IMG/VR virus record: IMGVR_UViG_3300007513_000026
Coordinates: 1-64,000 of that record
From: a virus
Direction: 5' to 3' (one strand)
DNA length: 64,000 nt
Notes under the pieces: generated by a model
What the model saw: only the letters and a program-made list of their open reading frames with translations
What the model was told of the DNA's origin: nothing
The model's database searches: none
Shown: in pieces, positions 1 to 64,000 of the stretch
Layout of the letters: every line of letters starts with the position of its first letter
Numbering within the stretch: position 1 is the first letter of the stretch
Program-made: the position numbers and the translations under genes

Positions 1-2630
1 AGAGCATTACCGGTGGTTAAACCATCGGCGCCAATAGCAAGAACTCTTGCTGTTGTTACATCGTTTGCTGTTATGTTAACTACATTTGCGTCAATATTGC
101 CAGCATTAATATCAACACACTGTTGGTCAGTGTCGTTGTTGTTTAATTGTAGAAGGGGCACGCCAGTGGCACCCGCAGAAGCATGATTTTTAATTTCCAG
201 CGTGGCGCCAGGAGATCCTGTGTTGTCACCGATACTCATCCTATTGGAAGAGCCCTCAATAAAAAGCATATGGGATTCGTCGGCAGTTTCAACTCTAAAG
301 TCAACATCAACGCCGCCTTCATTAAAAGTTACTTCGTTTTGAGTATCCTCGGTGAGATCCAGAAAATTGACGCCGCCGGCTTGGAAGTTTATGTCGTCAT
401 CTGTAAAGTCGATATAAGTGTCAGTATCGCCTATATGAACGATCTTGTCAGACACACCTAAATCTGTTCCATCAAAAGTGAGATTAGCTTCTCCTTGGAC
501 CGTATCAGCGTCCGCCCATGTCGCTAGCTGATTATCACTAGGTGTGCCACTTACATCGACAAGGGTGCTTCCCCACACGCGAGAATCAATCTCGTCGGTA
601 AGAATAGTTGAGCCGTTATAAACTAAGACGGTATTATCGGTTCCAGCGGCCACGTTAGAAAGAACGATGGTTTGTGCGTTCACTGTGAGGGTGTCAGCGC
701 TAGCATTGCCAATGGTGGTGTCTCCATTAAATGCGCTGTCCACCCCATTAGCTACAGTGAGTCCGCCGGCGCTAATCAGCACACCTTGAGAAGCCACCTT
801 CAGTCCGTGGGACGCAGTAAGTTGTCCCGTCACTGTTGTAACATCAGCGGCCGCATCACCAAGGGTTACACTTCCACTAACACCGAGTGTGCCCGCAGTC
901 TTAATTCCGCTTGTAAAAATACCGTAAGTGGAACCTATGACATTACCTGTCACCGAAGCACCACCTGCACTAACTTTTAGTGAATTAGAAGCGGTTAGTT
1001 GTCCGGTAACGGTAGTGATATCAGATGCAGCATTTCCAAGGTTTACATCACCATAAAGGTTGGCGTCAATTCCGTTCGCTACCATTAAGCCTTCGGCAGC
1101 TACCTTCAGTCCGTGAGACGCAGTAAGTTGTCCCGTGACGGTCGTCACATCATCAGTGCCGTTTCCTAAAGTGACACTTCCACTTGTACGAAGTTGTCCA
1201 TGGTGCCAAATAGCCCCCGTAACCGCGAGGATAGTACCGTCAAAGGTCAAATTAGCTTCACTGTTCACAGTGGTTCCATTAACAGACGTTATGATTCGAT
1301 TGTTGCCTGGGTTGTTGTAGGTGGTAATAGCTCCACCGCTTCCAAGATCGGTTCCATTCCAAGTTAAGGTCCCACCCACGTTATACAGCTTATCTGTAGT
1401 AGAAGAGGGTGCGCTAATTTGTTCTAACTGCACGGCCGAGTTATTAAAGAGGAAAGAGTCATCTTGATCTCCTCCATCAAAGGTCATTCCATAGCCCACC
1501 AAGTGAACCGATGCTGCGCTGTCGAGGCCAGAGGTTAGTTTCACCCCTCCTATCGTCGCGTTCAGATCGATTGCTGATGCGCCTACTCCACCACCACTCA
1601 CTTTCAGTCCGTGAGAGGCAGTAAGCTGCCCCGAGACTGTTATTGCATCCTCGGCCGCACTTCCAAGTGTAACGCTTCCACTCGCCTTCAAATCGCCTTG
1701 AGTGACAATGTTGTTCTTGACAGTAAGTTCTCCTGAACCTGAAATATCGCCTACAACTGTTAATTTATGTGTTGGGCTATCAGTTCCAATACCAACATCG
1801 TCTCCCAAAATTGCCATTTTGGTGTTTCCACCGGTTTTAAACAAAAATCGGTTTGATCCGTTATCGTAATCAATCTGCCCTTCATCATTATCAGCAATCG
1901 AGCCAAAGATAAGAGAGCCACCATAAGCATTGGCAGACTGAAAATGTATTCTAGGTTTTTCGCTAGATTCTAAAACTAAGAGTGTCCCGCCTGCCGCTGC
2001 AATTGTTCCTGCTGAACCATCCTGGAGATGAAGCAATGATTCGGGGCTATTTGTTCCTATGCCCACGTTTCCTGAAACGTTAAGCGTGCTAGCAAGACCA
2101 ACGTTACCACCATCGGCCACTGTCATGACTGCAGTGCCGCCATCTTTAAGCTCTAAAATGTGTCCTGTACCATCTTGAACAACGCGTAAAACCGGCTGTT
2201 CTCCGGTGGCGTTATCTTCCTTAAAAACAACCAAAGGGAGCGAGCCGGCCTCAGCAATATCGCGACTAACGTTTAAACCATAGCCGGATGAAATGTCTTG
2301 TACGAAATAGCCTGGGAATTTTCCATGGGCATAGAGGGCCGCATTGCCTGCCTCGGAGTCGATCTCCAAACCATAATAAGCTCCCGTTTCATCGAAATCA
2401 ATCAGTAAACCATGGATATCCTCTGAATCCGCTACTTCAATCTCCATCTTATAAGCGGTGCTCGGAGTTGTTGTGCCCACCCCCAAGCTAGATCCAGAGA
2501 TAACAAACCTTGTGGTCCCACCAGTTTTAAGTCCGATGTAATCATTTTCCCAGTCTAATTGGGTATCTGGATCGTCCTCGTCTATGAGGTCGCCAAACTG
2601 ACGTGGTCCTTTAGAACTATTATAAGCCAT
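1..2630 (-). CDS. Repeat-rich tail fibre / virion protein (3' end outside window)
   Basis: The frame is open from an ATG at 2630 (AGGAG 8 bases upstream) to the window edge, giving at least 876 residues with no stop; the C-terminus is missing. The protein is rich in Gly, Ser, Thr, Ala and Asp. It carries GVGTTTPS, GIGTNSP and GIGTDSP motifs, the GIGT-x-x-P signature common in phage tail-fibre and virion-surface proteins. Residues around 315-620 hold four copies of a unit with core TVTGQLTASHGLKV. Such repeats usually form a beta-rich, trimeric fibre stalk. A C-terminal receptor-binding or S74 self-cleaving chaperone domain may lie beyond the edge but cannot be seen. An ACTATTTA motif lies 60 bases upstream. 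Role in host recognition is inferred. Confidence 0.75.
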   Translation of the reverse strand, partial: MAYNSSKGPRQFGDLIDEDDPDTQLDWENDYIGLKTGGTTRFVISGSSLGVGTTTPSTAYKMEIEVADSEDIHGLLIDFDETGAYYGLEIDSEAGNAALYAHGKFPGYFVQDISSGYGLNVSRDIAEAGSLPLVVFKEDNATGEQPVLRVVQDGTGHILELKDGGTAVMTVADGGNVGLASTLNVSGNVGIGTNSPESLLHLQDGSAGTIAAAGGTLLVLESSEKPRIHFQSANAYGGSLIFGSIADNDEGQIDYDNGSNRFLFKTGGNTKMAILGDDVGIGTDSPTHKLTVVGDISGSGELTVKNNIVTQGDLKASGSVTLGSAAEDAITVSGQLTASHGLKVSGGGVGASAIDLNATIGGVKLTSGLDSAASVHLVGYGMTFDGGDQDDSFLFNNSAVQLEQISAPSSTTDKLYNVGGTLTWNGTDLGSGGAITTYNNPGNNRIITSVNGTTVNSEANLTFDGTILAVTGAIWHHGQLRTSGSVTLGNGTDDVTTVTGQLTASHGLKVAAEGLMVANGIDANLYGDVNLGNAASDITTVTGQLTASNSLKVSAGGASVTGNVIGSTYGIFTSGIKTAGTLGVSGSVTLGDAAADVTTVTGQLTASHGLKVASQGVLISAGGLTVANGVDSAFNGDTTIGNASADTLTVNAQTIVLSNVAAGTDNTVLVYNGSTILTDEIDSRVWGSTLVDVSGTPSDNQLATWADADTVQGEANLTFDGTDLGVSDKIVHIGDTDTYIDFTDDDINFQAGGVNFLDLTEDTQNEVTFNEGGVDVDFRVETADESHMLFIEGSSNRMSIGDNTGSPGATLEIKNHASAGATGVPLLQLNNNDTDQQCVDINAGNIDANVVNITANDVTTARVLAIGADGLTTGNA
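780..1690 (-). repeat. Four imperfect coding repeats in fibre gene
   Basis: Four imperfect copies of a roughly 100-base unit lie near 800-880, 975-1050, 1100-1190 and 1600-1690. Each encodes GSVTLG-x-A-x-x-D followed by TVTGQLTAS and GLKV. The copies at 800 and 1100 are nearly identical at the DNA level, which suggests recent duplication or recombination. The copy near 975 has diverged (ASNSLKV). Confidence 0.7.
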
Positions 2631-2689
2631 GAAGCGTTTCTCCTATCATTATCTTAAAGCACAATTGAGCTTCTTTACGTTCTCTTGGG

Positions 2690-2697
2690 TAAATAGT
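2690..2697 (-). promoter_or_regulatory. Putative late promoter motif ACTATTTA
   Basis: ACTATTTA on the coding strand, 60 bases before the fibre gene start and inside the 99-base gap. It lies in an imperfect palindrome (TTGGTAA ... TTTACCCAA). The same octamer precedes other late-type genes in this window. Confidence 0.5.
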
Positions 2698-2729
2698 TAC
2701 CAATTTTTAATCTCGCCTTCCTCTATCCT

Positions 2730-3341
2730 CTAACTCGCTATTTCTACCCAACTCTTGCTTGGGTTGAAGTAAATAACGTTCTGTGTGATGCCGCAATATC
2801 CAATCATCCGTACAAACGCACTTGCCGCGCTGGGGGCGGTCGTGTTCATTTTGCCGCCGGCGGTATCGACATAAAGTACCTTTCCTGCGCTAAAATTTAA
2901 TACCGACGTAGCAGCGTCAAAGAACCCTCGCAATAGAACTCCATGGGTGGTAGGACTGGATCCTAGCGCAATTCCTAATAACTGATCGGCGCCGTTTGCA
3001 GTAGAATTTGCATTTGCCTCCGTCCAGGTCCCATCCGTGTGGAGATAATAGAGTCGGCCAGTTGTCAAAGTCCCACTTCCTGCTTTTACGACTAGTCCGC
3101 CCCCCTCATCGTCAGCGAGACCTTGAAAATAACTGCTTTCCACATGAACATCGAGTACATTTTTTGGATCAGTTGTTCCAATGCCGATTGCGTCGGCTTC
3201 GGCATATAAAATAGCGCTGCCACTTGGTCGCAGAGCGATAGAGTCATATCCAAAATCAATATAAGTCTGGGCGCCTTGGCGATCATCTTCGTAATAAATG
3301 TCGCCGCGTCGGACGCTTCCTGTAACATACTTGTAGCTCAC
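2730..3341 (-). CDS. Fibre-associated virion protein
   Basis: 203 residues from a GTG start with GGAGG 9 bases upstream. Residues around 50-60 carry GIGTTDP, the same motif class as the neighbouring fibre. The central part (GRLYYLHTDGTW, then LLGIALGSSP) reads like a small beta-domain seen in phage fibre and capsid-surface proteins. The C-terminal half is Ala/Gly/Thr rich. It sits directly upstream of the large fibre gene and is probably part of the same late fibre or accessory structure. Exact role unknown. Confidence 0.65.
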   Translation of the reverse strand: MSYKYVTGSVRRGDIYYEDDRQGAQTYIDFGYDSIALRPSGSAILYAEADAIGIGTTDPKNVLDVHVESSYFQGLADDEGGGLVVKAGSGTLTTGRLYYLHTDGTWTEANANSTANGADQLLGIALGSSPTTHGVLLRGFFDAATSVLNFSAGKVLYVDTAGGKMNTTAPSAASAFVRMIGYCGITQNVIYFNPSKSWVEIAS

Positions 3342-3346
3342 TCAAC

Positions 3347-3679
3347 TTATCCTCCCTCGTAAATAGTTTGTTCACCGTCTTCAAACGTAATAATCGTATT
3401 GTTTGTAGGGTGAGAAGTCACATGTATCTTGATGAAATCATCAAATGAATCAAAAATGGCCAACGCACCACGAGGTGCGGGGGTTAGCCAATGAATGATA
3501 CAGTGTCCGGTTGCGAACACACACCCCTCAATTACCACCCCTTCGCCAGAGATACCAGTTTCATCTTTTTGCCTACAAGCGGTGAAGGTTCGTATACCTT
3601 CGGGCGCCTTGTTAGTTGGTTTTTTAGGCTTTAAATCCTCTGGCTCTGTCGGGGTGGCTAGTTCAGCCACATCGTTCAT
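3347..3679 (-). CDS. Conserved small phage protein (DxTGxSGxG type)
   Basis: 110 residues. The ATG at 3679 is preferred because AAGGAG sits 7 bases upstream; a longer frame from 3817 would overlap the neighbouring gene. The core reads DETGISGEG, then VIEGCVF, then HWLTPAPRGALAIFDS and KIHVTSH. This resembles a widespread small phage protein family with the pattern D-x-TG-x-SG-x-G, V-x-EG, W, then DS and IH. Function in that family is unknown to me. Residues 1-35 are Pro/Lys/Glu rich and probably disordered. Confidence 0.65.
   Translation of the reverse strand: MNDVAELATPTEPEDLKPKKPTNKAPEGIRTFTACRQKDETGISGEGVVIEGCVFATGHCIIHWLTPAPRGALAIFDSFDDFIKIHVTSHPTNNTIITFEDGEQTIYEGG
3360..3367 (-). promoter_or_regulatory. 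Putative late promoter motif ACTATTTA
   Basis: ACTATTTA lies inside the last codons of the 110-residue gene and 19 bases before the GTG of the 203-residue virion gene. It is followed by the GGAGG ribosome site. Being within a coding region, it is weaker evidence than the intergenic copies. Confidence 0.35.
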
Positions 3680-3692
3680 AAGACTTCTCCTT

Positions 3693-3902
3693 TTAGTTGT
3701 CTGTTGTTGGACGAATCTTGGGACTTCCGGCTGTTCCATCGTTGTCGGCCGAATTTTGTTCGTCTCTTTCCATATCTGCAATTGCACATCCGTGGTTCTT
3801 TTTAAGCTCGGAAACATATTCTTGAATCTGGCTTAAATTAGTTTCCATTAAATCTAGTTTTTCTAGTAATTCTTTATAATGTTCTTTTAGTTTATTTTTC
3901 AT
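3693..3902 (-). CDS. Small coiled-coil protein, unknown function
   Basis: 69 residues. Residues 1-40 are a heptad-like Leu/Glu/Lys helix (KELLEKLDLMETNL and on), predicting a short coiled coil. The tail is Asp/Asn/Pro rich and likely disordered. It lies just upstream of the 110-residue gene, in the unit downstream of the protease. No family recognised; possibly a small structural or assembly factor. Confidence 0.5.
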   Translation of the reverse strand: MKNKLKEHYKELLEKLDLMETNLSQIQEYVSELKKNHGCAIADMERDEQNSADNDGTAGSPKIRPTTDN

Positions 3903-3947
3903 ATCATGTTTCCAATACTATAAATACTTTAAGTTTACCTTACCTTC

Positions 3948-4712
3948 CTATAAAATTGTAGCCCAGTTTACTTTGAACGTTGGGACTACCACCACAATAT
4001 TCTCTAAAACATCCACTCCAAACTCGGTTTGCCCCACATCAATGGCTAAAACATAGCCAATTAAATCTCCCCGTAAGTTAAAAATACCTGAGCCAGACGC
4101 TCCTCCCCACCCAAACGAATCAATATATAAGTAATCATCATCGTGATAACCAATTACCTTTCCATCAAAAGTGAGTGGGCCTGTGTTGTTAGGAAAGCCT
4201 GTGTAAAAAATCGTGCCTTGAGTGGCATATGAACTTTTCCATTGATGGGGTGCTGGGAGATCTTCAGGAATGTCGAGAGGCTCTAAAGCTGCTATTTCGT
4301 CTACCTCAATAAGAGCATAATCGGCAAGAGCGTCCACCAACGTAAAACCTCGGCATGGATAAAAGGTTCCATTAGCCCATATCTGAGTTACTTCGCAATC
4401 TCCCACCAGTCCATGTGACACAGTCAACACGTAGTGGCGATCTTTAGCTGTGAGGTATGTGCCCGTGGAGGATGCCAGGTAGCCTGTACTGTCGGAAATG
4501 GACAGAACCCTCACCGCGCTCATCCGAGACTTTTTCACTGCTCTATACTCTAGAAGAGAGAGATCGTGAGATATGTTTTGAGGTTCCTGGATTTCTTTTA
4601 TTGTGGGAAACTGAGTTTGTGAGACGTGTACGCTGTAAAGTGCTAAGCCGCCCAATCCTGCTCCAAATGAGAAGGCTACCAGGGCTTGGGCCATTTTTTT
4701 AAGCACATTCAT
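3948..4712 (-). CDS. Membrane-anchored trypsin-like serine protease
   Basis: 254 residues. An N-terminal hydrophobic segment (about 8-28) after a Lys pair predicts a signal anchor. The catalytic triad of a chymotrypsin-fold protease is visible: His100 in TVSHG, Asp131 in DYALIEV and Ser206 in GGASGSG. Cys106 and Cys120 flank a loop and could form a disulfide, fitting a periplasmic or extracellular location. Membrane-anchored trypsin-like proteases are unusual in phages. It follows the 1477-residue gene by 11 bases, with AGGGA before its ATG, so the two are probably co-expressed. The target is unknown; cell-envelope remodelling, superinfection control or virion protein maturation are possible. 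Confidence 0.75.
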   Translation of the reverse strand: MNVLKKMAQALVAFSFGAGLGGLALYSVHVSQTQFPTIKEIQEPQNISHDLSLLEYRAVKKSRMSAVRVLSISDSTGYLASSTGTYLTAKDRHYVLTVSHGLVGDCEVTQIWANGTFYPCRGFTLVDALADYALIEVDEIAALEPLDIPEDLPAPHQWKSSYATQGTIFYTGFPNNTGPLTFDGKVIGYHDDDYLYIDSFGWGGASGSGIFNLRGDLIGYVLAIDVGQTEFGVDVLENIVVVVPTFKVNWATIL

Positions 4713-4723
4713 TCATAAATTCC

Positions 4724-7700
4724 CTACACTTGCTTTTGATAACTAAAAAATACAGGTAATGCGTCAAGACCAGCCTTTCTAGCAAACCAAACTAAATCTT
4801 CTCCTCCAGTTATTTTCACTCTCCCGTTTTGTCCAACAGCGACGTAAACAGGCATTTGAGCGCCATTTTTGATAAAATGTTTATACCTACCATCAAAATC
4901 CAATCGTGATCCTCTATAGTATCTAGAACAAAGTTTCCATAATTCACTAGTTGGTGTCATTACATGGTACTGCATATCGTTTGCGTTCATGGGCCGGTCG
5001 TAAATCTGGACCGCTCCTTCGACCCAGTCCTCTAAGACGCCTTGGATGCTAACTTCGGGCGTTACCATCTTGGCGGGTGCTGTATCTGGTACCATGGGGT
5101 TGATACCTAATGTGCCCCACTCTGCTAATCCTCCGCGCTCAACGGTTTGCACTTGGCCTCGGTCGCGAACCTTGCACCCCTGCACATCGGCAGTGATACC
5201 TGGGACGAGTTTGAAGTCTCGATACTCGTCGCGCTGCGCTTGTCCGTAAAGCTCAAACTTAATCTCATAAACGCGATACTCTAGTCCGTGGCCCAATCTC
5301 CGTTGTAACCCTGTGAGGTGTCGCACTGTGGTGACTCCTTCGATTCCTCGAATTTGGTTTTCGATTTGGCTATCGGTTCCTGACCGTGCCACGTCTACCA
5401 CCAGTCCCATTTCTACTTTGTATATGCGGAGATCAATCCCAGCCTGTGCGGCCGGCTCTTGTTCGTTCAACATTTTGTCAATCCGTTCAATCTGAGCTTC
5501 AATGCTTTCTTGTGCTGGTTGCGGTGGCCCAAGTCGCCCACGAAGGCGCACGGGTTCTTCTTCGTCGCTTTCTTCTGATGCTTTCACAATTCGCATAAAC
5601 TCTTCGCGATCACCAGCAACCAAGGCATCCATCGCAGCGGAGCGATCTTCGTCGCTTAACGCCGCCAACATGTCTGCTCGGTTTCTTGGTCTTTGTTCAG
5701 TATCGACATGCGAAGGATCCTCTTCATCGGGATTTGACGAATGATAGGACTCGTCGGCAAACGCCTGCAAAAAGGGAATCTGAGTAACAACCAATCTCCA
5801 GTCCTCGTCGGTCCAATCGGCCGGACGCACTGGACCCGGCTGATCATCGAAATATTCATCCATATAAACCTTCTTCAATTCCTGGGCACGCTCAAGTTCT
5901 GCGGGGGTTAGCTCTTTCGGTGCTTCGGGTTTCTCGCGTGAGTCTTTTTCAATTCCTTTGTAATTCCAATGTATCCTGGTAGGAAGTTCCATTCCGCGCA
6001 TTGTTGCTTGTACCATCGCGACCCATTGATTGGGTTGATCTTCTTCGACATCCCATACATGGCGGGGATGAAGTGAACCAATCGATAACGGGCGTAGAAT
6101 CTTATCAATGGCGGTGTACTTCTCGGGCTTGCCCATGTATTGCCAGTTGTCTCGAATCCAGATTGCTGCTAACACCGCAGCTTCTGCATCGGTGTTGCCG
6201 GTATCTGCTTCTGCGCCAAAGCGGCTGTCAATGCGAGCTACATACTCTTGCATCCTGCTGCCATCAAGGTAGCTTTCATCGCGCTTGCGCACTTTGTCCT
6301 CGGCATGGGCAATAAACTCCTTGAGGACGCGGATAGCCGCCCCCACAACCACATCAGAATGACCATCTACATAACGCATGAAGGCGAAAGCGCCCTCGAC
6401 TTCTTCCACAGAGTCGGAGGACTCGATGATGATCTTCAGTATCATAGAAATGCCGCCCTCTCGGTCAAGAATAAAGCGAAGGTTTGCGCTGCGGGAAAAC
6501 TGAACACCCTGAAATATCGGTCGCTCGTAGGTTTCTCCGAAGTCCAATTCAAGCTGCTCTTCGGCATAGCCATTTGCCGCTTGCTGAAGGGCGAGTAGCT
6601 CTTCGGAAAATGCTTTTATAAACGCTGGCCCTGGGTAGACTTTTCCAGCCTCCTTAACTTGTCCCCCGTTAAAAATCCTCTCCAGCGCAAATGGAGTATT
6701 GCCCAAGGTTTTAGGAAACATCCCCACTGGAGTGTCAACATAACCTTGGCCTCGTGGCTCAAACCAGAACCAAATCTCTCCATCATAATCGTCATCTTCA
6801 TCCAAACCAGTGGCGCGCCAGTTCTGCAGTTCTTCGTTAACCTCGCGCATGTCATCAAACATGCGATCAAAGTCGCTGGGAGCAATGTAGTTCGCTTCGA
6901 CCAATGCGCGGCGCATCTTTTCATAGGTGGTGTCGTAATTGTCGTCAAGGTCCGAGATGGTATAGTCTATGAAGCTGTCCAGTGAATCGGGATCACTGCA
7001 ATCGTCGCAGTTGAATGTCATATCGATCAGCAATTCATTGTCGTACACCTCCCAATTTGTATCCTCGGAATAAAGGTCAACAGAATCGTCAACAAAATCT
7101 GTAAAGGCGCGCCGGTCTTTCCACTCGCTGTTCGCGTATCCTGACGGAATTGGTGTATACTCTCTTTCCTCGGAAGGAAAACGATAGTAGCCACCGTCGG
7201 TGTCTATTTCGCCGCTCCACCCCAAGGGGAATGTAAAGCGCACGTCGGCGCGCCCCCACACATAAGGCTGCTCGTCGCCGGCTACTTCAGCCTGAAAGCT
7301 CACATGTTGGCTACGGTTTTGCGCCTGAGTGAGGAGATCATCTACTTGCTCCTCGTACTGTTCCCAGAGGTTATCGCCTTCTTCGTATTCATGTTCTACG
7401 TTGCCGCGATAGGAGGTTACCTTGGTGCCAGAGCGCGAGAAAAAGTCATTGAGAATGAAGCCGTCTTGGGTATCCTCGTAAGAGCCGCCGTAGCGGATCA
7501 AATAGCTTTCGCGTGGAAGCTCCAATTGATCTTCTCCTTCTTCCACAAAGAGATACTTCTGATTATCCCACGCCCATTCTCCCACTACATTCGCAAAGCC
7601 GGGGGCGCTCCTGCCATACGTGCGCTCTTCAGGCACGGCGAAGTAGTCGCCACTGGCGCTATCAAAAAACTTGCGCAGTCGGACTCGGGCATTAGCCACG

Positions 7701-9157
7701 ATACCGGGGATGTTTCGATTTGAGTCTCGGAAGATTTCCATGTTGTCGAAGTCGCCTATGGGTCGTGGGGTGGGCACTTGATCGAGGGGTGGCCATGGCT
7801 TCTTATCGAAATGAGCATGGATGGCTTCGCGAACCATGTCGGGAGTGACGGCATCTTTTACATCTGGAGGTACCGACCTCCAGCGGTCGGCTTTCATATA
7901 TTGAAGCTGTTTCTCAAACAGATCCGCATCATTGAGCCATTTGTGCATCGCCATGCGCACCGCATTGTCCTCTAAAATGTGAGATTGGACGACTAGTTGC
8001 GCTTGGTAGGTGGTTTGATCGTCTGTTTGGGGCATCTCCGCTAGCTCTGGAAGTTTCTCTAACATTCTTTGCGTAAGGTTCTGGGCGGAGCGCATGTTCT
8101 TCATGAGGGGATTGTCATACTGCCAGACTGGCTGCCCTCCCTTCTCGGCCACCTTTTCAGAATCCGTTGTAAATGCCCGCATCATCCGCTTGAATGCTAT
8201 GGTAATGTTCGCTTCAGGCACGCCATCATCTACAAGTTCCTTAAGATATGAGCCTATAGTGTGTTGTTTTGCACCCAAAGATGGGCGCTCTAATCTCAGC
8301 AACCAATTAAGAAACATGTCAACCTTATCGGTGGGGGGTGCCTCTGCGTCTTTAAATCCTGTCCTCAAAAACTCTTCTAGCTTCTGAGTTTTGACTAAGT
8401 AAGCCAACAATCCTGTGCCTCGGGACTCTGCGACGGCGCACTTAAAGTATTCTCCGTGCTCGCGATGGCACGATGAGATGTTGCCAATGTCGCTCATGCG
8501 CAGCACATCCATTGGGTGTCGCGACACAATCACCGTATCAGTGCCGGCTTGATGAGTGCCTGCAAACATATCTTCAATCTGAGTCCACTCGTCTTCTTTG
8601 GTATAATAGGTTTGTTTCTTGGCCCACCAGTCAGCTAGCTCGGGGGTAATGAGATCTCCCTTTTTCAAATTGAAAACTGCGCGAGACATGGTGGTAGTGC
8701 GCGTCTTATCGATAGTCTCGCCTTTGCGCGGTCCTGCGGGAATGGTGAACTTGTAAGTGCGATGAAGGTCAAGCTTGGCGACTTCCATTTCGCGCTCTTG
8801 TTCTACGCCGCCCTCACCCCGATACTTTTGTTTCACGCTGCGTATGGGAAATTTCTTGGAGCTATGCATGCCTCCCTCCCACGGAACCGCTTCGCCTGGT
8901 TCCCATCCTTGTTCTTTTAACGCGCTTACAAGCTGTGCGAGGTTGCGTTCTTCTTCTGTACCCAACGGAAACGCCACACGCATCGAGCCATTGAAAAGTT
9001 CATCAAACTCGGGGTTGATGCGATCCCCTTCCTGCGCCATCCAATCATATAAATCTCGCGCTTCTTTGCGCGAAATCTCGTCTAAGGTTTGTTTGGTGGG
9101 CTGCTCTGAGGTCTCTTCAGTAAGGTATTTAAACCATCGCCCGGTTGCAATATCCAT
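4724..9157 (-). CDS. Giant multidomain protein (1477 aa), function unknown
   Basis: The largest gene in the window, starting at ATG 9157 with GGGAG upstream. Around residues 215-260 is a Cys/His cluster (SSCHREHGEYFKCAVAES) that may bind metal; I recall similar segments in large proteins of other phages. The middle (about 600-850) is very rich in Asp, Glu, Tyr and Trp. Near residues 1280-1370 a pattern (RIYKVEMGLVVDVARS, IEGVTTVRHL, YRVYEIKFELYG) suggests a ferredoxin-like fold. The last 50 residues (MPVYVAVGQNGRVKITGGED) look like a ParB/sulfiredoxin-type end. A putative late motif precedes it. Likely a virion or ejected protein, but this is inference. Confidence 0.6.
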   Translation of the reverse strand: MDIATGRWFKYLTEETSEQPTKQTLDEISRKEARDLYDWMAQEGDRINPEFDELFNGSMRVAFPLGTEEERNLAQLVSALKEQGWEPGEAVPWEGGMHSSKKFPIRSVKQKYRGEGGVEQEREMEVAKLDLHRTYKFTIPAGPRKGETIDKTRTTTMSRAVFNLKKGDLITPELADWWAKKQTYYTKEDEWTQIEDMFAGTHQAGTDTVIVSRHPMDVLRMSDIGNISSCHREHGEYFKCAVAESRGTGLLAYLVKTQKLEEFLRTGFKDAEAPPTDKVDMFLNWLLRLERPSLGAKQHTIGSYLKELVDDGVPEANITIAFKRMMRAFTTDSEKVAEKGGQPVWQYDNPLMKNMRSAQNLTQRMLEKLPELAEMPQTDDQTTYQAQLVVQSHILEDNAVRMAMHKWLNDADLFEKQLQYMKADRWRSVPPDVKDAVTPDMVREAIHAHFDKKPWPPLDQVPTPRPIGDFDNMEIFRDSNRNIPGIVANARVRLRKFFDSASGDYFAVPEERTYGRSAPGFANVVGEWAWDNQKYLFVEEGEDQLELPRESYLIRYGGSYEDTQDGFILNDFFSRSGTKVTSYRGNVEHEYEEGDNLWEQYEEQVDDLLTQAQNRSQHVSFQAEVAGDEQPYVWGRADVRFTFPLGWSGEIDTDGGYYRFPSEEREYTPIPSGYANSEWKDRRAFTDFVDDSVDLYSEDTNWEVYDNELLIDMTFNCDDCSDPDSLDSFIDYTISDLDDNYDTTYEKMRRALVEANYIAPSDFDRMFDDMREVNEELQNWRATGLDEDDDYDGEIWFWFEPRGQGYVDTPVGMFPKTLGNTPFALERIFNGGQVKEAGKVYPGPAFIKAFSEELLALQQAANGYAEEQLELDFGETYERPIFQGVQFSRSANLRFILDREGGISMILKIIIESSDSVEEVEGAFAFMRYVDGHSDVVVGAAIRVLKEFIAHAEDKVRKRDESYLDGSRMQEYVARIDSRFGAEADTGNTDAEAAVLAAIWIRDNWQYMGKPEKYTAIDKILRPLSIGSLHPRHVWDVEEDQPNQWVAMVQATMRGMELPTRIHWNYKGIEKDSREKPEAPKELTPAELERAQELKKVYMDEYFDDQPGPVRPADWTDEDWRLVVTQIPFLQAFADESYHSSNPDEEDPSHVDTEQRPRNRADMLAALSDEDRSAAMDALVAGDREEFMRIVKASEESDEEEPVRLRGRLGPPQPAQESIEAQIERIDKMLNEQEPAAQAGIDLRIYKVEMGLVVDVARSGTDSQIENQIRGIEGVTTVRHLTGLQRRLGHGLEYRVYEIKFELYGQAQRDEYRDFKLVPGITADVQGCKVRDRGQVQTVERGGLAEWGTLGINPMVPDTAPAKMVTPEVSIQGVLEDWVEGAVQIYDRPMNANDMQYHVMTPTSELWKLCSRYYRGSRLDFDGRYKHFIKNGAQMPVYVAVGQNGRVKITGGEDLVWFARKAGLDALPVFFSYQKQV

Positions 9158-9178
9158 TCTATTATACTCCCAACATTA

Positions 9179-9186
9179 TAAATAGT
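9179..9186 (-). promoter_or_regulatory. Putative late promoter motif ACTATTTA
   Basis: TTACTATTTATAATG on the coding strand, 22 bases before the giant gene start. No TTGACA lies 17 bases upstream of the embedded TATAAT, so a sigma-70 promoter is not supported here. Confidence 0.5.
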
Positions 9187-9201
9187 AAGATATTTCCTAT
9201 T

Positions 9202-9552
9202 TCATCTCCAAAGCAACTGGATAGAAGCAATGATAAACGCCAGGAATACACATGTCATTGTTTTGGCTGTAAACATGCTTTCCCCTAAGAAATACCAAGT
9301 AAGTAAAGGAAAGGTGAGATAGGAAAGGGCAAAGATTAAAAAGCGGGGGCCCCAGATCTCGCCCATCTCTGCGTAAGCCAACTGCATCCCATACCAAAAA
9401 CACAGAGATGCCGGCAACGTAAAGACAAGAATCGGCAGAAGAGGTCTACCCTTCCACCACTCCCATACAAACTGAGAGTTTAAGTGAAACCAGCCGAACA
9501 ATTGTCCGACTGTAAACAACAGGCATGCTATTAAAATCTTAGTGGTTGGCAA
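9202..9552 (-). CDS. Small integral membrane protein, DMT-like
   Basis: 116 residues with four hydrophobic helices at about 6-20, 40-58, 70-88 and 95-115. The features NSQF-x-W-x-WW, a WYG segment, and a final helix beginning FLGES-x-F-x-AKT resemble the half-size DMT/EamA-like membrane proteins found in marine bacteria. Its start overlaps the end of the upstream degenerate methylase by 14 bases. It is the last gene of the unit that starts at groEL. Transport function is not established; it could also be a membrane-modifying protein. Confidence 0.6.
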   Translation of the reverse strand: MPTTKILIACLLFTVGQLFGWFHLNSQFVWEWWKGRPLLPILVFTLPASLCFWYGMQLAYAEMGEIWGPRFLIFALSYLTFPLLTWYFLGESMFTAKTMTCVFLAFIIASIQLLWR

Positions 9553-10297
9553 TTACTAAGTCCTCGCATCTCTCGGGTTTCTGCGTTTTGTTTCCGTACT
9601 CATCAATCATGATAATATTGTAATTTTTATACCGTTTGAGTGCTCCTTTGTTAAATTTATAAACGATGATCCATTTTTTATCCAAACCCTCCAGGGCTCG
9701 AAATAAACGGAGATGGTTAATGGGGGCATAATCCTGGGCGCGCTCACGATTATGGCTTAACAAGTTAAGTCCATATTTTCCCGGCAAAAACAATTTAACA
9801 TCAGATTTAACTTCATCGGTAATATTGTCACACACATCATCATGCTGGTCTAACAGCACATAAAAATTTTCTCCCTTAAATTCTCTCAAACGTGAGATAA
9901 TAACGGGGTCTAGATGTCGATATTCTCGTTTTCCGCACGATGTCGTTCCGGTACTTGTTCCTTGATTGAGGATAAAAAACAACGCTGAGCGATATATGGG
10001 ATCTCCATAGGTCCACCACTCTTCTTGTAATTTATAAAACAAAGTATCATCGATACGGGGCGCGGTGCTTTCCGCGAGACCGGCCACACGTTGAGGAAAT
10101 TTCTTTGCCGCATGCCAAAATTCATACACAGGATATTTGTTAGTATGAGCCACCACCAAGCGATCTGCAGCGGCGAGACTAAGCTCCACATCCCCCGAAT
10201 ATAAACAATAAGAGTCTATAATACTCTTGGGAGGAATAAGCTCGCGTAAAACTTTTTTGCTAACAAAAGCATGTTTAGGGTTTAGAGGAGATTTCAT
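9539..10297 (-). CDS. Degenerate D12-class adenine methylase-like protein
   Basis: 252 residues. The start (MKSPLNPKHAF, then LIPPKSIIDSYCLYSGDVELSLA) parallels the D12-class Dam N-terminus (SPLRYPGGK, FLGGG). RSALFFILNQGTSTG matches the D12 helix usually read as R-A-x-x-F-x-x-N-x-x-x-x-G. The catalytic DPPY is absent; the equivalent place reads FLPGKYG, and the AdoMet-binding glycines are lost. It therefore probably does not methylate DNA. A complete D12 methylase at 35169-36038 in the same phage supports duplication followed by decay or a new role. The gene overlaps both neighbours in the groEL unit. Confidence 0.5.
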   Translation of the reverse strand: MKSPLNPKHAFVSKKVLRELIPPKSIIDSYCLYSGDVELSLAAADRLVVAHTNKYPVYEFWHAAKKFPQRVAGLAESTAPRIDDTLFYKLQEEWWTYGDPIYRSALFFILNQGTSTGTTSCGKREYRHLDPVIISRLREFKGENFYVLLDQHDDVCDNITDEVKSDVKLFLPGKYGLNLLSHNRERAQDYAPINHLRLFRALEGLDKKWIIVYKFNKGALKRYKNYNIIMIDEYGNKTQKPERCEDLVIANH

Positions 10298-10676
10298 CTG
10301 CCGATGAGCCCTTTTTAAAATTATCTATTACTGCTTCAATATCAATCTCTGGCATTTGTGGAGTTTCATTTTCGTCTTCAGTACTCGGAGTAGTAGATAA
10401 TGGAGGAGTTACATCTTGTGTGTGGTAGTTGATATATCCTCTGATAATGTTTGTCACATCTCCTAATGTAAAATCCGCTTTCGCAAGTTGTAATCGAATT
10501 TGATCGATTTCTTCTAGAGTTTTCAAAGAAAGCATTTCTTTCTGAACAAGTACTCCGTCTGCCAAGTAAGTATCGGCATAATGTAGAGTGGTATGTACAC
10601 CTTCTAACAATCGCTCTACTTCACCCTTTAAATCTTCCATCTCTACTGAATATTGAATATTTACTCTTTGTCCCAT
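10275..10676 (-). CDS. Hypothetical acidic protein
   Basis: 133 residues from ATG 10676 with GAGGA upstream. Residues 1-85 look helical and amphipathic (VERLLEGVHTTLHYADTYL). A Pro/Thr/Ser/Glu linker follows, then a short helical tail (IDIEAVIDNFKKG). No family recognised. It lies between a 97-residue protein and the degenerate methylase in the groEL unit. Confidence 0.55.
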   Translation of the reverse strand: MGQRVNIQYSVEMEDLKGEVERLLEGVHTTLHYADTYLADGVLVQKEMLSLKTLEEIDQIRLQLAKADFTLGDVTNIIRGYINYHTQDVTPPLSTTPSTEDENETPQMPEIDIEAVIDNFKKGSSADEISSKP

Positions 10677-10677
10677 G

Positions 10678-10971
10678 TTATCCTCTCAAAACTTTCTTTT
10701 TGGCTGTATTTAGTTGCGTCTCCACAATTTCGGGTGCACCAACCACAATAATTTCTGTGCCTGTGTGTCCTCGGTTGATTGTGAGCTTCGAAAACTTGTG
10801 GTTCGAGTCTAGGCCGCCAGCCAACCGGCCCATCTCATTAAGCTCTTGCAGTCTTCTCTCTTCTCGAATCATTATTACATGCTCGGGGTTTACAAAAATT
10901 TCCCTCAACATGTAATCTTGTCGGGTGGTGACTGCTCCGTTCGTACACACCTCAGTAAGTTTTATTAACAT
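10678..10971 (-). CDS. Small conserved beta-strand protein, unknown
   Basis: 97 residues with GGAGG six bases before ATG 10971. The pattern is MLIKLTEV, then MLREIFVNPEHVIMIRE, a loop, SKLTINRGHTGTEIIVVG and a C-terminal helix. This strand order is reminiscent of small FlbD-like proteins, in which residues after 'NP' set the fold. No function can be assigned. It overlaps the 76-residue gene by 20 bases, indicating translational coupling. Confidence 0.55.
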   Translation of the reverse strand: MLIKLTEVCTNGAVTTRQDYMLREIFVNPEHVIMIREERRLQELNEMGRLAGGLDSNHKFSKLTINRGHTGTEIIVVGAPEIVETQLNTAKKKVLRG

Positions 10972-11182
10972 CTACACCCTCCATTGGATACACTGACTTA
11001 CGTGCAATTTTAAATCTTTCGCCTTCCACAAACACATCCATCTCACAGGGCCAATCCAGGGAATCCTTAATCACCACTCCCAAGGTAGGCTTAAGAGTTT
11101 TCCGTGGAAGACCTCCCTCTCGATACATCTGTACATCCTGTGGGATGTGTACCAAATCTCCTTCATTGAATCCTATTCTCAT
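10952..11182 (-). CDS. Small SH3/KOW-like protein, unknown
   Basis: 76 residues starting 2 bases after the groEL stop with GGAG upstream. The opening FNEGDLVHIPQ and the later LGVVIKDS and CEMDVFVEGERFKIARKS fit a small beta-barrel of the SH3/KOW kind, as in many phage accessory proteins. Tight spacing to groEL suggests co-translation. Function unknown. Confidence 0.55.
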   Translation of the reverse strand: MRIGFNEGDLVHIPQDVQMYREGGLPRKTLKPTLGVVIKDSLDWPCEMDVFVEGERFKIARKSVYPMEGVDVNKTY

Positions 11183-11184
11183 AA

Positions 11185-12756
11185 CTACTCCGTTTGTATA
11201 ATTCCAAAATTAGTGGTAATCAGCGTTCCAGCACAGCTTCCAGCGTTCTGTAGAGCGGTGCGCGTGACCTTTACTGGATCCAAGATCCCAGCCTCGTGCA
11301 GGTCGGTAAGCTCTCCTTCTCTAAAGTCCCACCCGCTGGTCTCTGGAGCCTTCAAGACTGCGTTGATAATTAAATCGGGGGAGGCGCCAGCATTGAGGGC
11401 CATTTGACGAATGGGCTCTTGGCATGCGCTCTGGATTATAGTCCCTCCCAAGGCTTGCTCTCGACTCATCGTGGTGATCACCAGGGTGTTGGCTGCTCTT
11501 AACAGCGCACATCCTCCACCGATAATGATGCCTTCTTCTTGGGCAGAGCGCACAGCTTCCAGGGCATCTTCGATTCGATGCTTCTTCTCGGTCATCTCGA
11601 CTTCGGTGGCGCCTCCAACTTTGATGACGGCCACGCCAGACGCAAGACGAACGATGCGATCTTGAATCTTTTCGCAGTCAGTCATCGACTCGGTTTGTTC
11701 GATAAGAGCCTTGAGCGATTCGATGCGAGTGTCTATTTCCTCCATCTCGCAGCTTCCCCCTACAATGGTAGTGGTGCGCTTGGTGCTCTCGATAAAATCT
11801 GCAGTTCCCAGGTGTACCATCTTAACTTCGTTAAGTTTAATGCCGCTTTCTCGCGTGATAAACGTAGCTCCCACTGAGATAGATAGATCGCTAAGGATGT
11901 TTCGGCGCTCTTCTCCATAACGTGGAGCTTTAATTGCTGCAACTTTCATGGTGCCCCGTATTGCATTCATAATAAGTGCAGCCAGGGCTTGGCCATCTAC
12001 ATCCTCCGCAACAATTACCAGAGGGCGACCTTCGCGCGCCACCATCTCTAGAACAGGAAGAATCTGCTCCACAGTGGTAATCTTGTAGTCCGTCACCAGA
12101 ATAAGAGGATCGTCGTGATGCATAACAGCGCGCCGATCATCTGTGATAAAGGGTCCGGCACAATAGCCTGCGTCGAACTTAAAACCTTCTGTTACATCAA
12201 GCGACGTTTCAAGCGAACGAGACTCCTCAATCGTAATGGAGCCATCTTGACCAACTCGGTCTACTGCTAATGCAATCAACTTACCAATGGTAGGATCGTT
12301 GTTGGCTGAAATAGTCGCGATGTGCTCAATGTCTGCGATACTTTTCACCGGAGTGGACATGTCTTTGAGTTTGGTTGTTACCTCTCCAATAGCCAGCCCA
12401 ATGCCGCGTTGCAACTCAATCGGAGAAATACCGGAAGCAATTAGCTTTTGGGACTCTCGAAGGATTGCGCGGGCGATGACCGTGGAGGTTGTGGTACCAT
12501 CCCCAGCATCGCTATTCGTTTGGATGGCCGCTTGTTTAATAATCATTGCTGCAGCATTTTCAAACGGATCGTTTAGTGCAACAAAGTGTGCTACAGTTAC
12601 ACCATCTTTAGTGATAAAGGGCTTCTGTCCCTTTTCGTGTAGGAGGACATTGCGCCCTTTGGGACCTAGCGTTGAAGCTACGTTATCAGCTAAAACGTTT
12701 ACGCCCTCCATAATCTTTTTCTGTAAATCGTCGTGACTGTGATACTCTCTGCTCAT
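11185..12756 (-). CDS. groEL: GroEL-type group I chaperonin
   Basis: 523 residues, close to full bacterial length (about 548), lacking the GGM-repeat tail. ATP-site signatures are intact: STLGPKGRNV, DGVTVA, DAGDGTTT (the Asp87 site), EDALEAVRSAQEEG (the Asp398 site) and GGGCALLRAA. In the apical domain the stretch aligned with E. coli DRGYLSPYF reads DAGYCAGPF, so Ser201 and Tyr203, both near the GroES and substrate groove, appear changed. The phage also encodes its own GroES at 28463-28738, so the pair may have co-evolved. It probably folds capsid or tail proteins. A consensus sigma-70 promoter lies immediately upstream, with a very short leader and GAGG before the ATG. Confidence 0.95.
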   Translation of the reverse strand: MSREYHSHDDLQKKIMEGVNVLADNVASTLGPKGRNVLLHEKGQKPFITKDGVTVAHFVALNDPFENAAAMIIKQAAIQTNSDAGDGTTTSTVIARAILRESQKLIASGISPIELQRGIGLAIGEVTTKLKDMSTPVKSIADIEHIATISANNDPTIGKLIALAVDRVGQDGSITIEESRSLETSLDVTEGFKFDAGYCAGPFITDDRRAVMHHDDPLILVTDYKITTVEQILPVLEMVAREGRPLVIVAEDVDGQALAALIMNAIRGTMKVAAIKAPRYGEERRNILSDLSISVGATFITRESGIKLNEVKMVHLGTADFIESTKRTTTIVGGSCEMEEIDTRIESLKALIEQTESMTDCEKIQDRIVRLASGVAVIKVGGATEVEMTEKKHRIEDALEAVRSAQEEGIIIGGGCALLRAANTLVITTMSREQALGGTIIQSACQEPIRQMALNAGASPDLIINAVLKAPETSGWDFREGELTDLHEAGILDPVKVTRTALQNAGSCAGTLITTNFGIIQTE

Positions 12757-12777
12757 TAATACCTCATGGTTACTAAT

Positions 12778-12806
12778 ATTATAATATATTGTTGAATGTT
12801 TGTCAA
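12778..12806 (-). promoter_or_regulatory. Sigma-70 promoter of groEL unit
   Basis: TTGACA at 12801-12806, a 17-base spacer and TATAAT at 12778-12783, a perfect consensus match. It sits in the 51-base gap between the 576-residue gene and groEL. The predicted start leaves a leader of roughly 15 bases. Confidence 0.85.
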
Positions 12807-12807
12807 A

Positions 12808-14538
12808 CTATTGTTTAGGGAAAGGCAACGAAAGTTGAGCGTCATCTTCGTCCCCTGTTTGTAAAATTTCTGTGGAGCTAATGTTGGTGGCACTCGAACG
12901 CGCTTTTCCAGCTAAGGTGTCGTTTTCCAGACCACCCGCAAAATATTGATTAAGGCTGTCCGACAGGATCTTTAACGATTGAAATATCTCATATACTTCC
13001 CCATTTAACACGTCCCGCACTGCTTTCAATACTGCTGCTACCTTGGTGCGACCCACCTCAATAGACCCCACATAAACAGTGTTAGTGGGAGCACCAGAAT
13101 TTAACGCTTGGGTTTCGTTTAGTGAAAAATGGTGGGTTTTAAGGTACCCTAAACTACTTTTAAGAGCCTCTATTTTCTGAGATCGAGATAGATCTGTATA
13201 TTCTTTCGCGGACTCCTCTACGGACAAAAATTCATCTTTGCCAAGCATATCCTCAAGTTGCTGGTTTCTCTCGCTCTTTTTGGTTGCGGCCGCTTGAGAG
13301 ACTATAACGGCGTTATTGGCATTTATAATTGCCGCCTGTAGTGGCGCCACAACAGCAGGCGCCTTCGCATATAGCCCCTTAACGAGGGCGGTGATTTTTC
13401 TTTTATCTAGTGTTGCTCCTCTTGCGCCTCTCATCTTATTTTTATTAAAGATGTTATCATTCTTCTCCCAATTCAAAGCTGCTAAGAGTTTTTTAAGATG
13501 CTCCGCATCAATCTCAGCAATAGGATTGCCTGGGTTTTCTTCAGCTTGGGTCTTTATCTCTTGTTCTAAAGCTCTGTTAAAAATAGGAGTCAACTCCTCC
13601 GCTGACAAGGTTTTTTCTCTGGCTGGCAAATTCAACATCTCGACGGCGCCCACCTGCTGTCCTCCTTTCAAAGCGCTGACTACTACTTTAGGAAGCCGCA
13701 CTACATCGGGCAGTCGGGAAGATGCCAAGATGTCCACCACGTTCTCCAAGTTAAAATCAAATTGATAAAAGTTGATCTTTCCTTGTTGGTCGAGCCCTTT
13801 AAGGTCGGCATCAAACTCTTTTGTGCACAGCACATATCTCATGCCGCCACCGATAGCATCCGCATATTTGGGCGCAACCAGATCGTTTACCAAATCAGTG
13901 TAACTCCCTCCAACTTCCAAACCTTTATGGCGGTACAGCTTCAGGCTCACGGGGATGGTAACGCCGGTCAACCGATCTAGATAGTCCGCAATAGTGTTAC
14001 TGTTGGTGGGAACTTGCTTTCCTTTAACCAACGCAGATAGGAAAGACTCAAAACTAAAACCAGCAGACGAGGCATTAAAGTTAGTGATCACCTTAGTAAG
14101 AGTTTTGTAAAACACGAGGTAAGAAATAACTTGCACAATGCGTTGTGTGCGACTGTCGCCTGCTTGTTGTGCCACCATCTCACTTCCTTCCGTATAAAAC
14201 TTAGAAACATTTTGTATCTTCTCACCAAAAGTGGCTCCCGCGATATTTTGAAGATATCCTTCCAATAATTGGCGTTGGGGGCCCTTGATTTCTCCTTCTT
14301 CACCCTCACCGGGGGTACGAACATCTGACCATCCAATCTCCGAAACTTCGATATCGGGGATCATTTTCAATAACATATCCATAGCTTTTTGATCGCTAAT
14401 GTTGTCCACCGTGGGGGGTGCTTCTTCGTTTACTGGAGCATCCAATACCTCTTCAATCATTCCAATAAGCGTCTGTAGATCTAAACCGTTAATCTGCTTA
14501 AGGTACTCTTCTTCGATTATCTCATGTAATTCCGACAT
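12808..14538 (-). CDS. Conserved phage protein (576 aa), unknown function
   Basis: The ATG at 14538 is chosen because GAGGAAA lies just upstream; the frame also extends to a GTG at 14550 overlapping clpP. Residues 1-60 are helical and acidic. A core near 150-230 reads TRTQRIVQVISYLVFYKTLTK, GFSFESFLSALVKGKQV, TIADYL and PVSLKLY. The spacing of FE, D and SLK recalls the E-D-x-K layout of PD-(D/E)XK nucleases, but this is weak. The C-terminal third is helical, followed by a disordered tail ending LSLPFPKQ. The gene lies between clpP and groEL; a virion or assembly protein is as likely as an enzyme. Confidence 0.55.
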   Translation of the reverse strand: MSELHEIIEEEYLKQINGLDLQTLIGMIEEVLDAPVNEEAPPTVDNISDQKAMDMLLKMIPDIEVSEIGWSDVRTPGEGEEGEIKGPQRQLLEGYLQNIAGATFGEKIQNVSKFYTEGSEMVAQQAGDSRTQRIVQVISYLVFYKTLTKVITNFNASSAGFSFESFLSALVKGKQVPTNSNTIADYLDRLTGVTIPVSLKLYRHKGLEVGGSYTDLVNDLVAPKYADAIGGGMRYVLCTKEFDADLKGLDQQGKINFYQFDFNLENVVDILASSRLPDVVRLPKVVVSALKGGQQVGAVEMLNLPAREKTLSAEELTPIFNRALEQEIKTQAEENPGNPIAEIDAEHLKKLLAALNWEKNDNIFNKNKMRGARGATLDKRKITALVKGLYAKAPAVVAPLQAAIINANNAVIVSQAAATKKSERNQQLEDMLGKDEFLSVEESAKEYTDLSRSQKIEALKSSLGYLKTHHFSLNETQALNSGAPTNTVYVGSIEVGRTKVAAVLKAVRDVLNGEVYEIFQSLKILSDSLNQYFAGGLENDTLAGKARSSATNISSTEILQTGDEDDAQLSLPFPKQ

Positions 14539-14546
14539 ATGTTTCC

Positions 14547-15173
14547 TCACACAATGACATCAGCGATGCCATATTCAATTGCTTCTTCTGCTGATAAATA
14601 GATATTAACTTTTTGTTCTAACATTTTTTTGAGTTGCTTTTTGGTCATTTTTGTTTCCTCGACCAAACGATCTATGTACATTTCTTGCAGGTCTTGGATG
14701 GCCTCCATCTCATTTACAAGGTTGTGGAGTGAGCCATGGTTGCCTGCTACCACCGAATGAAGCATGACGCGACAGTTGCGGCCAATCTGTCTTTTACCGT
14801 GAGTTCCCCCAGCCAACAGCAGAACGCCGGCTGACATAACCTTTCCCATTCCGATGGTTATAATATCGGTTTCCTTTTCGATTTGTTTCATTATATCATA
14901 CAGAGCAAACATATCATCGGCCGACCCTCCGTAGGTGGACAAATAGAACTCGATGTCGCGCCTCTTCTCTTTCTTAGTTGCCATCCGATTAAGCTCGTTC
15001 ATATATAAAAGCCCGTGAACCACCTCTGCTATCTTTTCCTCGGTGACATCTGTAAAAAGACCAACGACACGTAAGTCTGGCTCTGAGCTTTTTGGTAAAA
15101 TCATTATTTCCTTTTCCTCCACCTTCGCCTCTGCTAATGCAGTTTTAATGGCTTCTTTAATTTCCTTAATCAT
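14547..15173 (-). CDS. clpP: ClpP-like serine peptidase with Asn in place of Asp
   Basis: 208 residues with the ClpP/crotonase fold: STYGGSADDMFALYD, Ser114 in GKVMSAGV, and His139 in CRVMLHSVVAG. In active ClpP the acid residue comes just before F-x-SA-x-EA. Here the equivalent segment is KVNIYLSAEEA, so Asn190 stands where Asp is expected. An Asp-to-Asn change at this position is known in Listeria ClpP1, which depends on partner ClpP2. A second phage ClpP (21511-22116) has the Asp. Head maturation or host proteome control are possible roles. Its stop overlaps the region of the next gene's start. Confidence 0.85.
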   Translation of the reverse strand: MIKEIKEAIKTALAEAKVEEKEIMILPKSSEPDLRVVGLFTDVTEEKIAEVVHGLLYMNELNRMATKKEKRRDIEFYLSTYGGSADDMFALYDIMKQIEKETDIITIGMGKVMSAGVLLLAGGTHGKRQIGRNCRVMLHSVVAGNHGSLHNLVNEMEAIQDLQEMYIDRLVEETKMTKKQLKKMLEQKVNIYLSAEEAIEYGIADVIV

Positions 15174-15174
15174 T

Positions 15175-15576
15175 TCAATTCCCTGCTAAAAATTCTCGTG
15201 CAACATCCTTATTTCTTTCCAAATAAGTCATGGCACTCTCCCAATCGTTAAATTCCACAAGCTGATCGAAAAACGAGCCGTGCGAATCAATCATGGTTTT
15301 GATTGCTTTTTTCTTATACTGTGATACTTCATCATTAAAACTTCTGGTGAAAGCATCGATGTTTTGTTGGCTAGCTTTGTTTTCTTGCATGATGGCCAAT
15401 CGATAATATTTGGAATAGTGAAAGTTCTCTAATCCTTTTGTAATCACAAACAACCCCACCACTTGTGAAAGTTGAATGAGTTTTATACTCTTTCTGGTAG
15501 AACTAAAAAAATAGAACGTCTTGCAGGTCACATACCCAAACAAGAAAACAAGAAAATACAAAAGATATTGTGCCAA
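15175..15576 (-). CDS. Small membrane-anchored protein, unknown
   Basis: 133 residues from a TTG start with GAGGTGG 8-9 bases upstream. One hydrophobic segment (YLLYFLVFLFGYVTC) at the N-terminus is followed by a mainly helical soluble part ending WESAMTYLERNKDVAREFL. It is the first gene after the composite terminator/promoter at 15598-15661 and is separated from clpP by one base. No family recognised; proximity suggests a link to the clpP unit. Confidence 0.6.
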   Translation of the reverse strand: MAQYLLYFLVFLFGYVTCKTFYFFSSTRKSIKLIQLSQVVGLFVITKGLENFHYSKYYRLAIMQENKASQQNIDAFTRSFNDEVSQYKKKAIKTMIDSHGSFFDQLVEFNDWESAMTYLERNKDVAREFLAGN

Positions 15577-15597
15577 TTATCACCACCTCGGGTTGTC

Positions 15598-15632
15598 AAG
15601 AAAAACAACCACTAGAATTGCTCCCAGTGGTT
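15598..15632 (-). terminator. Intrinsic terminator overlapping a promoter start
   Basis: Coding strand: AACCACTGGGA, GCAA tetraloop, TTCTAGTGGTT, then GTTTTTCTT. This is an 11-bp stem with two G-T pairs, a GNRA loop and a T-tract. It ends the unit of the acidic 214-residue gene. The -10 box of the following promoter directly abuts its 5' arm. Confidence 0.8.
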
Positions 15633-15661
15633 ATTATAACGGTTCGTAAGATAAATGTCAA
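15633..15661 (-). promoter_or_regulatory. Sigma-70 promoter overlapping terminator
   Basis: TTGACA at 15656-15661, a 17-base spacer and TATAAT at 15633-15638. The predicted start, about 7 bases past the -10, falls near 15626 inside the 5' arm of the hairpin at 15598-15632. A transcript from here would lack most of that arm and escape the terminator. Confidence 0.85.
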
Positions 15662-15663
15662 TA

Positions 15664-16308
15664 CTATTTCTGAGTCAGTCTATTAAAAATTCTCTCAGTC
15701 AATTCATCAACCATCTGGGTCTTCCGGTTTTCCCGGCTCAATCGCTGCGCCACTCTGCGCGCGACTTCGTTCACCAGAGCATCAGTGTCTTCTTGGAGAG
15801 GGATCTCGGGGACAGGTTCGCCCTCGTCTGGGACTTCAGCCGCCATGCCTACATCAAGTTCACCTCCTCCTTCTAGCGGCTCTTCTACATCAAGTGCAAT
15901 ATCATCTACAACATCATCAACCGGTGCCTCTTCATCGCCACCTTCGACGCTAATTTGCACGCCTAGGGGTCCAAGCCCAGCAACCAATTCTTCAACGGCT
16001 GCAGCAATAACATCTTCGACTGCACTGGCCATTTCTGGCTCCAGAGTCGGAGGTGCTTCTTCCACGTCAACATCCATGTCAACGGGACCTTCATCGCCGG
16101 CAAGCTCATCTTCAAGATCATCAATCTCTTCGTCCTTGTCATGAACATCATCGTCCATATCGTGTAATTCGTGGCTCTTGGCCTCTTCCTCATCACGGTT
16201 ATAGTCCATGCCATATTCTTCAATTTTGGTCTCGCCAACGGATCCCATATCAGCCAGCTTCATAAAGCGGCGAATCTCTGTTTCTGTCAATAGTTTCTTA
16301 CGAGCCAT
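15664..16308 (-). CDS. Acidic virion-like protein, possibly scaffold-related
   Basis: 214 residues. Basic start (MARKKLLTETEIRRFMKLADM), then an extremely acidic, Asp/Glu/Val/Pro-rich middle (about 30-165) and a helical basic C-terminus (RRVAQRLSRENRKTQM ... TERIFNRLTQK). Both the 'RRFMKLA' opening and the acidic centre resemble virion or prohead-core proteins of T4-type marine phages and the gp22-like protein at 59766-60926. It is a single-gene unit with a putative late motif 35 bases upstream and a strong terminator right after its stop. Function inferred only from composition and promoter class. Confidence 0.55.
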   Translation of the reverse strand: MARKKLLTETEIRRFMKLADMGSVGETKIEEYGMDYNRDEEEAKSHELHDMDDDVHDKDEEIDDLEDELAGDEGPVDMDVDVEEAPPTLEPEMASAVEDVIAAAVEELVAGLGPLGVQISVEGGDEEAPVDDVVDDIALDVEEPLEGGGELDVGMAAEVPDEGEPVPEIPLQEDTDALVNEVARRVAQRLSRENRKTQMVDELTERIFNRLTQK

Positions 16309-16342
16309 TAGATTTCTCCTCTAAAAAATTTAAACTCATTGA

Positions 16343-16350
16343 TAAATAGT
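16343..16350 (-). promoter_or_regulatory. Putative late promoter motif ACTATTTA
   Basis: TTACTATTTATC on the coding strand, 35 bases before the acidic 214-residue gene. No sigma-70 elements are seen in this 62-base gap. Confidence 0.5.
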
Positions 16351-16370
16351 AACCTTATCTTATAAATCCC

Positions 16371-16634
16371 TTAAAAACTTATACCTTTGTTAAGGCAGCG
16401 CTTTTTTAGCTTTTCAAGCGCTTGCGTTTCTATTTGCTTTACTCTCGCAAAAGAAATGCCGAGTCGGTCGGCCACCTCACGCAATGTCATGCGTCCGTTT
16501 TCATAAATAGATATTAAACTGCAATTATACTCGCTTTTATAATCAATCCATAATCGGCACTCCCTCTCTCGGCATGGCATCTTCTCTTTCATGCACACTC
16601 TCGAACATGTTAACAACCCATCTGCATGTTTCAT
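16371..16634 (-). CDS. Small sigma-70 region 4-like protein
   Basis: 87 residues. The second half (MTLREVADRLGISFARVKQIE, then ALEKLKK) is a textbook sigma-70 region 4 helix-turn-helix, as in RpoD, which binds the -35 element and the RNA polymerase flap. The first half has six Cys (SRVCMKEKMPCRERECR, NCSL) and could bind zinc. There is no region 2, so it cannot melt DNA like a full sigma factor. By analogy with T4 gp33/gp55, it could redirect host RNA polymerase to late promoters such as the ACTATTTA sites. ATG overlaps the upstream stop (ATGA). Confidence 0.75.
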   Translation of the reverse strand: MKHADGLLTCSRVCMKEKMPCRERECRLWIDYKSEYNCSLISIYENGRMTLREVADRLGISFARVKQIETQALEKLKKRCLNKGISF

Positions 16635-16957
16635 AACTCTGGAAACTCCTCTTCTAAAATGTCGAATATGTTTTCTACCTCTCCCTCGGTTAACGCAAAA
16701 TCTCGTAATTTTTGGCGGCCAATTTTTTGGAGCCTTTCGGTTTTTGAGCGTTTAATCTTTGATTTGGCAGAAATCTCGTTAACGTACTCTAGCAACCTCT
16801 CATCATCGTTGATGAGACCGGTGACAATGTGGCGGAAAAACGTCGCCTGTGTCAGCCGTAGAAACTTGAGTTTCAATATAAGTTGCGCGTGGCGGTGGTC
16901 GTTCTCGGTGAACACCACGCGCTTGGTTAAATTACCGTAGTCAATCTCGGTAGACAT
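16631..16957 (-). CDS. Small helical protein, possibly DNA-binding
   Basis: 108 residues. The segment AQLILKLKFLRLTQATFFRHIVTGLI recalls a ribbon-helix-helix or coiled regulator, followed by a Lys/Arg-rich stretch (AKSKIKRSKTERLQKIGRQKL) and an acidic tail. It begins 1 base after the IMP dehydrogenase gene and overlaps the region 4-like gene by 4 bases. The coupling to a sigma-like gene suggests a transcription-related role. No family assigned. Confidence 0.55.
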   Translation of the reverse strand: MSTEIDYGNLTKRVVFTENDHRHAQLILKLKFLRLTQATFFRHIVTGLINDDERLLEYVNEISAKSKIKRSKTERLQKIGRQKLRDFALTEGEVENIFDILEEEFPEL

Positions 16958-16958
16958 A

Positions 16959-18002
16959 TCACCACTTCCTATTCACGATATGTGTGTGTGCCTCAGATAG
17001 ACCCGACGAAGTTTGTGTTACAAACTGTGCTTTCGCGTGAAGTTCATCCAAGTTAGAGGCGCCAGAGTAACTAAATCCTGACCGAATGCCTCGCTCCAAG
17101 TCTTCAAGAATCAACCGCAGAGGTCCACGATAAGGTACCCGTGTGGCCACCCCCTCAAAGGAACTGTAGCGCCCGTGCCAATCGACTTGTGCTTCTTTGC
17201 TAGCCATCCCTCGGTAAGACTTCCATCGACTCCCATCGAAATCCTGAAAAATTTTACCGGGAGTTTCGTCGGTCCCTGAGAGTAACGACCCACACATCAC
17301 TGCATCTGCTCCGGCGGCTAAGGCTTTCACCATATCACCGGAGTTTTTAATGCCACCGTCTGCGACGATCTTTACATCTCGGTCGGTTTGAGCACAGTCC
17401 ATAATGGTCTGCAAACCTGGCATTCCGTGGCCCGTCTGAATACGAGTGGAACAAATAGATCCTCCACCAATATTGCAGCGGACACTGTCAGCACCCCAGT
17501 CGGATAGGTCGTTGAGAGCTTCCAACGTGGCTACATTACCAGCCATGATATGGAAGCGCTCCCCTAAGACTTTACGTAGCGCATACAAAGCTTGCTTCAT
17601 CATAACGTGGTGACCATGGGCCACATCCACGCAGAGAAAATCTACAAACTGTGCTCGAAGTGCTTGGGCCCTCTCTAGATAATCTCCAGTGATGCCCACA
17701 GCAGCGCCAGTGGTAATGAGGCTGTGGTTTCCATCGGGCATGCGTGCCTGTGATGTTCTTACCTGTCTCACTTGCTCTTCAATCGTATTGTAACGATGAA
17801 TGATGGCTGCTCCCCCTGCTTGGTTCATAGCCACCGCCATGGATGCCTCTGAAATAGTGTCCATGGGCGATGATAGAATCGGCAGTGAGAGCTTTAATCC
17901 ATTACCCAAATCGGAACCAACGTTAATATCGCCTCGCGAATTGATGGCCGAATATTGGGGGACTAAAAGCACATCATCATAAGATATGCATCTCTTGTCC
18001 AT
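16959..18002 (-). CDS. guaB: IMP dehydrogenase / GMP reductase family enzyme
   Basis: 347 residues forming the TIM-barrel core without the CBS regulatory domains. Visible motifs: [11 protein letters not shown] at the N-terminus, [17 protein letters not shown] (the catalytic Cys loop), [20 protein letters not shown] (phosphate binding), and [10 protein letters not shown] followed by [16 protein letters not shown] makes XMP from IMP with NAD+; GMP reductase runs the reverse branch with NADPH. The short length fits either, and sequence alone does not decide. As an auxiliary metabolic gene it would shift host purine pools towards guanine nucleotides for replication. Its ATG overlaps the upstream stop (TAATG). 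Confidence 0.85.
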
Positions 18003-18379
18003 TACGTTGTCTCTGCAGTCTTCTCTTTCTTCTTCTGGTTCTTCTGAGAATTGCGAAAAGTAGTAGAAGTCTTCATCAGTTCGTCTTCACGAATGGGTCC
18101 GCGCTTTGGCTTCGTCATTTGAGGAGTTAAGCCCGGCGGCATCGGACCCGGAGGTCCGGCCTTTTGCTCCGGTCGCTCGGGTGCAAAGTATTGCTGTAGT
18201 GTCAGCATAGCTCCCTCATACTCTGCGAGAGTTTGCGAATGGACCATAATCTCTTCGACTAAGCTCGAATGATCGGGAACCATTGTAGGGTTATTAAGCA
18301 ACACATCAATAAGCGCTAGAGACTCCATGGCCTTTCCGCGCAATTGTGTCATTGCGGCATTGTATAGTTTAATGTTCAT
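18002..18379 (-). CDS. Hypothetical protein with Pro-rich tail
   Basis: 125 residues. Residues 1-65 are helical (AMTQLRGKAMESLALIDVLLNN). A Pro/Gly-rich linker (KAGPPGPMPPGLTPQM) and a basic Lys-rich tail follow. GGAG of its ribosome site lies inside the end of the thioredoxin gene. It sits between thioredoxin and IMP dehydrogenase. No family recognised; a small assembly or nucleic-acid-binding role is conceivable. Confidence 0.5.
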   Translation of the reverse strand: MNIKLYNAAMTQLRGKAMESLALIDVLLNNPTMVPDHSSLVEEIMVHSQTLAEYEGAMLTLQQYFAPERPEQKAGPPGPMPPGLTPQMTKPKRGPIREDELMKTSTTFRNSQKNQKKKEKTAETT

Positions 18380-18739
18380 TTATTTCTCCTTTTCGATAAA
18401 TTCTTCGATGTCTTTTTGAACATACCACGACTTTTTGTTGGGCTTTGTGGGCTCCTCCATAAGCCGGATTCTTGGGTGCGACCCTCCAGATTCAATTAAT
18501 CCAATGGTGGGTACGCCTTTAAACTTCATAACTTTTTGAACTGCCGGATAGTCTTCAATATTAAAAGCAAAGAAATATATATTTTCATATTTTCCCGCTA
18601 TATCTTCATATATATCTTGAAGATTTTGACAAAAATGGCAGCCATTCGAGTAGAACTTAACCACGCAAGTGGCTTCTTCCTTCACCGAGCCTCCTAAAAT
18701 CTTTTGAAGGGCGCGCTTAGATAGTCTTTCTACGCTCAT
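18380..18739 (-). CDS. Thioredoxin-like protein
   Basis: 119 residues with a thioredoxin fold: VKFYSNGCHFCQNL places the CxxC (Cys34-His-Phe-Cys37) after the first strand, and GVPTI supplies the conserved cis-Pro. The CHFC dipeptide is more glutaredoxin/DsbA-like than the classic CGPC. No signal peptide, so it acts in the cytoplasm. A reducing partner for the phage ribonucleotide reductase (28971-30938) is plausible. AAGGAG lies 9 bases before the ATG. It overlaps the upstream zinc-ribbon gene by 23 bases. Confidence 0.85.
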   Translation of the reverse strand: MSVERLSKRALQKILGGSVKEEATCVVKFYSNGCHFCQNLQDIYEDIAGKYENIYFFAFNIEDYPAVQKVMKFKGVPTIGLIESGGSHPRIRLMEEPTKPNKKSWYVQKDIEEFIEKEK

Positions 18740-18974
18740 CTATTATCTCCTTAGTTTTGTTTAAGCAATCTGGACAAAATAGCCTGACTGTCTCTTCTTT
18801 TACTACAACCTTCCATGAGAATACCATGTCTCGGTTCCTTTTGTCAAATGAATTTTTACACGCGCTGCATTCGGTGGGGAGCTTCCCAAACAACTGCGTC
18901 TGGTCGGCCATGAGTTGCTGGGGATCTCCCTTCTTGCGCTTGCGCTCCGCTGCTCGTCGTTGTTTTCGATTCAT
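18717..18974 (-). CDS. Small zinc-ribbon protein
   Basis: 85 residues with a basic start (MNRKQRRAAERKRKKG) and two Cys pairs: ECSAC near residues 36-39 and FCPDC near 66-70. This four-Cys layout predicts a zinc ribbon for DNA, RNA or RNA polymerase contact. It is overlapped at both ends by the adenine methyltransferase and thioredoxin genes. Function unknown. Confidence 0.65.
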   Translation of the reverse strand: MNRKQRRAAERKRKKGDPQQLMADQTQLFGKLPTECSACKNSFDKRNRDMVFSWKVVVKEETVRLFCPDCLNKTKEIIDERRKTI

Positions 18975-19456
18975 TTGACGTGAATGATTCCTAGGTTTGG
19001 CATCTCATAAGTCTTAATAGTTTTCTTAAAGACAACCACCGCAGATGGGAAGGGTGCGCTGTTCTCGCCATTTCCAAACTTCAACCTACCTTTTACAAAG
19101 TGAATCGAGTCTGCCTTCATAACATAGTCATGCCAATAGCGGGTGTCAGTACGGGCGGGAATGAGAGCGACGACTGTTGTGTCATCCTTCTGCCCCTCCT
19201 CATACGCTTTCTTAATCCAATGTTTGATTTGTCGGCCATACGGAGGATTCATAAAAACCTTGTGACCTCCCCAATCCTTATCCAAACCATTCTGATCTTC
19301 GGTAAAGTGATTCTTCACCTTGTAGTTAGACGCATTAGAGCATGGGTCAAGCGTAAAGGTTCCAAACTTTTCCTCCAACAGGTCAAAGAAGTGTTGAGGG
19401 GTTGCCCATTCCAACGATTTAGAACTAAACATTGTTTCTTGTGTTGTCTTATTCAT
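18971..19456 (-). CDS. dam: Phage-type DNA N6-adenine methyltransferase
   Basis: 161 residues of the small phage N6-adenine methyltransferase family: EWATPQHFFDLLEEKFG and FTLDPCSNASN at the start, the catalytic NPPY at 70-73 (FMNPPYGRQI), and VVALIPARTDTRYWHDYV. It methylates adenine in DNA; the target site cannot be read from sequence. It overlaps by 4 bases (ATGA) with the upstream PD-(D/E)XK-like gene, the arrangement expected for a co-translated restriction-modification pair. Alternatively it acts alone to protect phage DNA. Confidence 0.85.
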   Translation of the reverse strand: MNKTTQETMFSSKSLEWATPQHFFDLLEEKFGTFTLDPCSNASNYKVKNHFTEDQNGLDKDWGGHKVFMNPPYGRQIKHWIKKAYEEGQKDDTTVVALIPARTDTRYWHDYVMKADSIHFVKGRLKFGNGENSAPFPSAVVVFKKTIKTYEMPNLGIIHVK

Positions 19457-20019
19457 TTATTTTCCTTTAAAAGTTGTTCAAGATGTCTTTTCGGATCCTC
19501 ATTATTTAATTTAATTCCCCAGTCTTTTACATCCGCCACGCTAATGCCGGGATCATTAATTCGAGATCCGAATAAATTTTGTTTGTGGAGTTTCTCTAAT
19601 TCTTTCTTGCCCCACCCTAGTTCTTGAAGTTGTTCTTTGGCGCGGTTCCATAGATCCATGCCGGCGCGACCAGCATGTCCCTCGTTTTGCTTATCTATAA
19701 CTTTTTTATAAAACGGTTCCAAATCTTGATGGAAACACAAGTAATGATCTACAAAATTGTCAGAGTCGTCTACTACGCTAAAAACTGCAAAGTCAAAACC
19801 CTTCTTCCATGCTTCTATCTTCTTCAATCCCATCCTGCTGGATGTGGAAAAATGCCCTCTATTTTCGCTAGTACTTTTAAGTTCGCCCTTATACGTGGTA
19901 TTTCCCACTAATAAAGAACCATCTGGAACATACTTATTGGATCTACCGGGGCCAGGGATCATGCCCAAACATTTAAGTTGCTTATTCTCAATCTTATCGT
20001 CTTGTCGAGTTCTACTCAC
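19453..20019 (-). CDS. Putative PD-(D/E)XK nuclease next to methyltransferase
   Basis: 188 residues. Residues 32-48 read PDGSL ... YKGELK, giving Pro-Asp33, then Glu46-x-Lys48, the PD-(D/E)XK catalytic layout of type II restriction and related nucleases. The preceding segment (GMIPGPGRSNKYV) and the following AVFSVVDDSDNFVDHYLCF strand pair fit that fold. The rest is helical and Lys/Trp rich. Overlap with the downstream adenine methyltransferase by 4 bases, and with dUTPase by 8, indicates coupled translation. It could be a restriction enzyme, a host-DNA-degrading nuclease or a Holliday-type nuclease. The family is inferred from motif and context only. Confidence 0.5.
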   Translation of the reverse strand: MSRTRQDDKIENKQLKCLGMIPGPGRSNKYVPDGSLLVGNTTYKGELKSTSENRGHFSTSSRMGLKKIEAWKKGFDFAVFSVVDDSDNFVDHYLCFHQDLEPFYKKVIDKQNEGHAGRAGMDLWNRAKEQLQELGWGKKELEKLHKQNLFGSRINDPGISVADVKDWGIKLNNEDPKRHLEQLLKENK

Positions 20020-20482
20020 CGGTACTCCCCAGCGCTCCAGCGCCTCTTCCGCTCATGGTGATAGGGTACTTATAAAGCTCCCCATCGCCCCGTTCAACGG
20101 CTCGAAAATGTACCACAGGGATAAGAACCACCTGTGCAATTTTAGTACCAGCCTCGATGGTCTGAGGGATATTACCTACATTGTGGAGGTTGATAAACAC
20201 CTCTCCGTCATAGCCGGAATCAATCACGCACGCTCCCACAACTAGGCTGCGCTTGGCGGCCACACTGGAGCGATTCTTTACCTCCAGCATGTACCCGTGA
20301 GGTACCCCGAACTTCAATCCGGTTGGTAGTACCTTGCTTTCTCCAGGGGAGAGCGAGACTGCTTTGTGAAGGTCGCTAGGGGGTGGCGAATAATATACGT
20401 CCAAACCTGCATCCGATGGGTTGGCCCGTGTTGGCGGGCTCGCGATGGGGTGGACTAAAGAATATTCAAGTATCACTTCCAC
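20012..20482 (-). CDS. dut: dUTPase
   Basis: 156 residues with all five trimeric dUTPase motifs: DAGLDVY; VKNRSSVAAKRSL; GACVIDSGYDGEV (catalytic Asp/Tyr region); IEAGTKIAQVV; and a C-terminal RGAGALGSTGE close to the usual RG-x-GG-FGSTG. It hydrolyses dUTP to dUMP and pyrophosphate, preventing uracil incorporation and feeding dTMP synthesis. Full length. It overlaps both neighbours (17 bases with the 87-residue gene), placing it in the nucleotide/DNA-modification operon starting at the promoter at 20749-20777. Confidence 0.95.
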   Translation of the reverse strand: MEVILEYSLVHPIASPPTRANPSDAGLDVYYSPPPSDLHKAVSLSPGESKVLPTGLKFGVPHGYMLEVKNRSSVAAKRSLVVGACVIDSGYDGEVFINLHNVGNIPQTIEAGTKIAQVVLIPVVHFRAVERGDGELYKYPITMSGRGAGALGSTGE

Positions 20483-20729
20483 CCTCCTCTTCGCCTGTCA
20501 ACAGCCGAAAGTTCTCAGTAATCTCGTCGATGTTATACTTGCCCTTGTACAGGCGATATGCTTTAACGGCTGCTCGAATCTCGTCCGTGTTCAGCCATCC
20601 GTTCTCTCGAAACTCCTTGCGCAAGTCTCGCTTTTGTTCCTTGTATGGTTCCATTGCTTCTTCAATGGCGTTTAGTGAACGAACATATTCTTTCACATAA
20701 CGTTTCTTCTCTTCGTATGTATTGGCCAT
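20466..20729 (-). CDS. Small helical protein, unknown
   Basis: 87 residues, strongly helical and charged (EEAMEPYKEQKRDLRKEFRENGWLNTDEIRAAVKAYRLYKG). The layout of a coiled coil followed by a short helix ending 'AVKAYRL' is loosely similar to DUF2312/GapR-like DNA-binding proteins, but identity is too weak to name it. First gene of its operon, with GGAGG 6 bases before the ATG and a consensus promoter upstream. Confidence 0.55.
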   Translation of the reverse strand: MANTYEEKKRYVKEYVRSLNAIEEAMEPYKEQKRDLRKEFRENGWLNTDEIRAAVKAYRLYKGKYNIDEITENFRLLTGEEEGGSDT

Positions 20730-20748
20730 TAGCCCTCCTTACATTATT

Positions 20749-20777
20749 AATATAACAAATTCTGTGCAGGGTGTCAA
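20749..20777 (-). promoter_or_regulatory. Sigma-70 promoter of dut operon
   Basis: TTGACA at 20772-20777, a 17-base spacer and TATATT at 20749-20754. It lies in the gap just after the J-domain gene stop and drives the packed set from the 87-residue gene to the region 4-like gene. Confidence 0.85.
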
Positions 20778-20783
20778 CCCTTT

Positions 20784-21485
20784 TTATTCATAACCTGGAA
20801 ATACTTGTTGCATAAACCTATGGATGAGGCTGTCGCGTGCTTCATCAGTTTCGCACTCGGCAAACAAATAGTTATAGGAATTGGTCTTTCCATCAATCGA
20901 ATGATTAACCATGTCTATTTCCTTGCGCATCCATCGTGTTTGTTGCTTGTAGTTTTTAGGTAGTGGGATCTTATATTTGTCCGCACAATCTAACAACACA
21001 AAGTATCTCTTTTCTTCTAAAGCTTCTTTAACTTTAGTAAACATATTTAGCATCTCTTTTTTCTCGTCATCGCTCAAGTCCCTGCTGTTAACTTTGTCGG
21101 GATGCAAGAGAAATGCAATCTTCCTAAAAAGCTTTGAAAAAATTTCATGCATTTCTCTTTCGTCCTGTGTGAGTTCGAGCGCTTCTCCACCTGTCGCAGC
21201 GGGAGGCGTCTCTTCATCGAAGGGTACCATGGCGGCCGAACCACTGTAAGGCATTGGAGTTTCATCTGATTCGCCTTCGGGTTTGTATAAACTGTCCAGG
21301 CGTTGGCAGTGCTTTCGGTTAAGTTCATCAACGTCGATGTTGTTCTTTCTACAATATTCATCATAGTATTCTTGAAATTCTTTGGCTGCAGAATTGGATG
21401 TGTCCTCTACAAGGTCGAGTTCTTCATACAAATATCTTAATTGATTAACTAATTTTCTCCATTTAAGTTTTTGCGAGACTGACAC
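20784..21485 (-). CDS. J-domain (DnaJ-like) protein
   Basis: 233 residues. A J-domain core lies near residues 110-170: KLFRKIAFLLHPDKV with the diagnostic HPD at about 128-130, followed by DDEKKEMLNMFTKVKEALEEKRY. J domains stimulate the Hsp70 (DnaK) ATPase. The N-terminal 60 residues are helical and coiled, then comes a Pro/Ser/Gly-rich linker. There is no Gly/Phe or zinc region as in classic DnaJ, so it is a J-domain protein with its own adaptor regions. It could steer host DnaK to phage replication or assembly factors, as lambda P does by another route. Confidence 0.7.
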   Translation of the reverse strand: MSVSQKLKWRKLVNQLRYLYEELDLVEDTSNSAAKEFQEYYDEYCRKNNIDVDELNRKHCQRLDSLYKPEGESDETPMPYSGSAAMVPFDEETPPAATGGEALELTQDEREMHEIFSKLFRKIAFLLHPDKVNSRDLSDDEKKEMLNMFTKVKEALEEKRYFVLLDCADKYKIPLPKNYKQQTRWMRKEIDMVNHSIDGKTNSYNYLFAECETDEARDSLIHRFMQQVFPGYE

Positions 21486-21510
21486 ATGAGAACCCTCTGG
21501 TCATAATTAT

Positions 21511-22116
21511 CTATTCAAACTTAAATTCTATCTTTGCGCGGATTGATAATGTGGGAATGTGTGCATGGTTTACCAGATTATGCTTGCGTGCTTCATCTAC
21601 TTCTAAAAACCAATCGGCGTGGCCTTTCTGGTGAATGATGTCTAAGAAATAGTCTTTGTGGTGGCCACAGTTTTCTGCCATCATTGTGTACAGCTTTTGA
21701 TTTAAACGTTCCGTCTCTGCTGCATCAGCTTTGATCTCTTCCACCTTGCCAAACCCCATCGAACTTACATCGTGTATCATAAAAGTAGCGTCGGGATCCA
21801 TATAGCGGTGACCCTCAGTTCCAAAGCTAGCCAGGACAGCACCACAGGACATGGCTTTACCTTGTATAATCGTGGCCACAGGAAGATTGGAATGTTTAAT
21901 GTCTGAAATCATAGACATCAAACTATACACTTGTCCGCCATAACTGTCTATAATGACTGGGACTATTGGCTGACCAGTGTTTTGTGCCTTGTTCATCTTA
22001 GTACAAAATTCATTAGCAGCACTCTCGTCAAATTTCTTGACTCTAATGATGACCGGCAGGTCATCAACTAGCTCTTTCTCTTTAAAGAGAGGGCTAAAGT
22101 ATTTCATAACTTTCAT
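21511..22116 (-). CDS. clpP: ClpP-like serine peptidase (second copy)
   Basis: 201 residues, ClpP fold: IDSYGGQVYSLMSM, Ser90 in GKAMSCGAV, His115 in TFMIHDVS, and Asp168 in ADWFLEVDEA at the place of the catalytic Asp. The triad is therefore complete, unlike the ClpP at 14547-15173. It follows dnaE by four bases with AGGA upstream of the ATG. It may form a mixed ring with the other copy or use a host Clp ATPase; no Clp ATPase is visible in this window. Alternatively it is a head-maturation protease, but it lies far from capsid genes. Confidence 0.85.
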   Translation of the reverse strand: MKVMKYFSPLFKEKELVDDLPVIIRVKKFDESAANEFCTKMNKAQNTGQPIVPVIIDSYGGQVYSLMSMISDIKHSNLPVATIIQGKAMSCGAVLASFGTEGHRYMDPDATFMIHDVSSMGFGKVEEIKADAAETERLNQKLYTMMAENCGHHKDYFLDIIHQKGHADWFLEVDEARKHNLVNHAHIPTLSIRAKIEFKFE

Positions 22117-22120
22117 ATCT

Positions 22121-25100
22121 TTATCCTAGTAATCTAAACGTTTTACCTACCGCATATGTGGAGAATCCCCACTGCTCGTCATACTTTAATCGAGCCATAT
22201 AAGGTCGGTTTAAGTAAATACGATCCTTCTCGGGTTTAATGCCCCAACACCTAATCTTTGTTAGCTGATTGTTGCTGTCAATCGTTTCTACAATCCAATA
22301 CAATTTGCCGTTCTTCGTCTTCTTTTCCACGATCTTGCGCGGGATAAACCAGCACAAAAAAAGATCGGGATCGAATTCTGAGATTGGAGGCACACCCTTT
22401 TCGAGTAGCTCCTCAATGGTGTCGGGAGTGATGACCAAGTTGATGGGAAAGACTCCCGTAAGGTCAGTTTTAAACTGGATAACTTCTTCTTCTGAGAAGT
22501 CTCCTTCTGGTCTGAACGTTTCGATGTTCTCTGTCAATCTCTTAAGAGACTTCGGTCGATCAACAATGCATGCTGACCAGAAGTGTTTACGTCCAGAGAA
22601 TCTATCATCCACTATATTATCCAGGGCGCCTCCGCGACACAATGCATCCAGCGACTTCTTGTTAAGTTTGCTGTAGACAATGTCTTCTCGGAAGAGGAGA
22701 TCTTCTGCGTTGGTGAACGGTCGGTTGCCTAAGATTTGTTCAATGGCTGACATTCCCAAACCTTTGATAGATGTGAGCGGTTGCACCATCGTCTTGGCAT
22801 CTTCGCTAATCTCCCACACTACTCCTGACTTATTGATGTCCAGTGGTGCGATGTTGAATCCGTACCGCTTTGCGATGTTAATAGCCTTCTCCTTTCGAGT
22901 CTCTGGCTCCTTGTCCAAGAACGCTGCCATCCACTCGGCCGGATAGTAAGTCCACAGCCATGCGCACTGATAAGAAATCGTGCTGTATGAAACTGCATGC
23001 GACTTGTTAAAACCATAGCCTGAGAAGTATTCGAACTTATCCCACAAAGCTGCTGCTTCATCTTTGCCGATGCCATTCTCAGCACAACCATCGATGAACT
23101 TAACGCGAAGCTTTGTTTTGATGCCGCCCTTTCCGGTACCCTTCTTAGTGAGAACCTTGCGCAGCATGTTACCCTCATCGAGCGTCAGCCCTCCCAGCTT
23201 ATGCGCCAGTAGTGCAATTTGCTCCTGGAAGATTAGAAAGCCAAAGGTTTCCTCGGTGATCTCTCGTGCCTCCTCCGACAAATACTTGACGTATTGCGGG
23301 TGTTCCTTGGCCTCCATATACTCATCGTGTACCCCAGCCGACAAAGGACCAGGACGATAGATGGAAGCAATGATTGAAATGTCGAGAATACTTCTTGGCT
23401 TGACTCTCGCACAAAAGTTCTGCGCTCCAGTCTCGGTGAACTGAAAGATGCCAGCCCACTTCGCTGAGTGGAACACATTCTCGTATACCTTTTGATCCTG
23501 GGTGTCTACCACATCCGGGTGGAGGTTCTCATCGTAATACTTCTTCACGTCATCAAACGTAGGATTCTCCATGCCATGATGACGGCGCAGGATGTGTTCG
23601 ATACAACCCTCCATCATCTTCAGGGTCGAGAGCCCCAACAGATCGAACTTAATGAAACCCATGGGCTCCAGGTGTCGAACGTTCTGACCCTCGGACCATG
23701 GCGTCTGTCGCACACCTCCTGAGTTAATCAAAGGCATGCTTCTATCTAAGTTCTCGGCAATCACTACACCGCCAGCATGGCGAGAGCATGAACGTACCTG
23801 TCCAACGAGCCCCTCAACGTGAGCCTTGACGGCTGGATGCTTGGCAAGATATACCTGGAGGGAAGGTGAGAATTCCATCACCTCTTCCCACGTCGGTGCG
23901 TAGACGCCAGCCTTGATGCCGTGCTTCTTCTTGGCCGCTGGTGTTGCCTCGCGCATCATGACACTCGTGACAGTGTTCGCTTCGGTGAAGGGAATACCAT
24001 ACAGTTTTGAAATGTCTTTGATGAGCGAGCGAAGCTGGAGTGTATTCCAGTTTGAGATTGGTGCGACAGTGTCTTCACCCCACATCTCCACCAGCTTCTC
24101 CTTCAGAAGCATGCTATCGGACACATCGTAATCGATATCGGGATAGTCTGTTGCGTCTGACCGCAAGAAGCGAGAGAACAGCAGTCCGTTTTTGATAGGA
24201 TCAATCTGGGTAATTCCCAGAGCGTAGGCTACGAGTGAGCCTGCAGCAGAACCACGTCCAGGTCCAGCCAGCATCATACTGTTGGCCACATCCGCGATTG
24301 CCTTCATCGTCAGGAAGTACTTGGAGAATCCTCGATCATCAATAATGTCTAGCTCGTGCTCAAGACGCGAATGATACTCGGTATCCTCGTGCAAGCCCTT
24401 CTCTCGCAAGCCTTCGAGACACATGTTAATCAGAGCTTCAGTATCCGTGAACCCGGCAGGTACAACGAACGACGGGAGTCGAACCGTGTTGTCGGGAAAG
24501 AATGACTCAATCCTTTCGTGCGCAATCGTGTAGGTTTCTTCGATAGAACCCAACACAAGATCATCATCGTAATCATAGTCTTTTGAATACTCCTTGTAAG
24601 ACTCCCACATCTGGTTACCATTCTTGGGATACAGTTCGTACCCAATCTCGTCTACACCATCGGGAAGTTCGTTTCCGTCTGCCCAATCTGGTGTGCCTTT
24701 GCCAAGCCAACCCAAACGCTTGTAAAGCTCTCTGTCCTTCCAAGCGTCTGGGCTGGGGTAATGGCTGTCGGCTGTAGAAATCAGTCCAACGCCAAACTCT
24801 TTGGCCACTGTAATGATGTGTTGGTTCAGGGCATGTTGCTCTGGAATGTTATTCCATTGAAGCTCTGCGTACCAACGGTCACCGAAGATGTCTACCATTC
24901 GGCGTGTGGTCTCGCGCATTGCCTCAAGCACAGCTTCGTCACCCTCCTCTCGATTCTCCCAATAATTTCCAGCATATACGCCACCCAAGCATGCGGAGGT
25001 AGCAATGATACCTTCGCCATACTTCTCAAGCAGAGCGTAATCTACTCGCGGATATCGGTAATAATTCTCTGGCTGGTAAGACTCAGAGATCAACTTGAAT

Positions 25101-25540
25101 AAGTTTCTCAGACCTTCTTGGCTTTGCGCAAGCAGCACGAGATGACGACGGCGCCGAAGGAGCCCTTGCACCTTCTTGCTGTCGTTCTCATCCTCAACGG
25201 TTGCGCCTGACTGTCCCTCCTTCTTAATAGAGCGCGCCTTCTTCTTGTCTTCCATCGCCTTCGTATACTCTTCGCGCCAGTCTGACAGGGATGGCAGAAA
25301 ATAAGCTTCGCATCCAAAGATGGGCTTAAAGCTCTTGCCTTGCGATTGCATCTTTCTGGCATGTAGCACTTGGTATGCCAACCCGTTCATGTTTCCGTGG
25401 TCGGTTAATGCTAGCGCATCGCTGCCGTTTTCATACGCAAAATCCATATGCGCTTGTGGATACCCAATGGCATCAAAGATAGAGCCTGCTACGCTATGCG
25501 CATGCAGGCCCACGAATTTAATATTAGACATGTCTTTCAA
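22121..25540 (-). CDS. dnaE: DNA polymerase III alpha subunit (DnaE, family C)
   Basis: 1139 residues, near bacterial length. The N-terminal PHP domain shows GLHAHS and LTDHGNM. The polymerase core shows PGRGSAAGSLVAYALG, LLFSRFLRSD and PDIDYDVSD, the family C catalytic Asp motif, then RHAGGVVIAE and KFDLLGLSTL. RPGPLSAGVHDEYMEAK and KSHAVSYSTISYQCAW are also typical. The start shown is a TTG with GGGAG 6 bases upstream; an ATG at 25531 (MSNIKFVG) is the alternative. It presumably acts as the replicative polymerase with the phage helicase, SSB and host clamp. The phage also has a family A polymerase. A sigma-70 promoter overlaps the end of the upstream gene. Confidence 0.95.
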   Translation of the reverse strand: MKDMSNIKFVGLHAHSVAGSIFDAIGYPQAHMDFAYENGSDALALTDHGNMNGLAYQVLHARKMQSQGKSFKPIFGCEAYFLPSLSDWREEYTKAMEDKKKARSIKKEGQSGATVEDENDSKKVQGLLRRRRHLVLLAQSQEGLRNLFKLISESYQPENYYRYPRVDYALLEKYGEGIIATSACLGGVYAGNYWENREEGDEAVLEAMRETTRRMVDIFGDRWYAELQWNNIPEQHALNQHIITVAKEFGVGLISTADSHYPSPDAWKDRELYKRLGWLGKGTPDWADGNELPDGVDEIGYELYPKNGNQMWESYKEYSKDYDYDDDLVLGSIEETYTIAHERIESFFPDNTVRLPSFVVPAGFTDTEALINMCLEGLREKGLHEDTEYHSRLEHELDIIDDRGFSKYFLTMKAIADVANSMMLAGPGRGSAAGSLVAYALGITQIDPIKNGLLFSRFLRSDATDYPDIDYDVSDSMLLKEKLVEMWGEDTVAPISNWNTLQLRSLIKDISKLYGIPFTEANTVTSVMMREATPAAKKKHGIKAGVYAPTWEEVMEFSPSLQVYLAKHPAVKAHVEGLVGQVRSCSRHAGGVVIAENLDRSMPLINSGGVRQTPWSEGQNVRHLEPMGFIKFDLLGLSTLKMMEGCIEHILRRHHGMENPTFDDVKKYYDENLHPDVVDTQDQKVYENVFHSAKWAGIFQFTETGAQNFCARVKPRSILDISIIASIYRPGPLSAGVHDEYMEAKEHPQYVKYLSEEAREITEETFGFLIFQEQIALLAHKLGGLTLDEGNMLRKVLTKKGTGKGGIKTKLRVKFIDGCAENGIGKDEAAALWDKFEYFSGYGFNKSHAVSYSTISYQCAWLWTYYPAEWMAAFLDKEPETRKEKAINIAKRYGFNIAPLDINKSGVVWEISEDAKTMVQPLTSIKGLGMSAIEQILGNRPFTNAEDLLFREDIVYSKLNKKSLDALCRGGALDNIVDDRFSGRKHFWSACIVDRPKSLKRLTENIETFRPEGDFSEEEVIQFKTDLTGVFPINLVITPDTIEELLEKGVPPISEFDPDLFLCWFIPRKIVEKKTKNGKLYWIVETIDSNNQLTKIRCWGIKPEKDRIYLNRPYMARLKYDEQWGFSTYAVGKTFRLLG

Positions 25541-25560
25541 AGCTCACTCCCTTTTTTAGT

Positions 25561-26433
25561 CTATAGTAATAATTTAGCATGAATATGGGGCTGTGTCAAG
25601 CCCTCATATGGTTTTTCGATAATGTTTTGGGATCCCAAAAAAGCTTTGTATTCTTCCCAGCTTGAAAGATCGTAGAACCAATCCACTTCTTTCTGTGCTG
25701 CGTCAGCCTCCTCTACTTCTTCAAGAATCGTTTGGAACTCGAACGTCCGCGCTGACCACCTTTCTTCCAGTGGTAATTTTTGGGACGGGTATTTGCTTCC
25801 CTCTAATGGTGGTAAAAATTCCCGCGTTGTTAGTTTGTTTACCTTTCTTCTGCATTTTATAAAGTCATCTCCTTTCATAGTAAAAGACAACGGCAAGTTA
25901 TCTTTCACGGTTTGCCCCTTGTGTGTCAGGAAGAAGTTATGTTTCCTGTGTGAAATCTGCCGCCTGTGTTCTCGGATGGAATAAATGTCATATGCACTCA
26001 TAGGAAAAGAAACAAAGTACTTTTCGGGCGTAAGCCATTTTGAAATCCTAGTGGCCACCCACCAAGCAGAATTTACTCCATGCAAAATCGACCAGCCATA
26101 CGAATCGCGACGATCACGATCCTGTTCACTAATGGGAACGTAATAAATAGGTATCTCTTTCCGTACATTCTTATAAAATTTAGTCATTGTGCGTTTATAA
26201 TAGACGGGGTCATAAGTCCACTCTCCCACAGTCTTACGCACTATGGGTGCAAGATCTGGATTGGCTACAATCCAAATGGTTTGACAGCCCGCCATCGCAC
26301 ACTCAAACACAGACTTTTGAATAGCTGTAAAGCCTGCGTTCACCGGGAGCATACACGAGGGCATATCCAAAGCATGATCTGTTTCCAGATTAGCTAAGGG
26401 GATGATGCCGGCAACGTGTACATTCGCGCTCAC
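25561..26433 (-). CDS. Nucleotidyltransferase-like protein (GT-A-like), uncertain
   Basis: 290 residues from a GTG at 26433 that overlaps the upstream stop as GTGA; an ATG at 26466 is possible but would overlap more. The N-terminus (VHVAGIIPLANLETDH, PSCMLPVNAGFTAIQKSV, AGCQTIWIVANPDL) resembles the sugar/CTP nucleotidyltransferase fold, where 'GIIPLA ... LPV ... IWIV' form the nucleotide site. GWSILHGVNSAW and KYFVSFP are later core strands. The canonical G-x-G-TR-x-x-P loop is absent, so activity is uncertain. It is paired with the Rossmann-like gene upstream. Confidence 0.5.
   Translation of the reverse strand: MSANVHVAGIIPLANLETDHALDMPSCMLPVNAGFTAIQKSVFECAMAGCQTIWIVANPDLAPIVRKTVGEWTYDPVYYKRTMTKFYKNVRKEIPIYYVPISEQDRDRRDSYGWSILHGVNSAWWVATRISKWLTPEKYFVSFPMSAYDIYSIREHRRQISHRKHNFFLTHKGQTVKDNLPLSFTMKGDDFIKCRRKVNKLTTREFLPPLEGSKYPSQKLPLEERWSARTFEFQTILEEVEEADAAQKEVDWFYDLSSWEEYKAFLGSQNIIEKPYEGLTQPHIHAKLLL
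25571..25599 (-). promoter_or_regulatory. Sigma-70 promoter of dnaE
   Basis: TTGACA at 25594-25599, a 17-base spacer and TAAATT at 25571-25576. It lies within the last codons of the upstream gene and about 30 bases before the dnaE start. Confidence 0.75.
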
Positions 26434-27287
26434 AGTTCTCTTAGAAATCCATTGGCGTCCATACAAGCCGATGATAAATCTTTGAATAGATCTTGTTCTT
26501 TAAGTTGCGGTATTTTGACATTGTTTTGCTCTCCTTTAAGCGGCGTTGTCTTTCTTTCACTTCTTCTTCTGAAATGTGTTGTTCTAAATCGATAATGTTT
26601 TGGGTTTCCATTGGGTCCGTAGCCATTAAATACTCCTTTCATCCCTCGTTTTTCCATTTCGTGGATCATTTTGAATCGAGCCATTGTCTCTGAAAAATCA
26701 AAGTCGAATAGCTCTTCTTCTGTTAAGTATGATACCACACAAGCGTCCTTAACAGGACTATTCCCATCAATTCTGTCAGAAGGATAGAACCATATGTGTT
26801 TGACGAAAGTATCATCAGTTTCAATGAAGTCAATTTCATGTTTACCTCCTCGATTGAATGATATCCAATCATAACATATATACTTGCCATTGTCAACTCT
26901 TGATTGATCTAAAAGTTTATAACAATTTCGATCACCAAAGTAATAAGCTTGTTGAAACTTTATTTCTGCTATCTTTGCGTATTCATCTGAACAAACTAAA
27001 GCTTCGCCGTTGTATCTCATCGACTCGCACAGATTAGCTAATGGCGCATTCCCTCGAATGGCCAACATAAACATTAGTCTCTCCCACAAGACCTCCTTGG
27101 GGAGTCCGACGACTCTATCCTCTCCAAATGTTTTGAGTGAACGAGATTCATTTTCTAAGCACAGAGAGCTTAAGTCCACCTCGGGATCCAAATAATCAAA
27201 CCGAAACGGACGCTCGGCCGCAGAGAAGAACACAGGAAAATCGTTTATCACTGCGTACATCAACGCCGACAGCGAACTACCGATCAC
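26430..27287 (-). CDS. Unknown protein with Rossmann-like N-terminus
   Basis: 285 residues. The only in-frame start after an upstream stop is GTG at 27287 (an ATA lies one codon earlier). The opening VIGSSLSALMYAVINDFPVFFS recalls the first beta-alpha-beta of a dinucleotide-binding fold, but the classic G-x-G-x-x-G is incomplete (GSSLSA). Later parts (KLLDQSRVDNGKYICYDW, KHIWFYPSDRIDG) are unassigned. The C-terminal 60 residues are basic and probably flexible. It overlaps the nucleotidyltransferase-like gene by 4 bases, so the two likely work together. Function unknown. Confidence 0.5.
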   Translation of the reverse strand: MIGSSLSALMYAVINDFPVFFSAAERPFRFDYLDPEVDLSSLCLENESRSLKTFGEDRVVGLPKEVLWERLMFMLAIRGNAPLANLCESMRYNGEALVCSDEYAKIAEIKFQQAYYFGDRNCYKLLDQSRVDNGKYICYDWISFNRGGKHEIDFIETDDTFVKHIWFYPSDRIDGNSPVKDACVVSYLTEEELFDFDFSETMARFKMIHEMEKRGMKGVFNGYGPNGNPKHYRFRTTHFRRRSERKTTPLKGEQNNVKIPQLKEQDLFKDLSSACMDANGFLREL

Positions 27288-27300
27288 TATCTTATCGTAT

Positions 27301-27546
27301 TTAAGTGTGACTTATCACCTCTACCGCTGTTGTTCCTGGGCTCGGGTTAACAACGATTTTCTCGCCGTGTCGCAAACATATCCACATGCCCTCCCAACGC
27401 TCAATGACCAAGACAGGATTAGACCAACCCTCATCATCGAGCCTCGGGGACTCAATGTCCCAATTAATTGCTACACCGGAATCGTCATATTTGTGATTAG
27501 TGTGAACCCAATCATCTCGGTATCTTATTAAATCGCCAACTTTCAT
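27301..27546 (-). CDS. Small SH3-like protein, unknown
   Basis: 81 residues. MKVGDLIRYRDDW, WSNPVLVIERWEGMWICLRHGEKIVVNP outlines a small beta-barrel seen in many phage accessory proteins. It overlaps the endolysin gene by 4 bases (ATGA) and so is translated with it. Function unknown. Confidence 0.55.
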   Translation of the reverse strand: MKVGDLIRYRDDWVHTNHKYDDSGVAINWDIESPRLDDEGWSNPVLVIERWEGMWICLRHGEKIVVNPSPGTTAVEVISHT

Positions 27547-28448
27547 TCTTCGTCGCTTATCTCATCAATCAAAGTTTTAATATCCAGTCCCGCGCAATCA
27601 ATCTTGCGCTTGCTGCAATGATAATGACTCACGATACCAGCGTACTTGCCATACACCACATCTTGGATGTACTTTGTTTCTGTCTTGCCGAATTGACTAA
27701 GTGGTGTTTGAAACTCCACATTGGTGACGGCTTCAATAGCTTTCCATAAAGCTTTAGCTGCTTCTATCTGGATGGGATAGAACCCCAGGAAAGGATCCAG
27801 TTGGTTGCCGTGGACCCATGCACCTTCTACCATCGGGCGCTTACCATGGCCGTTTCTCTCATACCAGTCCTGGTACTTGGGGTAGTATGCGTTTGTCATC
27901 TCGACCCCCACCGACGCACGATTGACGCGGCTTGTTCCTGCATGCCAGGCGCCATGTTGCATGTCCATCGTCTGATAGATGGTACCATCGTTGTCAATCA
28001 TAAAGTGTACAGAGATACCGCGCTTGTTCAAAACGTCGTTGCAACGCCGAGAACTCAAGCACACGTCCCAGTGGTTTACGAAGAGGCGAATGTTGCGTTG
28101 GGGGCGGCCGCTGTAATCGTAGTAGTTACCTGCCTTTGCGGCTAGTCCGTTCTGTTCTGACCAGAGAACCACCTTGTCCCATTTAATAGGAATGAACGAG
28201 CTATTGTATACGAGGTAACTGGAGTATTGGATAGGGTAAGGTTTATGTTCATCGATGCTTTCTTGTCTCGATGTCCAAATGCGCCGGTATGTGGCTGGAC
28301 CGCAGAGACCATCGGCGGTTAGACCGTGCGCCTTCTGCCACTTCTTGATAGCCCTCACTAGCTTCTCATCAAAGTACCTTTCGCCAAACCAAGACGGCTC
28401 CCAGCCCAATTGCGTAGCCGACGCCTGGTTGTAAAAATCCTTATCCAT
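27543..28448 (-). CDS. Endolysin: N-acetylmuramoyl-L-alanine amidase
   Basis: 301 residues. Residues about 25-60 form a peptidoglycan-binding type 1 domain (LVRAIKKWQKAHGLTADGLCG, then YRRIW). Residues 120-285 form an Amidase_2 domain: LFVNHWDVC with a zinc His, GISVHFMIDNDGTIYQTMD, HGAWHAGTSRVNRASVGVE with a further His, and VSHYHCSKRKIDCAG near the C-terminus. It cleaves the amide between MurNAc and the stem peptide to lyse the host. There is no signal peptide, so it needs a holin, none of which is evident in this window. The N-terminal placement of the binding domain is typical of Gram-negative phage lysins. Confidence 0.85.
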   Translation of the reverse strand: MDKDFYNQASATQLGWEPSWFGERYFDEKLVRAIKKWQKAHGLTADGLCGPATYRRIWTSRQESIDEHKPYPIQYSSYLVYNSSFIPIKWDKVVLWSEQNGLAAKAGNYYDYSGRPQRNIRLFVNHWDVCLSSRRCNDVLNKRGISVHFMIDNDGTIYQTMDMQHGAWHAGTSRVNRASVGVEMTNAYYPKYQDWYERNGHGKRPMVEGAWVHGNQLDPFLGFYPIQIEAAKALWKAIEAVTNVEFQTPLSQFGKTETKYIQDVVYGKYAGIVSHYHCSKRKIDCAGLDIKTLIDEISDEE

Positions 28449-28462
28449 TCTGTATGTTTCCT

Positions 28463-28738
28463 TTAGACAATTCCTATAACATAATTATCCAGGATTACAT
28501 TAAACTTCCCTTTGGGAGTGGTAATTTCTTCCACCATGCTGCGATCAACTATAATTTCGCAGTTTTCTGTGAGGAGTTCTGCGAACCGAACATCCTCTGA
28601 CCACGCTAACACCGTAGTCGTAAGGTGGCTGTCTTTGGTTGGTGCATAGTCATCTGGCAGAACGATGCCAGACGCTCTCTCGGCTGGCTTCGCTTCGGCC
28701 ACATTAATGTGAATGTACCGATTAACAGGTTTAAACAT
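28463..28738 (-). CDS. groES: GroES-type co-chaperonin
   Basis: 91 residues; the ATG at 28738 (GAGGTGGGAG upstream) is chosen over a longer frame overlapping the previous gene. MFKPVNRYIHINV is the first strand. A mobile-loop segment (KPAERASGIVLPDDYAP) keeps the IVL tripeptide that docks to GroEL. ENCEIIVDRSMVEEI and NVILDNYVIGI give the conserved C-terminal core. It caps the GroEL ring, as T4 gp31 does. The phage also encodes GroEL at 11185-12756, 16 kb away under a different promoter. Its start overlaps the zinc-protein stop by 8 bases. Confidence 0.85.
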   Translation of the reverse strand: MFKPVNRYIHINVAEAKPAERASGIVLPDDYAPTKDSHLTTTVLAWSEDVRFAELLTENCEIIVDRSMVEEITTPKGKFNVILDNYVIGIV

Positions 28739-28961
28739 CTCCCACCTCTCGCGAAAGAATGTTTTGTTGAGTCTTGTATTCTTCTCTCGTGAGAAAAATA
28801 TCCTCCTTACATTCACACCTTTTGCAATACATGGAAACACAAATGTTATCTCCGCTAGTAGCCCACACGCGACCAGTAGGGCTCCAATGACATTCGCTCA
28901 AGTTTCTCTTCTTGCATATTGTTTTCTTTCTCTTGTCTTCTATCAAATAATTAAAGTTCAT
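28731..28961 (-). CDS. Small cysteine-rich, probably zinc-binding protein
   Basis: 76 residues with Cys at two clusters (TICKKRNLSECHW and MYCKRCECKEDIFL), matching C-x(8)-CH and C-x-x-C zinc ligands. The C-terminal part is helical and Gln/Arg rich. It overlaps groES by 8 bases and lies just after the ribonucleotide reductase gene. No family recognised. Confidence 0.55.
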   Translation of the reverse strand: MNFNYLIEDKRKKTICKKRNLSECHWSPTGRVWATSGDNICVSMYCKRCECKEDIFLTREEYKTQQNILSREVGDV

Positions 28962-28970
28962 CCTTACCTC

Positions 28971-30938
28971 TTAGATTGTACACGACTCACCATCACAAAA
29001 TTTAGTTCCACTTCCCTGTTCATCAGTTTTAAATCTATGAATTGGGCTAATGCTCTTTATGACCTTCTCGTATTCTTTTTGAGTAATAGGTTCATACGGA
29101 GCTTGTTTATATCCGGTCTCCTCATACTTCAAAAAAGAAACAGCCTTCAGCCTAGTTTCATACATTTCAAGTGCATACTTTAATTGCGATGCTTCCTCGG
29201 GTTTAAAAGTCACAGTGACCGACACAGAGTTATCGGCCCAGTAATACTGATACTGGGCGGCAATCTCTAGTTGCTCCCACATGCTGACATCTTGTTTGCT
29301 TTTCACGAAGTAAGGCTCGTGAACTGGAAACTCAACTACAACAGTGTTGGGGGAGTACGCGTCGTCCTCCATATTATAACCCGCTTCACGCAAAGTGTCA
29401 AGCAATTGTGAACCTTTAGAGAATCGAATACGACGAATATAGTATTCGCTCTCGGGGAAATGAATCCCTGGTGTTGAGCCATTCAGCAGCGAGACAGTGC
29501 CCGAAGGTTTAATTGAGGTTGTACGCACAGACTTTGGAATACACAGCCAGTTAGAATACTCTTCATCCAACTCAGCGATATAGTCATAAGCCTGGTTGCA
29601 CCAGCTATACAGAGTACGGCGGCCAAACTTATTGAACGCCTGGACAACGCCAGACTGTGACAGTCCGATGCGTCGGTTCTTCAACATCTTTGCGTTGGTC
29701 TCTGGCCAGTGTGTGTTAGAGAGTGTAATAGTTTTCCCATAAAGGTACGCGATCTTCAGCGTCTTACGGTAATCTTCGAAGTCTTCATGCTTAGCTGGAA
29801 AGGTTTCGACCAGGCAGCATAGCTCTGCGTCTTCTAACTGTTGTTCGACGCAAGGATTAAAGCCGGCAACGTTTATATCATCGAGACGTTCGCCATCCTT
29901 GAAGCGGCCACGGGTGCGTGCGTTGTCAAGCCAAATGTATCCTGGCTCTCCGTTCTTCTGGCTCTGCTCTGCATGCCAGGTATAGTCCATTCCCACTACG
30001 GCGTTGAAAGAATTGTTAGAACCCCACCGATGATGATAGAGTTTCTCTTGATCGTTCTTCATCTCCAAATAATACATGTCGTCATACTTGCCCATGGCCA
30101 ATGCGGCTGAGCGGCGAACGTTTCCTGCCACCACGCAACGACCGATGAGGTTCTCTGTGTCAACAATGTCCACAGACGTGATGGTCTCACCAATCTTGGA
30201 TGTATACATTTCTGTGAGATTTTCATGCAGTTCTTTAAGGGGATCTGGTCCGCTAGATGTTCCACCAAATCCGTGGATGGGTGCACCCAAGGGGCGGATA
30301 GCAGAATAGTCAAATCTGGGAATTTTTTGGCCGAAAAAAAATCCGTCCAACAACATATGAACCGAATTAACCCAACCCTCTCGGGAGTCATCAATCACAT
30401 GAAGGTCGTTTGTGTATTGGGGTTCTTCGATAGTGATGGTGCCGGCTCCCTCTGTGTCGAACCCTACGCCGATGCCCACCATTAACGCGTCCATCATCCA
30501 CGAAAACAGATAGCCTCCCTTCGTTGAAAGATCGCGAGTGGATCTGAACGCACAGTTAAACAGTCCTGCTGCAGTACGTTCCTCCACAAACTTGGTGCCC
30601 ATCATCCAGAGCCCTCGTCCTGGTGGTGTCCACTTCAAATTAAACAAACGGTCATAGGCATCCTTTGCGGTTGCCTGCGCCTTGTTGTCGATCCATTCGA
30701 GCCCCAACAAGAAAACATGCTGCTTCTGCATGTTGAACATGCCTTCGATGACACGGCGACAGGTCTGCCACCACTCCTCGGTGCCGGTGGCCTCCGGATC
30801 AAACTCGCTTAAGCGGCGAGCATAGGTGCGCTTAAACGTCACATATCCCAATGGACCCCATGGTACCTCTTGGGTTTTATAGGGTTCGATAAATGTATCT
30901 GATAAGCGGAAGCGGCGGATGTTCTGTAGGGTTCTCAT
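28971..30938 (-). CDS. nrdJ: Class II (B12-dependent) ribonucleotide reductase, monomeric type
   Basis: 655 residues, close in length to the monomeric adenosylcobalamin-dependent triphosphate reductase of Lactobacillus leichmannii. LFNCAFRST supplies the first active-site Cys. NPCVEQQLEDAELCCLVE contains the N-x-C-x-E radical-site motif and the partner Cys. TTSIKPSGTVSLLNGSTPGIHFP is the phosphate-binding P-loop of RNRs. The C-terminal FCDGESC is the redox-shuttle Cys pair, reduced by thioredoxin. It makes dNTPs without oxygen or a diiron partner but needs cobalamin from the host or environment. It follows the DnaB-like helicase by two bases. Confidence 0.9.
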   Translation of the reverse strand: MRTLQNIRRFRLSDTFIEPYKTQEVPWGPLGYVTFKRTYARRLSEFDPEATGTEEWWQTCRRVIEGMFNMQKQHVFLLGLEWIDNKAQATAKDAYDRLFNLKWTPPGRGLWMMGTKFVEERTAAGLFNCAFRSTRDLSTKGGYLFSWMMDALMVGIGVGFDTEGAGTITIEEPQYTNDLHVIDDSREGWVNSVHMLLDGFFFGQKIPRFDYSAIRPLGAPIHGFGGTSSGPDPLKELHENLTEMYTSKIGETITSVDIVDTENLIGRCVVAGNVRRSAALAMGKYDDMYYLEMKNDQEKLYHHRWGSNNSFNAVVGMDYTWHAEQSQKNGEPGYIWLDNARTRGRFKDGERLDDINVAGFNPCVEQQLEDAELCCLVETFPAKHEDFEDYRKTLKIAYLYGKTITLSNTHWPETNAKMLKNRRIGLSQSGVVQAFNKFGRRTLYSWCNQAYDYIAELDEEYSNWLCIPKSVRTTSIKPSGTVSLLNGSTPGIHFPESEYYIRRIRFSKGSQLLDTLREAGYNMEDDAYSPNTVVVEFPVHEPYFVKSKQDVSMWEQLEIAAQYQYYWADNSVSVTVTFKPEEASQLKYALEMYETRLKAVSFLKYEETGYKQAPYEPITQKEYEKVIKSISPIHRFKTDEQGSGTKFCDGESCTI

Positions 30939-30940
30939 GT

Positions 30941-32329
30941 TTAAATTCCTTTCTTCTTAAGTTTCGTATATTTTCTTTGTAGTAATTCCTTCTGCATGGA
31001 TGGATCGAGAGTCACTGGGTTAAGAGGCACCTTTCCATTTTGCATGTGAGGATTATTTTTGGGCAGGATTCTAATCTTTACGTTAGAGGTGTCCATAAGT
31101 ATGGGATAAATCATACCGTCTGGCCCATTTCTGTTTTTCGCTATAAAAATCTTTCCTAAGTTCTTTTGTTTATCCTCGATTGTTCTCGATACCGAGAAGA
31201 TAAAGTCAGCCACAAAGCACTTATTAAATGCTTCGGAGATTTGTTCCATGGTGATCACTTCAGCATTTAAGCCAGAGCGATTTGTTTGAGACGCTGTCCA
31301 AATAGGACAACTAAACTCCGTGGACAGAGAACGCAGTTCTTCATAAATTGATTCCAGTTCGTTGCGCTTTTCTTTGCGCGCCTGTACGGGCTTAAGCAAG
31401 TCCGCATAATCCACCACAATCATTCCTGGCTTAATCCCACGCTTTACCAGACGCGATAGATGTGCGCGGATGGTATTAGTGGAAGCCGACTTGGTGGGAT
31501 ATTCTTTAATGATCAGAGAGCCTGGCAGAGATTTGACTTCATCATAAACTTCTTCCTTGAAATTAATAATATCAGAAAGCGGATAGCCTGTTAAGCAACT
31601 ATCGTAGCGATTTGCAATAACTGTGTCTTGTAGTTCCAAAGTGTAATGGATAACTGTCTTTCCGTCTTTTAGTGCTTCGGTGCCTAGATGCACCAATACC
31701 ATTGACTTGCCCGCGCCCGTTGGAGCAATGACGACGCCCAGTTCGCTCTTCCCTAAGCCACCACCACACAGGTTGTCCATGTCAGACCAACCAGTAGAAA
31801 CAGGATTACGATGCTTGGGAACAAACCTCTTCTCGAAGTCTGCCACGTAATCATAACCAAAATTGTTTTCGGACCCCAGCTTAAGTGCGTCATTGATCGT
31901 CTTAGATATCTCATCGAAAGAACAGTTCTGCAAAAGGTTTACTGACTTAAGCATGGCCTCTTTAAGGTTTTGCTTGCGGCAGAAATCCAACGAGGCTTCT
32001 TTGATGTAGTCGATGTCTGTGAGTTCTCGGTTATGAATCCGGTGAAAGTAATCTCTCACCTGCTGTTGCACCACCTCGTCTTCGTTTTCTAACTCGGTGC
32101 GCAGGATGGTCATCACGGCTTCAACCGATGGGTGCTTGTTGTACTTCGCGCGATAAGAAATGATCTTATGCACAAACACCTTCAAATATTCTAGCTCTAA
32201 AAATCTGATGTCTAGTACTTCTGTGATTTGATCAGCGAATGGCCGGTCCTCAAAAATTAATTGTACGAGTCCTTCTTGAAAAGCTTTTCCATACCTTCCA
32301 AAATTCGCGCTTTCAGCGGTTGCTAACAT
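30941..32329 (-). CDS. DnaB-like replicative helicase
   Basis: 462 residues. An N-terminal helical domain (1-160) is followed by a RecA-type motor: GWSDMDNLCGGGLGKSELGVV, Walker A APTGAGKS near 210, GKTVIHYTLEL, Walker B MIVVDYADLL, and WTASQTNRSG as the H3/sensor region. This matches T4 gp41 and DnaB, a hexameric 5'-3' helicase that unwinds the fork ahead of DnaE. No primase is seen in the window; one may lie elsewhere or come from the host. A perfect sigma-70 promoter lies immediately upstream. Confidence 0.9.
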   Translation of the reverse strand: MLATAESANFGRYGKAFQEGLVQLIFEDRPFADQITEVLDIRFLELEYLKVFVHKIISYRAKYNKHPSVEAVMTILRTELENEDEVVQQQVRDYFHRIHNRELTDIDYIKEASLDFCRKQNLKEAMLKSVNLLQNCSFDEISKTINDALKLGSENNFGYDYVADFEKRFVPKHRNPVSTGWSDMDNLCGGGLGKSELGVVIAPTGAGKSMVLVHLGTEALKDGKTVIHYTLELQDTVIANRYDSCLTGYPLSDIINFKEEVYDEVKSLPGSLIIKEYPTKSASTNTIRAHLSRLVKRGIKPGMIVVDYADLLKPVQARKEKRNELESIYEELRSLSTEFSCPIWTASQTNRSGLNAEVITMEQISEAFNKCFVADFIFSVSRTIEDKQKNLGKIFIAKNRNGPDGMIYPILMDTSNVKIRILPKNNPHMQNGKVPLNPVTLDPSMQKELLQRKYTKLKKKGI

Positions 32330-32349
32330 GTATGCCCTCTTTATAGTGT

Positions 32350-32378
32350 ATTATAACAGCTTAACGATAAACTGTCAA
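32350..32378 (-). promoter_or_regulatory. Sigma-70 promoter of helicase operon
   Basis: TTGACA at 32373-32378, a 17-base spacer and TATAAT at 32350-32355. The TGA stop codon of the exonuclease gene is inside the -35 box. The start gives a leader of about 15 bases with GAGGG before the ATG. Confidence 0.85.
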
Positions 32379-33349
32379 TCTTTATCGCCTGTGTTGCAGT
32401 TGTAGGTGATGCGATTTAAATTAGTTCGCAGGTCTTCCCAATTAAGTTCCCCAAACCCATCTTCTCTCATCATCCGTATAACTTCAGTTTTATTAAACGT
32501 GCACTCGAAGCCCTCCACTGCCTCTTTAACCGTCATTTTAGATTGAAAAGACATCTGAGGAGCGTACAATTGCATCATGCTATAATTATGTTCGATGACT
32601 TCCTTTCCCTCCAGAATATTAGAAAAGAATTTGAGTTTACTGTTTGTTTTCTCACAAAAATCTATAACCTCTTGAATTGTATAAGATTTCTCAGCCGACA
32701 AAAAATTAAGTCTTTTTGCTACCGTCGCAAACCCGGCGCCCTTGATACCTGGGAGATTATCTGAAGAGTCTCCAATGATCGCACGGGCCAATGCCATGTT
32801 GGTTGGGTGTACGCCGGTGCGCTCAACAATGCGACTTTTGTTTAACAGTTCGTTCTGGGTAGGCCGAAGCAACACTGTCTCTTCATCGCATAGTTGCATG
32901 AAATCCTTATCATTAGATACAATAACCTTTTGCCATCCCTTGTAGTAATCCATCTGGGTCACATAAGCAATCACATCATCAGCTTCGATCTCTGGAAGGA
33001 TTGTTTGCACAATGGGCATCTCATTCAGATACTCCATGATGCGCGTTTGTTGCCACATTTTATTTTTAAGCTCTTCATCCTCTGTCAAGTTATGGAAAGC
33101 CCGATTCAAACGCAAAGGTTTGCGTCCTGCTTTATAATTCTTGTCCATAGTTTTGCGCTTCTGGGAACCATTCGGCCCATCCCAACAAATAATAATCTCG
33201 TCAGGTTTGGTTTCTCGCACAAGCTTCTGAAGGATTTTAATGAATCCTTTTAAACCTCCGATGGGCTGACCATTTGAGGACAAACTCGGATCTACAATGT
33301 AAGCTCGTAGATAGGCGTTCAGCGCATCAATAATCAGTACTCTTTTCAT
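32375..33349 (-). CDS. 5'-3' exonuclease (FEN / PolA N-terminal type)
   Basis: 324 residues; the ATG at 33349 with AGGAG upstream is preferred to one further upstream. FEN-family metal ligands are visible: DALNAYLRAY, EADDVIAYV, VSNDKDFMQL, and GDSSDNLPGIKGAG with the helix-hairpin-helix KGAGFATVAKRL. It matches the T4 RNase H/T5 exonuclease/Pol I 5'-nuclease class that removes RNA primers and flaps. The phage family A polymerase at 39055-40230 lacks this domain, so the two may supply the functions of a whole Pol I. Its stop overlaps the helicase promoter. Confidence 0.9.
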   Translation of the reverse strand: MKRVLIIDALNAYLRAYIVDPSLSSNGQPIGGLKGFIKILQKLVRETKPDEIIICWDGPNGSQKRKTMDKNYKAGRKPLRLNRAFHNLTEDEELKNKMWQQTRIMEYLNEMPIVQTILPEIEADDVIAYVTQMDYYKGWQKVIVSNDKDFMQLCDEETVLLRPTQNELLNKSRIVERTGVHPTNMALARAIIGDSSDNLPGIKGAGFATVAKRLNFLSAEKSYTIQEVIDFCEKTNSKLKFFSNILEGKEVIEHNYSMMQLYAPQMSFQSKMTVKEAVEGFECTFNKTEVIRMMREDGFGELNWEDLRTNLNRITYNCNTGDKD

Positions 33350-33515
33350 TTTTCTCTCCTGTGTCGTCACAGATTATGTTACCGCTCTCGTCAAGCGGCG
33401 GAAATTCTTCGTGTCCGGTATCACTTGGACACCAGCAGTTGGGTCCGCCAGGACATTGATTGTTGAGGGGATTAAGCCCCATCTCACATGCCCAAAGCAA
33501 CACCCATATAATCAC
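33327..33515 (-). CDS. Small Cys-rich protein translated from composite element
   Basis: 62 residues from a GTG at 33515. The GGAGG ribosome site is the 3' arm of the terminator hairpin at 33516-33555, with its T-tract as the 5-base spacer. The N-terminus (MIIWVLLWACEMG) is hydrophobic and may anchor to the membrane or be a short lipoprotein-like leader. The rest has Cys, Pro, Gly, Asp and Glu (NQCPGGPNCWCPSD). It overlaps the exonuclease start by 23 bases and may mainly couple translation to that gene. No family recognised. Confidence 0.5.
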   Translation of the reverse strand: MIIWVLLWACEMGLNPLNNQCPGGPNCWCPSDTGHEEFPPLDESGNIICDDTGEKNEKSTDY

Positions 33516-33555
33516 AAAAACCTCCCGATCAGTTTTATTATAACCAATCGGGAGG
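33516..33555 (-). terminator. Terminator with promoter -10 in its loop and SD in its arm
   Basis: Coding strand: a 14-bp stem from CCTCCCGATTGGTT paired with AACTGATCGGGAGG, a 7-base loop ATAATAA, then TTTTT. It would end transcripts of uvsX and the His-rich gene. The loop carries most of the TATAAT of the promoter at 33537-33565. The 3' arm provides GGAGG for the GTG at 33515. Confidence 0.85.
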
Positions 33556-33565
33556 CTTAAGTCAA
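33537..33565 (-). promoter_or_regulatory. Sigma-70 promoter embedded in terminator hairpin
   Basis: TTGACT at 33560-33565, a 17-base spacer and TATAAT at 33537-33542. The predicted start near 33530 falls at the beginning of the 3' arm, so its RNA cannot form the hairpin and has a free GGAGG. Confidence 0.8.
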
Positions 33566-33582
33566 GTGTTAACTAAATTATT

Positions 33583-33843
33583 TTAGAGATGGATACTGAT
33601 CTCCCAGTGTCCCCGGATCCACCGACCGCTCAGCCAGTGGCCACGTTTCCAGATCCACACAACGCCATCATGATCAGCATAATACTTGTGACCGTCGTGG
33701 CGATAAGGGCGAGGCTTAGGTCGCGGGGCGGGTCGCACATGATGGTGCTTCGGTGGTGGTGCGGGCTTCGCGTGCCTGTGCTTGTGGTGTGCATCTGCAG
33801 TTTGCATACCTGCTAAAAACATTAGCATAAACAAATTTGTCAT
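33583..33843 (-). CDS. Secreted His/Pro-rich small protein
   Basis: 86 residues. MTNLFMLMFLAGMQTADA reads as a short signal peptide with likely cleavage after ADA. The mature part starts with a His/Lys/Pro-rich tract (HHKHRH, PPPKHHHV, PRPKPRPY) and ends with GVVWIWKRGHWLSGRWIRGHW. The repeated 'W-x-x-GHW' resembles YXWGXW-type periplasmic proteins of bacteria. The His tract could bind metal ions. It is likely exported to the periplasm, an unusual cargo for a phage. It follows uvsX and precedes the composite terminator. Confidence 0.6.
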   Translation of the reverse strand: MTNLFMLMFLAGMQTADAHHKHRHAKPAPPPKHHHVRPAPRPKPRPYRHDGHKYYADHDGVVWIWKRGHWLSGRWIRGHWEISIHL

Positions 33844-33860
33844 TTTAAATTTCTCCTAGA

Positions 33861-35012
33861 TTAATCTTTAAGAGGTACTGTCAAATCTTCAGGCTCTGAA
33901 TAAAATGCGTCAGCATTTCCTTCGCGGCGATCAAACTTCTGAACAATCTCCTCATCCATTAGACGTATGACATGCTCTTTAAATTCAATGTCAGATGTAA
34001 TTAGTTGTGACCACTTTGAAGGTTGAAACTTTTTCGTATATCCCTCGGGCATCGTGAGTGTGTACCACGCACCTGCGCTGGTAAGACATTCGGATCCCTT
34101 GATTGCATCAAACCAGCTTTCTTCGTCTCGAATGCCAATCTCCTCCGTACCCCAGAGGATGCGGAAAGCGCATGAACGCCCTTGTGTTCCGAAGCGCGAC
34201 TTCTCCAGCTTGCACTTCACCTCGGATCCGATCCGGAAACCTTTGTCGTCTTCAATGAAAGATGCCTTAGACTTACGACCGGTCAACCAGATGCGAAGAG
34301 AATATGAATAGTGCATAGCCTTCCCGCCTGGTGTGGTGTAGGGTGTTGTCATCGCAACAATGCGAGCGTTCGGCCCTTGAGGGATGTTGGTCTTCAACTG
34401 ATTAAGAACAATCAGCGTAGCTTGCCTATCAGCGATAGGAATAACCAGCTTAGACATTCCCTTTGCGAGGATGCGTGCCTTCACTGCCATCGAAGACTGC
34501 GGGTTAAAGTCACCTTCTACGTCTGAGACAGACGGAGTGAATGCCAGAGAGTCCCAGATAAAAACCAATTGATCTTCAGTGGCGCCCAGCAACTCTTCGA
34601 TTGTCTCCAAGACGAACTCGACAGACGATGCTTGGACGTACATTAAACGGGCCAGGTCGCACCCTGTTCGCTCCAAAAAGCTTGGGTCGATAGCTGACTC
34701 GGAATCAAAATATACAACAAGCTTGCCCTGTTTCTGGGCGTTTGCAGCGACTTGTGCTGCCATGTATGACTTGCCTGTAGACTCTAAGCCTGCGATTTCT
34801 GTAACCTTTCCGACAGGAATGCCTCCCATTTGGCCTTTGCAGATGATTGAGTCCAGCCAGCGTGAGCCGGTGGGAATCCACTCCTTGACAGCCGTGGGGT
34901 TATCACCCGTTAGATCATGCGCAACGTTGCGGCCCGCCTTCTTGTTGACGAGCTTCATTAGGTCTTGGATTGCTACGCGTCCTGCTTTTGCGGATTGTGC
35001 TTTTCTTGCCAT
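33861..35012 (-). CDS. uvsX: UvsX/RecA-type recombinase
   Basis: 383 residues; ATG at 35012 with AAGGAG upstream is chosen over a longer frame. GKVTEIAGLESTGKS is the Walker A, YFDSESAIDPSFLERTGCD is the RecA/UvsX strand-2 region, and QLVFIWDSLAF is the Walker B. TLIVLNQLKTNIPQGPNARI is the L2-adjacent segment and TTPGGKAMHYSYSLRI the interface. It promotes homologous pairing and recombination-dependent replication and repair. It is preceded by a sigma-70 promoter and a 140-base leader that itself holds a short reading frame. Confidence 0.9.
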   Translation of the reverse strand: MARKAQSAKAGRVAIQDLMKLVNKKAGRNVAHDLTGDNPTAVKEWIPTGSRWLDSIICKGQMGGIPVGKVTEIAGLESTGKSYMAAQVAANAQKQGKLVVYFDSESAIDPSFLERTGCDLARLMYVQASSVEFVLETIEELLGATEDQLVFIWDSLAFTPSVSDVEGDFNPQSSMAVKARILAKGMSKLVIPIADRQATLIVLNQLKTNIPQGPNARIVAMTTPYTTPGGKAMHYSYSLRIWLTGRKSKASFIEDDKGFRIGSEVKCKLEKSRFGTQGRSCAFRILWGTEEIGIRDEESWFDAIKGSECLTSAGAWYTLTMPEGYTKKFQPSKWSQLITSDIEFKEHVIRLMDEEIVQKFDRREGNADAFYSEPEDLTVPLKD

Positions 35013-35154
35013 TAACTTCTCCTTTTGGCTGTAAAAGTTTCTTATGTCTTGCACAATAATTGTGCTTACGATTGCATGTTTTAGATCGGCAAGGATTCTC
35101 GGTGTAGTATCCACCACAATCGAGATGTCCTAAGATCTTGTTCCACTTATTCAT
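34915..35154 (-). CDS. Possible small Cys-rich leader peptide before uvsX
   Basis: A 79-codon frame starts at ATG 35154, 6 bases after the -10 box at 35161-35166, so it would be leaderless or nearly so. The first 60 residues have four or five Cys and His (DCGGYY, NPCRSKTCNRKHNYCARHK), a plausible zinc-binding peptide. The last third overlaps uvsX in another frame. No good ribosome site is seen. It may be a real gene, a regulatory leader frame for uvsX, or chance. Confidence 0.25.
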   Translation of the reverse strand: MNKWNKILGHLDCGGYYTENPCRSKTCNRKHNYCARHKKLLQPKGEVNGKKSTIRKSRTRSNPRPNEARQQEGGPQRCA

Positions 35155-35160
35155 TCTACT

Positions 35161-35189
35161 ATGTTACCTCAAACAGGGCTGTTTGTCAA
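35161..35189 (-). promoter_or_regulatory. Sigma-70 promoter of uvsX
   Basis: TTGACA at 35184-35189, a 17-base spacer and TAACAT at 35161-35166. The -35 lies inside the end of the upstream methylase gene. It implies a uvsX leader of roughly 140 bases containing a GCACAAT/ATTGTGC inverted repeat. Confidence 0.7.
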
Positions 35190-36038
35190 GTTCGTAATAA
35201 TGATTTCTGAGGATTCTTTTGATTTGTTCATTCCATAAGTCCATTCAGCATCATAAATCTTATAGTCTCGATATAAAGATCTGATCTCTTCACAGTTATT
35301 ATAAGATAAGATCCAGTTCTTTCTCTCACGCAAAATAGAGAACAAAGCCAGATGCGGAAAGCATCTATGCATATCCCCCTCATCCCCATAGAGACTGTTC
35401 CTGGTACCCTCTAAAAAATAAGGTGGATCCAAGTAAAAAAGACAGTCATGCTTCTTCATTGCATATTTAAAATCGGCATGCCTAACGATAAGATTTTGAA
35501 CTTGAAAGTTTCGTATATATTCTATTTGCTGATCGGTAAACCTAGCATATGAAGCCCTCTCTGAAAAACCCCCACCAAAGGTCGCCCCTGAAAAACTGCT
35601 ACGATTAATAGCATAAACCTTCGCTGCGGCCTCAAATGTGAAAGGGTGGTTTGCCCGCAGAGCAAATCTTATCTCCTCTCTAAATCTTATGAAATCCTTT
35701 TTAGGAAGCCCTCGGGCTGAGATTTTGATTTCCTCATACGGGTTACCGGTTTTCTTGTTGGTTCCGGGTTTCGTATATTTGTATGTTTTGCGGCGACGGT
35801 ACATCTCCGCCAAGGTTGCCAGACGATTAGGATCTTTTAACAGAGCGGTCCAAAACCAGATCAAAGGCTTGAATCCGTCATAAGCATGTACGGTTATTCC
35901 CTTCTCGGCCAAAGCAAGTTCAAACGAACCACCCCCGAGAAAGGGGGAGCAAAGCTCCCCACAATCATCGGGAATAAATTCCATCAACGTCTTAACCGCG
36001 CGAGATTTACCGCCAGGGTAACGCAGTGGTGATTTCAT
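35169..36038 (-). CDS. dam: D12-class DNA adenine methylase
   Basis: 289 residues. SPLRYPGGKSRAV and FLGGGSFELALAEKG bind AdoMet; AINRSSFSGATFGGGFS is the conserved D12 motif; LFYLDPPYF is the catalytic motif IV; NWILSYNNCEEI is the downstream strand. It is full length and apparently active, unlike the related gene at 9539-10297. It probably methylates adenine in the phage genome to resist host restriction. It begins one base from the end of the ParB-like gene and shares its promoter at 37275-37303. Confidence 0.9.
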   Translation of the reverse strand: MKSPLRYPGGKSRAVKTLMEFIPDDCGELCSPFLGGGSFELALAEKGITVHAYDGFKPLIWFWTALLKDPNRLATLAEMYRRRKTYKYTKPGTNKKTGNPYEEIKISARGLPKKDFIRFREEIRFALRANHPFTFEAAAKVYAINRSSFSGATFGGGFSERASYARFTDQQIEYIRNFQVQNLIVRHADFKYAMKKHDCLFYLDPPYFLEGTRNSLYGDEGDMHRCFPHLALFSILRERKNWILSYNNCEEIRSLYRDYKIYDAEWTYGMNKSKESSEIIITNLTNSPV

Positions 36039-37174
36039 TAGTACTTATCAACCGGCACCAAGTGGTGTCCATTGATTTTGTGATTTTGGACGATTTGCGG
36101 AAGGGCGCCCATGAAAATAAATGGACGCGTCTCCGGAATTTCCAACTTAACCACTGCTGGAAGTTGGCTCATGACCACTTCCCAAGAGTCGCGGTACAAG
36201 TTTTCAACGTATTCCATCGATTTCTTAAGCCCTGCGCGCGCTGCGGTTGGGCTATAGTCAGTAGTGTAGAAGATGAGATTCACGGGCTCCCGACCGTTCT
36301 TCAAAGCATCGCGGACATGTCGCCATGCGCGCTCAGCATACGTCTCATTATCAGCCATGTTGATCAGAACGAAATCAGCTTTTGCCAAACCAAGATTCGT
36401 GGTAATCCACTTTTCAGCATCAGTTTTGCTAAGACTCCAGATAAGACTGGAATCAATCTTGGAGCGTTCCAAGATCTTATTCTTAATCTTGGTGATAGTG
36501 CCGCCTCGACTGTTATCGATCACGTTGTCAATCTTGACTTCCCTATATAGCCAATTATCAATTGCTTGTATATCAGCTTCAAGTTCTCCCTTGGCAATCA
36601 GGCCAACACCAGCGTTCACATAGTCATCGAAAACTGACATATAGACTGGCTTCTTCTGATTAGCACGCAAACCATTAGTCACAGTATTGCGGTCAGATGT
36701 GTCGGACCGACTATATCGCGCAATTGGCATCCAGCGTTCTCCATTCTTTATCGCAGCCTTAATGCGACCTCGACCTTCTAATGGATTATCATCGGTGTCA
36801 ATACACGGCGGAAACTCCGACATGTCATAACCACGACGGCTGAATGACACACGAAAACTATCAATGCGATTGTCTGCGTCATCCACCGCGCGAATACCGA
36901 TGTTCTTCCAGTTAGCGTCATTTAGATCAACTGTCGTAAGATCCAACCAACCAAACTCAATGAACTTTGCGTCCTTAAAATCAATCTTGGGGAGTTTTTC
37001 CAACTCATCAAGATTAATTGTTCCTCGGTTGTTGAATCCTGTGCGGATTTTCGGGGTGCCATTGTTAATGTCAACAACTTCTCCTTCGGAGTCTGTATAG
37101 ATATCTCCTTGAAGATCGTTAACGTTCACGATGCTGATGTTGGCGTCAGCGGCGCCTTTCTTATTATTGCTCAT
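36038..37174 (-). CDS. ParB/sulfiredoxin-like protein
   Basis: 378 residues; ATG at 37174 with GAGGAAA upstream. Residues 90-150 (RIDSFRVSFSRRGYDMSEFPPCID, then GRGRIKAAIKNGERWMP) fit the ParB N-terminal-like fold, where a G-R-x-R/H loop binds nucleotide or DNA. This fold occurs in partition proteins, DNA-modification regulators and some nucleases. The middle and C-terminal parts are unassigned (AERAWRHVRDALKNGREPVNL). Sharing an operon with a D12 methylase suggests a DNA-related task. The exact activity cannot be told. Confidence 0.55.
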   Translation of the reverse strand: MSNNKKGAADANISIVNVNDLQGDIYTDSEGEVVDINNGTPKIRTGFNNRGTINLDELEKLPKIDFKDAKFIEFGWLDLTTVDLNDANWKNIGIRAVDDADNRIDSFRVSFSRRGYDMSEFPPCIDTDDNPLEGRGRIKAAIKNGERWMPIARYSRSDTSDRNTVTNGLRANQKKPVYMSVFDDYVNAGVGLIAKGELEADIQAIDNWLYREVKIDNVIDNSRGGTITKIKNKILERSKIDSSLIWSLSKTDAEKWITTNLGLAKADFVLINMADNETYAERAWRHVRDALKNGREPVNLIFYTTDYSPTAARAGLKKSMEYVENLYRDSWEVVMSQLPAVVKLEIPETRPFIFMGALPQIVQNHKINGHHLVPVDKY

Positions 37175-37268
37175 TATTAATTTCCTCGGCCAGTGGCCTG
37201 TATTATAAGTGCGGTAGCCGTAGCAATTGCACTTTTGTGTAACCTCGGTGACCATCGTCACTTTGGAT
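37175..37268 (-). promoter_or_regulatory. Structured 5' leader of ParB-like gene
   Basis: Roughly 95 bases between the promoter and the ATG at 37174. It holds inverted repeats GTGAC/GTCAC (GTGACGATGGTCAC) near the predicted 5' end and GGCC-ACT-GGCC just before the GAGGAAA ribosome site. The second could mask or stabilise the ribosome site. No named riboswitch recognised. Confidence 0.35.
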
Positions 37269-37274
37269 ATTCTT

Positions 37275-37303
37275 AATATATCAAACTTTCTTTACGTTGT
37301 CAA
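37275..37303 (-). promoter_or_regulatory. Sigma-70 promoter of ParB-like/dam unit
   Basis: TTGACA at 37298-37303, a 17-base spacer and TATATT at 37275-37280. It follows the terminator at 37314-37350 by about 10 bases. Confidence 0.85.
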
Positions 37304-37313
37304 GAACTTTTTT

Positions 37314-37350
37314 AAAAAAAGTAGGCAGACTATTTGCAAGCCGGTCTGCC
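37314..37350 (-). terminator. Intrinsic terminator after SSB gene
   Basis: Coding strand: GGCAGAC, a 13-base loop, GTCTGCC, then TAC and seven T. It ends the SSB unit just before the next promoter. Confidence 0.8.
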
Positions 37351-37370
37351 AGCGGCACCCGTGAGTCGTC

Positions 37371-38141
37371 TCAGCCACTCATAAGTTCATTGAATGCTCG
37401 GTCAACCTCGCTCTTCCCATTGGCGGGACCGTACTTGGCTGTCTCAGAAGAACGTCCTTCAGCGGAATTATCGCTAGAAAGCTGTTCATCGAGAATTGCG
37501 TCTACTTGCGCAGGACTCAAACGCTCAAAGAGAGCATCAAAGTCTGGCAAACGATCCAAAAGGGCAGGGATCGCTTCTGTGTCATCAAGGAGGGTCGATG
37601 TATTACGACGCATCTTCAGACTCGTTTGGGGATAGGCACCAGGCTTATTCGGCTTGGTGTAAGTTAGCGTAATATCAGTGCCTTCATTGGCATCTGTAAT
37701 ATCGCCGTATTCGGGATCAAGGATATAGCCGAGAAGCAGTTCGTATGCGGTCTTACCGTAGCCGTATACCTTAACTCCCTCATCCTCGCGGCCACGAATG
37801 ACCACTGGAGAGAAGTACCGAGTCCTCACAAAGAGAGACTTGGCCAGCTTCTTGCTTTCCTCGTCGTTGTTGTCTACTCCCTCTCGCCAAAGCTGAGAGG
37901 CAAATTCACAAATTGAACAGTGATCGCCAAAGTTGCGCTTTGGACAGAGCACTCCGCCTCTGTGATTTCCTACATTATAGTGGAAGAACATTTCCTTCAA
38001 CGGATCCCCATCGTTTGTAGGCACGATGCGAATGTCCGTATCTCCCTCGTCCGGTTTAAACCATGGAGAGTTTCCATTATCCGTGTTCTCACCTCGCAAT
38101 GAGGCAAGCTTCTTTCTCATTAGTTCCATATCAATACTCAT
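37371..38141 (-). CDS. gp32-like single-stranded DNA-binding protein
   Basis: 256 residues; ATG at 38141 with AAGGAG upstream. The core WFKPDEGDTDIRIVPTNDGDP, then FFHYNV, CPKRNFGDHCSIC and FASQLWREG matches the T4 gp32-type OB fold, with a Cys/His zinc knuckle (C-x(7)-H-C-x-x-C). The C-terminal 60 residues are acidic and Ser/Asn rich, the usual partner-binding tail, ending FNELMSG. It coats single-stranded DNA and coordinates polymerase, helicase and UvsX. Its own sigma-70 promoter and a 5' hairpin precede it, and a terminator follows, fitting high, separate expression. Confidence 0.85.
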   Translation of the reverse strand: MSIDMELMRKKLASLRGENTDNGNSPWFKPDEGDTDIRIVPTNDGDPLKEMFFHYNVGNHRGGVLCPKRNFGDHCSICEFASQLWREGVDNNDEESKKLAKSLFVRTRYFSPVVIRGREDEGVKVYGYGKTAYELLLGYILDPEYGDITDANEGTDITLTYTKPNKPGAYPQTSLKMRRNTSTLLDDTEAIPALLDRLPDFDALFERLSPAQVDAILDEQLSSDNSAEGRSSETAKYGPANGKSEVDRAFNELMSG

Positions 38142-38169
38142 ACTTTTTTCTCCTTTTTGATGAGTTCGC

Positions 38170-38186
38170 AACAAGCGTTCCTTGTT
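38170..38186 (-). promoter_or_regulatory. 5'-terminal hairpin of SSB transcript
   Basis: AACAAG-GAACG-CTTGTT begins about 6 bases after the -10 box, so the predicted RNA would start with this stem-loop. Such 5' hairpins often protect mRNA from decay. It could also be an operator for autoregulation by the SSB, as in T4 gene 32. Confidence 0.4.
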
Positions 38187-38191
38187 ACTCT

Positions 38192-38220
38192 ATTATATTA
38201 CTCTTGCTCTACCATGTCAA
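38192..38220 (-). promoter_or_regulatory. Sigma-70 promoter of SSB gene
   Basis: TTGACA at 38215-38220, a 17-base spacer and TATAAT at 38192-38197. The spacer holds the last codons and TAA stop of the upstream gene. Confidence 0.85.
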
Positions 38221-39058
38221 GAGTTTTTTGTACTACGTTAGTGCGGGCAACGCAGAACCCAAAATCGGCGCCAGTCTCAGTTTCGTAAATTGCATACGAA
38301 ACCTTACGAAAGGCATTGCGGGGCTTTTCCTTCAGCATATGAACCAATTTCCTATGCAAGCTCCCATCTTTCTCTAACTTTTCCTTATTCATACATAAAT
38401 AATAACATACCTCTCTGTCGATGTCAAGGTCAAAAAACCATTTTTCTTCAAGATTCTTCATGTTCAAAACACCGTAGGTTGTAATACGACAAATCTCTGC
38501 CGGCTTGGCCAAAACGCCAATCTCAGGCTCATTGTGCGCAAAGTAATTCATGTAGTGTACAGCCGACTGAATCATTCCATTGAGTGAACTGTAGTATTCC
38601 TTGATAGGTACGTTCTGCAAAATGGTTTCCAGGTTAAGGTTTGAAATCAAGGTCACAGAATTAAACAGTCCCGACCTCGCATATTCCTGGAGCACACCGA
38701 AGGTGGCATTCTCCATGAGCTTCGGGATTCCCGAGAGCAGATCCACATCTGGCTTGATGTAAAACAAATCAATCTTCTTATCCTTAAGCTGCTCCAGAAT
38801 CCCCAACGCATAGTTAGAACTGTACGATGCCCCCACCACAAAAAACTGAATGTGATCGGCTGCGTCTTTAAAGAACTTTCGGACATCTGGAATGTTTTCT
38901 TCGTATTCCTCGGGCGTCTGGTACTTCTTTAATTTGAACTTATACTTAGACGTTCGTTTAACGCTATTATTCAAACAAAAAACACTATACTGTGGGAGTG
39001 AGGAAAACTTTTCCGCAATCCTGCTACCAGAATTTCCCAGCCCAATAATAGAGATCAT
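38198..39058 (-). CDS. Putative FtsZ/tubulin-like protein with altered GTP loops
   Basis: 286 residues. The N-terminus ISIIGLGNSGSRIAEKF parallels the FtsZ opening (IKVIGVGGAGNNAV). Further on, HIQFFVVGASYSSNYALGILEQLKDKKIDLFYIKPD lies where FtsZ has the VF-x-x-AG-MGGGTGTG signature and the following KPF strand. ATFGVLQEYARSG, TLISNLNLETIL and SALVHYM-like helix QSAVHYMNYF track the FtsZ order L-x-x-x-x-D, IPND-x-L and N-terminal core helix H7. The GGGTGTG loop itself is missing (GASYSSN), so GTP binding is doubtful. The assignment rests on order of motifs read by eye. Other dinucleotide-binding folds are possible. It overlaps the polymerase gene by 4 bases. Confidence 0.45.
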   Translation of the reverse strand: MISIIGLGNSGSRIAEKFSSLPQYSVFCLNNSVKRTSKYKFKLKKYQTPEEYEENIPDVRKFFKDAADHIQFFVVGASYSSNYALGILEQLKDKKIDLFYIKPDVDLLSGIPKLMENATFGVLQEYARSGLFNSVTLISNLNLETILQNVPIKEYYSSLNGMIQSAVHYMNYFAHNEPEIGVLAKPAEICRITTYGVLNMKNLEEKWFFDLDIDREVCYYLCMNKEKLEKDGSLHRKLVHMLKEKPRNAFRKVSYAIYETETGADFGFCVARTNVVQKTLDMVEQE

Positions 39059-40230
39059 ATTTTCAACTCTTTAAAGTTAAAGTAGTCCTTCCCTGCATTC
39101 AGGTTGGCCATAAAATTGTCTTTTTCAAAGATCTGTTTAATATCCACTAAACTCTCGCGATCTTCATCGCTCATGTCGATCACAATTTCATCGTGAACAA
39201 TATGAGAAATGAATGACTTCTTGCCCTCAAGAAACTCGTCAATCTCAACAGCCCTCGCAAGAACGCGATCTGCTGTCGAGCTTTGAATGAGATAGTTTAA
39301 GGCTTTCCTCTCGTCCACTAAGATTTTACGATCATATGGTGTATAAATATAACCACCTCGATACCATTCGTCAAGTACTTTTTCGCGATTATAACATTCG
39401 GCATTGAATGCGCTGGATTCGGGGTTATACAGCCACGCAAAGAACAGCGTCTTGGCTGTGTCTCGGTCGCGCTCGCTGATAAAAATGTTCTCCATATTCC
39501 AGGTGTGGATGTCCTCTTGAGGTTGTGATTCTCCGTTCAAATAGAGCAAAGTTCTAGCCTCTGCACCGTTGTAATCCAAAGAGATAAACCAATCGTTATG
39601 CGGCTTTAGAAGTTGACGAAAATTCTTCTGGACTGTCAGTATGGGGAAAGAATTTGGAAGGGTTGTGAGGCGACCGGTGACCGTACCAAAGAGATTGTAG
39701 TCTATGTGTCCGTAGTGGTCAATAAGCTGATTGGACTTCTTGCGCCCCATGGATGTGTAGTACAACTCTCGGCACCCCTCGTTGTTGAGGTTGAGATCTT
39801 GATATTTGATCTTGTGCAGCAGTCGATATACCTTATCCAGAAACTTGTAGTTCTCTGGCTTCTCGAAGTTATCGAAAACGTGCTCTGTAACTTGATTTTT
39901 GATGTCGCAGAACTCCATCAGAAAATCCTGGGGCACAAGGTCAAAAAAGCAGTGCTCTCGCAGGTTGATTTTGCCAATCTTGAAAGCTTTCAAGTATGCT
40001 CTAAATCTGCGCTGGCTGTCCTGGAGTGCTGTCTTTAATTCTTCGGGTGCGGCTTCCTGTAGGTCGAGGCCGTTAGCATACAACCACGCAAACTCCACAT
40101 CCTTGTCGGATACAGAACCAGTGTACTTCCATGTCTTGGTGAGGTTGTCGGGGATTTCATCAAAGTGAAGTTTCCCGTCTACATATACACCAACACATTC
40201 AGTTTTATCATCTAATGTCTGAAAAAACAT
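39055..40230 (-). CDS. Family A DNA polymerase (polymerase domain only)
   Basis: 391 residues. GTVTGRLTTLPNS matches the Pol I T-G-R-L-SS segment. Motif A is SLDYNGAEARTLLYL with the catalytic Asp, motif B RDRDTAKTLFFAWLYN keeps Arg, Lys and Tyr, and motif C is HIVHDEIVID. The 3'-5' exonuclease and 5' nuclease domains are absent and the thumb is short, so it is smaller than T7 polymerase (704 aa). With the separate FEN-type exonuclease (32375-33349) it could do Pol I-like repair and primer replacement. The phage also encodes family C DnaE. Confidence 0.85.
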   Translation of the reverse strand: MFFQTLDDKTECVGVYVDGKLHFDEIPDNLTKTWKYTGSVSDKDVEFAWLYANGLDLQEAAPEELKTALQDSQRRFRAYLKAFKIGKINLREHCFFDLVPQDFLMEFCDIKNQVTEHVFDNFEKPENYKFLDKVYRLLHKIKYQDLNLNNEGCRELYYTSMGRKKSNQLIDHYGHIDYNLFGTVTGRLTTLPNSFPILTVQKNFRQLLKPHNDWFISLDYNGAEARTLLYLNGESQPQEDIHTWNMENIFISERDRDTAKTLFFAWLYNPESSAFNAECYNREKVLDEWYRGGYIYTPYDRKILVDERKALNYLIQSSTADRVLARAVEIDEFLEGKKSFISHIVHDEIVIDMSDEDRESLVDIKQIFEKDNFMANLNAGKDYFNFKELKI

Positions 40231-40239
40231 TTACCCTTC

Positions 40240-41442
40240 TTATTCGATCTCGGACTCGCGCATTGCGTCTACCTGTTTATAAATATAACTCAAAGAGCCG
40301 CGATAGTCAAATGGTTTATTAATAATTCTTTCAAAAACATACAAAGCTTTGTCTAATCCTCGGGTAAGATAAATCTGAACACAGTCCCGTTCGAGTTGTG
40401 CGCGTGGAGCATCGTCTTCTTTGGATTCGTCTTCCCAAAACCTTATCTTCATATAGAGTTTAAAAAAATAAATCTCTCTGTATTGTTGGGCAATTTGTGC
40501 CAGACTATAAGAACTGGGGGTTACCAAAGAGGTGATACTCCGATCTCCGCATTCTTCAATTTCAATGATGGTCTCTTCTTTACAAATATTATACAAACTC
40601 AACAGATAGGGCATTAAATTATTAAAATAAGAAAGATGAGAGGGCCCGTAAATCGAATGAATAATGAGATCCGTGCCCCCCAGCGCATAGCGCGCGGCAT
40701 ATTCTATCATTGCGGATGAACCAATGTCGGCCACCAGGCGCCATGGCATTTCTTGATCAATCATGAATCCGTATGACTTGCAAGTGTTAACATAAAATTC
40801 CCAATTAGGGCTGTTAACAAAGGCGTTTATCTTTTCATCGTCATTAACAGGATCCAAATCTGCTATCTCAACCACCAATCCTGACACATTAATAGGACAG
40901 CGTCGGCTTTTAACAAAAGCAGTCTTGGTGAAAGGAATACTGTGGCTTGGTTTTTCAAGCATCGGGTTCAGTTTTTCTATGAACTCATCAAAATTTTTAA
41001 CGTTTAGTTTATCTCCCTTAAAGTTGGCAGCTATCGTACCAAAATAAATATTTTTATAACCTTGATATAAGATTTCAGGACTTTGGTAAGCTTTATATAC
41101 CAAAAGATTGCTCAGGTACGGATCGGAAGTATTAATTTTGCCAGCCATGGCACATTTACGAAATTGTCGGGCCATGTCTTCAAAGGCATCCACTACAAAT
41201 TTGATACCCTGGGCTGGTTGGGAGACGCTTTTAAATCCCTTTAGGGAGATGTCAGGATCCCGAATTTGAATGGGTACAAATAATCTATTAACCCGCCCAT
41301 ACAACAACTTCTCTCCATAATTAAAATTAGTGATGTTGGGATAGTTGTTAGCATAATCTAACATGTTGCTTTTATAAACCATCTTTTTGTTAAACAAATC
41401 TCGGGTCGATTCGTTGTTTTTTTCTTTATAATAAGCAGACAT
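40240..41442 (-). CDS. Unknown protein, likely late/virion associated
   Basis: 400 residues. The start TAATG overlaps the upstream stop, so it is translated with the 1095-residue gene. No signal, membrane segment or catalytic motif is obvious. Segments such as RLFVPIQIRDPDISLKG, FDEFIEKLNPML and RLVADIGSSAMIEYAARYAL are mixed alpha/beta. Position at the end of the baseplate genes suggests a virion or assembly protein. No family recognised. Confidence 0.5.
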   Translation of the reverse strand: MSAYYKEKNNESTRDLFNKKMVYKSNMLDYANNYPNITNFNYGEKLLYGRVNRLFVPIQIRDPDISLKGFKSVSQPAQGIKFVVDAFEDMARQFRKCAMAGKINTSDPYLSNLLVYKAYQSPEILYQGYKNIYFGTIAANFKGDKLNVKNFDEFIEKLNPMLEKPSHSIPFTKTAFVKSRRCPINVSGLVVEIADLDPVNDDEKINAFVNSPNWEFYVNTCKSYGFMIDQEMPWRLVADIGSSAMIEYAARYALGGTDLIIHSIYGPSHLSYFNNLMPYLLSLYNICKEETIIEIEECGDRSITSLVTPSSYSLAQIAQQYREIYFFKLYMKIRFWEDESKEDDAPRAQLERDCVQIYLTRGLDKALYVFERIINKPFDYRGSLSYIYKQVDAMRESEIE

Positions 41443-44400
41443 TAACTTTCACCCCCAAAAACAAACTCCATCAATCCAGATCCGTCTTTAGCTTCTTGTT
41501 CTCGATTAGAATTCTCTGCCTCCGACCAACAATAAATGGCGCGCGTGGGACTAGCCGTCGTCATGCTGCCGGCCGAGGGGGTGTTGGTCGCTTTGGCATT
41601 TGTGCTAGCTACCCATTTCGCGTGAATGCGGGAATTAGCACGGCCCGGCCCAAAGCTATGTTCGGAACGAATAATCATGTGATACCCTCCAATACCTATT
41701 TGCGTTAAATCTATAGTATCACTCCCAATAACGGTGTTGGGCGAAAAGCCCCTAGGATCCACATAAATATAGCTCCCCGGAAATGCACTGACATTCGCAT
41801 AAGTCTCAATATCCACATCAAAGACTTCACGCAACTGTTTAAGTCCATCATAACCATCTTGTTCAAAGCGCAACTCTTTAAGTCCTGTCGAGTCTGTCTT
41901 TTTCAGCTTAATGGTTTTGGTAATGCCTCTGTCTCGACCAATGGAATAATGAAAGATGCCATTCGTATGATCTGTAGCCTCATCTCCCGTCATTTGCTCT
42001 GCTGGTTGTGTGCGTCCTGCGAAATAAGCCAAATAGTTAATCTCTTTGTCAACACCCTTCTCTACGATGGGAAGATCTCGATCACCTCCAATGTTTTTAA
42101 GTAAGGGTCGAGTGTTTTTGTGATCTTTAAGCCAGAGCCGGCTGATGTTAGTCTTCGAGGTTTTGTTTCGGTCTCCCCATATAAGTTCGGTGATTTCATC
42201 GGCATGATTTGTAGTGTCTCTATATGATGTGACGACTGCTTGGTTAACGCGAGTCTTTTGTTTGGCTTCATTGCTAAAACATTGATTGCTGTTCAAAAAC
42301 TCTCTTATGAGTTCATTAAAAAAATCATTTAAAAACTTAGGGAGCGGATAGTACACCTCGTCCCTCTTCGCCATTTTACGAGAGAGCCATTCTGTAAAGT
42401 ATTTGACGGAAATTGGCAAATCCCCCAAACTGGGGAACAAAGATTCCTTGTTCTCATCCGGACTCACAATCTCCAAAGGACCCAACAGAAGCCGAAAATT
42501 TTTATACTGCTCGCCCATGGCACGAACAACAGCTACTTGCTGATCGATCTGCTCTAAGACCGTTTCATCATCCATTGGCTTTTCATCTGGTGCGGGTGTT
42601 TTTAAATATTGTCCAGGGTTTTGACGCATTTCTTTCAAATAGTTTTGCAAGCTATTATCTCCATTAAATTTTTCATCAATCCCTTCTAAAATCAAATCCA
42701 TCAAATCGCTGACGTAGAAAAAAGAAAGAGTTTGTGTTTTGTTTTCTGCACCGGTTCCTGCAATGCTCAATAGTTTGACTCGATCTTCTTCGGTGGCTCC
42801 ACTTCCAATTGCCTGCTGAATTTGTCCCGATAAGGCGATTTCATTCCCCTCGGATAGCGTACTGACTTTGCCGATGATTTGGGATGCGTCGAAGAAAGGA
42901 CCCTCTTGTCTAAACTTAAGAACATCGGCGGATTCTAGCTGTATAAATCTGATTTTGTGATTTTCAAATAGACCCCCTATGAGGGACTGAAAACTTGTCA
43001 CCCTGTCTTCTTCTATTTCGGTTTTTTGTGCTTTCTGTAGCTCGCTGTATTCTTTTGATGCACACTTGGTAACCCAGGTTTGAGCTTTAATTTTTCTTTC
43101 TATTCGGTTCTTCTCGGCGCTAACGCTGTTGAATATATTAAAGTTAGGCTGATCATAAAAGTCTTCCACATACGCTAAATAATTAATCACAAACTTAACA
43201 CGCCCTTGATCATCAATATCAAAGGTGTGAACAGTGGGGGTTAAATTGAGAGTGACACAAGAATTATAAATAGCGTCTTTCACATCGGTGGTTAAGGTGC
43301 TGTTGTTCGGCCAATCACTTCTATAAGCCCAGCCTACTACTGCTTTGAGACGAAAATCCAATTTAGCTAAATTCTCTTGTTTAACGTCAGTTTCTTTGGG
43401 ATTAAAACTTGCTAAACTAAGGCTCCGATCAACACCAGTTTTCAAGGCGAGGTCAACGTACTTAAATTCTGTAGTGGTGCCGCGTGGTACTAACAACTCA
43501 TCAAAGCTGTTTGCAAAGAGAGTAAGTTTCGCCTTAATACTCTTCTTAATAGCAAATGGATTGTCGGCTTCATATGAAAATGTAAAATCTTGGACGCCCA
43601 CTCCTATACCTCGTTTAGATTTGTCTTCTCCAAAATTAATAATCTCGTTTTCCGTAAAGGTTGAATCAAAAGGAATTGGAAACTGAGTAGGGGGAGAAAT
43701 GGGATTACCATCAGAATCCCTTTCGGTGATTATTTTGTAAAGACGAATCATAGGCTGTAAATTTGCTATTTGATCCGTCTGCATCGTCATTAGGTGTGTG
43801 TAGCCGGGATGTTGTGTAAGGTGGTTGATGAAAGCAAAGGGATCTCCGCGCGCTAACAAACTAGCATTGCATATCTTATTGTTCCAGGGTTCTGTGGTGA
43901 CACCATTGACGGCCGGCGTGGCGGTATATGGGAGCCTTTTGCCGTTCAATTTCCCATCGAGTTCAGCCGTTTTATATTTGACCAAGTGTTGTATTTCTGC
44001 CAGCAAAAAACATTGTTCATTAAAGAAGGGTGGCGTAGTAGTTGTAACATCACTAAGCGAAACCCCGCCTTCTTCGCTTTCTTTGTCCAATGCCGCGAGT
44101 AAGTTTTTAAGATCTTCAATTATATTAGGATCTTGGGTGGGAGCATAAGGACCCGTGCGCGCGGCGATCTCAGCCTCTAATGCAGCCCTGTATGCATCAG
44201 TGGCATTGTTAATCGCGTCTAGATCTTTCCCAAGCTTCTCTGAGGTTTCTGATATGCTTTCAAGAGCCTCGATTAGCGCTAACACCTCGGAATCCCCAGA
44301 GCAGCCGTTAGCAGTAGCTGCCTTTGTATTATTTTCGGATACTTTAGATGTCGCGGTCGAAAAGCCACTTATATTTGCAGCGTTGTCGCCGGTTTCATTC

Positions 44401-44729
44401 CAGCTTTTCGTGGAAAGGGAAGTCAAATTAAGACCACATTTCTTGGCGGTGCCGTCATCGACGGCATCCGAATAATTTTTGGCGGCAGTGTTGTAGCTCT
44501 CAATAGCCGCCAATACGTTTTCCCTGGCGGCGGTGCGCTCCTCTGTCGTACTGGTGGCCATGGCGGTCTGTCTTGCTGCGGCGGCTTCTTCGCTAGCTTG
44601 ATCAGCCGTCCAGATGCTGCGGGCAGCCTTAGACGCACTGGTTTCTACCTGGGCGCCTCCCTTTACAGTATAAGTCTCCGGTGTCGGCTTTTCAGCGGGC
44701 TCGTTGTATTCGTATTCTTCTCCCGGCAC
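41442..44729 (-). CDS. Large virion protein, probably baseplate
   Basis: 1095 residues from a GTG start two codons after the gp53-like stop, with no clear ribosome site, so translation is probably coupled. Residues 1-200 are Ala/Glu/Thr rich and helical. A middle region (about 350-560) with VDLALKTGVDRSLSLASF and YLAYVEDFYDQPNFN looks like a mixed structural domain. Near the end, GGYHMIIRSEHSFGPGRANSR precedes a Thr/Ser/Ala tail. Size, place after the LysM/gp53-like gene and co-translation suggest a baseplate or tail-tip component. No specific T4 counterpart recognised. Confidence 0.55.
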   Translation of the reverse strand: MPGEEYEYNEPAEKPTPETYTVKGGAQVETSASKAARSIWTADQASEEAAAARQTAMATSTTEERTAARENVLAAIESYNTAAKNYSDAVDDGTAKKCGLNLTSLSTKSWNETGDNAANISGFSTATSKVSENNTKAATANGCSGDSEVLALIEALESISETSEKLGKDLDAINNATDAYRAALEAEIAARTGPYAPTQDPNIIEDLKNLLAALDKESEEGGVSLSDVTTTTPPFFNEQCFLLAEIQHLVKYKTAELDGKLNGKRLPYTATPAVNGVTTEPWNNKICNASLLARGDPFAFINHLTQHPGYTHLMTMQTDQIANLQPMIRLYKIITERDSDGNPISPPTQFPIPFDSTFTENEIINFGEDKSKRGIGVGVQDFTFSYEADNPFAIKKSIKAKLTLFANSFDELLVPRGTTTEFKYVDLALKTGVDRSLSLASFNPKETDVKQENLAKLDFRLKAVVGWAYRSDWPNNSTLTTDVKDAIYNSCVTLNLTPTVHTFDIDDQGRVKFVINYLAYVEDFYDQPNFNIFNSVSAEKNRIERKIKAQTWVTKCASKEYSELQKAQKTEIEEDRVTSFQSLIGGLFENHKIRFIQLESADVLKFRQEGPFFDASQIIGKVSTLSEGNEIALSGQIQQAIGSGATEEDRVKLLSIAGTGAENKTQTLSFFYVSDLMDLILEGIDEKFNGDNSLQNYLKEMRQNPGQYLKTPAPDEKPMDDETVLEQIDQQVAVVRAMGEQYKNFRLLLGPLEIVSPDENKESLFPSLGDLPISVKYFTEWLSRKMAKRDEVYYPLPKFLNDFFNELIREFLNSNQCFSNEAKQKTRVNQAVVTSYRDTTNHADEITELIWGDRNKTSKTNISRLWLKDHKNTRPLLKNIGGDRDLPIVEKGVDKEINYLAYFAGRTQPAEQMTGDEATDHTNGIFHYSIGRDRGITKTIKLKKTDSTGLKELRFEQDGYDGLKQLREVFDVDIETYANVSAFPGSYIYVDPRGFSPNTVIGSDTIDLTQIGIGGYHMIIRSEHSFGPGRANSRIHAKWVASTNAKATNTPSAGSMTTASPTRAIYCWSEAENSNREQEAKDGSGLMEFVFGGES

Positions 44730-44732
44730 AGC

Positions 44733-45068
44733 TTAAGCCCCCAAAACCTTCAGGGCGGCCGCGATGTCGAGAGGAATCTCAAGGAGGGCGCCTATGGAAA
44801 CATCAGCCTCTACTCCATAACTGTTCCACCAAGCGATTACCCACCAAAAGCGCGCATCGCCATAATAAGTGTTGGCTAAACTATAGAATCGGTCGCCGTA
44901 CTTCCATACGTGCTTGGTGCTTTTAAGCGCAACTCTCGCCCGTAACGAAGGATTTCGCATTATTGGTGTTTCATACTGCTCAATAGCCTTAAGTCCTCTC
45001 GATTTTCTCAGAGGTTCATAGTACTCGCTATCGTTCAATATTGTTCTGCGTTTGTTGTTTCTTGCCAT
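44733..45068 (-). CDS. gp53-like baseplate wedge protein with LysM domain
   Basis: 111 residues. HVWKYGDRFYSLANTYYGDARFWWVIAWWN is a LysM-like unit as in T4 baseplate wedge gp53 and its relatives, followed by IGALLEIPLD, the usual 'G-x-x-L-x-IP' end. A basic N-terminus (MARNNKRRTILN) precedes it. In T4 gp53 joins baseplate wedges around the hub. Short spacing between the tube-cap-like gene and the 1095-residue gene fits a baseplate cluster. Confidence 0.75.
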   Translation of the reverse strand: MARNNKRRTILNDSEYYEPLRKSRGLKAIEQYETPIMRNPSLRARVALKSTKHVWKYGDRFYSLANTYYGDARFWWVIAWWNSYGVEADVSIGALLEIPLDIAAALKVLGA

Positions 45069-45094
45069 TGTTTATATTCCTATTGATATCCCAA

Positions 45095-46204
45095 TTAGAG
45101 TTCACGAAGCGCGGCGTTGAGGTCTTCTACAGGAATCTCAGCATAACGGTCCTCAAGCTCATCCGCTTCTTCGAAAATTCTCACCGAAGGTTCGAAAGCT
45201 TCGTATCTGTCTGACCCCATCCCGGCGCCGTTGGCCGCCTTGGAGTTTGCCACTTTATTCTGTATATCGGCATTTTGGTTGGCGGCTTCTTCGGCTGTTG
45301 ACTCCGGTGGAGGGGTTGTGGCATTTTCCGTTTTCTCGGTCGCGGTCGCGCCGTCGTCGCCGTCGGCGTTGAGAGTGTCGTCGTCAGCGGGCATTGCTTC
45401 GGCGGCGTTTTTGACATTTGTTTTGGTCGGTGCAGGGGCCGAATTGCTCCCCCCCGTACCAGCGCCACCTTCGGGCACCGTGGCACCAACTCCATAAGGA
45501 AAGCTTGGTCCGTCCTGAACCCCGTTGTATCCCACTCCAAACTTGTTCTCGTCGTTCCATCCCAAGGCGTGCTCGTGAATAGGCGAAAAGTCAAGATTAA
45601 TCTCAATTAATTTGGGAAGAATTACACCCCCGTCATAAGCTACTACACCGACATCTGTATCTAAGTTGTGGTTGATGGTGAGATTACCGACCACTCCCAA
45701 AAGCCCGTCGTCGCCAGCACCGCCCGTGGTGTAACCGTCAAACTGTTCTCCAGATGCACCGGCCGTATTTGTGGCAAGATTCATGAGCTTAAGACGGATC
45801 AGAGGAGATTGTGTGATCGTTTGTGCTTGTCCTGTTTCTATATAAGTGGGGTAAAGGAACTGAGTTAAAAGCTGTACCTTTCCTAGATTATCGTAGGCAT
45901 CGCTAGCTGTTGTTGCAGGCACTTTAAATGCGAGTGTAATTTTGCGCGTTGTGTTCTTAAAGAGGTATATGGGATCGGCGCGACCATATACTACTTCCGA
46001 TGCCCAATCGGAATTAAAGGTTTCATTGTAAGCTGTAATATATGCCTTAAAGTATACTGTGTTGTTTGTGGGTACATGTGTAAACCCGATTTTTTGGCCT
46101 CCCTCGTTGGCCAGTTCCACATCGCGCTCAACATATCTCCCAAGAGGATCTTCAGTGGGATCAGCATTCCGCTTGTCATTGAAAGGGTTCCAAAAATCTG
46201 ACAT
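45095..46204 (-). CDS. Baseplate-tube junction protein, gp48/gp54-like
   Basis: 369 residues with AAGGAG-type site before the ATG. The core (FKAYITAYNETFNSDWASEVVYGRADPIYLFKNTTR split across residues 50-90, then KVQLLTQFLYPTY and SPLIRLKLMNLA) matches the T4-type tail-tube initiator/cap fold related to the tube protein. SPIHEHALGWND follows. Residues 230-340 are an Ala/Thr/Asp/Glu-rich, low-complexity insert, unusual in this family. It probably forms the ring on which tube polymerisation starts. It lies between the tape measure and gp53-like genes. Confidence 0.7.
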   Translation of the reverse strand: MSDFWNPFNDKRNADPTEDPLGRYVERDVELANEGGQKIGFTHVPTNNTVYFKAYITAYNETFNSDWASEVVYGRADPIYLFKNTTRKITLAFKVPATTASDAYDNLGKVQLLTQFLYPTYIETGQAQTITQSPLIRLKLMNLATNTAGASGEQFDGYTTGGAGDDGLLGVVGNLTINHNLDTDVGVVAYDGGVILPKLIEINLDFSPIHEHALGWNDENKFGVGYNGVQDGPSFPYGVGATVPEGGAGTGGSNSAPAPTKTNVKNAAEAMPADDDTLNADGDDGATATEKTENATTPPPESTAEEAANQNADIQNKVANSKAANGAGMGSDRYEAFEPSVRIFEEADELEDRYAEIPVEDLNAALREL

Positions 46205-46214
46205 GTCTTTCTCC

Positions 46215-49007
46215 TTACATTAAGTCTTGTACGATATCGCCTACAGCCTCGACGGCTCCATTTTTAATGAGATCTTCCATCGCTACTACGTCTAAATAGA
46301 CGTTCGCTACTAAATTAGTGGGCCCTGTGGTGCCACCTGTGCCGCCCAATTGAGCTAATGCGGGAGAAGGCGTATTTTTCACCGTAATCACTGATTCTGT
46401 AACGGCTTTAATGGCGCTAGTAAAAGCTAGTGCTTCGTCAGTTCTAACAGAGTTAATTGCCGCAGACAACGCAGCAATTTGACGAATCTGAGTGGTAAAG
46501 TTAATCTTTGATAAGGTATTTAATGCGGTGATAAGTGTGCTTTCTTCGGGTAATAATTCCAGTGCGCTCTTGAATTTCTCCATAATGGTTGTTATATTAT
46601 CGGTACCTTCAATGCTAGCAAGGCTTACAAGAGATTCGTTAAATCTCGACATTCCGTCTGTTGCCAACTTGATGCCGTATCCTATCGCCAATGCTGCCGC
46701 CCCAATTGACAACAGAATTCCTACGGCTGCACCAATAAGAAGTGCCTGGGGTCCTGCTGTGGCACTGGTAAGAGCCAGCATCATTACTGCAAAAGCTATG
46801 CTAAATGCGATGAGCCCTGCGGCTGCAGGCATTGCCGCCGATCCCAGATCTTTAAACGATCCTACCAAAATTGAAAGCCCCAGGGCCGCCACGCCCACAC
46901 CTGCCCCAATCATCGCGGCGGCTAGCCCAATAGATAACATCACCCCAATCGCTGCCGTAGTTAAGGCAGCTTGGGGTCCTGCCACAAGAGCTATTAATGA
47001 TACTATCATTACCATAAACGCTAGAGTAAACACCCCAATCGCGATAGCTGCAGGAAGGGCGGCCGAGCCCAATCCATTAAAAGCCGCTGCTAAATCAGCT
47101 ACACCAGTGGCAGCCAAATACACTCCATATCCTATCCCCAGAGCCGCCAGTCCAATGGCCACCATGGTTGTAGCCAAGCTTTTTCCGCCCTTGCTGGCCA
47201 TTTCGCTCCCAACGGCTTGCTTCTTCAGAGAAACGTTAAGCAAATTGCTAGATGTTGTTGAGAGATTTTTCGCTGCAATGTTCAATTCCTCCACTGCTGT
47301 GTTTGTGACGGTGGCGGCGGTTGCTGTTCCCAGGCGCCAGGTGGTGACTACCTGAGCCAGACCGAGTGCTATAGTCGCGAGTTTCCAGCCCAGCATCGCG
47401 TACATTGCATACTTCGCCCATCCCGCAAACTCATCCACATGATCGGTAAGCCATTTTATCGAATCTACGAGCCAATCGATTAAGTCGGTAGACTCTGCTA
47501 TGGCTGCATTCAGTTTGTCTTGGATTGATTGCATTTTTAATGCGCGGTCAGCCATCACTTCATAGTCTTCCGCACTTTTCTGTGTTGCCCCCGAGACCAT
47601 GTTCATATTTCCGGACAAAATCAGAGCAAGATCTCCCACATCTGAGAGCCCTAAAGCATCCTTATAGAAGTTCTTCTGATAATAGGACATTGTGTCAAAT
47701 GAAAGTCCTGCGTCGAGGATCGTGTTGCGGATTGTCTCGAAGCGTTCTGCGGGATTAGTCCCCATCATGAGATCCATCGCATTCACAAAGTTTCCGCCCA
47801 ATGCGGCGTTTAGTTTTCCGGCTTGTTCTGCGGCACCTTCGAAGGTATCGAATTTGTTGGTGATTTGGAGGACTTTGTCCATCTCCATGCCGGTGATCTT
47901 GGAGATGTGCTGTAAATCTTTGAAGGCTTGTACACCTTGATCGCCAAACTTAGCTAATGCAGCACCGCCTTTGGCAAATTCTGCGGCCATTTGTGCGGGG
48001 GCCACTCCTAATTCGCGGGCAAACGTGGCTATTTCCTCATTGACGCCGGCGGCATGTTCGGCATTAACTCCCAACATCTTCGTGGATATTTGAGTTGCCT
48101 TGGCCAAATCTCCAACGGCAATGCCTTGTTTGGCTAGTATATTGGTACTTTTGATTAAGGTCTTTTGTGAATCCCTCGACATAAACGTAAAATCGGTATA
48201 AGACGTAAACAAAGCTTGGGCGGACTTGCTTGCCTCCTCGGCTGTAACTGCAAACTTCTTAGTCTCATTATACGATTCTCTCACCACTGTCGCAAATTCT
48301 GCAGAAGCCCCCGTTGCACGTTGGAATCCGGCTTCCATATCCACTATGGCGACAGCCATCCCAATGATATTGTTAACGAATTGTGCGCTGATTGCGCTCG
48401 CTGCGGCATTTCCAAAGGCGCGCATACTCGCACCGGTGCCCTGTAGTCCTTTTGTAATCGATTGTATATTGCCTACAAAATCGTGGGTTTGCGGCATTGC
48501 CATCGCTTTGCCTAATGATTTTCCTAGGTCTCTAGAGGTTGCGGCCGCCTCTTCGATTGTGGCATGCCATTCTTCTGTCCTTTTGATTTTAGTGTCAAGA
48601 TTGGCAATTTCGCGCTCATGGTTCTTAACCTCCTTCATGTTCTTCTCAAGAATACCTTTTTGAATCTTATCGTTAGCGTCGAGTTTCTTAGCTTCTTCTC
48701 CCAGAAAATCAATTCTTTTACGATGAACTAGTTTTTGTTGTTCCCACGCGGTCAGTTGGATGTCGGCATTGCCCTTATTGGCTTCAGCAACCTTATTATA
48801 CTGTTTAGCTAGCTTATCGGCCAACTGAATCTGTTCATTTAGATACTCCAAGCTGGAGCGGAGGGCGTCGAGTTGTTCCTCATAAAGCTCCAGTTTCGAT
48901 TTCAGCGCTGCAGCTTCGGCATCGCTGGCGTTCTTGATTTGATCCTTGAGTTTTTTTATTTCCTCTAGGACTATTCTTTCTTTTTCAGAACGTGATGCCA
49001 CTTGCAT
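46215..49007 (-). CDS. Tail tape measure protein
   Basis: 930 residues. Residues 1-190 are a long coiled coil (EEIKKLKDQIKNASDAEAAAL and on). The middle is Gln/Ala rich. Residues about 560-790 contain several hydrophobic helices (AIAIGVFTLAFMVMIVSLIAL, LLIGAAVGILLSIGAAALAIG) separated by Gly/Ala. This is the classic tape measure layout: length ruler plus membrane-active segments for DNA passage. Position after the two tail-assembly genes and before the tube cap is typical. The ATG has GAGGG only 2-3 bases away; a GTG two codons later has better spacing. Confidence 0.85.
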   Translation of the reverse strand: MQVASRSEKERIVLEEIKKLKDQIKNASDAEAAALKSKLELYEEQLDALRSSLEYLNEQIQLADKLAKQYNKVAEANKGNADIQLTAWEQQKLVHRKRIDFLGEEAKKLDANDKIQKGILEKNMKEVKNHEREIANLDTKIKRTEEWHATIEEAAATSRDLGKSLGKAMAMPQTHDFVGNIQSITKGLQGTGASMRAFGNAAASAISAQFVNNIIGMAVAIVDMEAGFQRATGASAEFATVVRESYNETKKFAVTAEEASKSAQALFTSYTDFTFMSRDSQKTLIKSTNILAKQGIAVGDLAKATQISTKMLGVNAEHAAGVNEEIATFARELGVAPAQMAAEFAKGGAALAKFGDQGVQAFKDLQHISKITGMEMDKVLQITNKFDTFEGAAEQAGKLNAALGGNFVNAMDLMMGTNPAERFETIRNTILDAGLSFDTMSYYQKNFYKDALGLSDVGDLALILSGNMNMVSGATQKSAEDYEVMADRALKMQSIQDKLNAAIAESTDLIDWLVDSIKWLTDHVDEFAGWAKYAMYAMLGWKLATIALGLAQVVTTWRLGTATAATVTNTAVEELNIAAKNLSTTSSNLLNVSLKKQAVGSEMASKGGKSLATTMVAIGLAALGIGYGVYLAATGVADLAAAFNGLGSAALPAAIAIGVFTLAFMVMIVSLIALVAGPQAALTTAAIGVMLSIGLAAAMIGAGVGVAALGLSILVGSFKDLGSAAMPAAAGLIAFSIAFAVMMLALTSATAGPQALLIGAAVGILLSIGAAALAIGYGIKLATDGMSRFNESLVSLASIEGTDNITTIMEKFKSALELLPEESTLITALNTLSKINFTTQIRQIAALSAAINSVRTDEALAFTSAIKAVTESVITVKNTPSPALAQLGGTGGTTGPTNLVANVYLDVVAMEDLIKNGAVEAVGDIVQDLM

Positions 49008-49042
49008 ACCCTCGCTTTGTAGTATATTCTAATTAGTTTTAT

Positions 49043-49072
49043 AAAAAAAAAGACAAAGCAATTGCTTTGTCT
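49043..49072 (-). terminator. Intrinsic terminator before tape measure gene
   Basis: Near-perfect palindrome AGACAAAGCA-ATTGCTTTGTCT followed by eight or nine T on the coding strand. It includes the stop codon of the 77-residue gene. It may lower tape measure transcription relative to tube and sheath. Confidence 0.8.
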
Positions 49073-49304
49073 AGAAACGCCCCTTGGGAGGGGGAGGCGG
49101 TTGATTGTGACGCGTTAAAGTTTGGGCACTGCTTTGTCCCTCTCCTTTTTGCGCTCTTTCGATAGCCTCTTTTTCGTCCTTAAGCTGCTTCATAAGGCGT
49201 TTTACAAACCACAATCGCAACCCTACCGGTAAATTATAAGCTTCCGAAAGAGACCACCCACCTGAATATTTCAAAAAGAAGAACTGTTCGTACACGTTCT
49301 CCAT
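49071..49304 (-). CDS. Small tail-assembly protein (possible frameshift product)
   Basis: 77 residues from ATG 49304, 2-4 bases after the stop of the gp26-like gene, with no clear ribosome site. MENVYEQFFFLKYSGGWSLSEAYNLPVGLRLWFVK is followed by a helical charged part and a Pro tail. The frame is open upstream to 49418 and overlaps the previous gene in the +1 frame, meeting it at a run of seven T (GACTTTTTTTGG). Two consecutive overlapping ORFs before the tape measure are typical of tail-assembly chaperones made by frameshift. T4 gp51-like hub chaperone is an alternative reading. Confidence 0.55.
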   Translation of the reverse strand: MENVYEQFFFLKYSGGWSLSEAYNLPVGLRLWFVKRLMKQLKDEKEAIERAQKGEGQSSAQTLTRHNQPPPPPKGRF

Positions 49305-49308
49305 ATAA

Positions 49309-50163
49309 TTACTGGTCAGGCCAAAAAAAGTCCGCCGAGAGCGGCACCTCCATGTCTTGCTCGAAATCACACTCGCTGCACTCAAATAGTTGTGTGAGGT
49401 CAACGTTGGGGGCAGCAAGACGATACGCTAAGCGTAGGTGCCTGGAATCCATTGAAGGAATGTTGTTAATTAGGTAGTTGCGGGCATCCGGCGAACTGTC
49501 GCCATTAACAGCCACAACAATATTGGCGATCTGGCGCGTCATGTTGCGCTCTAATCCTTTTTGCCCCTTTTTCTCGTTCTGCATGGCGGTAAGGATTCCC
49601 TTTTCGTCGCTTCCGCGCAAAAGTCTAAAAGTTGCTTTTACTTTAGTCTTGGGCAACTCCACAGTAAAGGAACCATTATTGTTATTAACGATATCCAACT
49701 GATCAATATTTTCGCCCGTGTAAACAGTACCGTCATTGAGATTAAAACTATAGGCTTGGTGGGCGCTGCAGGCGGGGCACGTTACTTTAGTGTCGTAAAC
49801 AGCGCCATAGCCAGACATCCTGGTAGCGATAATGATCGCATTACGATCACCCACCAACAATGAATCTGGCTTAATAGCTTTGTTTACAATCAAACTTTCA
49901 ATAACGCGATCTAGGGCCACGCCCTTTTTGAGAAGAGATCTCGATGTGAGAATGTCTTCCTCTTTAGCTGTCATTTGTTTGATTTCAATGGTGTCTTCGT
50001 TATGAAGAGGGTGTCCAGGGGGATAATATTTACCACCAGACGGCAATTCTACAAATTCTGTAGGAACAACAAAGGAAAACCCTTCTGTTGCATTTTGTAC
50101 TATGGGTGCGGGGGTTTCCACATTTTGGTTTTGTGCTCCCACACGATCTTTATTTCTACTCAA
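49309..50163 (-). CDS. gp26-like baseplate hub / tail-assembly protein
   Basis: 284 residues. FVVPTEFVELPSGGKYYPPGHPL, EIKQMTAKEEDILTSRSLLKKG, DSLLVGDRNAIIIATRMSGYG and VTCPACSAHQ match the T4-type gp26-like baseplate hub/tail assembly family of marine myophages. Two Cys pairs (CPAC near 130 and CSEC near 265) suggest a zinc ribbon. The early part (1-30) is Asn/Gln rich. It lies between the tail tube and tape measure, the standard place of tail-assembly chaperones. The 3' end holds the T-run discussed under the following gene. Confidence 0.7.
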   Translation of the reverse strand: MSRNKDRVGAQNQNVETPAPIVQNATEGFSFVVPTEFVELPSGGKYYPPGHPLHNEDTIEIKQMTAKEEDILTSRSLLKKGVALDRVIESLIVNKAIKPDSLLVGDRNAIIIATRMSGYGAVYDTKVTCPACSAHQAYSFNLNDGTVYTGENIDQLDIVNNNNGSFTVELPKTKVKATFRLLRGSDEKGILTAMQNEKKGQKGLERNMTRQIANIVVAVNGDSSPDARNYLINNIPSMDSRHLRLAYRLAAPNVDLTQLFECSECDFEQDMEVPLSADFFWPDQ

Positions 50164-50222
50164 TATACACCTCGTTGTATTGTATAAGTATATCTTAGTG
50201 TGACGATTTTGTTAAGCGCTAT

Positions 50223-50828
50223 TCAGGGGGTGGCCGTGGTCGGGAGGGCGGCGGAGTCGGTGCCGCTGGAGTCCGTGATAACCAGTTCCGCCCAGTCGTA
50301 TTTTAGAGTCAGTGAAACCTCGGTTAACTCATCAGATCCATATTCCAAATCTCCAAACTTCATTTCAGTAATAAGAGCGTTTTTGAGCGTCCAACTTTCC
50401 ACTGCGGCGCCCTCTCCATTAAGCTGAGAAATCACAACCGCCCCGACGGCACTAGCCATCGATGATTTGGTTATCGTACCCAAATATCCTTCATTGGCTG
50501 GAATTGCATACCCAGCGCCTACTATTAACTCAGTAAACATCTGTGCAACATTCGACGTGTCACCACCCGGATCAACCAAGGTAAGAGACACATCTTGCCA
50601 GGTTACCGTGCCGGGAAAATAAAAGGTATGATTGAGATATTTGTGTTCCGCTGTGGCGATCTGAAAGGACGGCTTGGTGCACGACTTTGCATACCAAATA
50701 ACGTTGGTCGCTGCTGTGGCTGAGGAGTCGCTAAGACCAGCCATCGACACCATAAATCTAAACTTTCTTTTAGGATCGGTGATGTCCCCGGACGTATAAT
50801 CGGCACTCCAAAAATTACTTACTGACAT
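50223..50828 (-). CDS. Tail tube protein (gp19-like)
   Basis: 201 residues. The opening (NFWSADYTSGDITDPKRKFRF) and KSCTKPSFQIATAEHKYLNHTFYFPGTVTW are typical of T4 gp19-type tube subunits, with a long beta-rich core (VSLTLVDPGGDTSNVAQMF, then LTEVSLTLKYDWAEL). It polymerises as stacked hexamers inside the sheath. It follows the sheath gene and carries an ACTATTTA-like motif upstream, with AAGGAG-type ribosome site. Confidence 0.85.
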   Translation of the reverse strand: MSVSNFWSADYTSGDITDPKRKFRFMVSMAGLSDSSATAATNVIWYAKSCTKPSFQIATAEHKYLNHTFYFPGTVTWQDVSLTLVDPGGDTSNVAQMFTELIVGAGYAIPANEGYLGTITKSSMASAVGAVVISQLNGEGAAVESWTLKNALITEMKFGDLEYGSDELTEVSLTLKYDWAELVITDSSGTDSAALPTTATP

Positions 50829-50854
50829 TGGCTGTTAATCTCCTTGATATATAT

Positions 50855-50862
50855 TAAATAGA
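50855..50862 (-). promoter_or_regulatory. Putative late promoter motif (TCTATTTA variant)
   Basis: CCTCTATTTAATATAT on the coding strand, 27 bases before the tube gene. It differs from the other copies in the first base. Lies in the 48-base gap after the sheath gene. Confidence 0.4.
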
Positions 50863-50876
50863 GGGAAGGTATATTT

Positions 50877-53800
50877 TTAATCATCGAAAGAGGCTCCCGA
50901 GTTCATAATAATAAAGTCAATCGCAATATACTCGATGGCTCGCGCTGGCTTCACCATAATCTTAGCATAGAGCACATTTTGGTCTATCAAGTCAGGTGTC
51001 GTTGTTGTATTGTCCAAAATCAAACGATAATCGGTGATACCGTATCCTGCCTGGGTGTTGGCCAAAAGAGGTTCAATCAGTGATTTGAAGTTAGTCCAAG
51101 TTGCTTCCACGTTCTGTTCAAACAAAATCTGACTGGATAAGAATGAAATTTGCTTCTTCAAGTAAATAACCAATCTTCTTACGTTAATTCTATCTAGCGC
51201 GGAAGCGCGTGCTTGTAGTGTTTTCTGTCCGAAGACAACAATACCTGTGGAGGGAAACGAAGCAATCGGGTTAATCCGATTCTCATACAAAGTGTCGCGA
51301 TCATCAGAAGTCACACGTTCGGTGACATTGGTAATCGTAAGCCCAGCGGCACCATCGGTGAGTCCGCCCCGATTAAAACCGGCGGGTGCGAACCAGACTG
51401 CGCTAGACTTCTCAGAGGAAGCCAGGACGCCGCACATAGCCACTGAAGGTGGAATCCACAAGAGGCGACCGGTTGCGGTATCTCGTGTTTGTACCCATGG
51501 GTAGAATGTGCATCCATAGCTGGAATCGATTCTACGATCCTTGAGAGCGGTTGAGGCGGCTGTTGGTGTTGTTCCAATGCGCTGTGCTTTGGTGTTGTAA
51601 TAACCTTCGGCCGCTGGAATATACACATCTGGAAGATCGATGAGAGCTAACGCGTCTCCTCGGGCTTCACACACATCAATCATATGTTGCGTTAAGTTCG
51701 TTTGAGTCAGACCGGGTGCTGCTAACAAGTTCATGTTAACAAATTCGGCATCAGCAACAGTATTAATCGCTCGTCGGTACGTGTGATAAATGTAGTTAGT
51801 ATCTTCCGTATCAGTTGAGGCCATTCCGTTGTTGTACATCGGGTCGGGCTTCTGGATGTTGAATCCATCGAAACCTCCCCAGAAAGGGGCCGTAAACTTA
51901 TTGTGTCCTGCGTTAAGAAGGGTGGCAACATCTGTTACTGTTACCGACAATCCTTCTTTACGAGAGCCAGACTGATAGAAGTACTGATCTGCGCCGGAAC
52001 CGCCGTCCCCTCGCACATCGTCCATGGAGAAGATATATGACCATCCGTAAACACCCGCTGCAAGATCGGCGCCACCAGCCGATGAGCGTGCCGGATTCTG
52101 GCCGGCTACCGGATCGTCTGGGAAGTCCGCGTACAAAAGTCTATGCCAGTCCGCGTAGCTCGATCCAGGATCTGTGCTTCCCGACCCGCGTGTGTTAAGA
52201 AATCCGAAATAAGCATTCGAAGCTTGTGTCACACCAGCGGAAGCTGATACGCGTAATTGATCGACTGGCCAGTAAAGAGAAGCTGTAAGGGCGCCCGGTC
52301 CATCCGTAGAAAAGGCCGCCGATAAGAATTGGTGGGCGTCGGCCTGGGCGGAGGGCGCGCCGGAGCGGTCAGCGTTGCCTCCTCCCGCGCGAGCGATTCC
52401 ACCGCCGACGCTACCGAAAGAGCCGCTATAAGTAATCCACTTCTCAGTGATCCCAGAAGCTGCCCATTCGGTTGCATTCATGCCAGAGCCTGAAATAATC
52501 GGGGCAAAGGTTGGAGGACCGAAGTAGCCGAACGGAAGGAGACGGGGGTCTGTTGCGCCTGCTTCTACATCGCTATTCATTTCCACATATACATAGCTAG
52601 ACCTATTATCATATTCGCCATACTGCTTAAGACGCACGCCGGTGCTATCCCAAGTCCAATATTTATCCCCGATTACGCGCGCTACAAAATTAGGAGAGCT
52701 AGGATCTAAACTACATCCATCATAGCGCTCTACAACGTCGCTGGGGGGATCTGTGTCGTTAATTCCTCGAAGAACCACCGAAAAAGTACCATAGTCTGTA
52801 GAGGTCGTCGTGGATTCTCTAATTTTCTCAATGGAGACCTTTAAGTTCTTGTTAAGCCACGCACCATGTCCTCGGCCTTTAAGTCGGAAAAGTTTGGTCA
52901 TAGCTCCAGCGGAATATGTAGCATAATCGCCTTGGACATCTTGTCCAATAAACCATCCAGCGACAGCTTCACGAGAAGCTTGTTTCATCGAAGCAATCGA
53001 TGTGGTGCTACCACTAGCCTGAATGCCGTAAATCACACCCTGCATTGCCTGTGTCGTTAGCGAAGAGCCAGAAACATAGTAATTGCGAACGTTGTCTTCA
53101 AAGGTCTCTCCCAACAAAATAGAATCCGAAGTGGGATAAAAAGTACCAGAGGCGTTCAATAGCTGCGGGTTTGTATTGAAACGGTTGCGAATAAAATTGT
53201 CATTGGTATCAACAAAGCTAAACTGAACTGTGTGCTCCACTTCAGTCGAATCGGTGTAAATCGCGGTAAAGACACCGCTAGTGTCTGACCCGATGCATTG
53301 TCCAGTACCGCGCCCTGTGGTAACAGTTGCGCCACCGCGCAGGGCGCCCGTAAGTTCGATGGAGCCCGAGTTCATATAAAAAATGGCTGCCAGCGTGCCA
53401 GCGCTAGGATTGGATGCATAATCGGGGCGCCCTAAAACTTGCGGCTGGCGCGTAAGGTCGGCGCCACTTCCTGAAGGGAAGACCCAGAGACCATATGCCC
53501 CACCAATCGTAGAGCCGGGGCCCTGGGGTCCGATTAAGTTTGTCGTCTTCCACCCTGCTGCGGCGTCACCGCCTGCCGTCGAGCCTGCGCTGGTCTCTTG
53601 ACCAAGCAAGCGAATATATGTAAGAGGTGCCACTTGTGCGTGCAAAAACGCCTTGGCTGCGTAAGTTCCATACATGGGACTTTGAAAGTTGCCATGGCGA
53701 TAAATGTCGCCGCCCGCGCGTCCAGGTACGGGCTGACCAAAGGTCGCTACAAAGTCTGCATATGATTCAACTGTGATGGGTTGCATCGCGAGTCCTCTTT

Positions 53801-53915
53801 CGGCGCGGCCGATAATTACAGGACCCATCTCCGGTGCGGTGGCAGTAGCGAATGATTCATCAATTTCATTGATAAACACCCCAGGAGATACAAATCTAAA
53901 ATTACTAATGGGCAT
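50877..53915 (-). CDS. Tail sheath protein (large)
   Basis: 1012 residues, well above T4 gp18 (659). The N-terminus (SPGVFINEIDESF, PVIIGRAERGLAMQP, YADFVATFGQP) and C-terminus (ALDRINVRRLVIYLKKQISFL, NVEATWTNFKSLIEPLL) are classic sheath. AEGYYNTKAQRIG and a KDRRIDSSYGCTFYPWVQ region match the conserved middle. The extra length lies between about 170 and 720 and is Gly/Ser/Ala/Asp rich, suggesting surface-exposed inserted domains. It contracts around the tube during injection. A late motif is 54 bases upstream. Confidence 0.9.
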   Translation of the reverse strand: MPISNFRFVSPGVFINEIDESFATATAPEMGPVIIGRAERGLAMQPITVESYADFVATFGQPVPGRAGGDIYRHGNFQSPMYGTYAAKAFLHAQVAPLTYIRLLGQETSAGSTAGGDAAAGWKTTNLIGPQGPGSTIGGAYGLWVFPSGSGADLTRQPQVLGRPDYASNPSAGTLAAIFYMNSGSIELTGALRGGATVTTGRGTGQCIGSDTSGVFTAIYTDSTEVEHTVQFSFVDTNDNFIRNRFNTNPQLLNASGTFYPTSDSILLGETFEDNVRNYYVSGSSLTTQAMQGVIYGIQASGSTTSIASMKQASREAVAGWFIGQDVQGDYATYSAGAMTKLFRLKGRGHGAWLNKNLKVSIEKIRESTTTSTDYGTFSVVLRGINDTDPPSDVVERYDGCSLDPSSPNFVARVIGDKYWTWDSTGVRLKQYGEYDNRSSYVYVEMNSDVEAGATDPRLLPFGYFGPPTFAPIISGSGMNATEWAASGITEKWITYSGSFGSVGGGIARAGGGNADRSGAPSAQADAHQFLSAAFSTDGPGALTASLYWPVDQLRVSASAGVTQASNAYFGFLNTRGSGSTDPGSSYADWHRLLYADFPDDPVAGQNPARSSAGGADLAAGVYGWSYIFSMDDVRGDGGSGADQYFYQSGSRKEGLSVTVTDVATLLNAGHNKFTAPFWGGFDGFNIQKPDPMYNNGMASTDTEDTNYIYHTYRRAINTVADAEFVNMNLLAAPGLTQTNLTQHMIDVCEARGDALALIDLPDVYIPAAEGYYNTKAQRIGTTPTAASTALKDRRIDSSYGCTFYPWVQTRDTATGRLLWIPPSVAMCGVLASSEKSSAVWFAPAGFNRGGLTDGAAGLTITNVTERVTSDDRDTLYENRINPIASFPSTGIVVFGQKTLQARASALDRINVRRLVIYLKKQISFLSSQILFEQNVEATWTNFKSLIEPLLANTQAGYGITDYRLILDNTTTTPDLIDQNVLYAKIMVKPARAIEYIAIDFIIMNSGASFDD

Positions 53916-53968
53916 ATTTGGTTTCCTCTTTTAAAAAAATAGTTTAATTGGAGAGTGCAATCATACTT

Positions 53969-53976
53969 TAAATAGT
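53969..53976 (-). promoter_or_regulatory. Putative late promoter motif ACTATTTA
   Basis: AATACTATTTAAAG on the coding strand, in the 111-base gap 54 bases before the sheath gene. A second partial copy (AACTATTTTTT) lies about 30 bases further downstream. Confidence 0.5.
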
Positions 53977-54026
53977 ATTTTCTATTTCAAAAGGCGGCCT
54001 CCAGACGAATAAATTTGAGTTTGAGT

Positions 54027-54920
54027 TCAGGAAGTAAAAGTATAAAAGCCATTTTCGTCTGGGGCTACGATTCCTTCTTGTGGAAAGGTAATTTCCACAA
54101 CATTTTCCTCTACTCTTACGATTGGTCGATCATCGTTGGCACCTTCTCCGATTAAATACCCCAAAACGCGAATGTTTACTTCCGAAGTATAAACACGCAT
54201 GTCTTCATCCAAATTGTCAATATTATTAGAATGAGTAAAACCTTGATCAATAAAACCCTCATATAAATGCCCATTACGTCGCATAATAAAGGCATTAACC
54301 TGCCCAGTGCGGGCCATAAACGGGGCAATGATATCATTCATTTGTTGTTGATATTCAGTCTTAATCGTGATCTTATATTCCACATTTACATAAACTGGAA
54401 TAGGCACCGATAAAGTTCGAATTACAATCTTTTTATTAATACGGGGCGCCGGTCGAGGGGACCACTGCTGAATGGATGATCCTGAAACGACAGAGCGCGT
54501 CCCAGAGGCTACCGCAAAGTTGCGCGTTTTATCTTCTACTATTTGGCGCGCTAGCACCATTCGCCCTGTGCGTCCGTTTTTATCAGTCGAATATGTTTGT
54601 GCTTGATAACTCCCTTTACGGGCAGGATCTTTTACCACGCCAGTGCGCTCAATACTCAACACCGGCAAAATAAGGGCGCCACCATCATCTCGTAGGTTTT
54701 TATTATGTTTAATTTGATAAGAGCGCTCCGGAACTTGCCAGAGGACAGGAACCTCCTTAAAGCCCTCATTAGTATAGGCACTCAGCCGTAAATCATCTTT
54801 TACCCATGAATAGATAGCCGTATCGATACTCTCGATATCGGAAGCCAACATTCCTATTTCCGAAAGATGTAAATCCATCCCCGGTGGAATCATCGCAAAA
54901 TCAAAATTGTCAGGTAGCAT
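54027..54920 (-). CDS. Neck / tail-completion protein
   Basis: 297 residues; ATG at 54920 with AAGGGG upstream overlaps the previous stop by 11 bases and is preferred to 54965. MLPDNFDFAMIPPG, KEVPVLWQVPERSYQIKHN, GGALILPVLSIERTG and VYVNVEYKITIKTEYQQQMN are beta-rich segments. The position between neck proteins and sheath suggests a tail terminator or completion protein at the head-tail interface. No single T4 counterpart is certain. Confidence 0.6.
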   Translation of the reverse strand: MLPDNFDFAMIPPGMDLHLSEIGMLASDIESIDTAIYSWVKDDLRLSAYTNEGFKEVPVLWQVPERSYQIKHNKNLRDDGGALILPVLSIERTGVVKDPARKGSYQAQTYSTDKNGRTGRMVLARQIVEDKTRNFAVASGTRSVVSGSSIQQWSPRPAPRINKKIVIRTLSVPIPVYVNVEYKITIKTEYQQQMNDIIAPFMARTGQVNAFIMRRNGHLYEGFIDQGFTHSNNIDNLDEDMRVYTSEVNIRVLGYLIGEGANDDRPIVRVEENVVEITFPQEGIVAPDENGFYTFTS

Positions 54921-55401
54921 CGAATAATCCCCTTCTTGCTCTACGACAACGGGCTGAAATTTCAAAACCGTGGTCTACTTGGCCAAACAGTTTGGTTGGC
55001 TCTGTTAGTTTAACTATCTCGTAATAATAATCTCCGTACAAAACAAAATCACCTTCTCGCACATAGAGATTTTGATCCTCCTCTAATCTACGCTTATGAA
55101 AGTGTACATTAATCTCCCACGTTTTATCAATTCCCACATTTGCCATATATTCCGTAGAAAAGTCTGTAAACTCCACCAACGCAAAAACTCGCACTGGGGG
55201 AAGGTATGTTTTCTCAATGGCTTCTCCATATAAGTTATGGAAGTCTGTTGTTTCTAAATCAATAGGATAATAAAGGATCTGCTGACCAATAACCTTTTCG
55301 ATTAACTCATCGTTAACCTGCTTAACAAGGTCACGTTCCTTTTCTCCAAAGAACAAAGGAGGAGGTGGGGCCGCTGGTCTTTTCCATTCATTATCTGACA
55401 T
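54910..55401 (-). CDS. Neck / head-completion protein
   Basis: 163 residues from ATG 55401. LFFGEKERDLVKQVNDELIEK is a helix, followed by a beta-rich domain: YYPIDLETTDFHNLYGEAIEK, PPVRVFALVEF, VREGDFVLYGDYYYEIVKL. This pattern occurs in small head-completion/neck proteins between gp13/14-like and sheath genes of myophages. It starts within 10 bases of the neck gene stop and overlaps the next gene. Exact role in the connector is inferred from context. Confidence 0.6.
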   Translation of the reverse strand: MSDNEWKRPAAPPPPLFFGEKERDLVKQVNDELIEKVIGQQILYYPIDLETTDFHNLYGEAIEKTYLPPVRVFALVEFTDFSTEYMANVGIDKTWEINVHFHKRRLEEDQNLYVREGDFVLYGDYYYEIVKLTEPTKLFGQVDHGFEISARCRRARRGLFDAT

Positions 55402-55409
55402 CAATCATG

Positions 55410-56696
55410 TTATCCTACAAAAATAGGTAGCGGCGAACTCTTAAATGTAGTCTCCACAGCCTCGGTTATTTCGGCATCGCTCTTTGTCAACTCCTTGTAT
55501 GTTAGTGTATCCAATATCTCCATCAACTTATCTTTCAACTGCTGCTGCTCATCTTTAGCCTGGGACAACAATTCTGAATGGTTCAAAGTGACGCTTTCAC
55601 CTGGAATTGGCATCGTGGTAAACTTACCACGCACTTGTCCCAGCATCTCCTTACACAATGCCAATGCATATTTTCTAATCCACTGCTTACCCATCGAGTT
55701 AATGCTCTCATAAGGAATATTATCAAAAGGTAGCGTATTGACGTTGTTAACGCCCTTCACACCATCTTTATAGCGAGTATTGCCCTGCCAGGGATCTTGC
55801 ATGTCAATGAAGAATTCTACCCACATGCGATCTAGCGGCCCTAGCCCCCAATAACTGGGGGTTGGATATAATCGGAGGAAATTGTCCTTAATCTCATAAG
55901 AATAGTGCGATGTGCGCGTGAACAAAGAGTCCTCATACATGATAGCTTGCATTTTATTCTGCCATGTGGGGATAATCTCGAATGTAGAATCGTCAGCGAA
56001 CTGTCCATATGTCGAATAATTTCCAACGACTCCTACACCCCCATAATAGCCGTAAAAGCGCCACATTGCGCGGGGTGAGCGATAATATACCCGCGAGATG
56101 ATAACGCGCTGGTTATCAACAAGCCCTGAAAAGGCTACCGGTTTGCCAGCATCATCTACGCCGCTCTCGGATGCGGTTTCAATGATGGTCTGGAGGTCAT
56201 AGTCCTGTTGATCGGTGGCGGGCGAAAATGACGCCGAATAAATGCGCTCTGTTCCGCCAATTCCGGCGGCTGTCGAAGCTGCATCACCAATTTTACGGGC
56301 TGTGGCATACTGAAAGCGGGGGTAGCGCAACTCGACGTTCGAACCGCTCAGCGAATCTCCGTAAACCAAGTTTCCTTCTTCGTTGAAGCTACCAGTACTG
56401 GCGCCTAACGAATCTGCCAGGACATTTTTGCTCTGGTGAAGGTTTATAATGTAGGAATATTCCAGTACCGCTTCTTCGTAGGCCGCATAAACGTTTGCGG
56501 GGGTAAGCTCGATATCGACCACGTCGCCACCCAGCTTCTTATATACGTAATCTACTTGAACAGAAGCTCCCGTTAAAAAGGCTTGGGAGCCAGTATACAT
56601 ACCAAAAGGTACAGCGGACGCAACGTTGTTAGCACTTCCGGTGGAAGTAAGTACAATCGTACTAGTTTCTGAACGAGGCGAGAGTTCTGTAGGCAT
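55410..56696 (-). CDS. Neck protein (gp13/gp14-like)
   Basis: 428 residues. NVYAAYEEAVLEYSYIIN near the start, and SMGKQWIRKYALALCKEMLGQVRGKF with MPIPGESVTLNHSELLSQAKDE near the end, match the neck proteins of T4-type marine myophages. The middle is Gly/Tyr rich and beta-structured (RVYYRSPRAMWRFYGYYGG). Neck proteins form the ring that closes the portal after packaging. It is followed closely by the small neck and completion genes. Confidence 0.75.
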   Translation of the reverse strand: MPTELSPRSETSTIVLTSTGSANNVASAVPFGMYTGSQAFLTGASVQVDYVYKKLGGDVVDIELTPANVYAAYEEAVLEYSYIINLHQSKNVLADSLGASTGSFNEEGNLVYGDSLSGSNVELRYPRFQYATARKIGDAASTAAGIGGTERIYSASFSPATDQQDYDLQTIIETASESGVDDAGKPVAFSGLVDNQRVIISRVYYRSPRAMWRFYGYYGGVGVVGNYSTYGQFADDSTFEIIPTWQNKMQAIMYEDSLFTRTSHYSYEIKDNFLRLYPTPSYWGLGPLDRMWVEFFIDMQDPWQGNTRYKDGVKGVNNVNTLPFDNIPYESINSMGKQWIRKYALALCKEMLGQVRGKFTTMPIPGESVTLNHSELLSQAKDEQQQLKDKLMEILDTLTYKELTKSDAEITEAVETTFKSSPLPIFVG

Positions 56697-56779
56697 TTAG
56701 ATGGTTTCCTTCGCAGTAATTAGTAAACGGGGGGACAAAACCCACCTATATTATGGGTTAACTGTCAAAGGAATTTATA

Positions 56780-57091
56780 TTATGCGCGCTTTTCTGTCGA
56801 AGTCGTCTTTTTTGACTTGCTTTTGCGCGGGGCGGTAGCTTTTTTCTTCGGTGGGGGGCGCTTGGTGGTCGTTGTCTTTTTGGGACTCACCGTCTTGACC
56901 TCCACTTCGGGGGTAACCGTTTCTACAGCCACTGGTGTGGGGGTTGCTTCTGTTTTTGTCTCCACTGCCGGTGTGGCTTCCACGTTTTCAGTAGTGTCGG
57001 CCGCTGCCGCCAACAGCCTCGCTCGGGGGTGTGCCGAGTGTTTTGTGGCGAATTTTGCTTTCGCGCTGTTAAGTCTTCTTTTCTTGCCCAT
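56780..57091 (-). CDS. Basic low-complexity protein, possibly DNA- or capsid-bound
   Basis: 103 residues. Basic start (MGKKRRLNSAKAKFATKHSAH), then a Val/Thr/Glu/Pro stretch and a Lys/Pro/Thr/Ser-rich tail (KKTTTTKRPPPKKKATAPRKSKSKK) resembling histone-H1-like tails. Likely disordered and nucleic-acid binding. It sits between the capsid and neck genes with a late motif 26 bases upstream. It could package with DNA or act in assembly. No family recognised. Confidence 0.55.
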   Translation of the reverse strand: MGKKRRLNSAKAKFATKHSAHPRARLLAAAADTTENVEATPAVETKTEATPTPVAVETVTPEVEVKTVSPKKTTTTKRPPPKKKATAPRKSKSKKTTSTEKRA

Positions 57092-57116
57092 GATAACTCC
57101 TTTATGGTTTGTAAAG

Positions 57117-57124
57117 TAAATAGT
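57117..57124 (-). promoter_or_regulatory. Putative late promoter motif ACTATTTA
   Basis: ATACTATTTACTT on the coding strand in the 167-base gap, 26 bases before the 103-residue gene and about 70 bases after the terminator at 57195-57221. Confidence 0.5.
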
Positions 57125-57194
57125 ATGTATTTTGCAAAAACGAAAATCTCAAAAAATTGGGCGCGGTATTTTTGAGGGGATCGCCTTTTTACAC

Positions 57195-57221
57195 AAAAAA
57201 ACCCCCTCCGAAGAGGGGGGG
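57195..57221 (-). terminator. Strong intrinsic terminator
   Basis: Coding strand CCCCCCCTC-TTCGG-AGGGGG followed by seven T. It closes the unit of the 176-residue structural gene. Confidence 0.85.
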
Positions 57222-57258
57222 AAATATAAAGATATATTTTAAATGTTATATCAAATTA

Positions 57259-57789
57259 TCAAGTAGAGCCAAAAGGTGTGGCGGGAGTGCCAGTTGCAAC
57301 TTGTAATCCTTCAACGAGCCACAAATCTGCCTTAATGTTAGTAATTCGACAAGTGGTGCCCATGATACCGGTCCCATCACCATCGAATTGCACAAAATCA
57401 TAACCATCACCTTGAACTGCTGGAAAGCATTTTACGGCATCGCTGGTATCTGTATCAACATTCAAGAAGTTACCAACCATATCTTCGTTCGTCGTGTCGG
57501 AGCAAATCACCTTGTGTTCATTTGAGGTTGCAGTGACGGCACACACAACATCAATATACCACCCAATGAGGTCTCCGTCACCAGAATCCGGTAACGTAAG
57601 CGCTGCGCCATCGGCGTCGTTAAAAATATACAACTTGCCCGAATCGGCCGCTGTCAGCGTCGTATCATCCTCAATATTGCTATATGGCAATTTAACACCA
57701 GCCAGTGTTGCGCCATTCATCTGTAATTCTCTCTTTAAATTCTGAATCAATGCTTGGGTTCTCGCCAAGCCTACTCTTTTAGTTCCCAT
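57259..57789 (-). CDS. Small virion structural protein, possibly capsid decoration
   Basis: 176 residues. The start (MGTKRVGLARTQALIQNLKREL) is a basic helix seen in structural proteins of T4-type marine phages. The remainder is beta-rich and Asp/Gly/Thr rich (TTLTAADSGKLYIFND, GAALTLPDSGDGDLIGWYIDVV). It stands alone between two terminators directly after the major capsid gene, so it is probably highly expressed. A decoration or outer-capsid role is inferred. Confidence 0.6.
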   Translation of the reverse strand: MGTKRVGLARTQALIQNLKRELQMNGATLAGVKLPYSNIEDDTTLTAADSGKLYIFNDADGAALTLPDSGDGDLIGWYIDVVCAVTATSNEHKVICSDTTNEDMVGNFLNVDTDTSDAVKCFPAVQGDGYDFVQFDGDGTGIMGTTCRITNIKADLWLVEGLQVATGTPATPFGST

Positions 57790-57872
57790 TTTTATAACCC
57801 TCCATTTGTAATCATGTCATTTAACATGGGATAAACCTTTCGGTTCGTACATAAGTAGTCTTTACACATACG

Positions 57873-57900
57873 AAAGCCTCCTTCAAAAGAAGGAGGCTTT
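57873..57900 (-). terminator. Intrinsic terminator after major capsid gene
   Basis: A 12-bp perfect stem AAAGCCTCCTTC / GAAGGAGGCTTT with a TTTT loop. The T-tract is short (TTTCG), so termination may be partial and some transcripts may continue into the 176-residue gene. Confidence 0.7.
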
Positions 57901-57934
57901 GTATTGGTTTGCTACTATTATTTAGCTAATTGAT

Positions 57935-59743
57935 TTAGCTAGTGGCACCCGCTTCGCCCATGAGACCGCGCACGACGACTAAGCCGTACAAGTCAGGACG
58001 CACCATCTTCTTGGCATAACGAGTCATGACTCCCTTACGGGGCACGAAGTCCTCTGGTCCAAAGATGGTAGGTGTGGTCTGCAGTGGCACGTACGGAGCG
58101 TACACATATCCAGATTCAAGGAAACTGGATCCTCTGCGGCCAACCAAGATGACGTTGCGGAGGAAGTAAGGATCGACGATAACGTCGAACTTCTTGCTCA
58201 GCGAGCCAACCTTGACAGCACCAATGCTACCCTTCTCATCATCGGCGGTAACGCTTGCGCGGAAACCAGCGGTGAATTCGAGAATGTTAGCAATCTCAGG
58301 TGAACAGACGATGAAGTTAGCACCACCACGAAGAGTCTTACGGTGAATCTGCGCGGACACATCATTGATGGTCTCTGCAAGAGTCTCGTACCACTCAGAC
58401 ACTGTGCCGGTGAAATCGGGAGCAGCCGAACTGGCACCGATTTCCAGACCAGTTTCACGGTTCACGAAGAGACCGGGAGCACGTGCCCAGTAATAGACCG
58501 CTGCAGTAGCACCTTGAACAAGGTCTGCAAGGATCTCGCGGTCAATCTCAAGAGCAATCTGCTCGGAGAGAATGCTGGTAAGCTCGACTTCAGCGTCAAG
58601 GTTGTGATAGGCATTAAGATCCTGTCCCAACTCTGGCGTCCACTTAGCCTTCAGCTTCTTGGTCTGCGCAGTGATAGCCACGGAATCGACTTTGATATCG
58701 ATCTCGGGGATATTGACTTGGTTTTCCAAGCCCCACTCTGCCTGACCAACCACAGAACCGAGAGCCCCACCACTGGTGAGATCATCAGTCTGTGCCCAAG
58801 AGAGCGTGTTTGTCGAAGCTGTGATACCCGACATAACTGCGTTCTTAAGGTCAAGTCCACCAGCGGCATGAGCACCATCTGCTCCAAGACCGGTAAAACC
58901 GAGAAGAACATAGGGTGTAGCTGACGCACTAACCTCGCGAGTGAATCGACGAATAAGGCGTGCCATATTGTTTCCAGCAGCATCCTGCACAACGCCATTA
59001 CCAGCGGAGCTAGAGATACTAAAGGACTGAGGTCCGTCAAGGTTGACCTGGTCCAGACCACTCTTAAGAACTCGGACGAATGCAAGCGTGGTAGAGCCAG
59101 AAACAAGATCCGCATCAAAGCGCCCTTCCTTCATAAGAGCCGAACCATTAGTGTCTACGTCGCCCCAGGCGCCATAATTGCCTGCCAGAGGAGTAGTGGT
59201 CACGGCATTACCGAGGCCCGAACCAGTCGGAGAAGAATAACCGTTGTTAAGGTTATAAGGTCCGCCTGCAAGACCAACACCATACTCATCAAGATCCACA
59301 CCTCCGGTGATTTGCGAACCAACAGCGTTTCCGCCATAGAACGAACCGGACCACTTGTATCCCAAACGAGAGTACATGTCATCCACGCCGTCTCCGGTGT
59401 CCCGACTCACAGTGAAGTCGAGGAAGAAGATGAGACCCGAAGGGAGACTCATCGGCTGAACGCTAACGAGGTCGTTAGCAATCAGGCCAGCGAAAACACG
59501 ACGAACGATGGGGAATGCGACGGCTGCGAAACCTTCAACATCACCACCAGCCATGGTGCTGGACTCACGGAGAAGTTCCTTAGCTTGGTTCTCAAGCAAA
59601 CGTGCCATACTCTGACGACCTCGATCACTATCTAAACCTTCTAAAAGACCAGTCTTCTCCCACTTATTTAACAATGCGTGACCTTCGGCCCGCATATCAC
59701 GATTGACAATACCTTCTGTCAATCTTTCTACGATACTAGACAT
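57935..59743 (-). CDS. Major capsid protein (gp23-like)
   Basis: 602 residues with AGGAGG 8 bases before the ATG. VERLTEGIVNRDMRAEG and LLENQAKELLRESS form the N-terminal region usually removed by the prohead protease. GDVEGFAAVAFPIVRRVFAGL and LVSVQPMSLPSGLIFFLDF are the hallmark gp23 segments. VDSVAITAQTKKLKAKWTPELGQDLNAYHNLD and EREILADL-like EIDREILADLV follow, with FVPRKGVMTRYAKKM near the C-terminus. It forms the head lattice. Encoded next to the core/scaffold gene with a terminator after it. Confidence 0.95.
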   Translation of the reverse strand: MSSIVERLTEGIVNRDMRAEGHALLNKWEKTGLLEGLDSDRGRQSMARLLENQAKELLRESSTMAGGDVEGFAAVAFPIVRRVFAGLIANDLVSVQPMSLPSGLIFFLDFTVSRDTGDGVDDMYSRLGYKWSGSFYGGNAVGSQITGGVDLDEYGVGLAGGPYNLNNGYSSPTGSGLGNAVTTTPLAGNYGAWGDVDTNGSALMKEGRFDADLVSGSTTLAFVRVLKSGLDQVNLDGPQSFSISSSAGNGVVQDAAGNNMARLIRRFTREVSASATPYVLLGFTGLGADGAHAAGGLDLKNAVMSGITASTNTLSWAQTDDLTSGGALGSVVGQAEWGLENQVNIPEIDIKVDSVAITAQTKKLKAKWTPELGQDLNAYHNLDAEVELTSILSEQIALEIDREILADLVQGATAAVYYWARAPGLFVNRETGLEIGASSAAPDFTGTVSEWYETLAETINDVSAQIHRKTLRGGANFIVCSPEIANILEFTAGFRASVTADDEKGSIGAVKVGSLSKKFDVIVDPYFLRNVILVGRRGSSFLESGYVYAPYVPLQTTPTIFGPEDFVPRKGVMTRYAKKMVRPDLYGLVVVRGLMGEAGATS

Positions 59744-59765
59744 TTTAATACCTCCTAAATTTGTA

Positions 59766-60926
59766 TTATTTTATTCCTGCTAGTTGACGCATTCGTTGTG
59801 TGAATGTGTCAGTGGGTTGTGCAGACTCTTTACGAGTCGCACGAATTACAGAAGATGGACGGGAAATAGCTTCGCTAAGTGATTGTGGGCCTCTCTTTGG
59901 AGGTGCCGCCACCGTGCTTTCAAGCGTATTGTAAATTGTCTTTGCTTCTGCGACTGAACCTGCTTTAGAAATAGCTTCGGCAATTCTTGTTTTTTGCCGC
60001 TCATTTAACGAGGTATTTCTCAAAACACGATTCGTGTAAAGCAAACGTGCATTAGAAAGGTTAACGCCTTGAAGGCTTTCCTTAATTTCTAATGTTGCCT
60101 GCTTGTATTGTGAAAGTTGCTCTTTGAGTTGTTTATTCTCGAAAACTAACTCTTCTTGAGCTTTCTTCATATCTTTTAATTCATCTTCAATGCCGGTACT
60201 ACGACGATGGGCGAGAGCCTTTTCTAACTCCCACTTAATACTTTCGGAGGAGCGGCCGGCCCATCCTGAAAGTTCTGCGCCCATATCGACGGTAAGTTTC
60301 TCAACGAGGGAATCAATCAATTCCTCGGAGATTTCGACTTCTTCGTTCTTAGTTTCTTCCTGACCACCTTCGCCGGATTCTTCATCTTGCTTACCAGAGG
60401 CAGATACCAAAGCTGCATCAGCAGCGGCTTGGCTGTCGTCGGTGTCGCCATATTCTGTGGCTTCGCCGTCTTCCGACAAAATGGATGCCAAGTCATCGAC
60501 ATCAAATGTTAACTCTTCATCAATCTCAGCCTGGAGTGCTGCAACGGATTCGCGCAGGGAGCCCAAATCAAGCTCAACTTCAACAGGCTCACCTTCGGTG
60601 GGAATGCCTCTATTGTTCTCGCCTGGCATTTCGGCCAAGCTATCGGTAGCTGCGAAGGGAACGTCTTCCACGTCTTCATCGATTGGATCCGCTTCGCCTA
60701 TTCCGCCTTCTGGGGTTTCCTCTAATCCAAGGTTTCCCAAATCGTCTCCCTCAATCGGAGGAGGTGCATCACCCGCCATTCCCAACTCATCTTGTTCTAA
60801 CAACTTTTCAAGCGTCTGACGGACCTCGTCAGAATACTTATCGATAATCTCGGTTTCAGCATGCTTTAACGCGGCTTCTCTCAAAGCCGCCGCATCAACG
60901 ATAGCTTCCTTTAATAAACTTGACAT
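59766..60926 (-). CDS. Prohead core scaffolding protein (gp22-like)
   Basis: 386 residues. The N-terminus is helical (LKEAIVDAAALREAALKHAE), the middle (50-200) is extremely acidic, and residues 225-300 form a coiled coil (ELKDMKKAQEELVFENKQLKEQL). RNTSLNERQKTRIAEAISKAGSVAEA near the end is typical of gp22-like proteins of T4-type marine phages. It sits directly upstream of the major capsid gene. It templates head assembly and is degraded at maturation. A late motif is 34 bases upstream; no prohead protease gene is in the window. Confidence 0.8.
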   Translation of the reverse strand: MSSLLKEAIVDAAALREAALKHAETEIIDKYSDEVRQTLEKLLEQDELGMAGDAPPPIEGDDLGNLGLEETPEGGIGEADPIDEDVEDVPFAATDSLAEMPGENNRGIPTEGEPVEVELDLGSLRESVAALQAEIDEELTFDVDDLASILSEDGEATEYGDTDDSQAAADAALVSASGKQDEESGEGGQEETKNEEVEISEELIDSLVEKLTVDMGAELSGWAGRSSESIKWELEKALAHRRSTGIEDELKDMKKAQEELVFENKQLKEQLSQYKQATLEIKESLQGVNLSNARLLYTNRVLRNTSLNERQKTRIAEAISKAGSVAEAKTIYNTLESTVAAPPKRGPQSLSEAISRPSSVIRATRKESAQPTDTFTQRMRQLAGIK

Positions 60927-60959
60927 AGAGTACTCCCTAAAAAAAACATTTTTTCAAAA

Positions 60960-60967
60960 TAAATAGT
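60960..60967 (-). promoter_or_regulatory. Putative late promoter motif ACTATTTA
   Basis: ACACTATTTATTTTG on the coding strand, 34 bases before the gp22-like gene in a 66-base gap. It would drive core and major capsid genes. Confidence 0.5.
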
Positions 60968-60992
60968 GTCTTGGAAGCCAAAAAGACGTTGT

Positions 60993-62141
60993 TTATGATC
61001 CGGTTTTACCGATTACCCACCATTTATTCCCGTCTGACTGAAATGTTATTGTGGAGAAAACCATCTTGATGGTGATGGAGTCGGAAATATCTAACTTTCC
61101 TTCCTCTACTTTAATTTTCAAAGGATGAGAATTTAAACTATATTGTTTTGTTGTCATTTTCTTAAATATAAGCACTCTTCCGCGATGATTGCATGCGGGG
61201 GGCAACGTGACAGTGATATTGGTCGTAGCTGTATCGCACAAGACTGTATAATCCTGGGGGCCCACATCGTATTCTGCGTCTGTAGTAGTGGTAATATTCT
61301 TGACTACCGCACCATTACATGTGACTTGTCCTTCGAACTCTACATTGCCGAGAGTTTTGAGGGATTTAGAGACCACTTTGCCGCCCACATTTAAAATGTC
61401 GTTCTTCATATCATACTTCAAACCAGAAGCTGCGCCAAAGCCTTTACCATCTTTTATTTGAAGACTACCTGGGGCTCCACTGGGGGCGGGCGATTTAGTT
61501 CGAATGTAAGATTCATATAAATTAGACAATGAAGTGTGGCATACCATGTCCCGCGAGGCATCCTGAATCAACAAAAGGTCATTATCACTAAGGTTTTGTC
61601 CTTCGGCTCTGACGTTGGTGCTATTCTCTGGATCGATAGCAAGCCTTCTATCTCTAAAAGATAAACCTTGATGCGGGGCCAACGAAACACTGGTTCCTTC
61701 TTCGCTTGTAGTAATTCCCTCATAAGGTTTTATTTGTAGCTCTCCGCGAATGTCGGCCAAGCCAGGAGCAAGCTGCAGGGACGTGGCTGAAATCTTTCCG
61801 TCAAACTGATCCACGGGCACTTTCTTAAGCCCGCAGGCATTTCCCGAAATATCTCCTTGCACCAAGAGATTCTTCGCATGAAGAATATCGTTTTCATAAA
61901 TTAAATCAAACTGAGCAACGCCAGTGGTGCCTTCGTCATATGTCAAAAGCGCCCCTCGGCGACTACCTTTGATTTTCGTAATCGCTACATCTTTCATTGT
62001 GGCACAAGGGCTGGCTGCATCTGTATCATAGAAGACGCTAGCGCTAATTGTGTTCTTGAAAATTTTAATGCCATCAATCTCTTGATCGCCATATTGGTCT
62101 ACCGACCCTTCTACGGTGCCTTTTAAAACGTTGTAAGCCAT
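60993..62141 (-). CDS. Virion structural protein, fibre/whisker-like
   Basis: 382 residues from an ATG with GAGGG upstream. Residues 1-70 read KGTVEGSVDQYGDQEIDGIKIFKN. The middle is beta-rich with GELQIKPYEGITTSEEG and RRLAIDPEN segments. The C-terminal third (EFEGQVTCNGAVVKNITTTTDAEY, then ITVTLPPACNHRGRVLIFKKM and TITFQSDGNKWWVIG) matches the C-terminal beta-domain often found on phage fibre and structural proteins. A surface fibre or outer-capsid role is inferred. Confidence 0.65.
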   Translation of the reverse strand: MAYNVLKGTVEGSVDQYGDQEIDGIKIFKNTISASVFYDTDAASPCATMKDVAITKIKGSRRGALLTYDEGTTGVAQFDLIYENDILHAKNLLVQGDISGNACGLKKVPVDQFDGKISATSLQLAPGLADIRGELQIKPYEGITTSEEGTSVSLAPHQGLSFRDRRLAIDPENSTNVRAEGQNLSDNDLLLIQDASRDMVCHTSLSNLYESYIRTKSPAPSGAPGSLQIKDGKGFGAASGLKYDMKNDILNVGGKVVSKSLKTLGNVEFEGQVTCNGAVVKNITTTTDAEYDVGPQDYTVLCDTATTNITVTLPPACNHRGRVLIFKKMTTKQYSLNSHPLKIKVEEGKLDISDSITIKMVFSTITFQSDGNKWWVIGKTGS

Positions 62142-62171
62142 TTGTTCCCTCGCTCTATAATTAGCATGCTT

Positions 62172-62384
62172 TTATTTATCTGTAACTATGAAACTACCAA
62201 AATTAACGCAACTTTCGTGACGACATGCGAGATCATATTCATTTAGCACAGAACGCACTATCTCTTTCATTCTTTCAGAGTGTCCGGTGATAATCTTGCA
62301 CGGAATATCGCTCCGATAAATAAACCTATGAATCTTATATTCGGCCTCGTCATGAAGAGTTCCGTGTAAATCTAAAGTGTCCAT
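62172..62384 (-). CDS. Small Smr-domain protein
   Basis: 70 residues, essentially one Smr domain: LDLHGTLHDEAEYKI at the start and CKIITGHSERMKEIVRSVL in the middle correspond to the LDLHG and TG-x-G motifs. Smr domains bind or nick nucleic acids; they occur as MutS2 tails and as single small proteins, and some cut mRNA at collided ribosomes. The TG-x-G motif is TGHS here, so nuclease activity is uncertain. No ribosome site precedes the ATG and a late motif lies 6 bases upstream, so its transcript may be leaderless. It sits alone among virion genes. Confidence 0.65.
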   Translation of the reverse strand: MDTLDLHGTLHDEAEYKIHRFIYRSDIPCKIITGHSERMKEIVRSVLNEYDLACRHESCVNFGSFIVTDK

Positions 62385-62389
62385 ATCAA

Positions 62390-62397
62390 TAAATAGT
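62390..62397 (-). promoter_or_regulatory. Putative late promoter motif ACTATTTA
   Basis: TTGACTATTTATTG immediately after the T-tract of the terminator at 62399-62432 and 6 bases before the Smr gene ATG. Confidence 0.45.
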
Positions 62398-62398
62398 C

Positions 62399-62432
62399 AA
62401 AAAAAAGGATGCCCCCCGAAAGAGAGGCATCC
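62399..62432 (-). terminator. Intrinsic terminator after fibre-like gene
   Basis: Coding strand GGATGCC, TCTCTTTCGGGG loop region, GGCATCC, then eight T. It closes the gene whose stop lies at 62473. Confidence 0.85.
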
Positions 62433-62472
62433 AAAACAAGATAAAAACCTTGCAACTAAAGAAAACGTTAGT

Positions 62473-64000
62473 CTACAAGATGACAAACGTGTCAGCAGCA
62501 ACATAGAACAAGTTAACAGCACCATGTGGTGATTCAATCACAATAGAAGCAGTACTACCATCAAAAGTTTGCGAACCTACTCTAGCAATCGTCAGAGTGT
62601 TGGTTGTGCTAACTCCAGCAGGAGCTTTAATGCGCACAACATCGCCGGCCTCCAAGTTACTAGAAGCAATCATAGTCCAAGTGCGTGGCGCGGTGAACGT
62701 TGCATTACCATAATTTAACCCTTCAGCTAAAGTGGCATCTACGTTTCCAATGGCATTGGGCGCTGAGCTAGCAGCCGAAACGCTAAACACGCCGTTAGTT
62801 GCAGTAATGCCCGTTCCAGCCATGGCGGTAGCCAAGTCTGCAATGCTTTCTTTACGTGTGTTGTTGCCGTCGCTAGAATCAACAATAGCAAGACTATCCA
62901 GAGCCACATCAACTGCAGCAGCCGATAACGAATTCATGTCTAGTTTCCAGTCACTTACAGCAGCAGAAGCGTCATAAGTCGTTCCGCCCAAACCTGAGTT
63001 AACAGCTTTAGAAAGCGCGTTAGTCAGAGTAGCAGTTAACTTAGGAGTGCCATCACCACCAAGAACCAAAGCATCGCCAGTTTGTGTCAGCGTCAAATCA
63101 CCATTATCAAAGTTGATAACGCCACCTTCCGCGAGGAAGAGGTCGCTAAACTGTAAGGCAGTTGTACCGAGAGCAGCACCATTATTAGTCTTTGGGGTGA
63201 TACCAGAGGCGACTGTAACGACACCCAAATCGGTTAATCTAAGCACTTCAGTTCCATCATACTGATTGAAAACCAAATCATCGCCATCAACCATGAGATT
63301 TACATCAACGTCGCCTGCAGTGGTATCAACATCGATAGTCAATTTTGCAGTACCGGCATCTTTGAATTCAAAGTTTCCACCAGCAGCATCGAGAACGATG
63401 TCTGTGGTTGAATCCAAAGTTAAATCTCCAGTTGAATTAATAGAGATCGGTGTAGCAGCAATAGTCAGACCAGTTGTTCCGTCGTGAGTAAAAGTAGCAT
63501 CGCTACCTAGACCCATCGAAAGAACCGCCGAATCAGACAACAGTGATACGTCATCGCCAACCAGAAGATCAAGAGCAACCGAAGCACCACCGTCCACAAC
63601 AAGAGCGGCAGTGCCGATAGCAGAAGCGGCGGTAGTGCTAGCAACATCTAGAACACCAGCAGCCGAAACAGTCACTGGAGTGGCGGCACCGATAGTGGTC
63701 ACACCAGCAGCACTAGCTAAGGTAGTTGCCTGAGTCGAACTCAAACCACCAACAACATCAGTATCGCCAGTTATATCAACGTCGCCACTAGAAACGATCT
63801 TAAGATCAGTTCCGTCGCCAGAGATATATTCACCAGCGTCACCAAAGGCAAGTCGGGCGCCTGAAGCGGCCATGACGCAGTTATTAGCTGATTGATCTGT
63901 CAAAGTGAATTTAGAAGTGTTTCCAATGTTCAGAATTGCACCATCAGATAATAGATCCAAATCATCACCGATAACTGCACTCTTAGCAACACTCAAACCA
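62473..64000 (-). CDS. Repeat-rich virion/fibre protein (5' end outside window)
   Basis: At least 508 residues, with its start beyond 64000; a TTG at 63996 could be read as a start but the frame is open before it and no ribosome site is seen. Asp/Gly/Ser/Thr/Ala-rich beta-type protein. LLSDGAILNIG and LLSDSAVLSMG, about 460 bases apart, show internal duplication. KLTATLTNALSKAVNSGLGG and a GDVVRIKAPAGVSTTNTLTI region near the C-terminus fit virion proteins of marine myophages. It resembles the fibre gene at 1-2630 in composition but not in repeat unit. A terminator follows. Confidence 0.7.
   Translation of the reverse strand, partial: GLSVAKSAVIGDDLDLLSDGAILNIGNTSKFTLTDQSANNCVMAASGARLAFGDAGEYISGDGTDLKIVSSGDVDITGDTDVVGGLSSTQATTLASAAGVTTIGAATPVTVSAAGVLDVASTTAASAIGTAALVVDGGASVALDLLVGDDVSLLSDSAVLSMGLGSDATFTHDGTTGLTIAATPISINSTGDLTLDSTTDIVLDAAGGNFEFKDAGTAKLTIDVDTTAGDVDVNLMVDGDDLVFNQYDGTEVLRLTDLGVVTVASGITPKTNNGAALGTTALQFSDLFLAEGGVINFDNGDLTLTQTGDALVLGGDGTPKLTATLTNALSKAVNSGLGGTTYDASAAVSDWKLDMNSLSAAAVDVALDSLAIVDSSDGNNTRKESIADLATAMAGTGITATNGVFSVSAASSAPNAIGNVDATLAEGLNYGNATFTAPRTWTMIASSNLEAGDVVRIKAPAGVSTTNTLTIARVGSQTFDGSTASIVIESPHGAVNLFYVAADTFVIL

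Follow-up and report, generated by a model that had tools for sequence, protein, structure and literature searches.

The window analysed here, a stretch of 64,000 nucleotides (positions 1 to 64,000 of the IMG/VR record IMGVR_UViG_3300007513_000026), belongs to a virus contig of 72,530 bases. The protein families found comprise a tail sheath, UvsX, DnaB, Pol III alpha, GroEL and a Clp-type head protease, thus identifying a tailed phage with a contractile tail. The phage-encoded GroEL gene (11185-12756) is located near the head protease gene and a perfect promoter lies at 12806-12778, while positions 16959-18002 hold what we take, from its sequence, to be an IMP dehydrogenase/GMP reductase-like gene. 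No near DNA relatives of the window were recovered from a phage collection; its relatives constitute a large family of mostly marine phages, an uncultured group. At 15.6 kb, a promoter and a terminator overlap between two genes, and the arrangement, termed type A, comprises the following elements.

15664-16308, minus strand: upstream gene encoding an acidic protein of 214 residues without family match, the last gene of the upstream transcription unit
15633-15661, minus strand: sigma-70-type promoter, TTGACA-17-TATAAT (-35 box 15661-15656, -10 box 15638-15633)
15626, minus strand: predicted RNA start, expected from promoter spacing at the seventh base past the -10 box, inside the 5' arm of the hairpin
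15607-15632, minus strand: terminator hairpin with an 11-bp stem and a GCAA loop, directly abutting the -10 box
15598-15606, minus strand: T tract GTTTTTCTT, T-rich in nearly all relatives
15175-15589, minus strand: Shine-Dalgarno GAGGTGG (15589-15583), TTG start codon (15576) and downstream gene p133
14547-15173, minus strand: Clp-type head maturation protease-like gene (PHROG match, 1.8e-16), next in the downstream unit

The overlap is real, and a preliminary description, in which a consensus promoter abuts an 11-bp GCAA-loop terminator, was right in sequence and coordinates; that the unit lies on the minus strand had not been stated. The stop codon of the upstream gene is located 2 nt 5' of the -35 box, and the promoter displays a G at -14 and a T at -13, as in more than 90% of the relatives. 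The promoters of this study are called sigma-70-type from their match to the consensus. The stem consists of AACCACTGGGA (15632-15622) paired with TTCTAGTGGTT (15617-15607), including two G-U pairs, and three extra pairs join the -10 box (15635-15633) to the T tract (15606-15604). Besides 15626, RNA starts may be predicted at 15628 (A) and 15625 (G). In the window the T tract GTTTTTCTT is short and interrupted, which counts against termination. The product of p133 comprises 133 residues with a hydrophobic N-terminus and has no family match. An Rfam covariance-model search of positions 15400-15800 revealed no match at E values up to 1.

Folding of the complete type A hairpin of the window gave -17.6 kcal/mol (z = -5.1 against shuffled sequences). 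RNA beginning at 15626 is no more structured than its shuffles (z = -0.2), and the native stem is reduced to 5 pairs and -2.2 kcal/mol. Type A relatives behave similarly in folding, with a median of -16.2 for the full hairpin and of -4.0 or -3.1 from the start site. When the start was placed at the seventh base past the -10 box, the local hairpin was weaker than -8 kcal/mol in 76% of type A sites, a proportion that rises to 89% for a start at the eighth base; in the other 24% and 11% of sites, respectively, the hairpin left in the local RNA reaches -8 kcal/mol or better. The strong exceptions are clustered, comprising nine of the 12 members of one clade (L014, L106, L108, L110, L116, L122, L124, L127 and L135) plus L120, and their distribution requires as few as 4 changes, compared with 9.6 when labels are shuffled. 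In this clade the first bases of the hairpin fall at or close around the start, and the local RNA retains the whole GC core. The earlier proposal that only RNA from upstream can fold the terminator therefore holds in part: the 5' arm begins upstream of the expected start and structure is lost from 15626, but 11-24% of type A sites are exceptions. In the window, the 3' arm freed in the local RNA can pair with sequence past the T tract (GGTTGT..ACAACC, 15613-15591, minus strand), possibly as an anti-structure, although this pairing is not evident in the relatives read.

Homologous loci were gathered by searches with the two downstream genes, yielding 131 viral loci that share the same gene order, with a homologue of the upstream gene in 130 and p133 in all 131. 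Loci from a blind pattern scan were added, giving 131 distinct junction sequences. Every one of these displays TTGACA-like and TATAAT-like hexamers 16-18 bases apart before the gene; the spacer measures 17 bases in 130 junctions, and 86 promoters have no mismatch at all. A stem followed by a T tract is likewise present at all 131 junctions, starting -5 to +7 nt from the end of the -10 box (mostly -3 to +2), and a single weak hairpin was observed (L136). The p133 proteins of these relatives share only ~30-55% identity. Across 65 dereplicated type A sites, mean identity reaches 96% for the -35 box and 94% for the -10 box, compared with 36% for the first 14 spacer bases and 26%, which is random, for the loop, while the outer arm AACCAC and the inner 5' arm display 59% and 29%, respectively. 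Pairing is nevertheless preserved: 7.4 of 8 core positions are paired across 70 distinct cores, whereas swapping arms between sites leaves 4.3 of 8 (maximum 4.9). Type A sites therefore display a stable GC-containing stem with compensatory changes and a T tract on the same strand, the sequence features of an intrinsic terminator.

A test for hairpin plus T tract was passed by 119 of 121 promoters of the p133 junction, but none of the 174 other promoters in these loci passed it; random positions passed in 1.1% of cases. A blind scan of all viral contigs, independent of gene content and using the pattern TATAATAACCAC-N4..22-GTGGTTATT, gave matches of which 80 were examined, and 68 of these fell at the p133 junction; among the remaining 12, a -35 box within one mismatch accompanies only two, one of which is the junction itself in truncated form (L206). 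Outside the p133 junction the pattern was dismissed as chance palindromes, nearly all of which lack a -35 box. The idea that the overlap arose by chance in a compact genome draws on the shortness of the intergenic regions, but it is refuted by this comparison, since promoter and hairpin recur at 131 of 131 junctions with saturated blocks between them against a background of 1.1%, and its probability is close to nil. The comparison bears out the earlier suggestion of selection rather than chance, and together with the conserved hexamers, the randomized spacer and loop and the covarying stem it argues strongly that selection has maintained the arrangement among very diverged relatives.

A second overlap, located at 33516-33565, is equally real. 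Its geometry, termed type B, is unlike that of type A, as the -10 box is positioned in the loop.

33537-33565, minus strand: promoter of the second unit, TTGACT-17-TATAAT
33520-33556, minus strand: hairpin with its 5' arm in the promoter spacer and the -10 box in the loop
33513-33520, minus strand: T tract, which is also the spacer from Shine-Dalgarno to start codon, followed by a GTG start
33515-33327, minus strand: open reading frame for 62 amino acids with a GTG start, whose Shine-Dalgarno is the 3' arm of the hairpin
32375-33370, minus strand: 5'-3' exonuclease gene, which in some relatives starts directly behind the unit

The hairpin of the window folds at -23 to -24.6 kcal/mol (z = -7.3). 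Its 3' arm, GATCGGGAGG, contains the Shine-Dalgarno, and the sequence continues as GATCGGGAGG-TTTTT-GTG; that the 3' arm is a ribosome-binding site had escaped the preliminary description. The type B element was identified in 51 of 74 distinct regions upstream of exonuclease relatives, one or two being marginal, a fraction that is somewhat inflated, as part of the set was fetched with the type B pattern; among 58 unselected upstream regions, looked at first, 14 carried the element within 350 nt. The Shine-Dalgarno lies inside the 3' arm in 49 of these 51 sites, and 45 have a start codon no more than 16 nt further on. The distance to the exonuclease gene varies, the element residing directly at the exonuclease start in some loci (e.g. 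L363, L380 and L534). The 5' arm precedes the -10 box entirely or nearly so. In the same genomes, at least four T among the first five bases were found in only 4% of ordinary GGAGG-to-ATG spacers, suggesting that the type B T tract is more than a spacer and arguing for a role in termination. The two cases had been described as independent instances of one design logic, a view that is supported, and much more strongly by the relatives than by this pair of sites: both are conserved in relatives, with differing geometries.

A scan with the pattern CCTCC..TATAAT..GGAGG.TTT identified 43 sequence groups, 19 of which display a -35 box within one mismatch at exactly 17 bases (chance ~0.5% each), most of them in the lineage of the window. 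The most populous type B group, ggCTCCTCC..TATAAT..GGAGG, with 24 loci mainly from isolate-genome records, has only 5 pairs and no -35 box and was rejected as chance. Type B stems of 12 bp were observed in L409, L414 and L379, contigs whose similarity to the window's proteins is nil or nearly nil. When bacterial genomes were scanned with the geometry held fixed, a few strong cases emerged, for example in two Megasphaera genomes with ~20 pairs and a T tract. The design has thus probably arisen more than once. In the bacterial sequences L487 and L488 (Megasphaera), L482, L494 and L475, a -10 box occupies the loop of a ~20-bp hairpin, the 3' arm of which serves the next gene as its Shine-Dalgarno; those that lack a T tract would, as read from sequence, hide the ribosome-binding site from translation only.

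The 72,530-base record contains 10 promoters within one mismatch of TTGACA-17-TATAAT, all on the coding strand and none on the other. The preliminary description had proposed a scan for promoters in or near terminators in this phage and its relatives, and such a census, covering 12 long contigs (~0.87 Mb) with strict terminators and near-consensus promoters of up to one mismatch, found the start inside a terminator hairpin in 14 cases and elsewhere within 260 nt in 5; the contigs were chosen for carrying one of the two genes, so the counts reveal the dominance of starts inside terminators here, not their frequency in phages at large. Thirteen of the 14 nested starts belong to the p133 junction or to the type B unit, and one (G008, 61.6 kb) looks like chance. 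Three further clean terminators, on the minus strand at 62432-62407, 57219-57202 and 49072-49051, have long T tracts and enclose no near-consensus promoter. At 38192-38224 and 20768-20781, the -35 box of a minus-strand promoter falls within a small palindrome that an A tract precedes, and the plus strand across them reads as a weak terminator; the A tracts could be those of UP elements or stops for antisense RNA. One relative (contig G009, locus L320) contains three near-identical minus-strand promoters, TTGACTTNNCCC...TGGTATAATGGT...ATA(C)CAAGTAAGGAGA, at 27772, 32485 and 33222, before different genes and with a small palindrome around the -10 box, forming a repeated regulatory cassette.

Several known systems share parts of this organization. 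In IS10 and IS50, RNA entering from outside folds a hairpin that is absent from the element's own RNA, which protects the element from outside transcription. These hairpins differ from the present units in residing at transposase genes at the element ends and in blocking translation, and no overlap of promoter and terminator is known there. The pR'/tR' region of phage lambda has an intrinsic terminator closely behind a promoter. The same proximity is displayed by leader attenuators such as E. coli greA/GraL, where short terminated RNAs are made (PMC6829880). In leader attenuators, however, the local RNA holds the whole terminator, while in the nested units the 5' arm mostly precedes the start. 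An ordinary boundary, with the terminator followed by a promoter, likewise separates transcription units, but in the nested unit the promoter comes first, and the terminator behind it has bases in common with the -10 box.

The closest precedent is that of the phage T4 late genes e, soc, 49 and I-TevI, together with mobE of phage Aeh1, where a late promoter is located inside a hairpin by which early RNA conceals its ribosome-binding site (PMC3014915, PMC2988022). In common with T4, the promoter lies in the 5' strand and upstream RNA folds a hairpin that local RNA does not, which applies fully to type B and to most type A sites; type B also hides the Shine-Dalgarno in its 3' arm. At 15.6 kb neither the Shine-Dalgarno nor the start codon is in the stem, and with its Shine-Dalgarno (15589-15583) outside, type A works like the T4 type without being a member. 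In contrast with T4, where a gp55 late promoter is used and translation is what is blocked, the promoters described here match the sigma-70 consensus and not that of a late promoter for a phage sigma factor, and the hairpin is followed by the T tract of an intrinsic terminator; lineage and genes are unrelated. A literature search revealed no phage promoter reported to lie embedded in an intrinsic terminator, which is weak evidence of novelty, as most subscription papers lay outside the search.

From the anatomy, conservation, folding and covariation observed, we infer how the RNA behaves. Both sites are proposed to be operon-boundary elements, each made of a strong sigma-70-type promoter nested within an intrinsic terminator, such that the downstream unit is expressed only from its own promoter, a reading to which we assign a probability of about 0.7. 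Polymerase arriving from the upstream genes would transcribe the entire hairpin and T tract and terminate. Polymerase starting at the nested promoter would begin within the 5' arm at type A sites and in the loop at type B sites, and its RNA, predicted by folding to be without all or most of the 5' arm, would run on into the next genes. At type B sites, where the 3' arm is the Shine-Dalgarno, any read-through RNA should be poorly translated while the local RNA would be open to ribosomes, by analogy with T4 gene e. The net result would be a downstream unit served by its own promoter alone.

The main alternative to this boundary function concerns what the local RNA does. Were the hairpin a promoter-proximal attenuator, RNA from the nested promoter would fold it and end after ~30 nt unless relieved by a phage factor, similar to lambda Q, or by a condition. 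The greA leader demonstrates that regulation can come from a terminator placed just past a promoter (PMC6829880). One clade has the whole GC core 3' of the expected start, followed by a good T tract (L106, L116); the local RNA could there fold the stem and stop, which makes attenuation possible for this clade. The whole terminator is downstream of the start neither at the window site nor in type B, and local RNAs of 76-89% of type A sites keep just a weak remnant, while the type B 5' arm, lying (almost) wholly upstream of the -10 box, cannot be in the local RNA, which makes attenuation in general quite improbable. A repressor operator formed by the inverted repeat beside the -10 box might account for the better conservation of the outer arm (59% identity, compared with 29% for the inner arm), but the arms change in a compensatory way through all pair types, the T tract is found on one side only, and the type B arms are unrelated and differently placed; we regard an operator as very improbable indeed.

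Other proposals accept termination and ask why promoter and terminator overlap. Selection for compactness, put forward in the preliminary description, fails by length arithmetic: promoter plus terminator occupy ~85 nt in either order, and since a terminator followed by a promoter would be no longer, compactness is unconvincing as the reason for the order. A terminated polymerase might instead stay on the DNA and restart at the promoter lying under the terminator. Post-termination E. coli RNA polymerase does remain on DNA and restart at nearby promoters (PMC6978380, PMC6978322), and zero distance might favour restart; such recycling works over ~1000 bp (PMC11347151), however, so the overlap is not needed for it, and we consider this explanation improbable to a high degree. 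Less easily set aside, though still unlikely, is an occlusion switch, in which upstream polymerases cross and occlude the promoter before stopping and the downstream unit comes on when the upstream one is silent, providing timing without a regulator. The promoter precedes the terminator at all type A sites, and the reverse order, though no longer, is rare (the terminator is upstream of the promoter in 3 cases and straddles it in 121, in loci fetched around both sites); since no other order puts the promoter in the path of upstream traffic, this arrangement would make such a switch. Occlusion is compatible with the nested terminator and predicts that upstream genes would be expressed earlier than downstream ones.

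The terminator-nested promoter joins two textbook parts, an intrinsic terminator and a T4-style promoter in a hairpin, in an element that is strictly kept in a large uncultured group. Nested units of this kind will be missed by annotation in which promoters and terminators are handled as separate blocks; they would also be useful as insulated expression parts. A bolder and doubtful extension is that promoters nested in terminators form a general, hitherto undescribed class of boundary element, a regulator-free switch in the phage lineage with type B also serving unrelated phages and some Firmicutes; upstream traffic would then occlude the promoter and be both terminated and blocked from translation, the next unit turning on only once the upstream one is silent. 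For this phage, which apparently uses host-type promoters, the rule suggested by these observations is that a start site placed inside a terminator would separate neighbouring units without a regulator.
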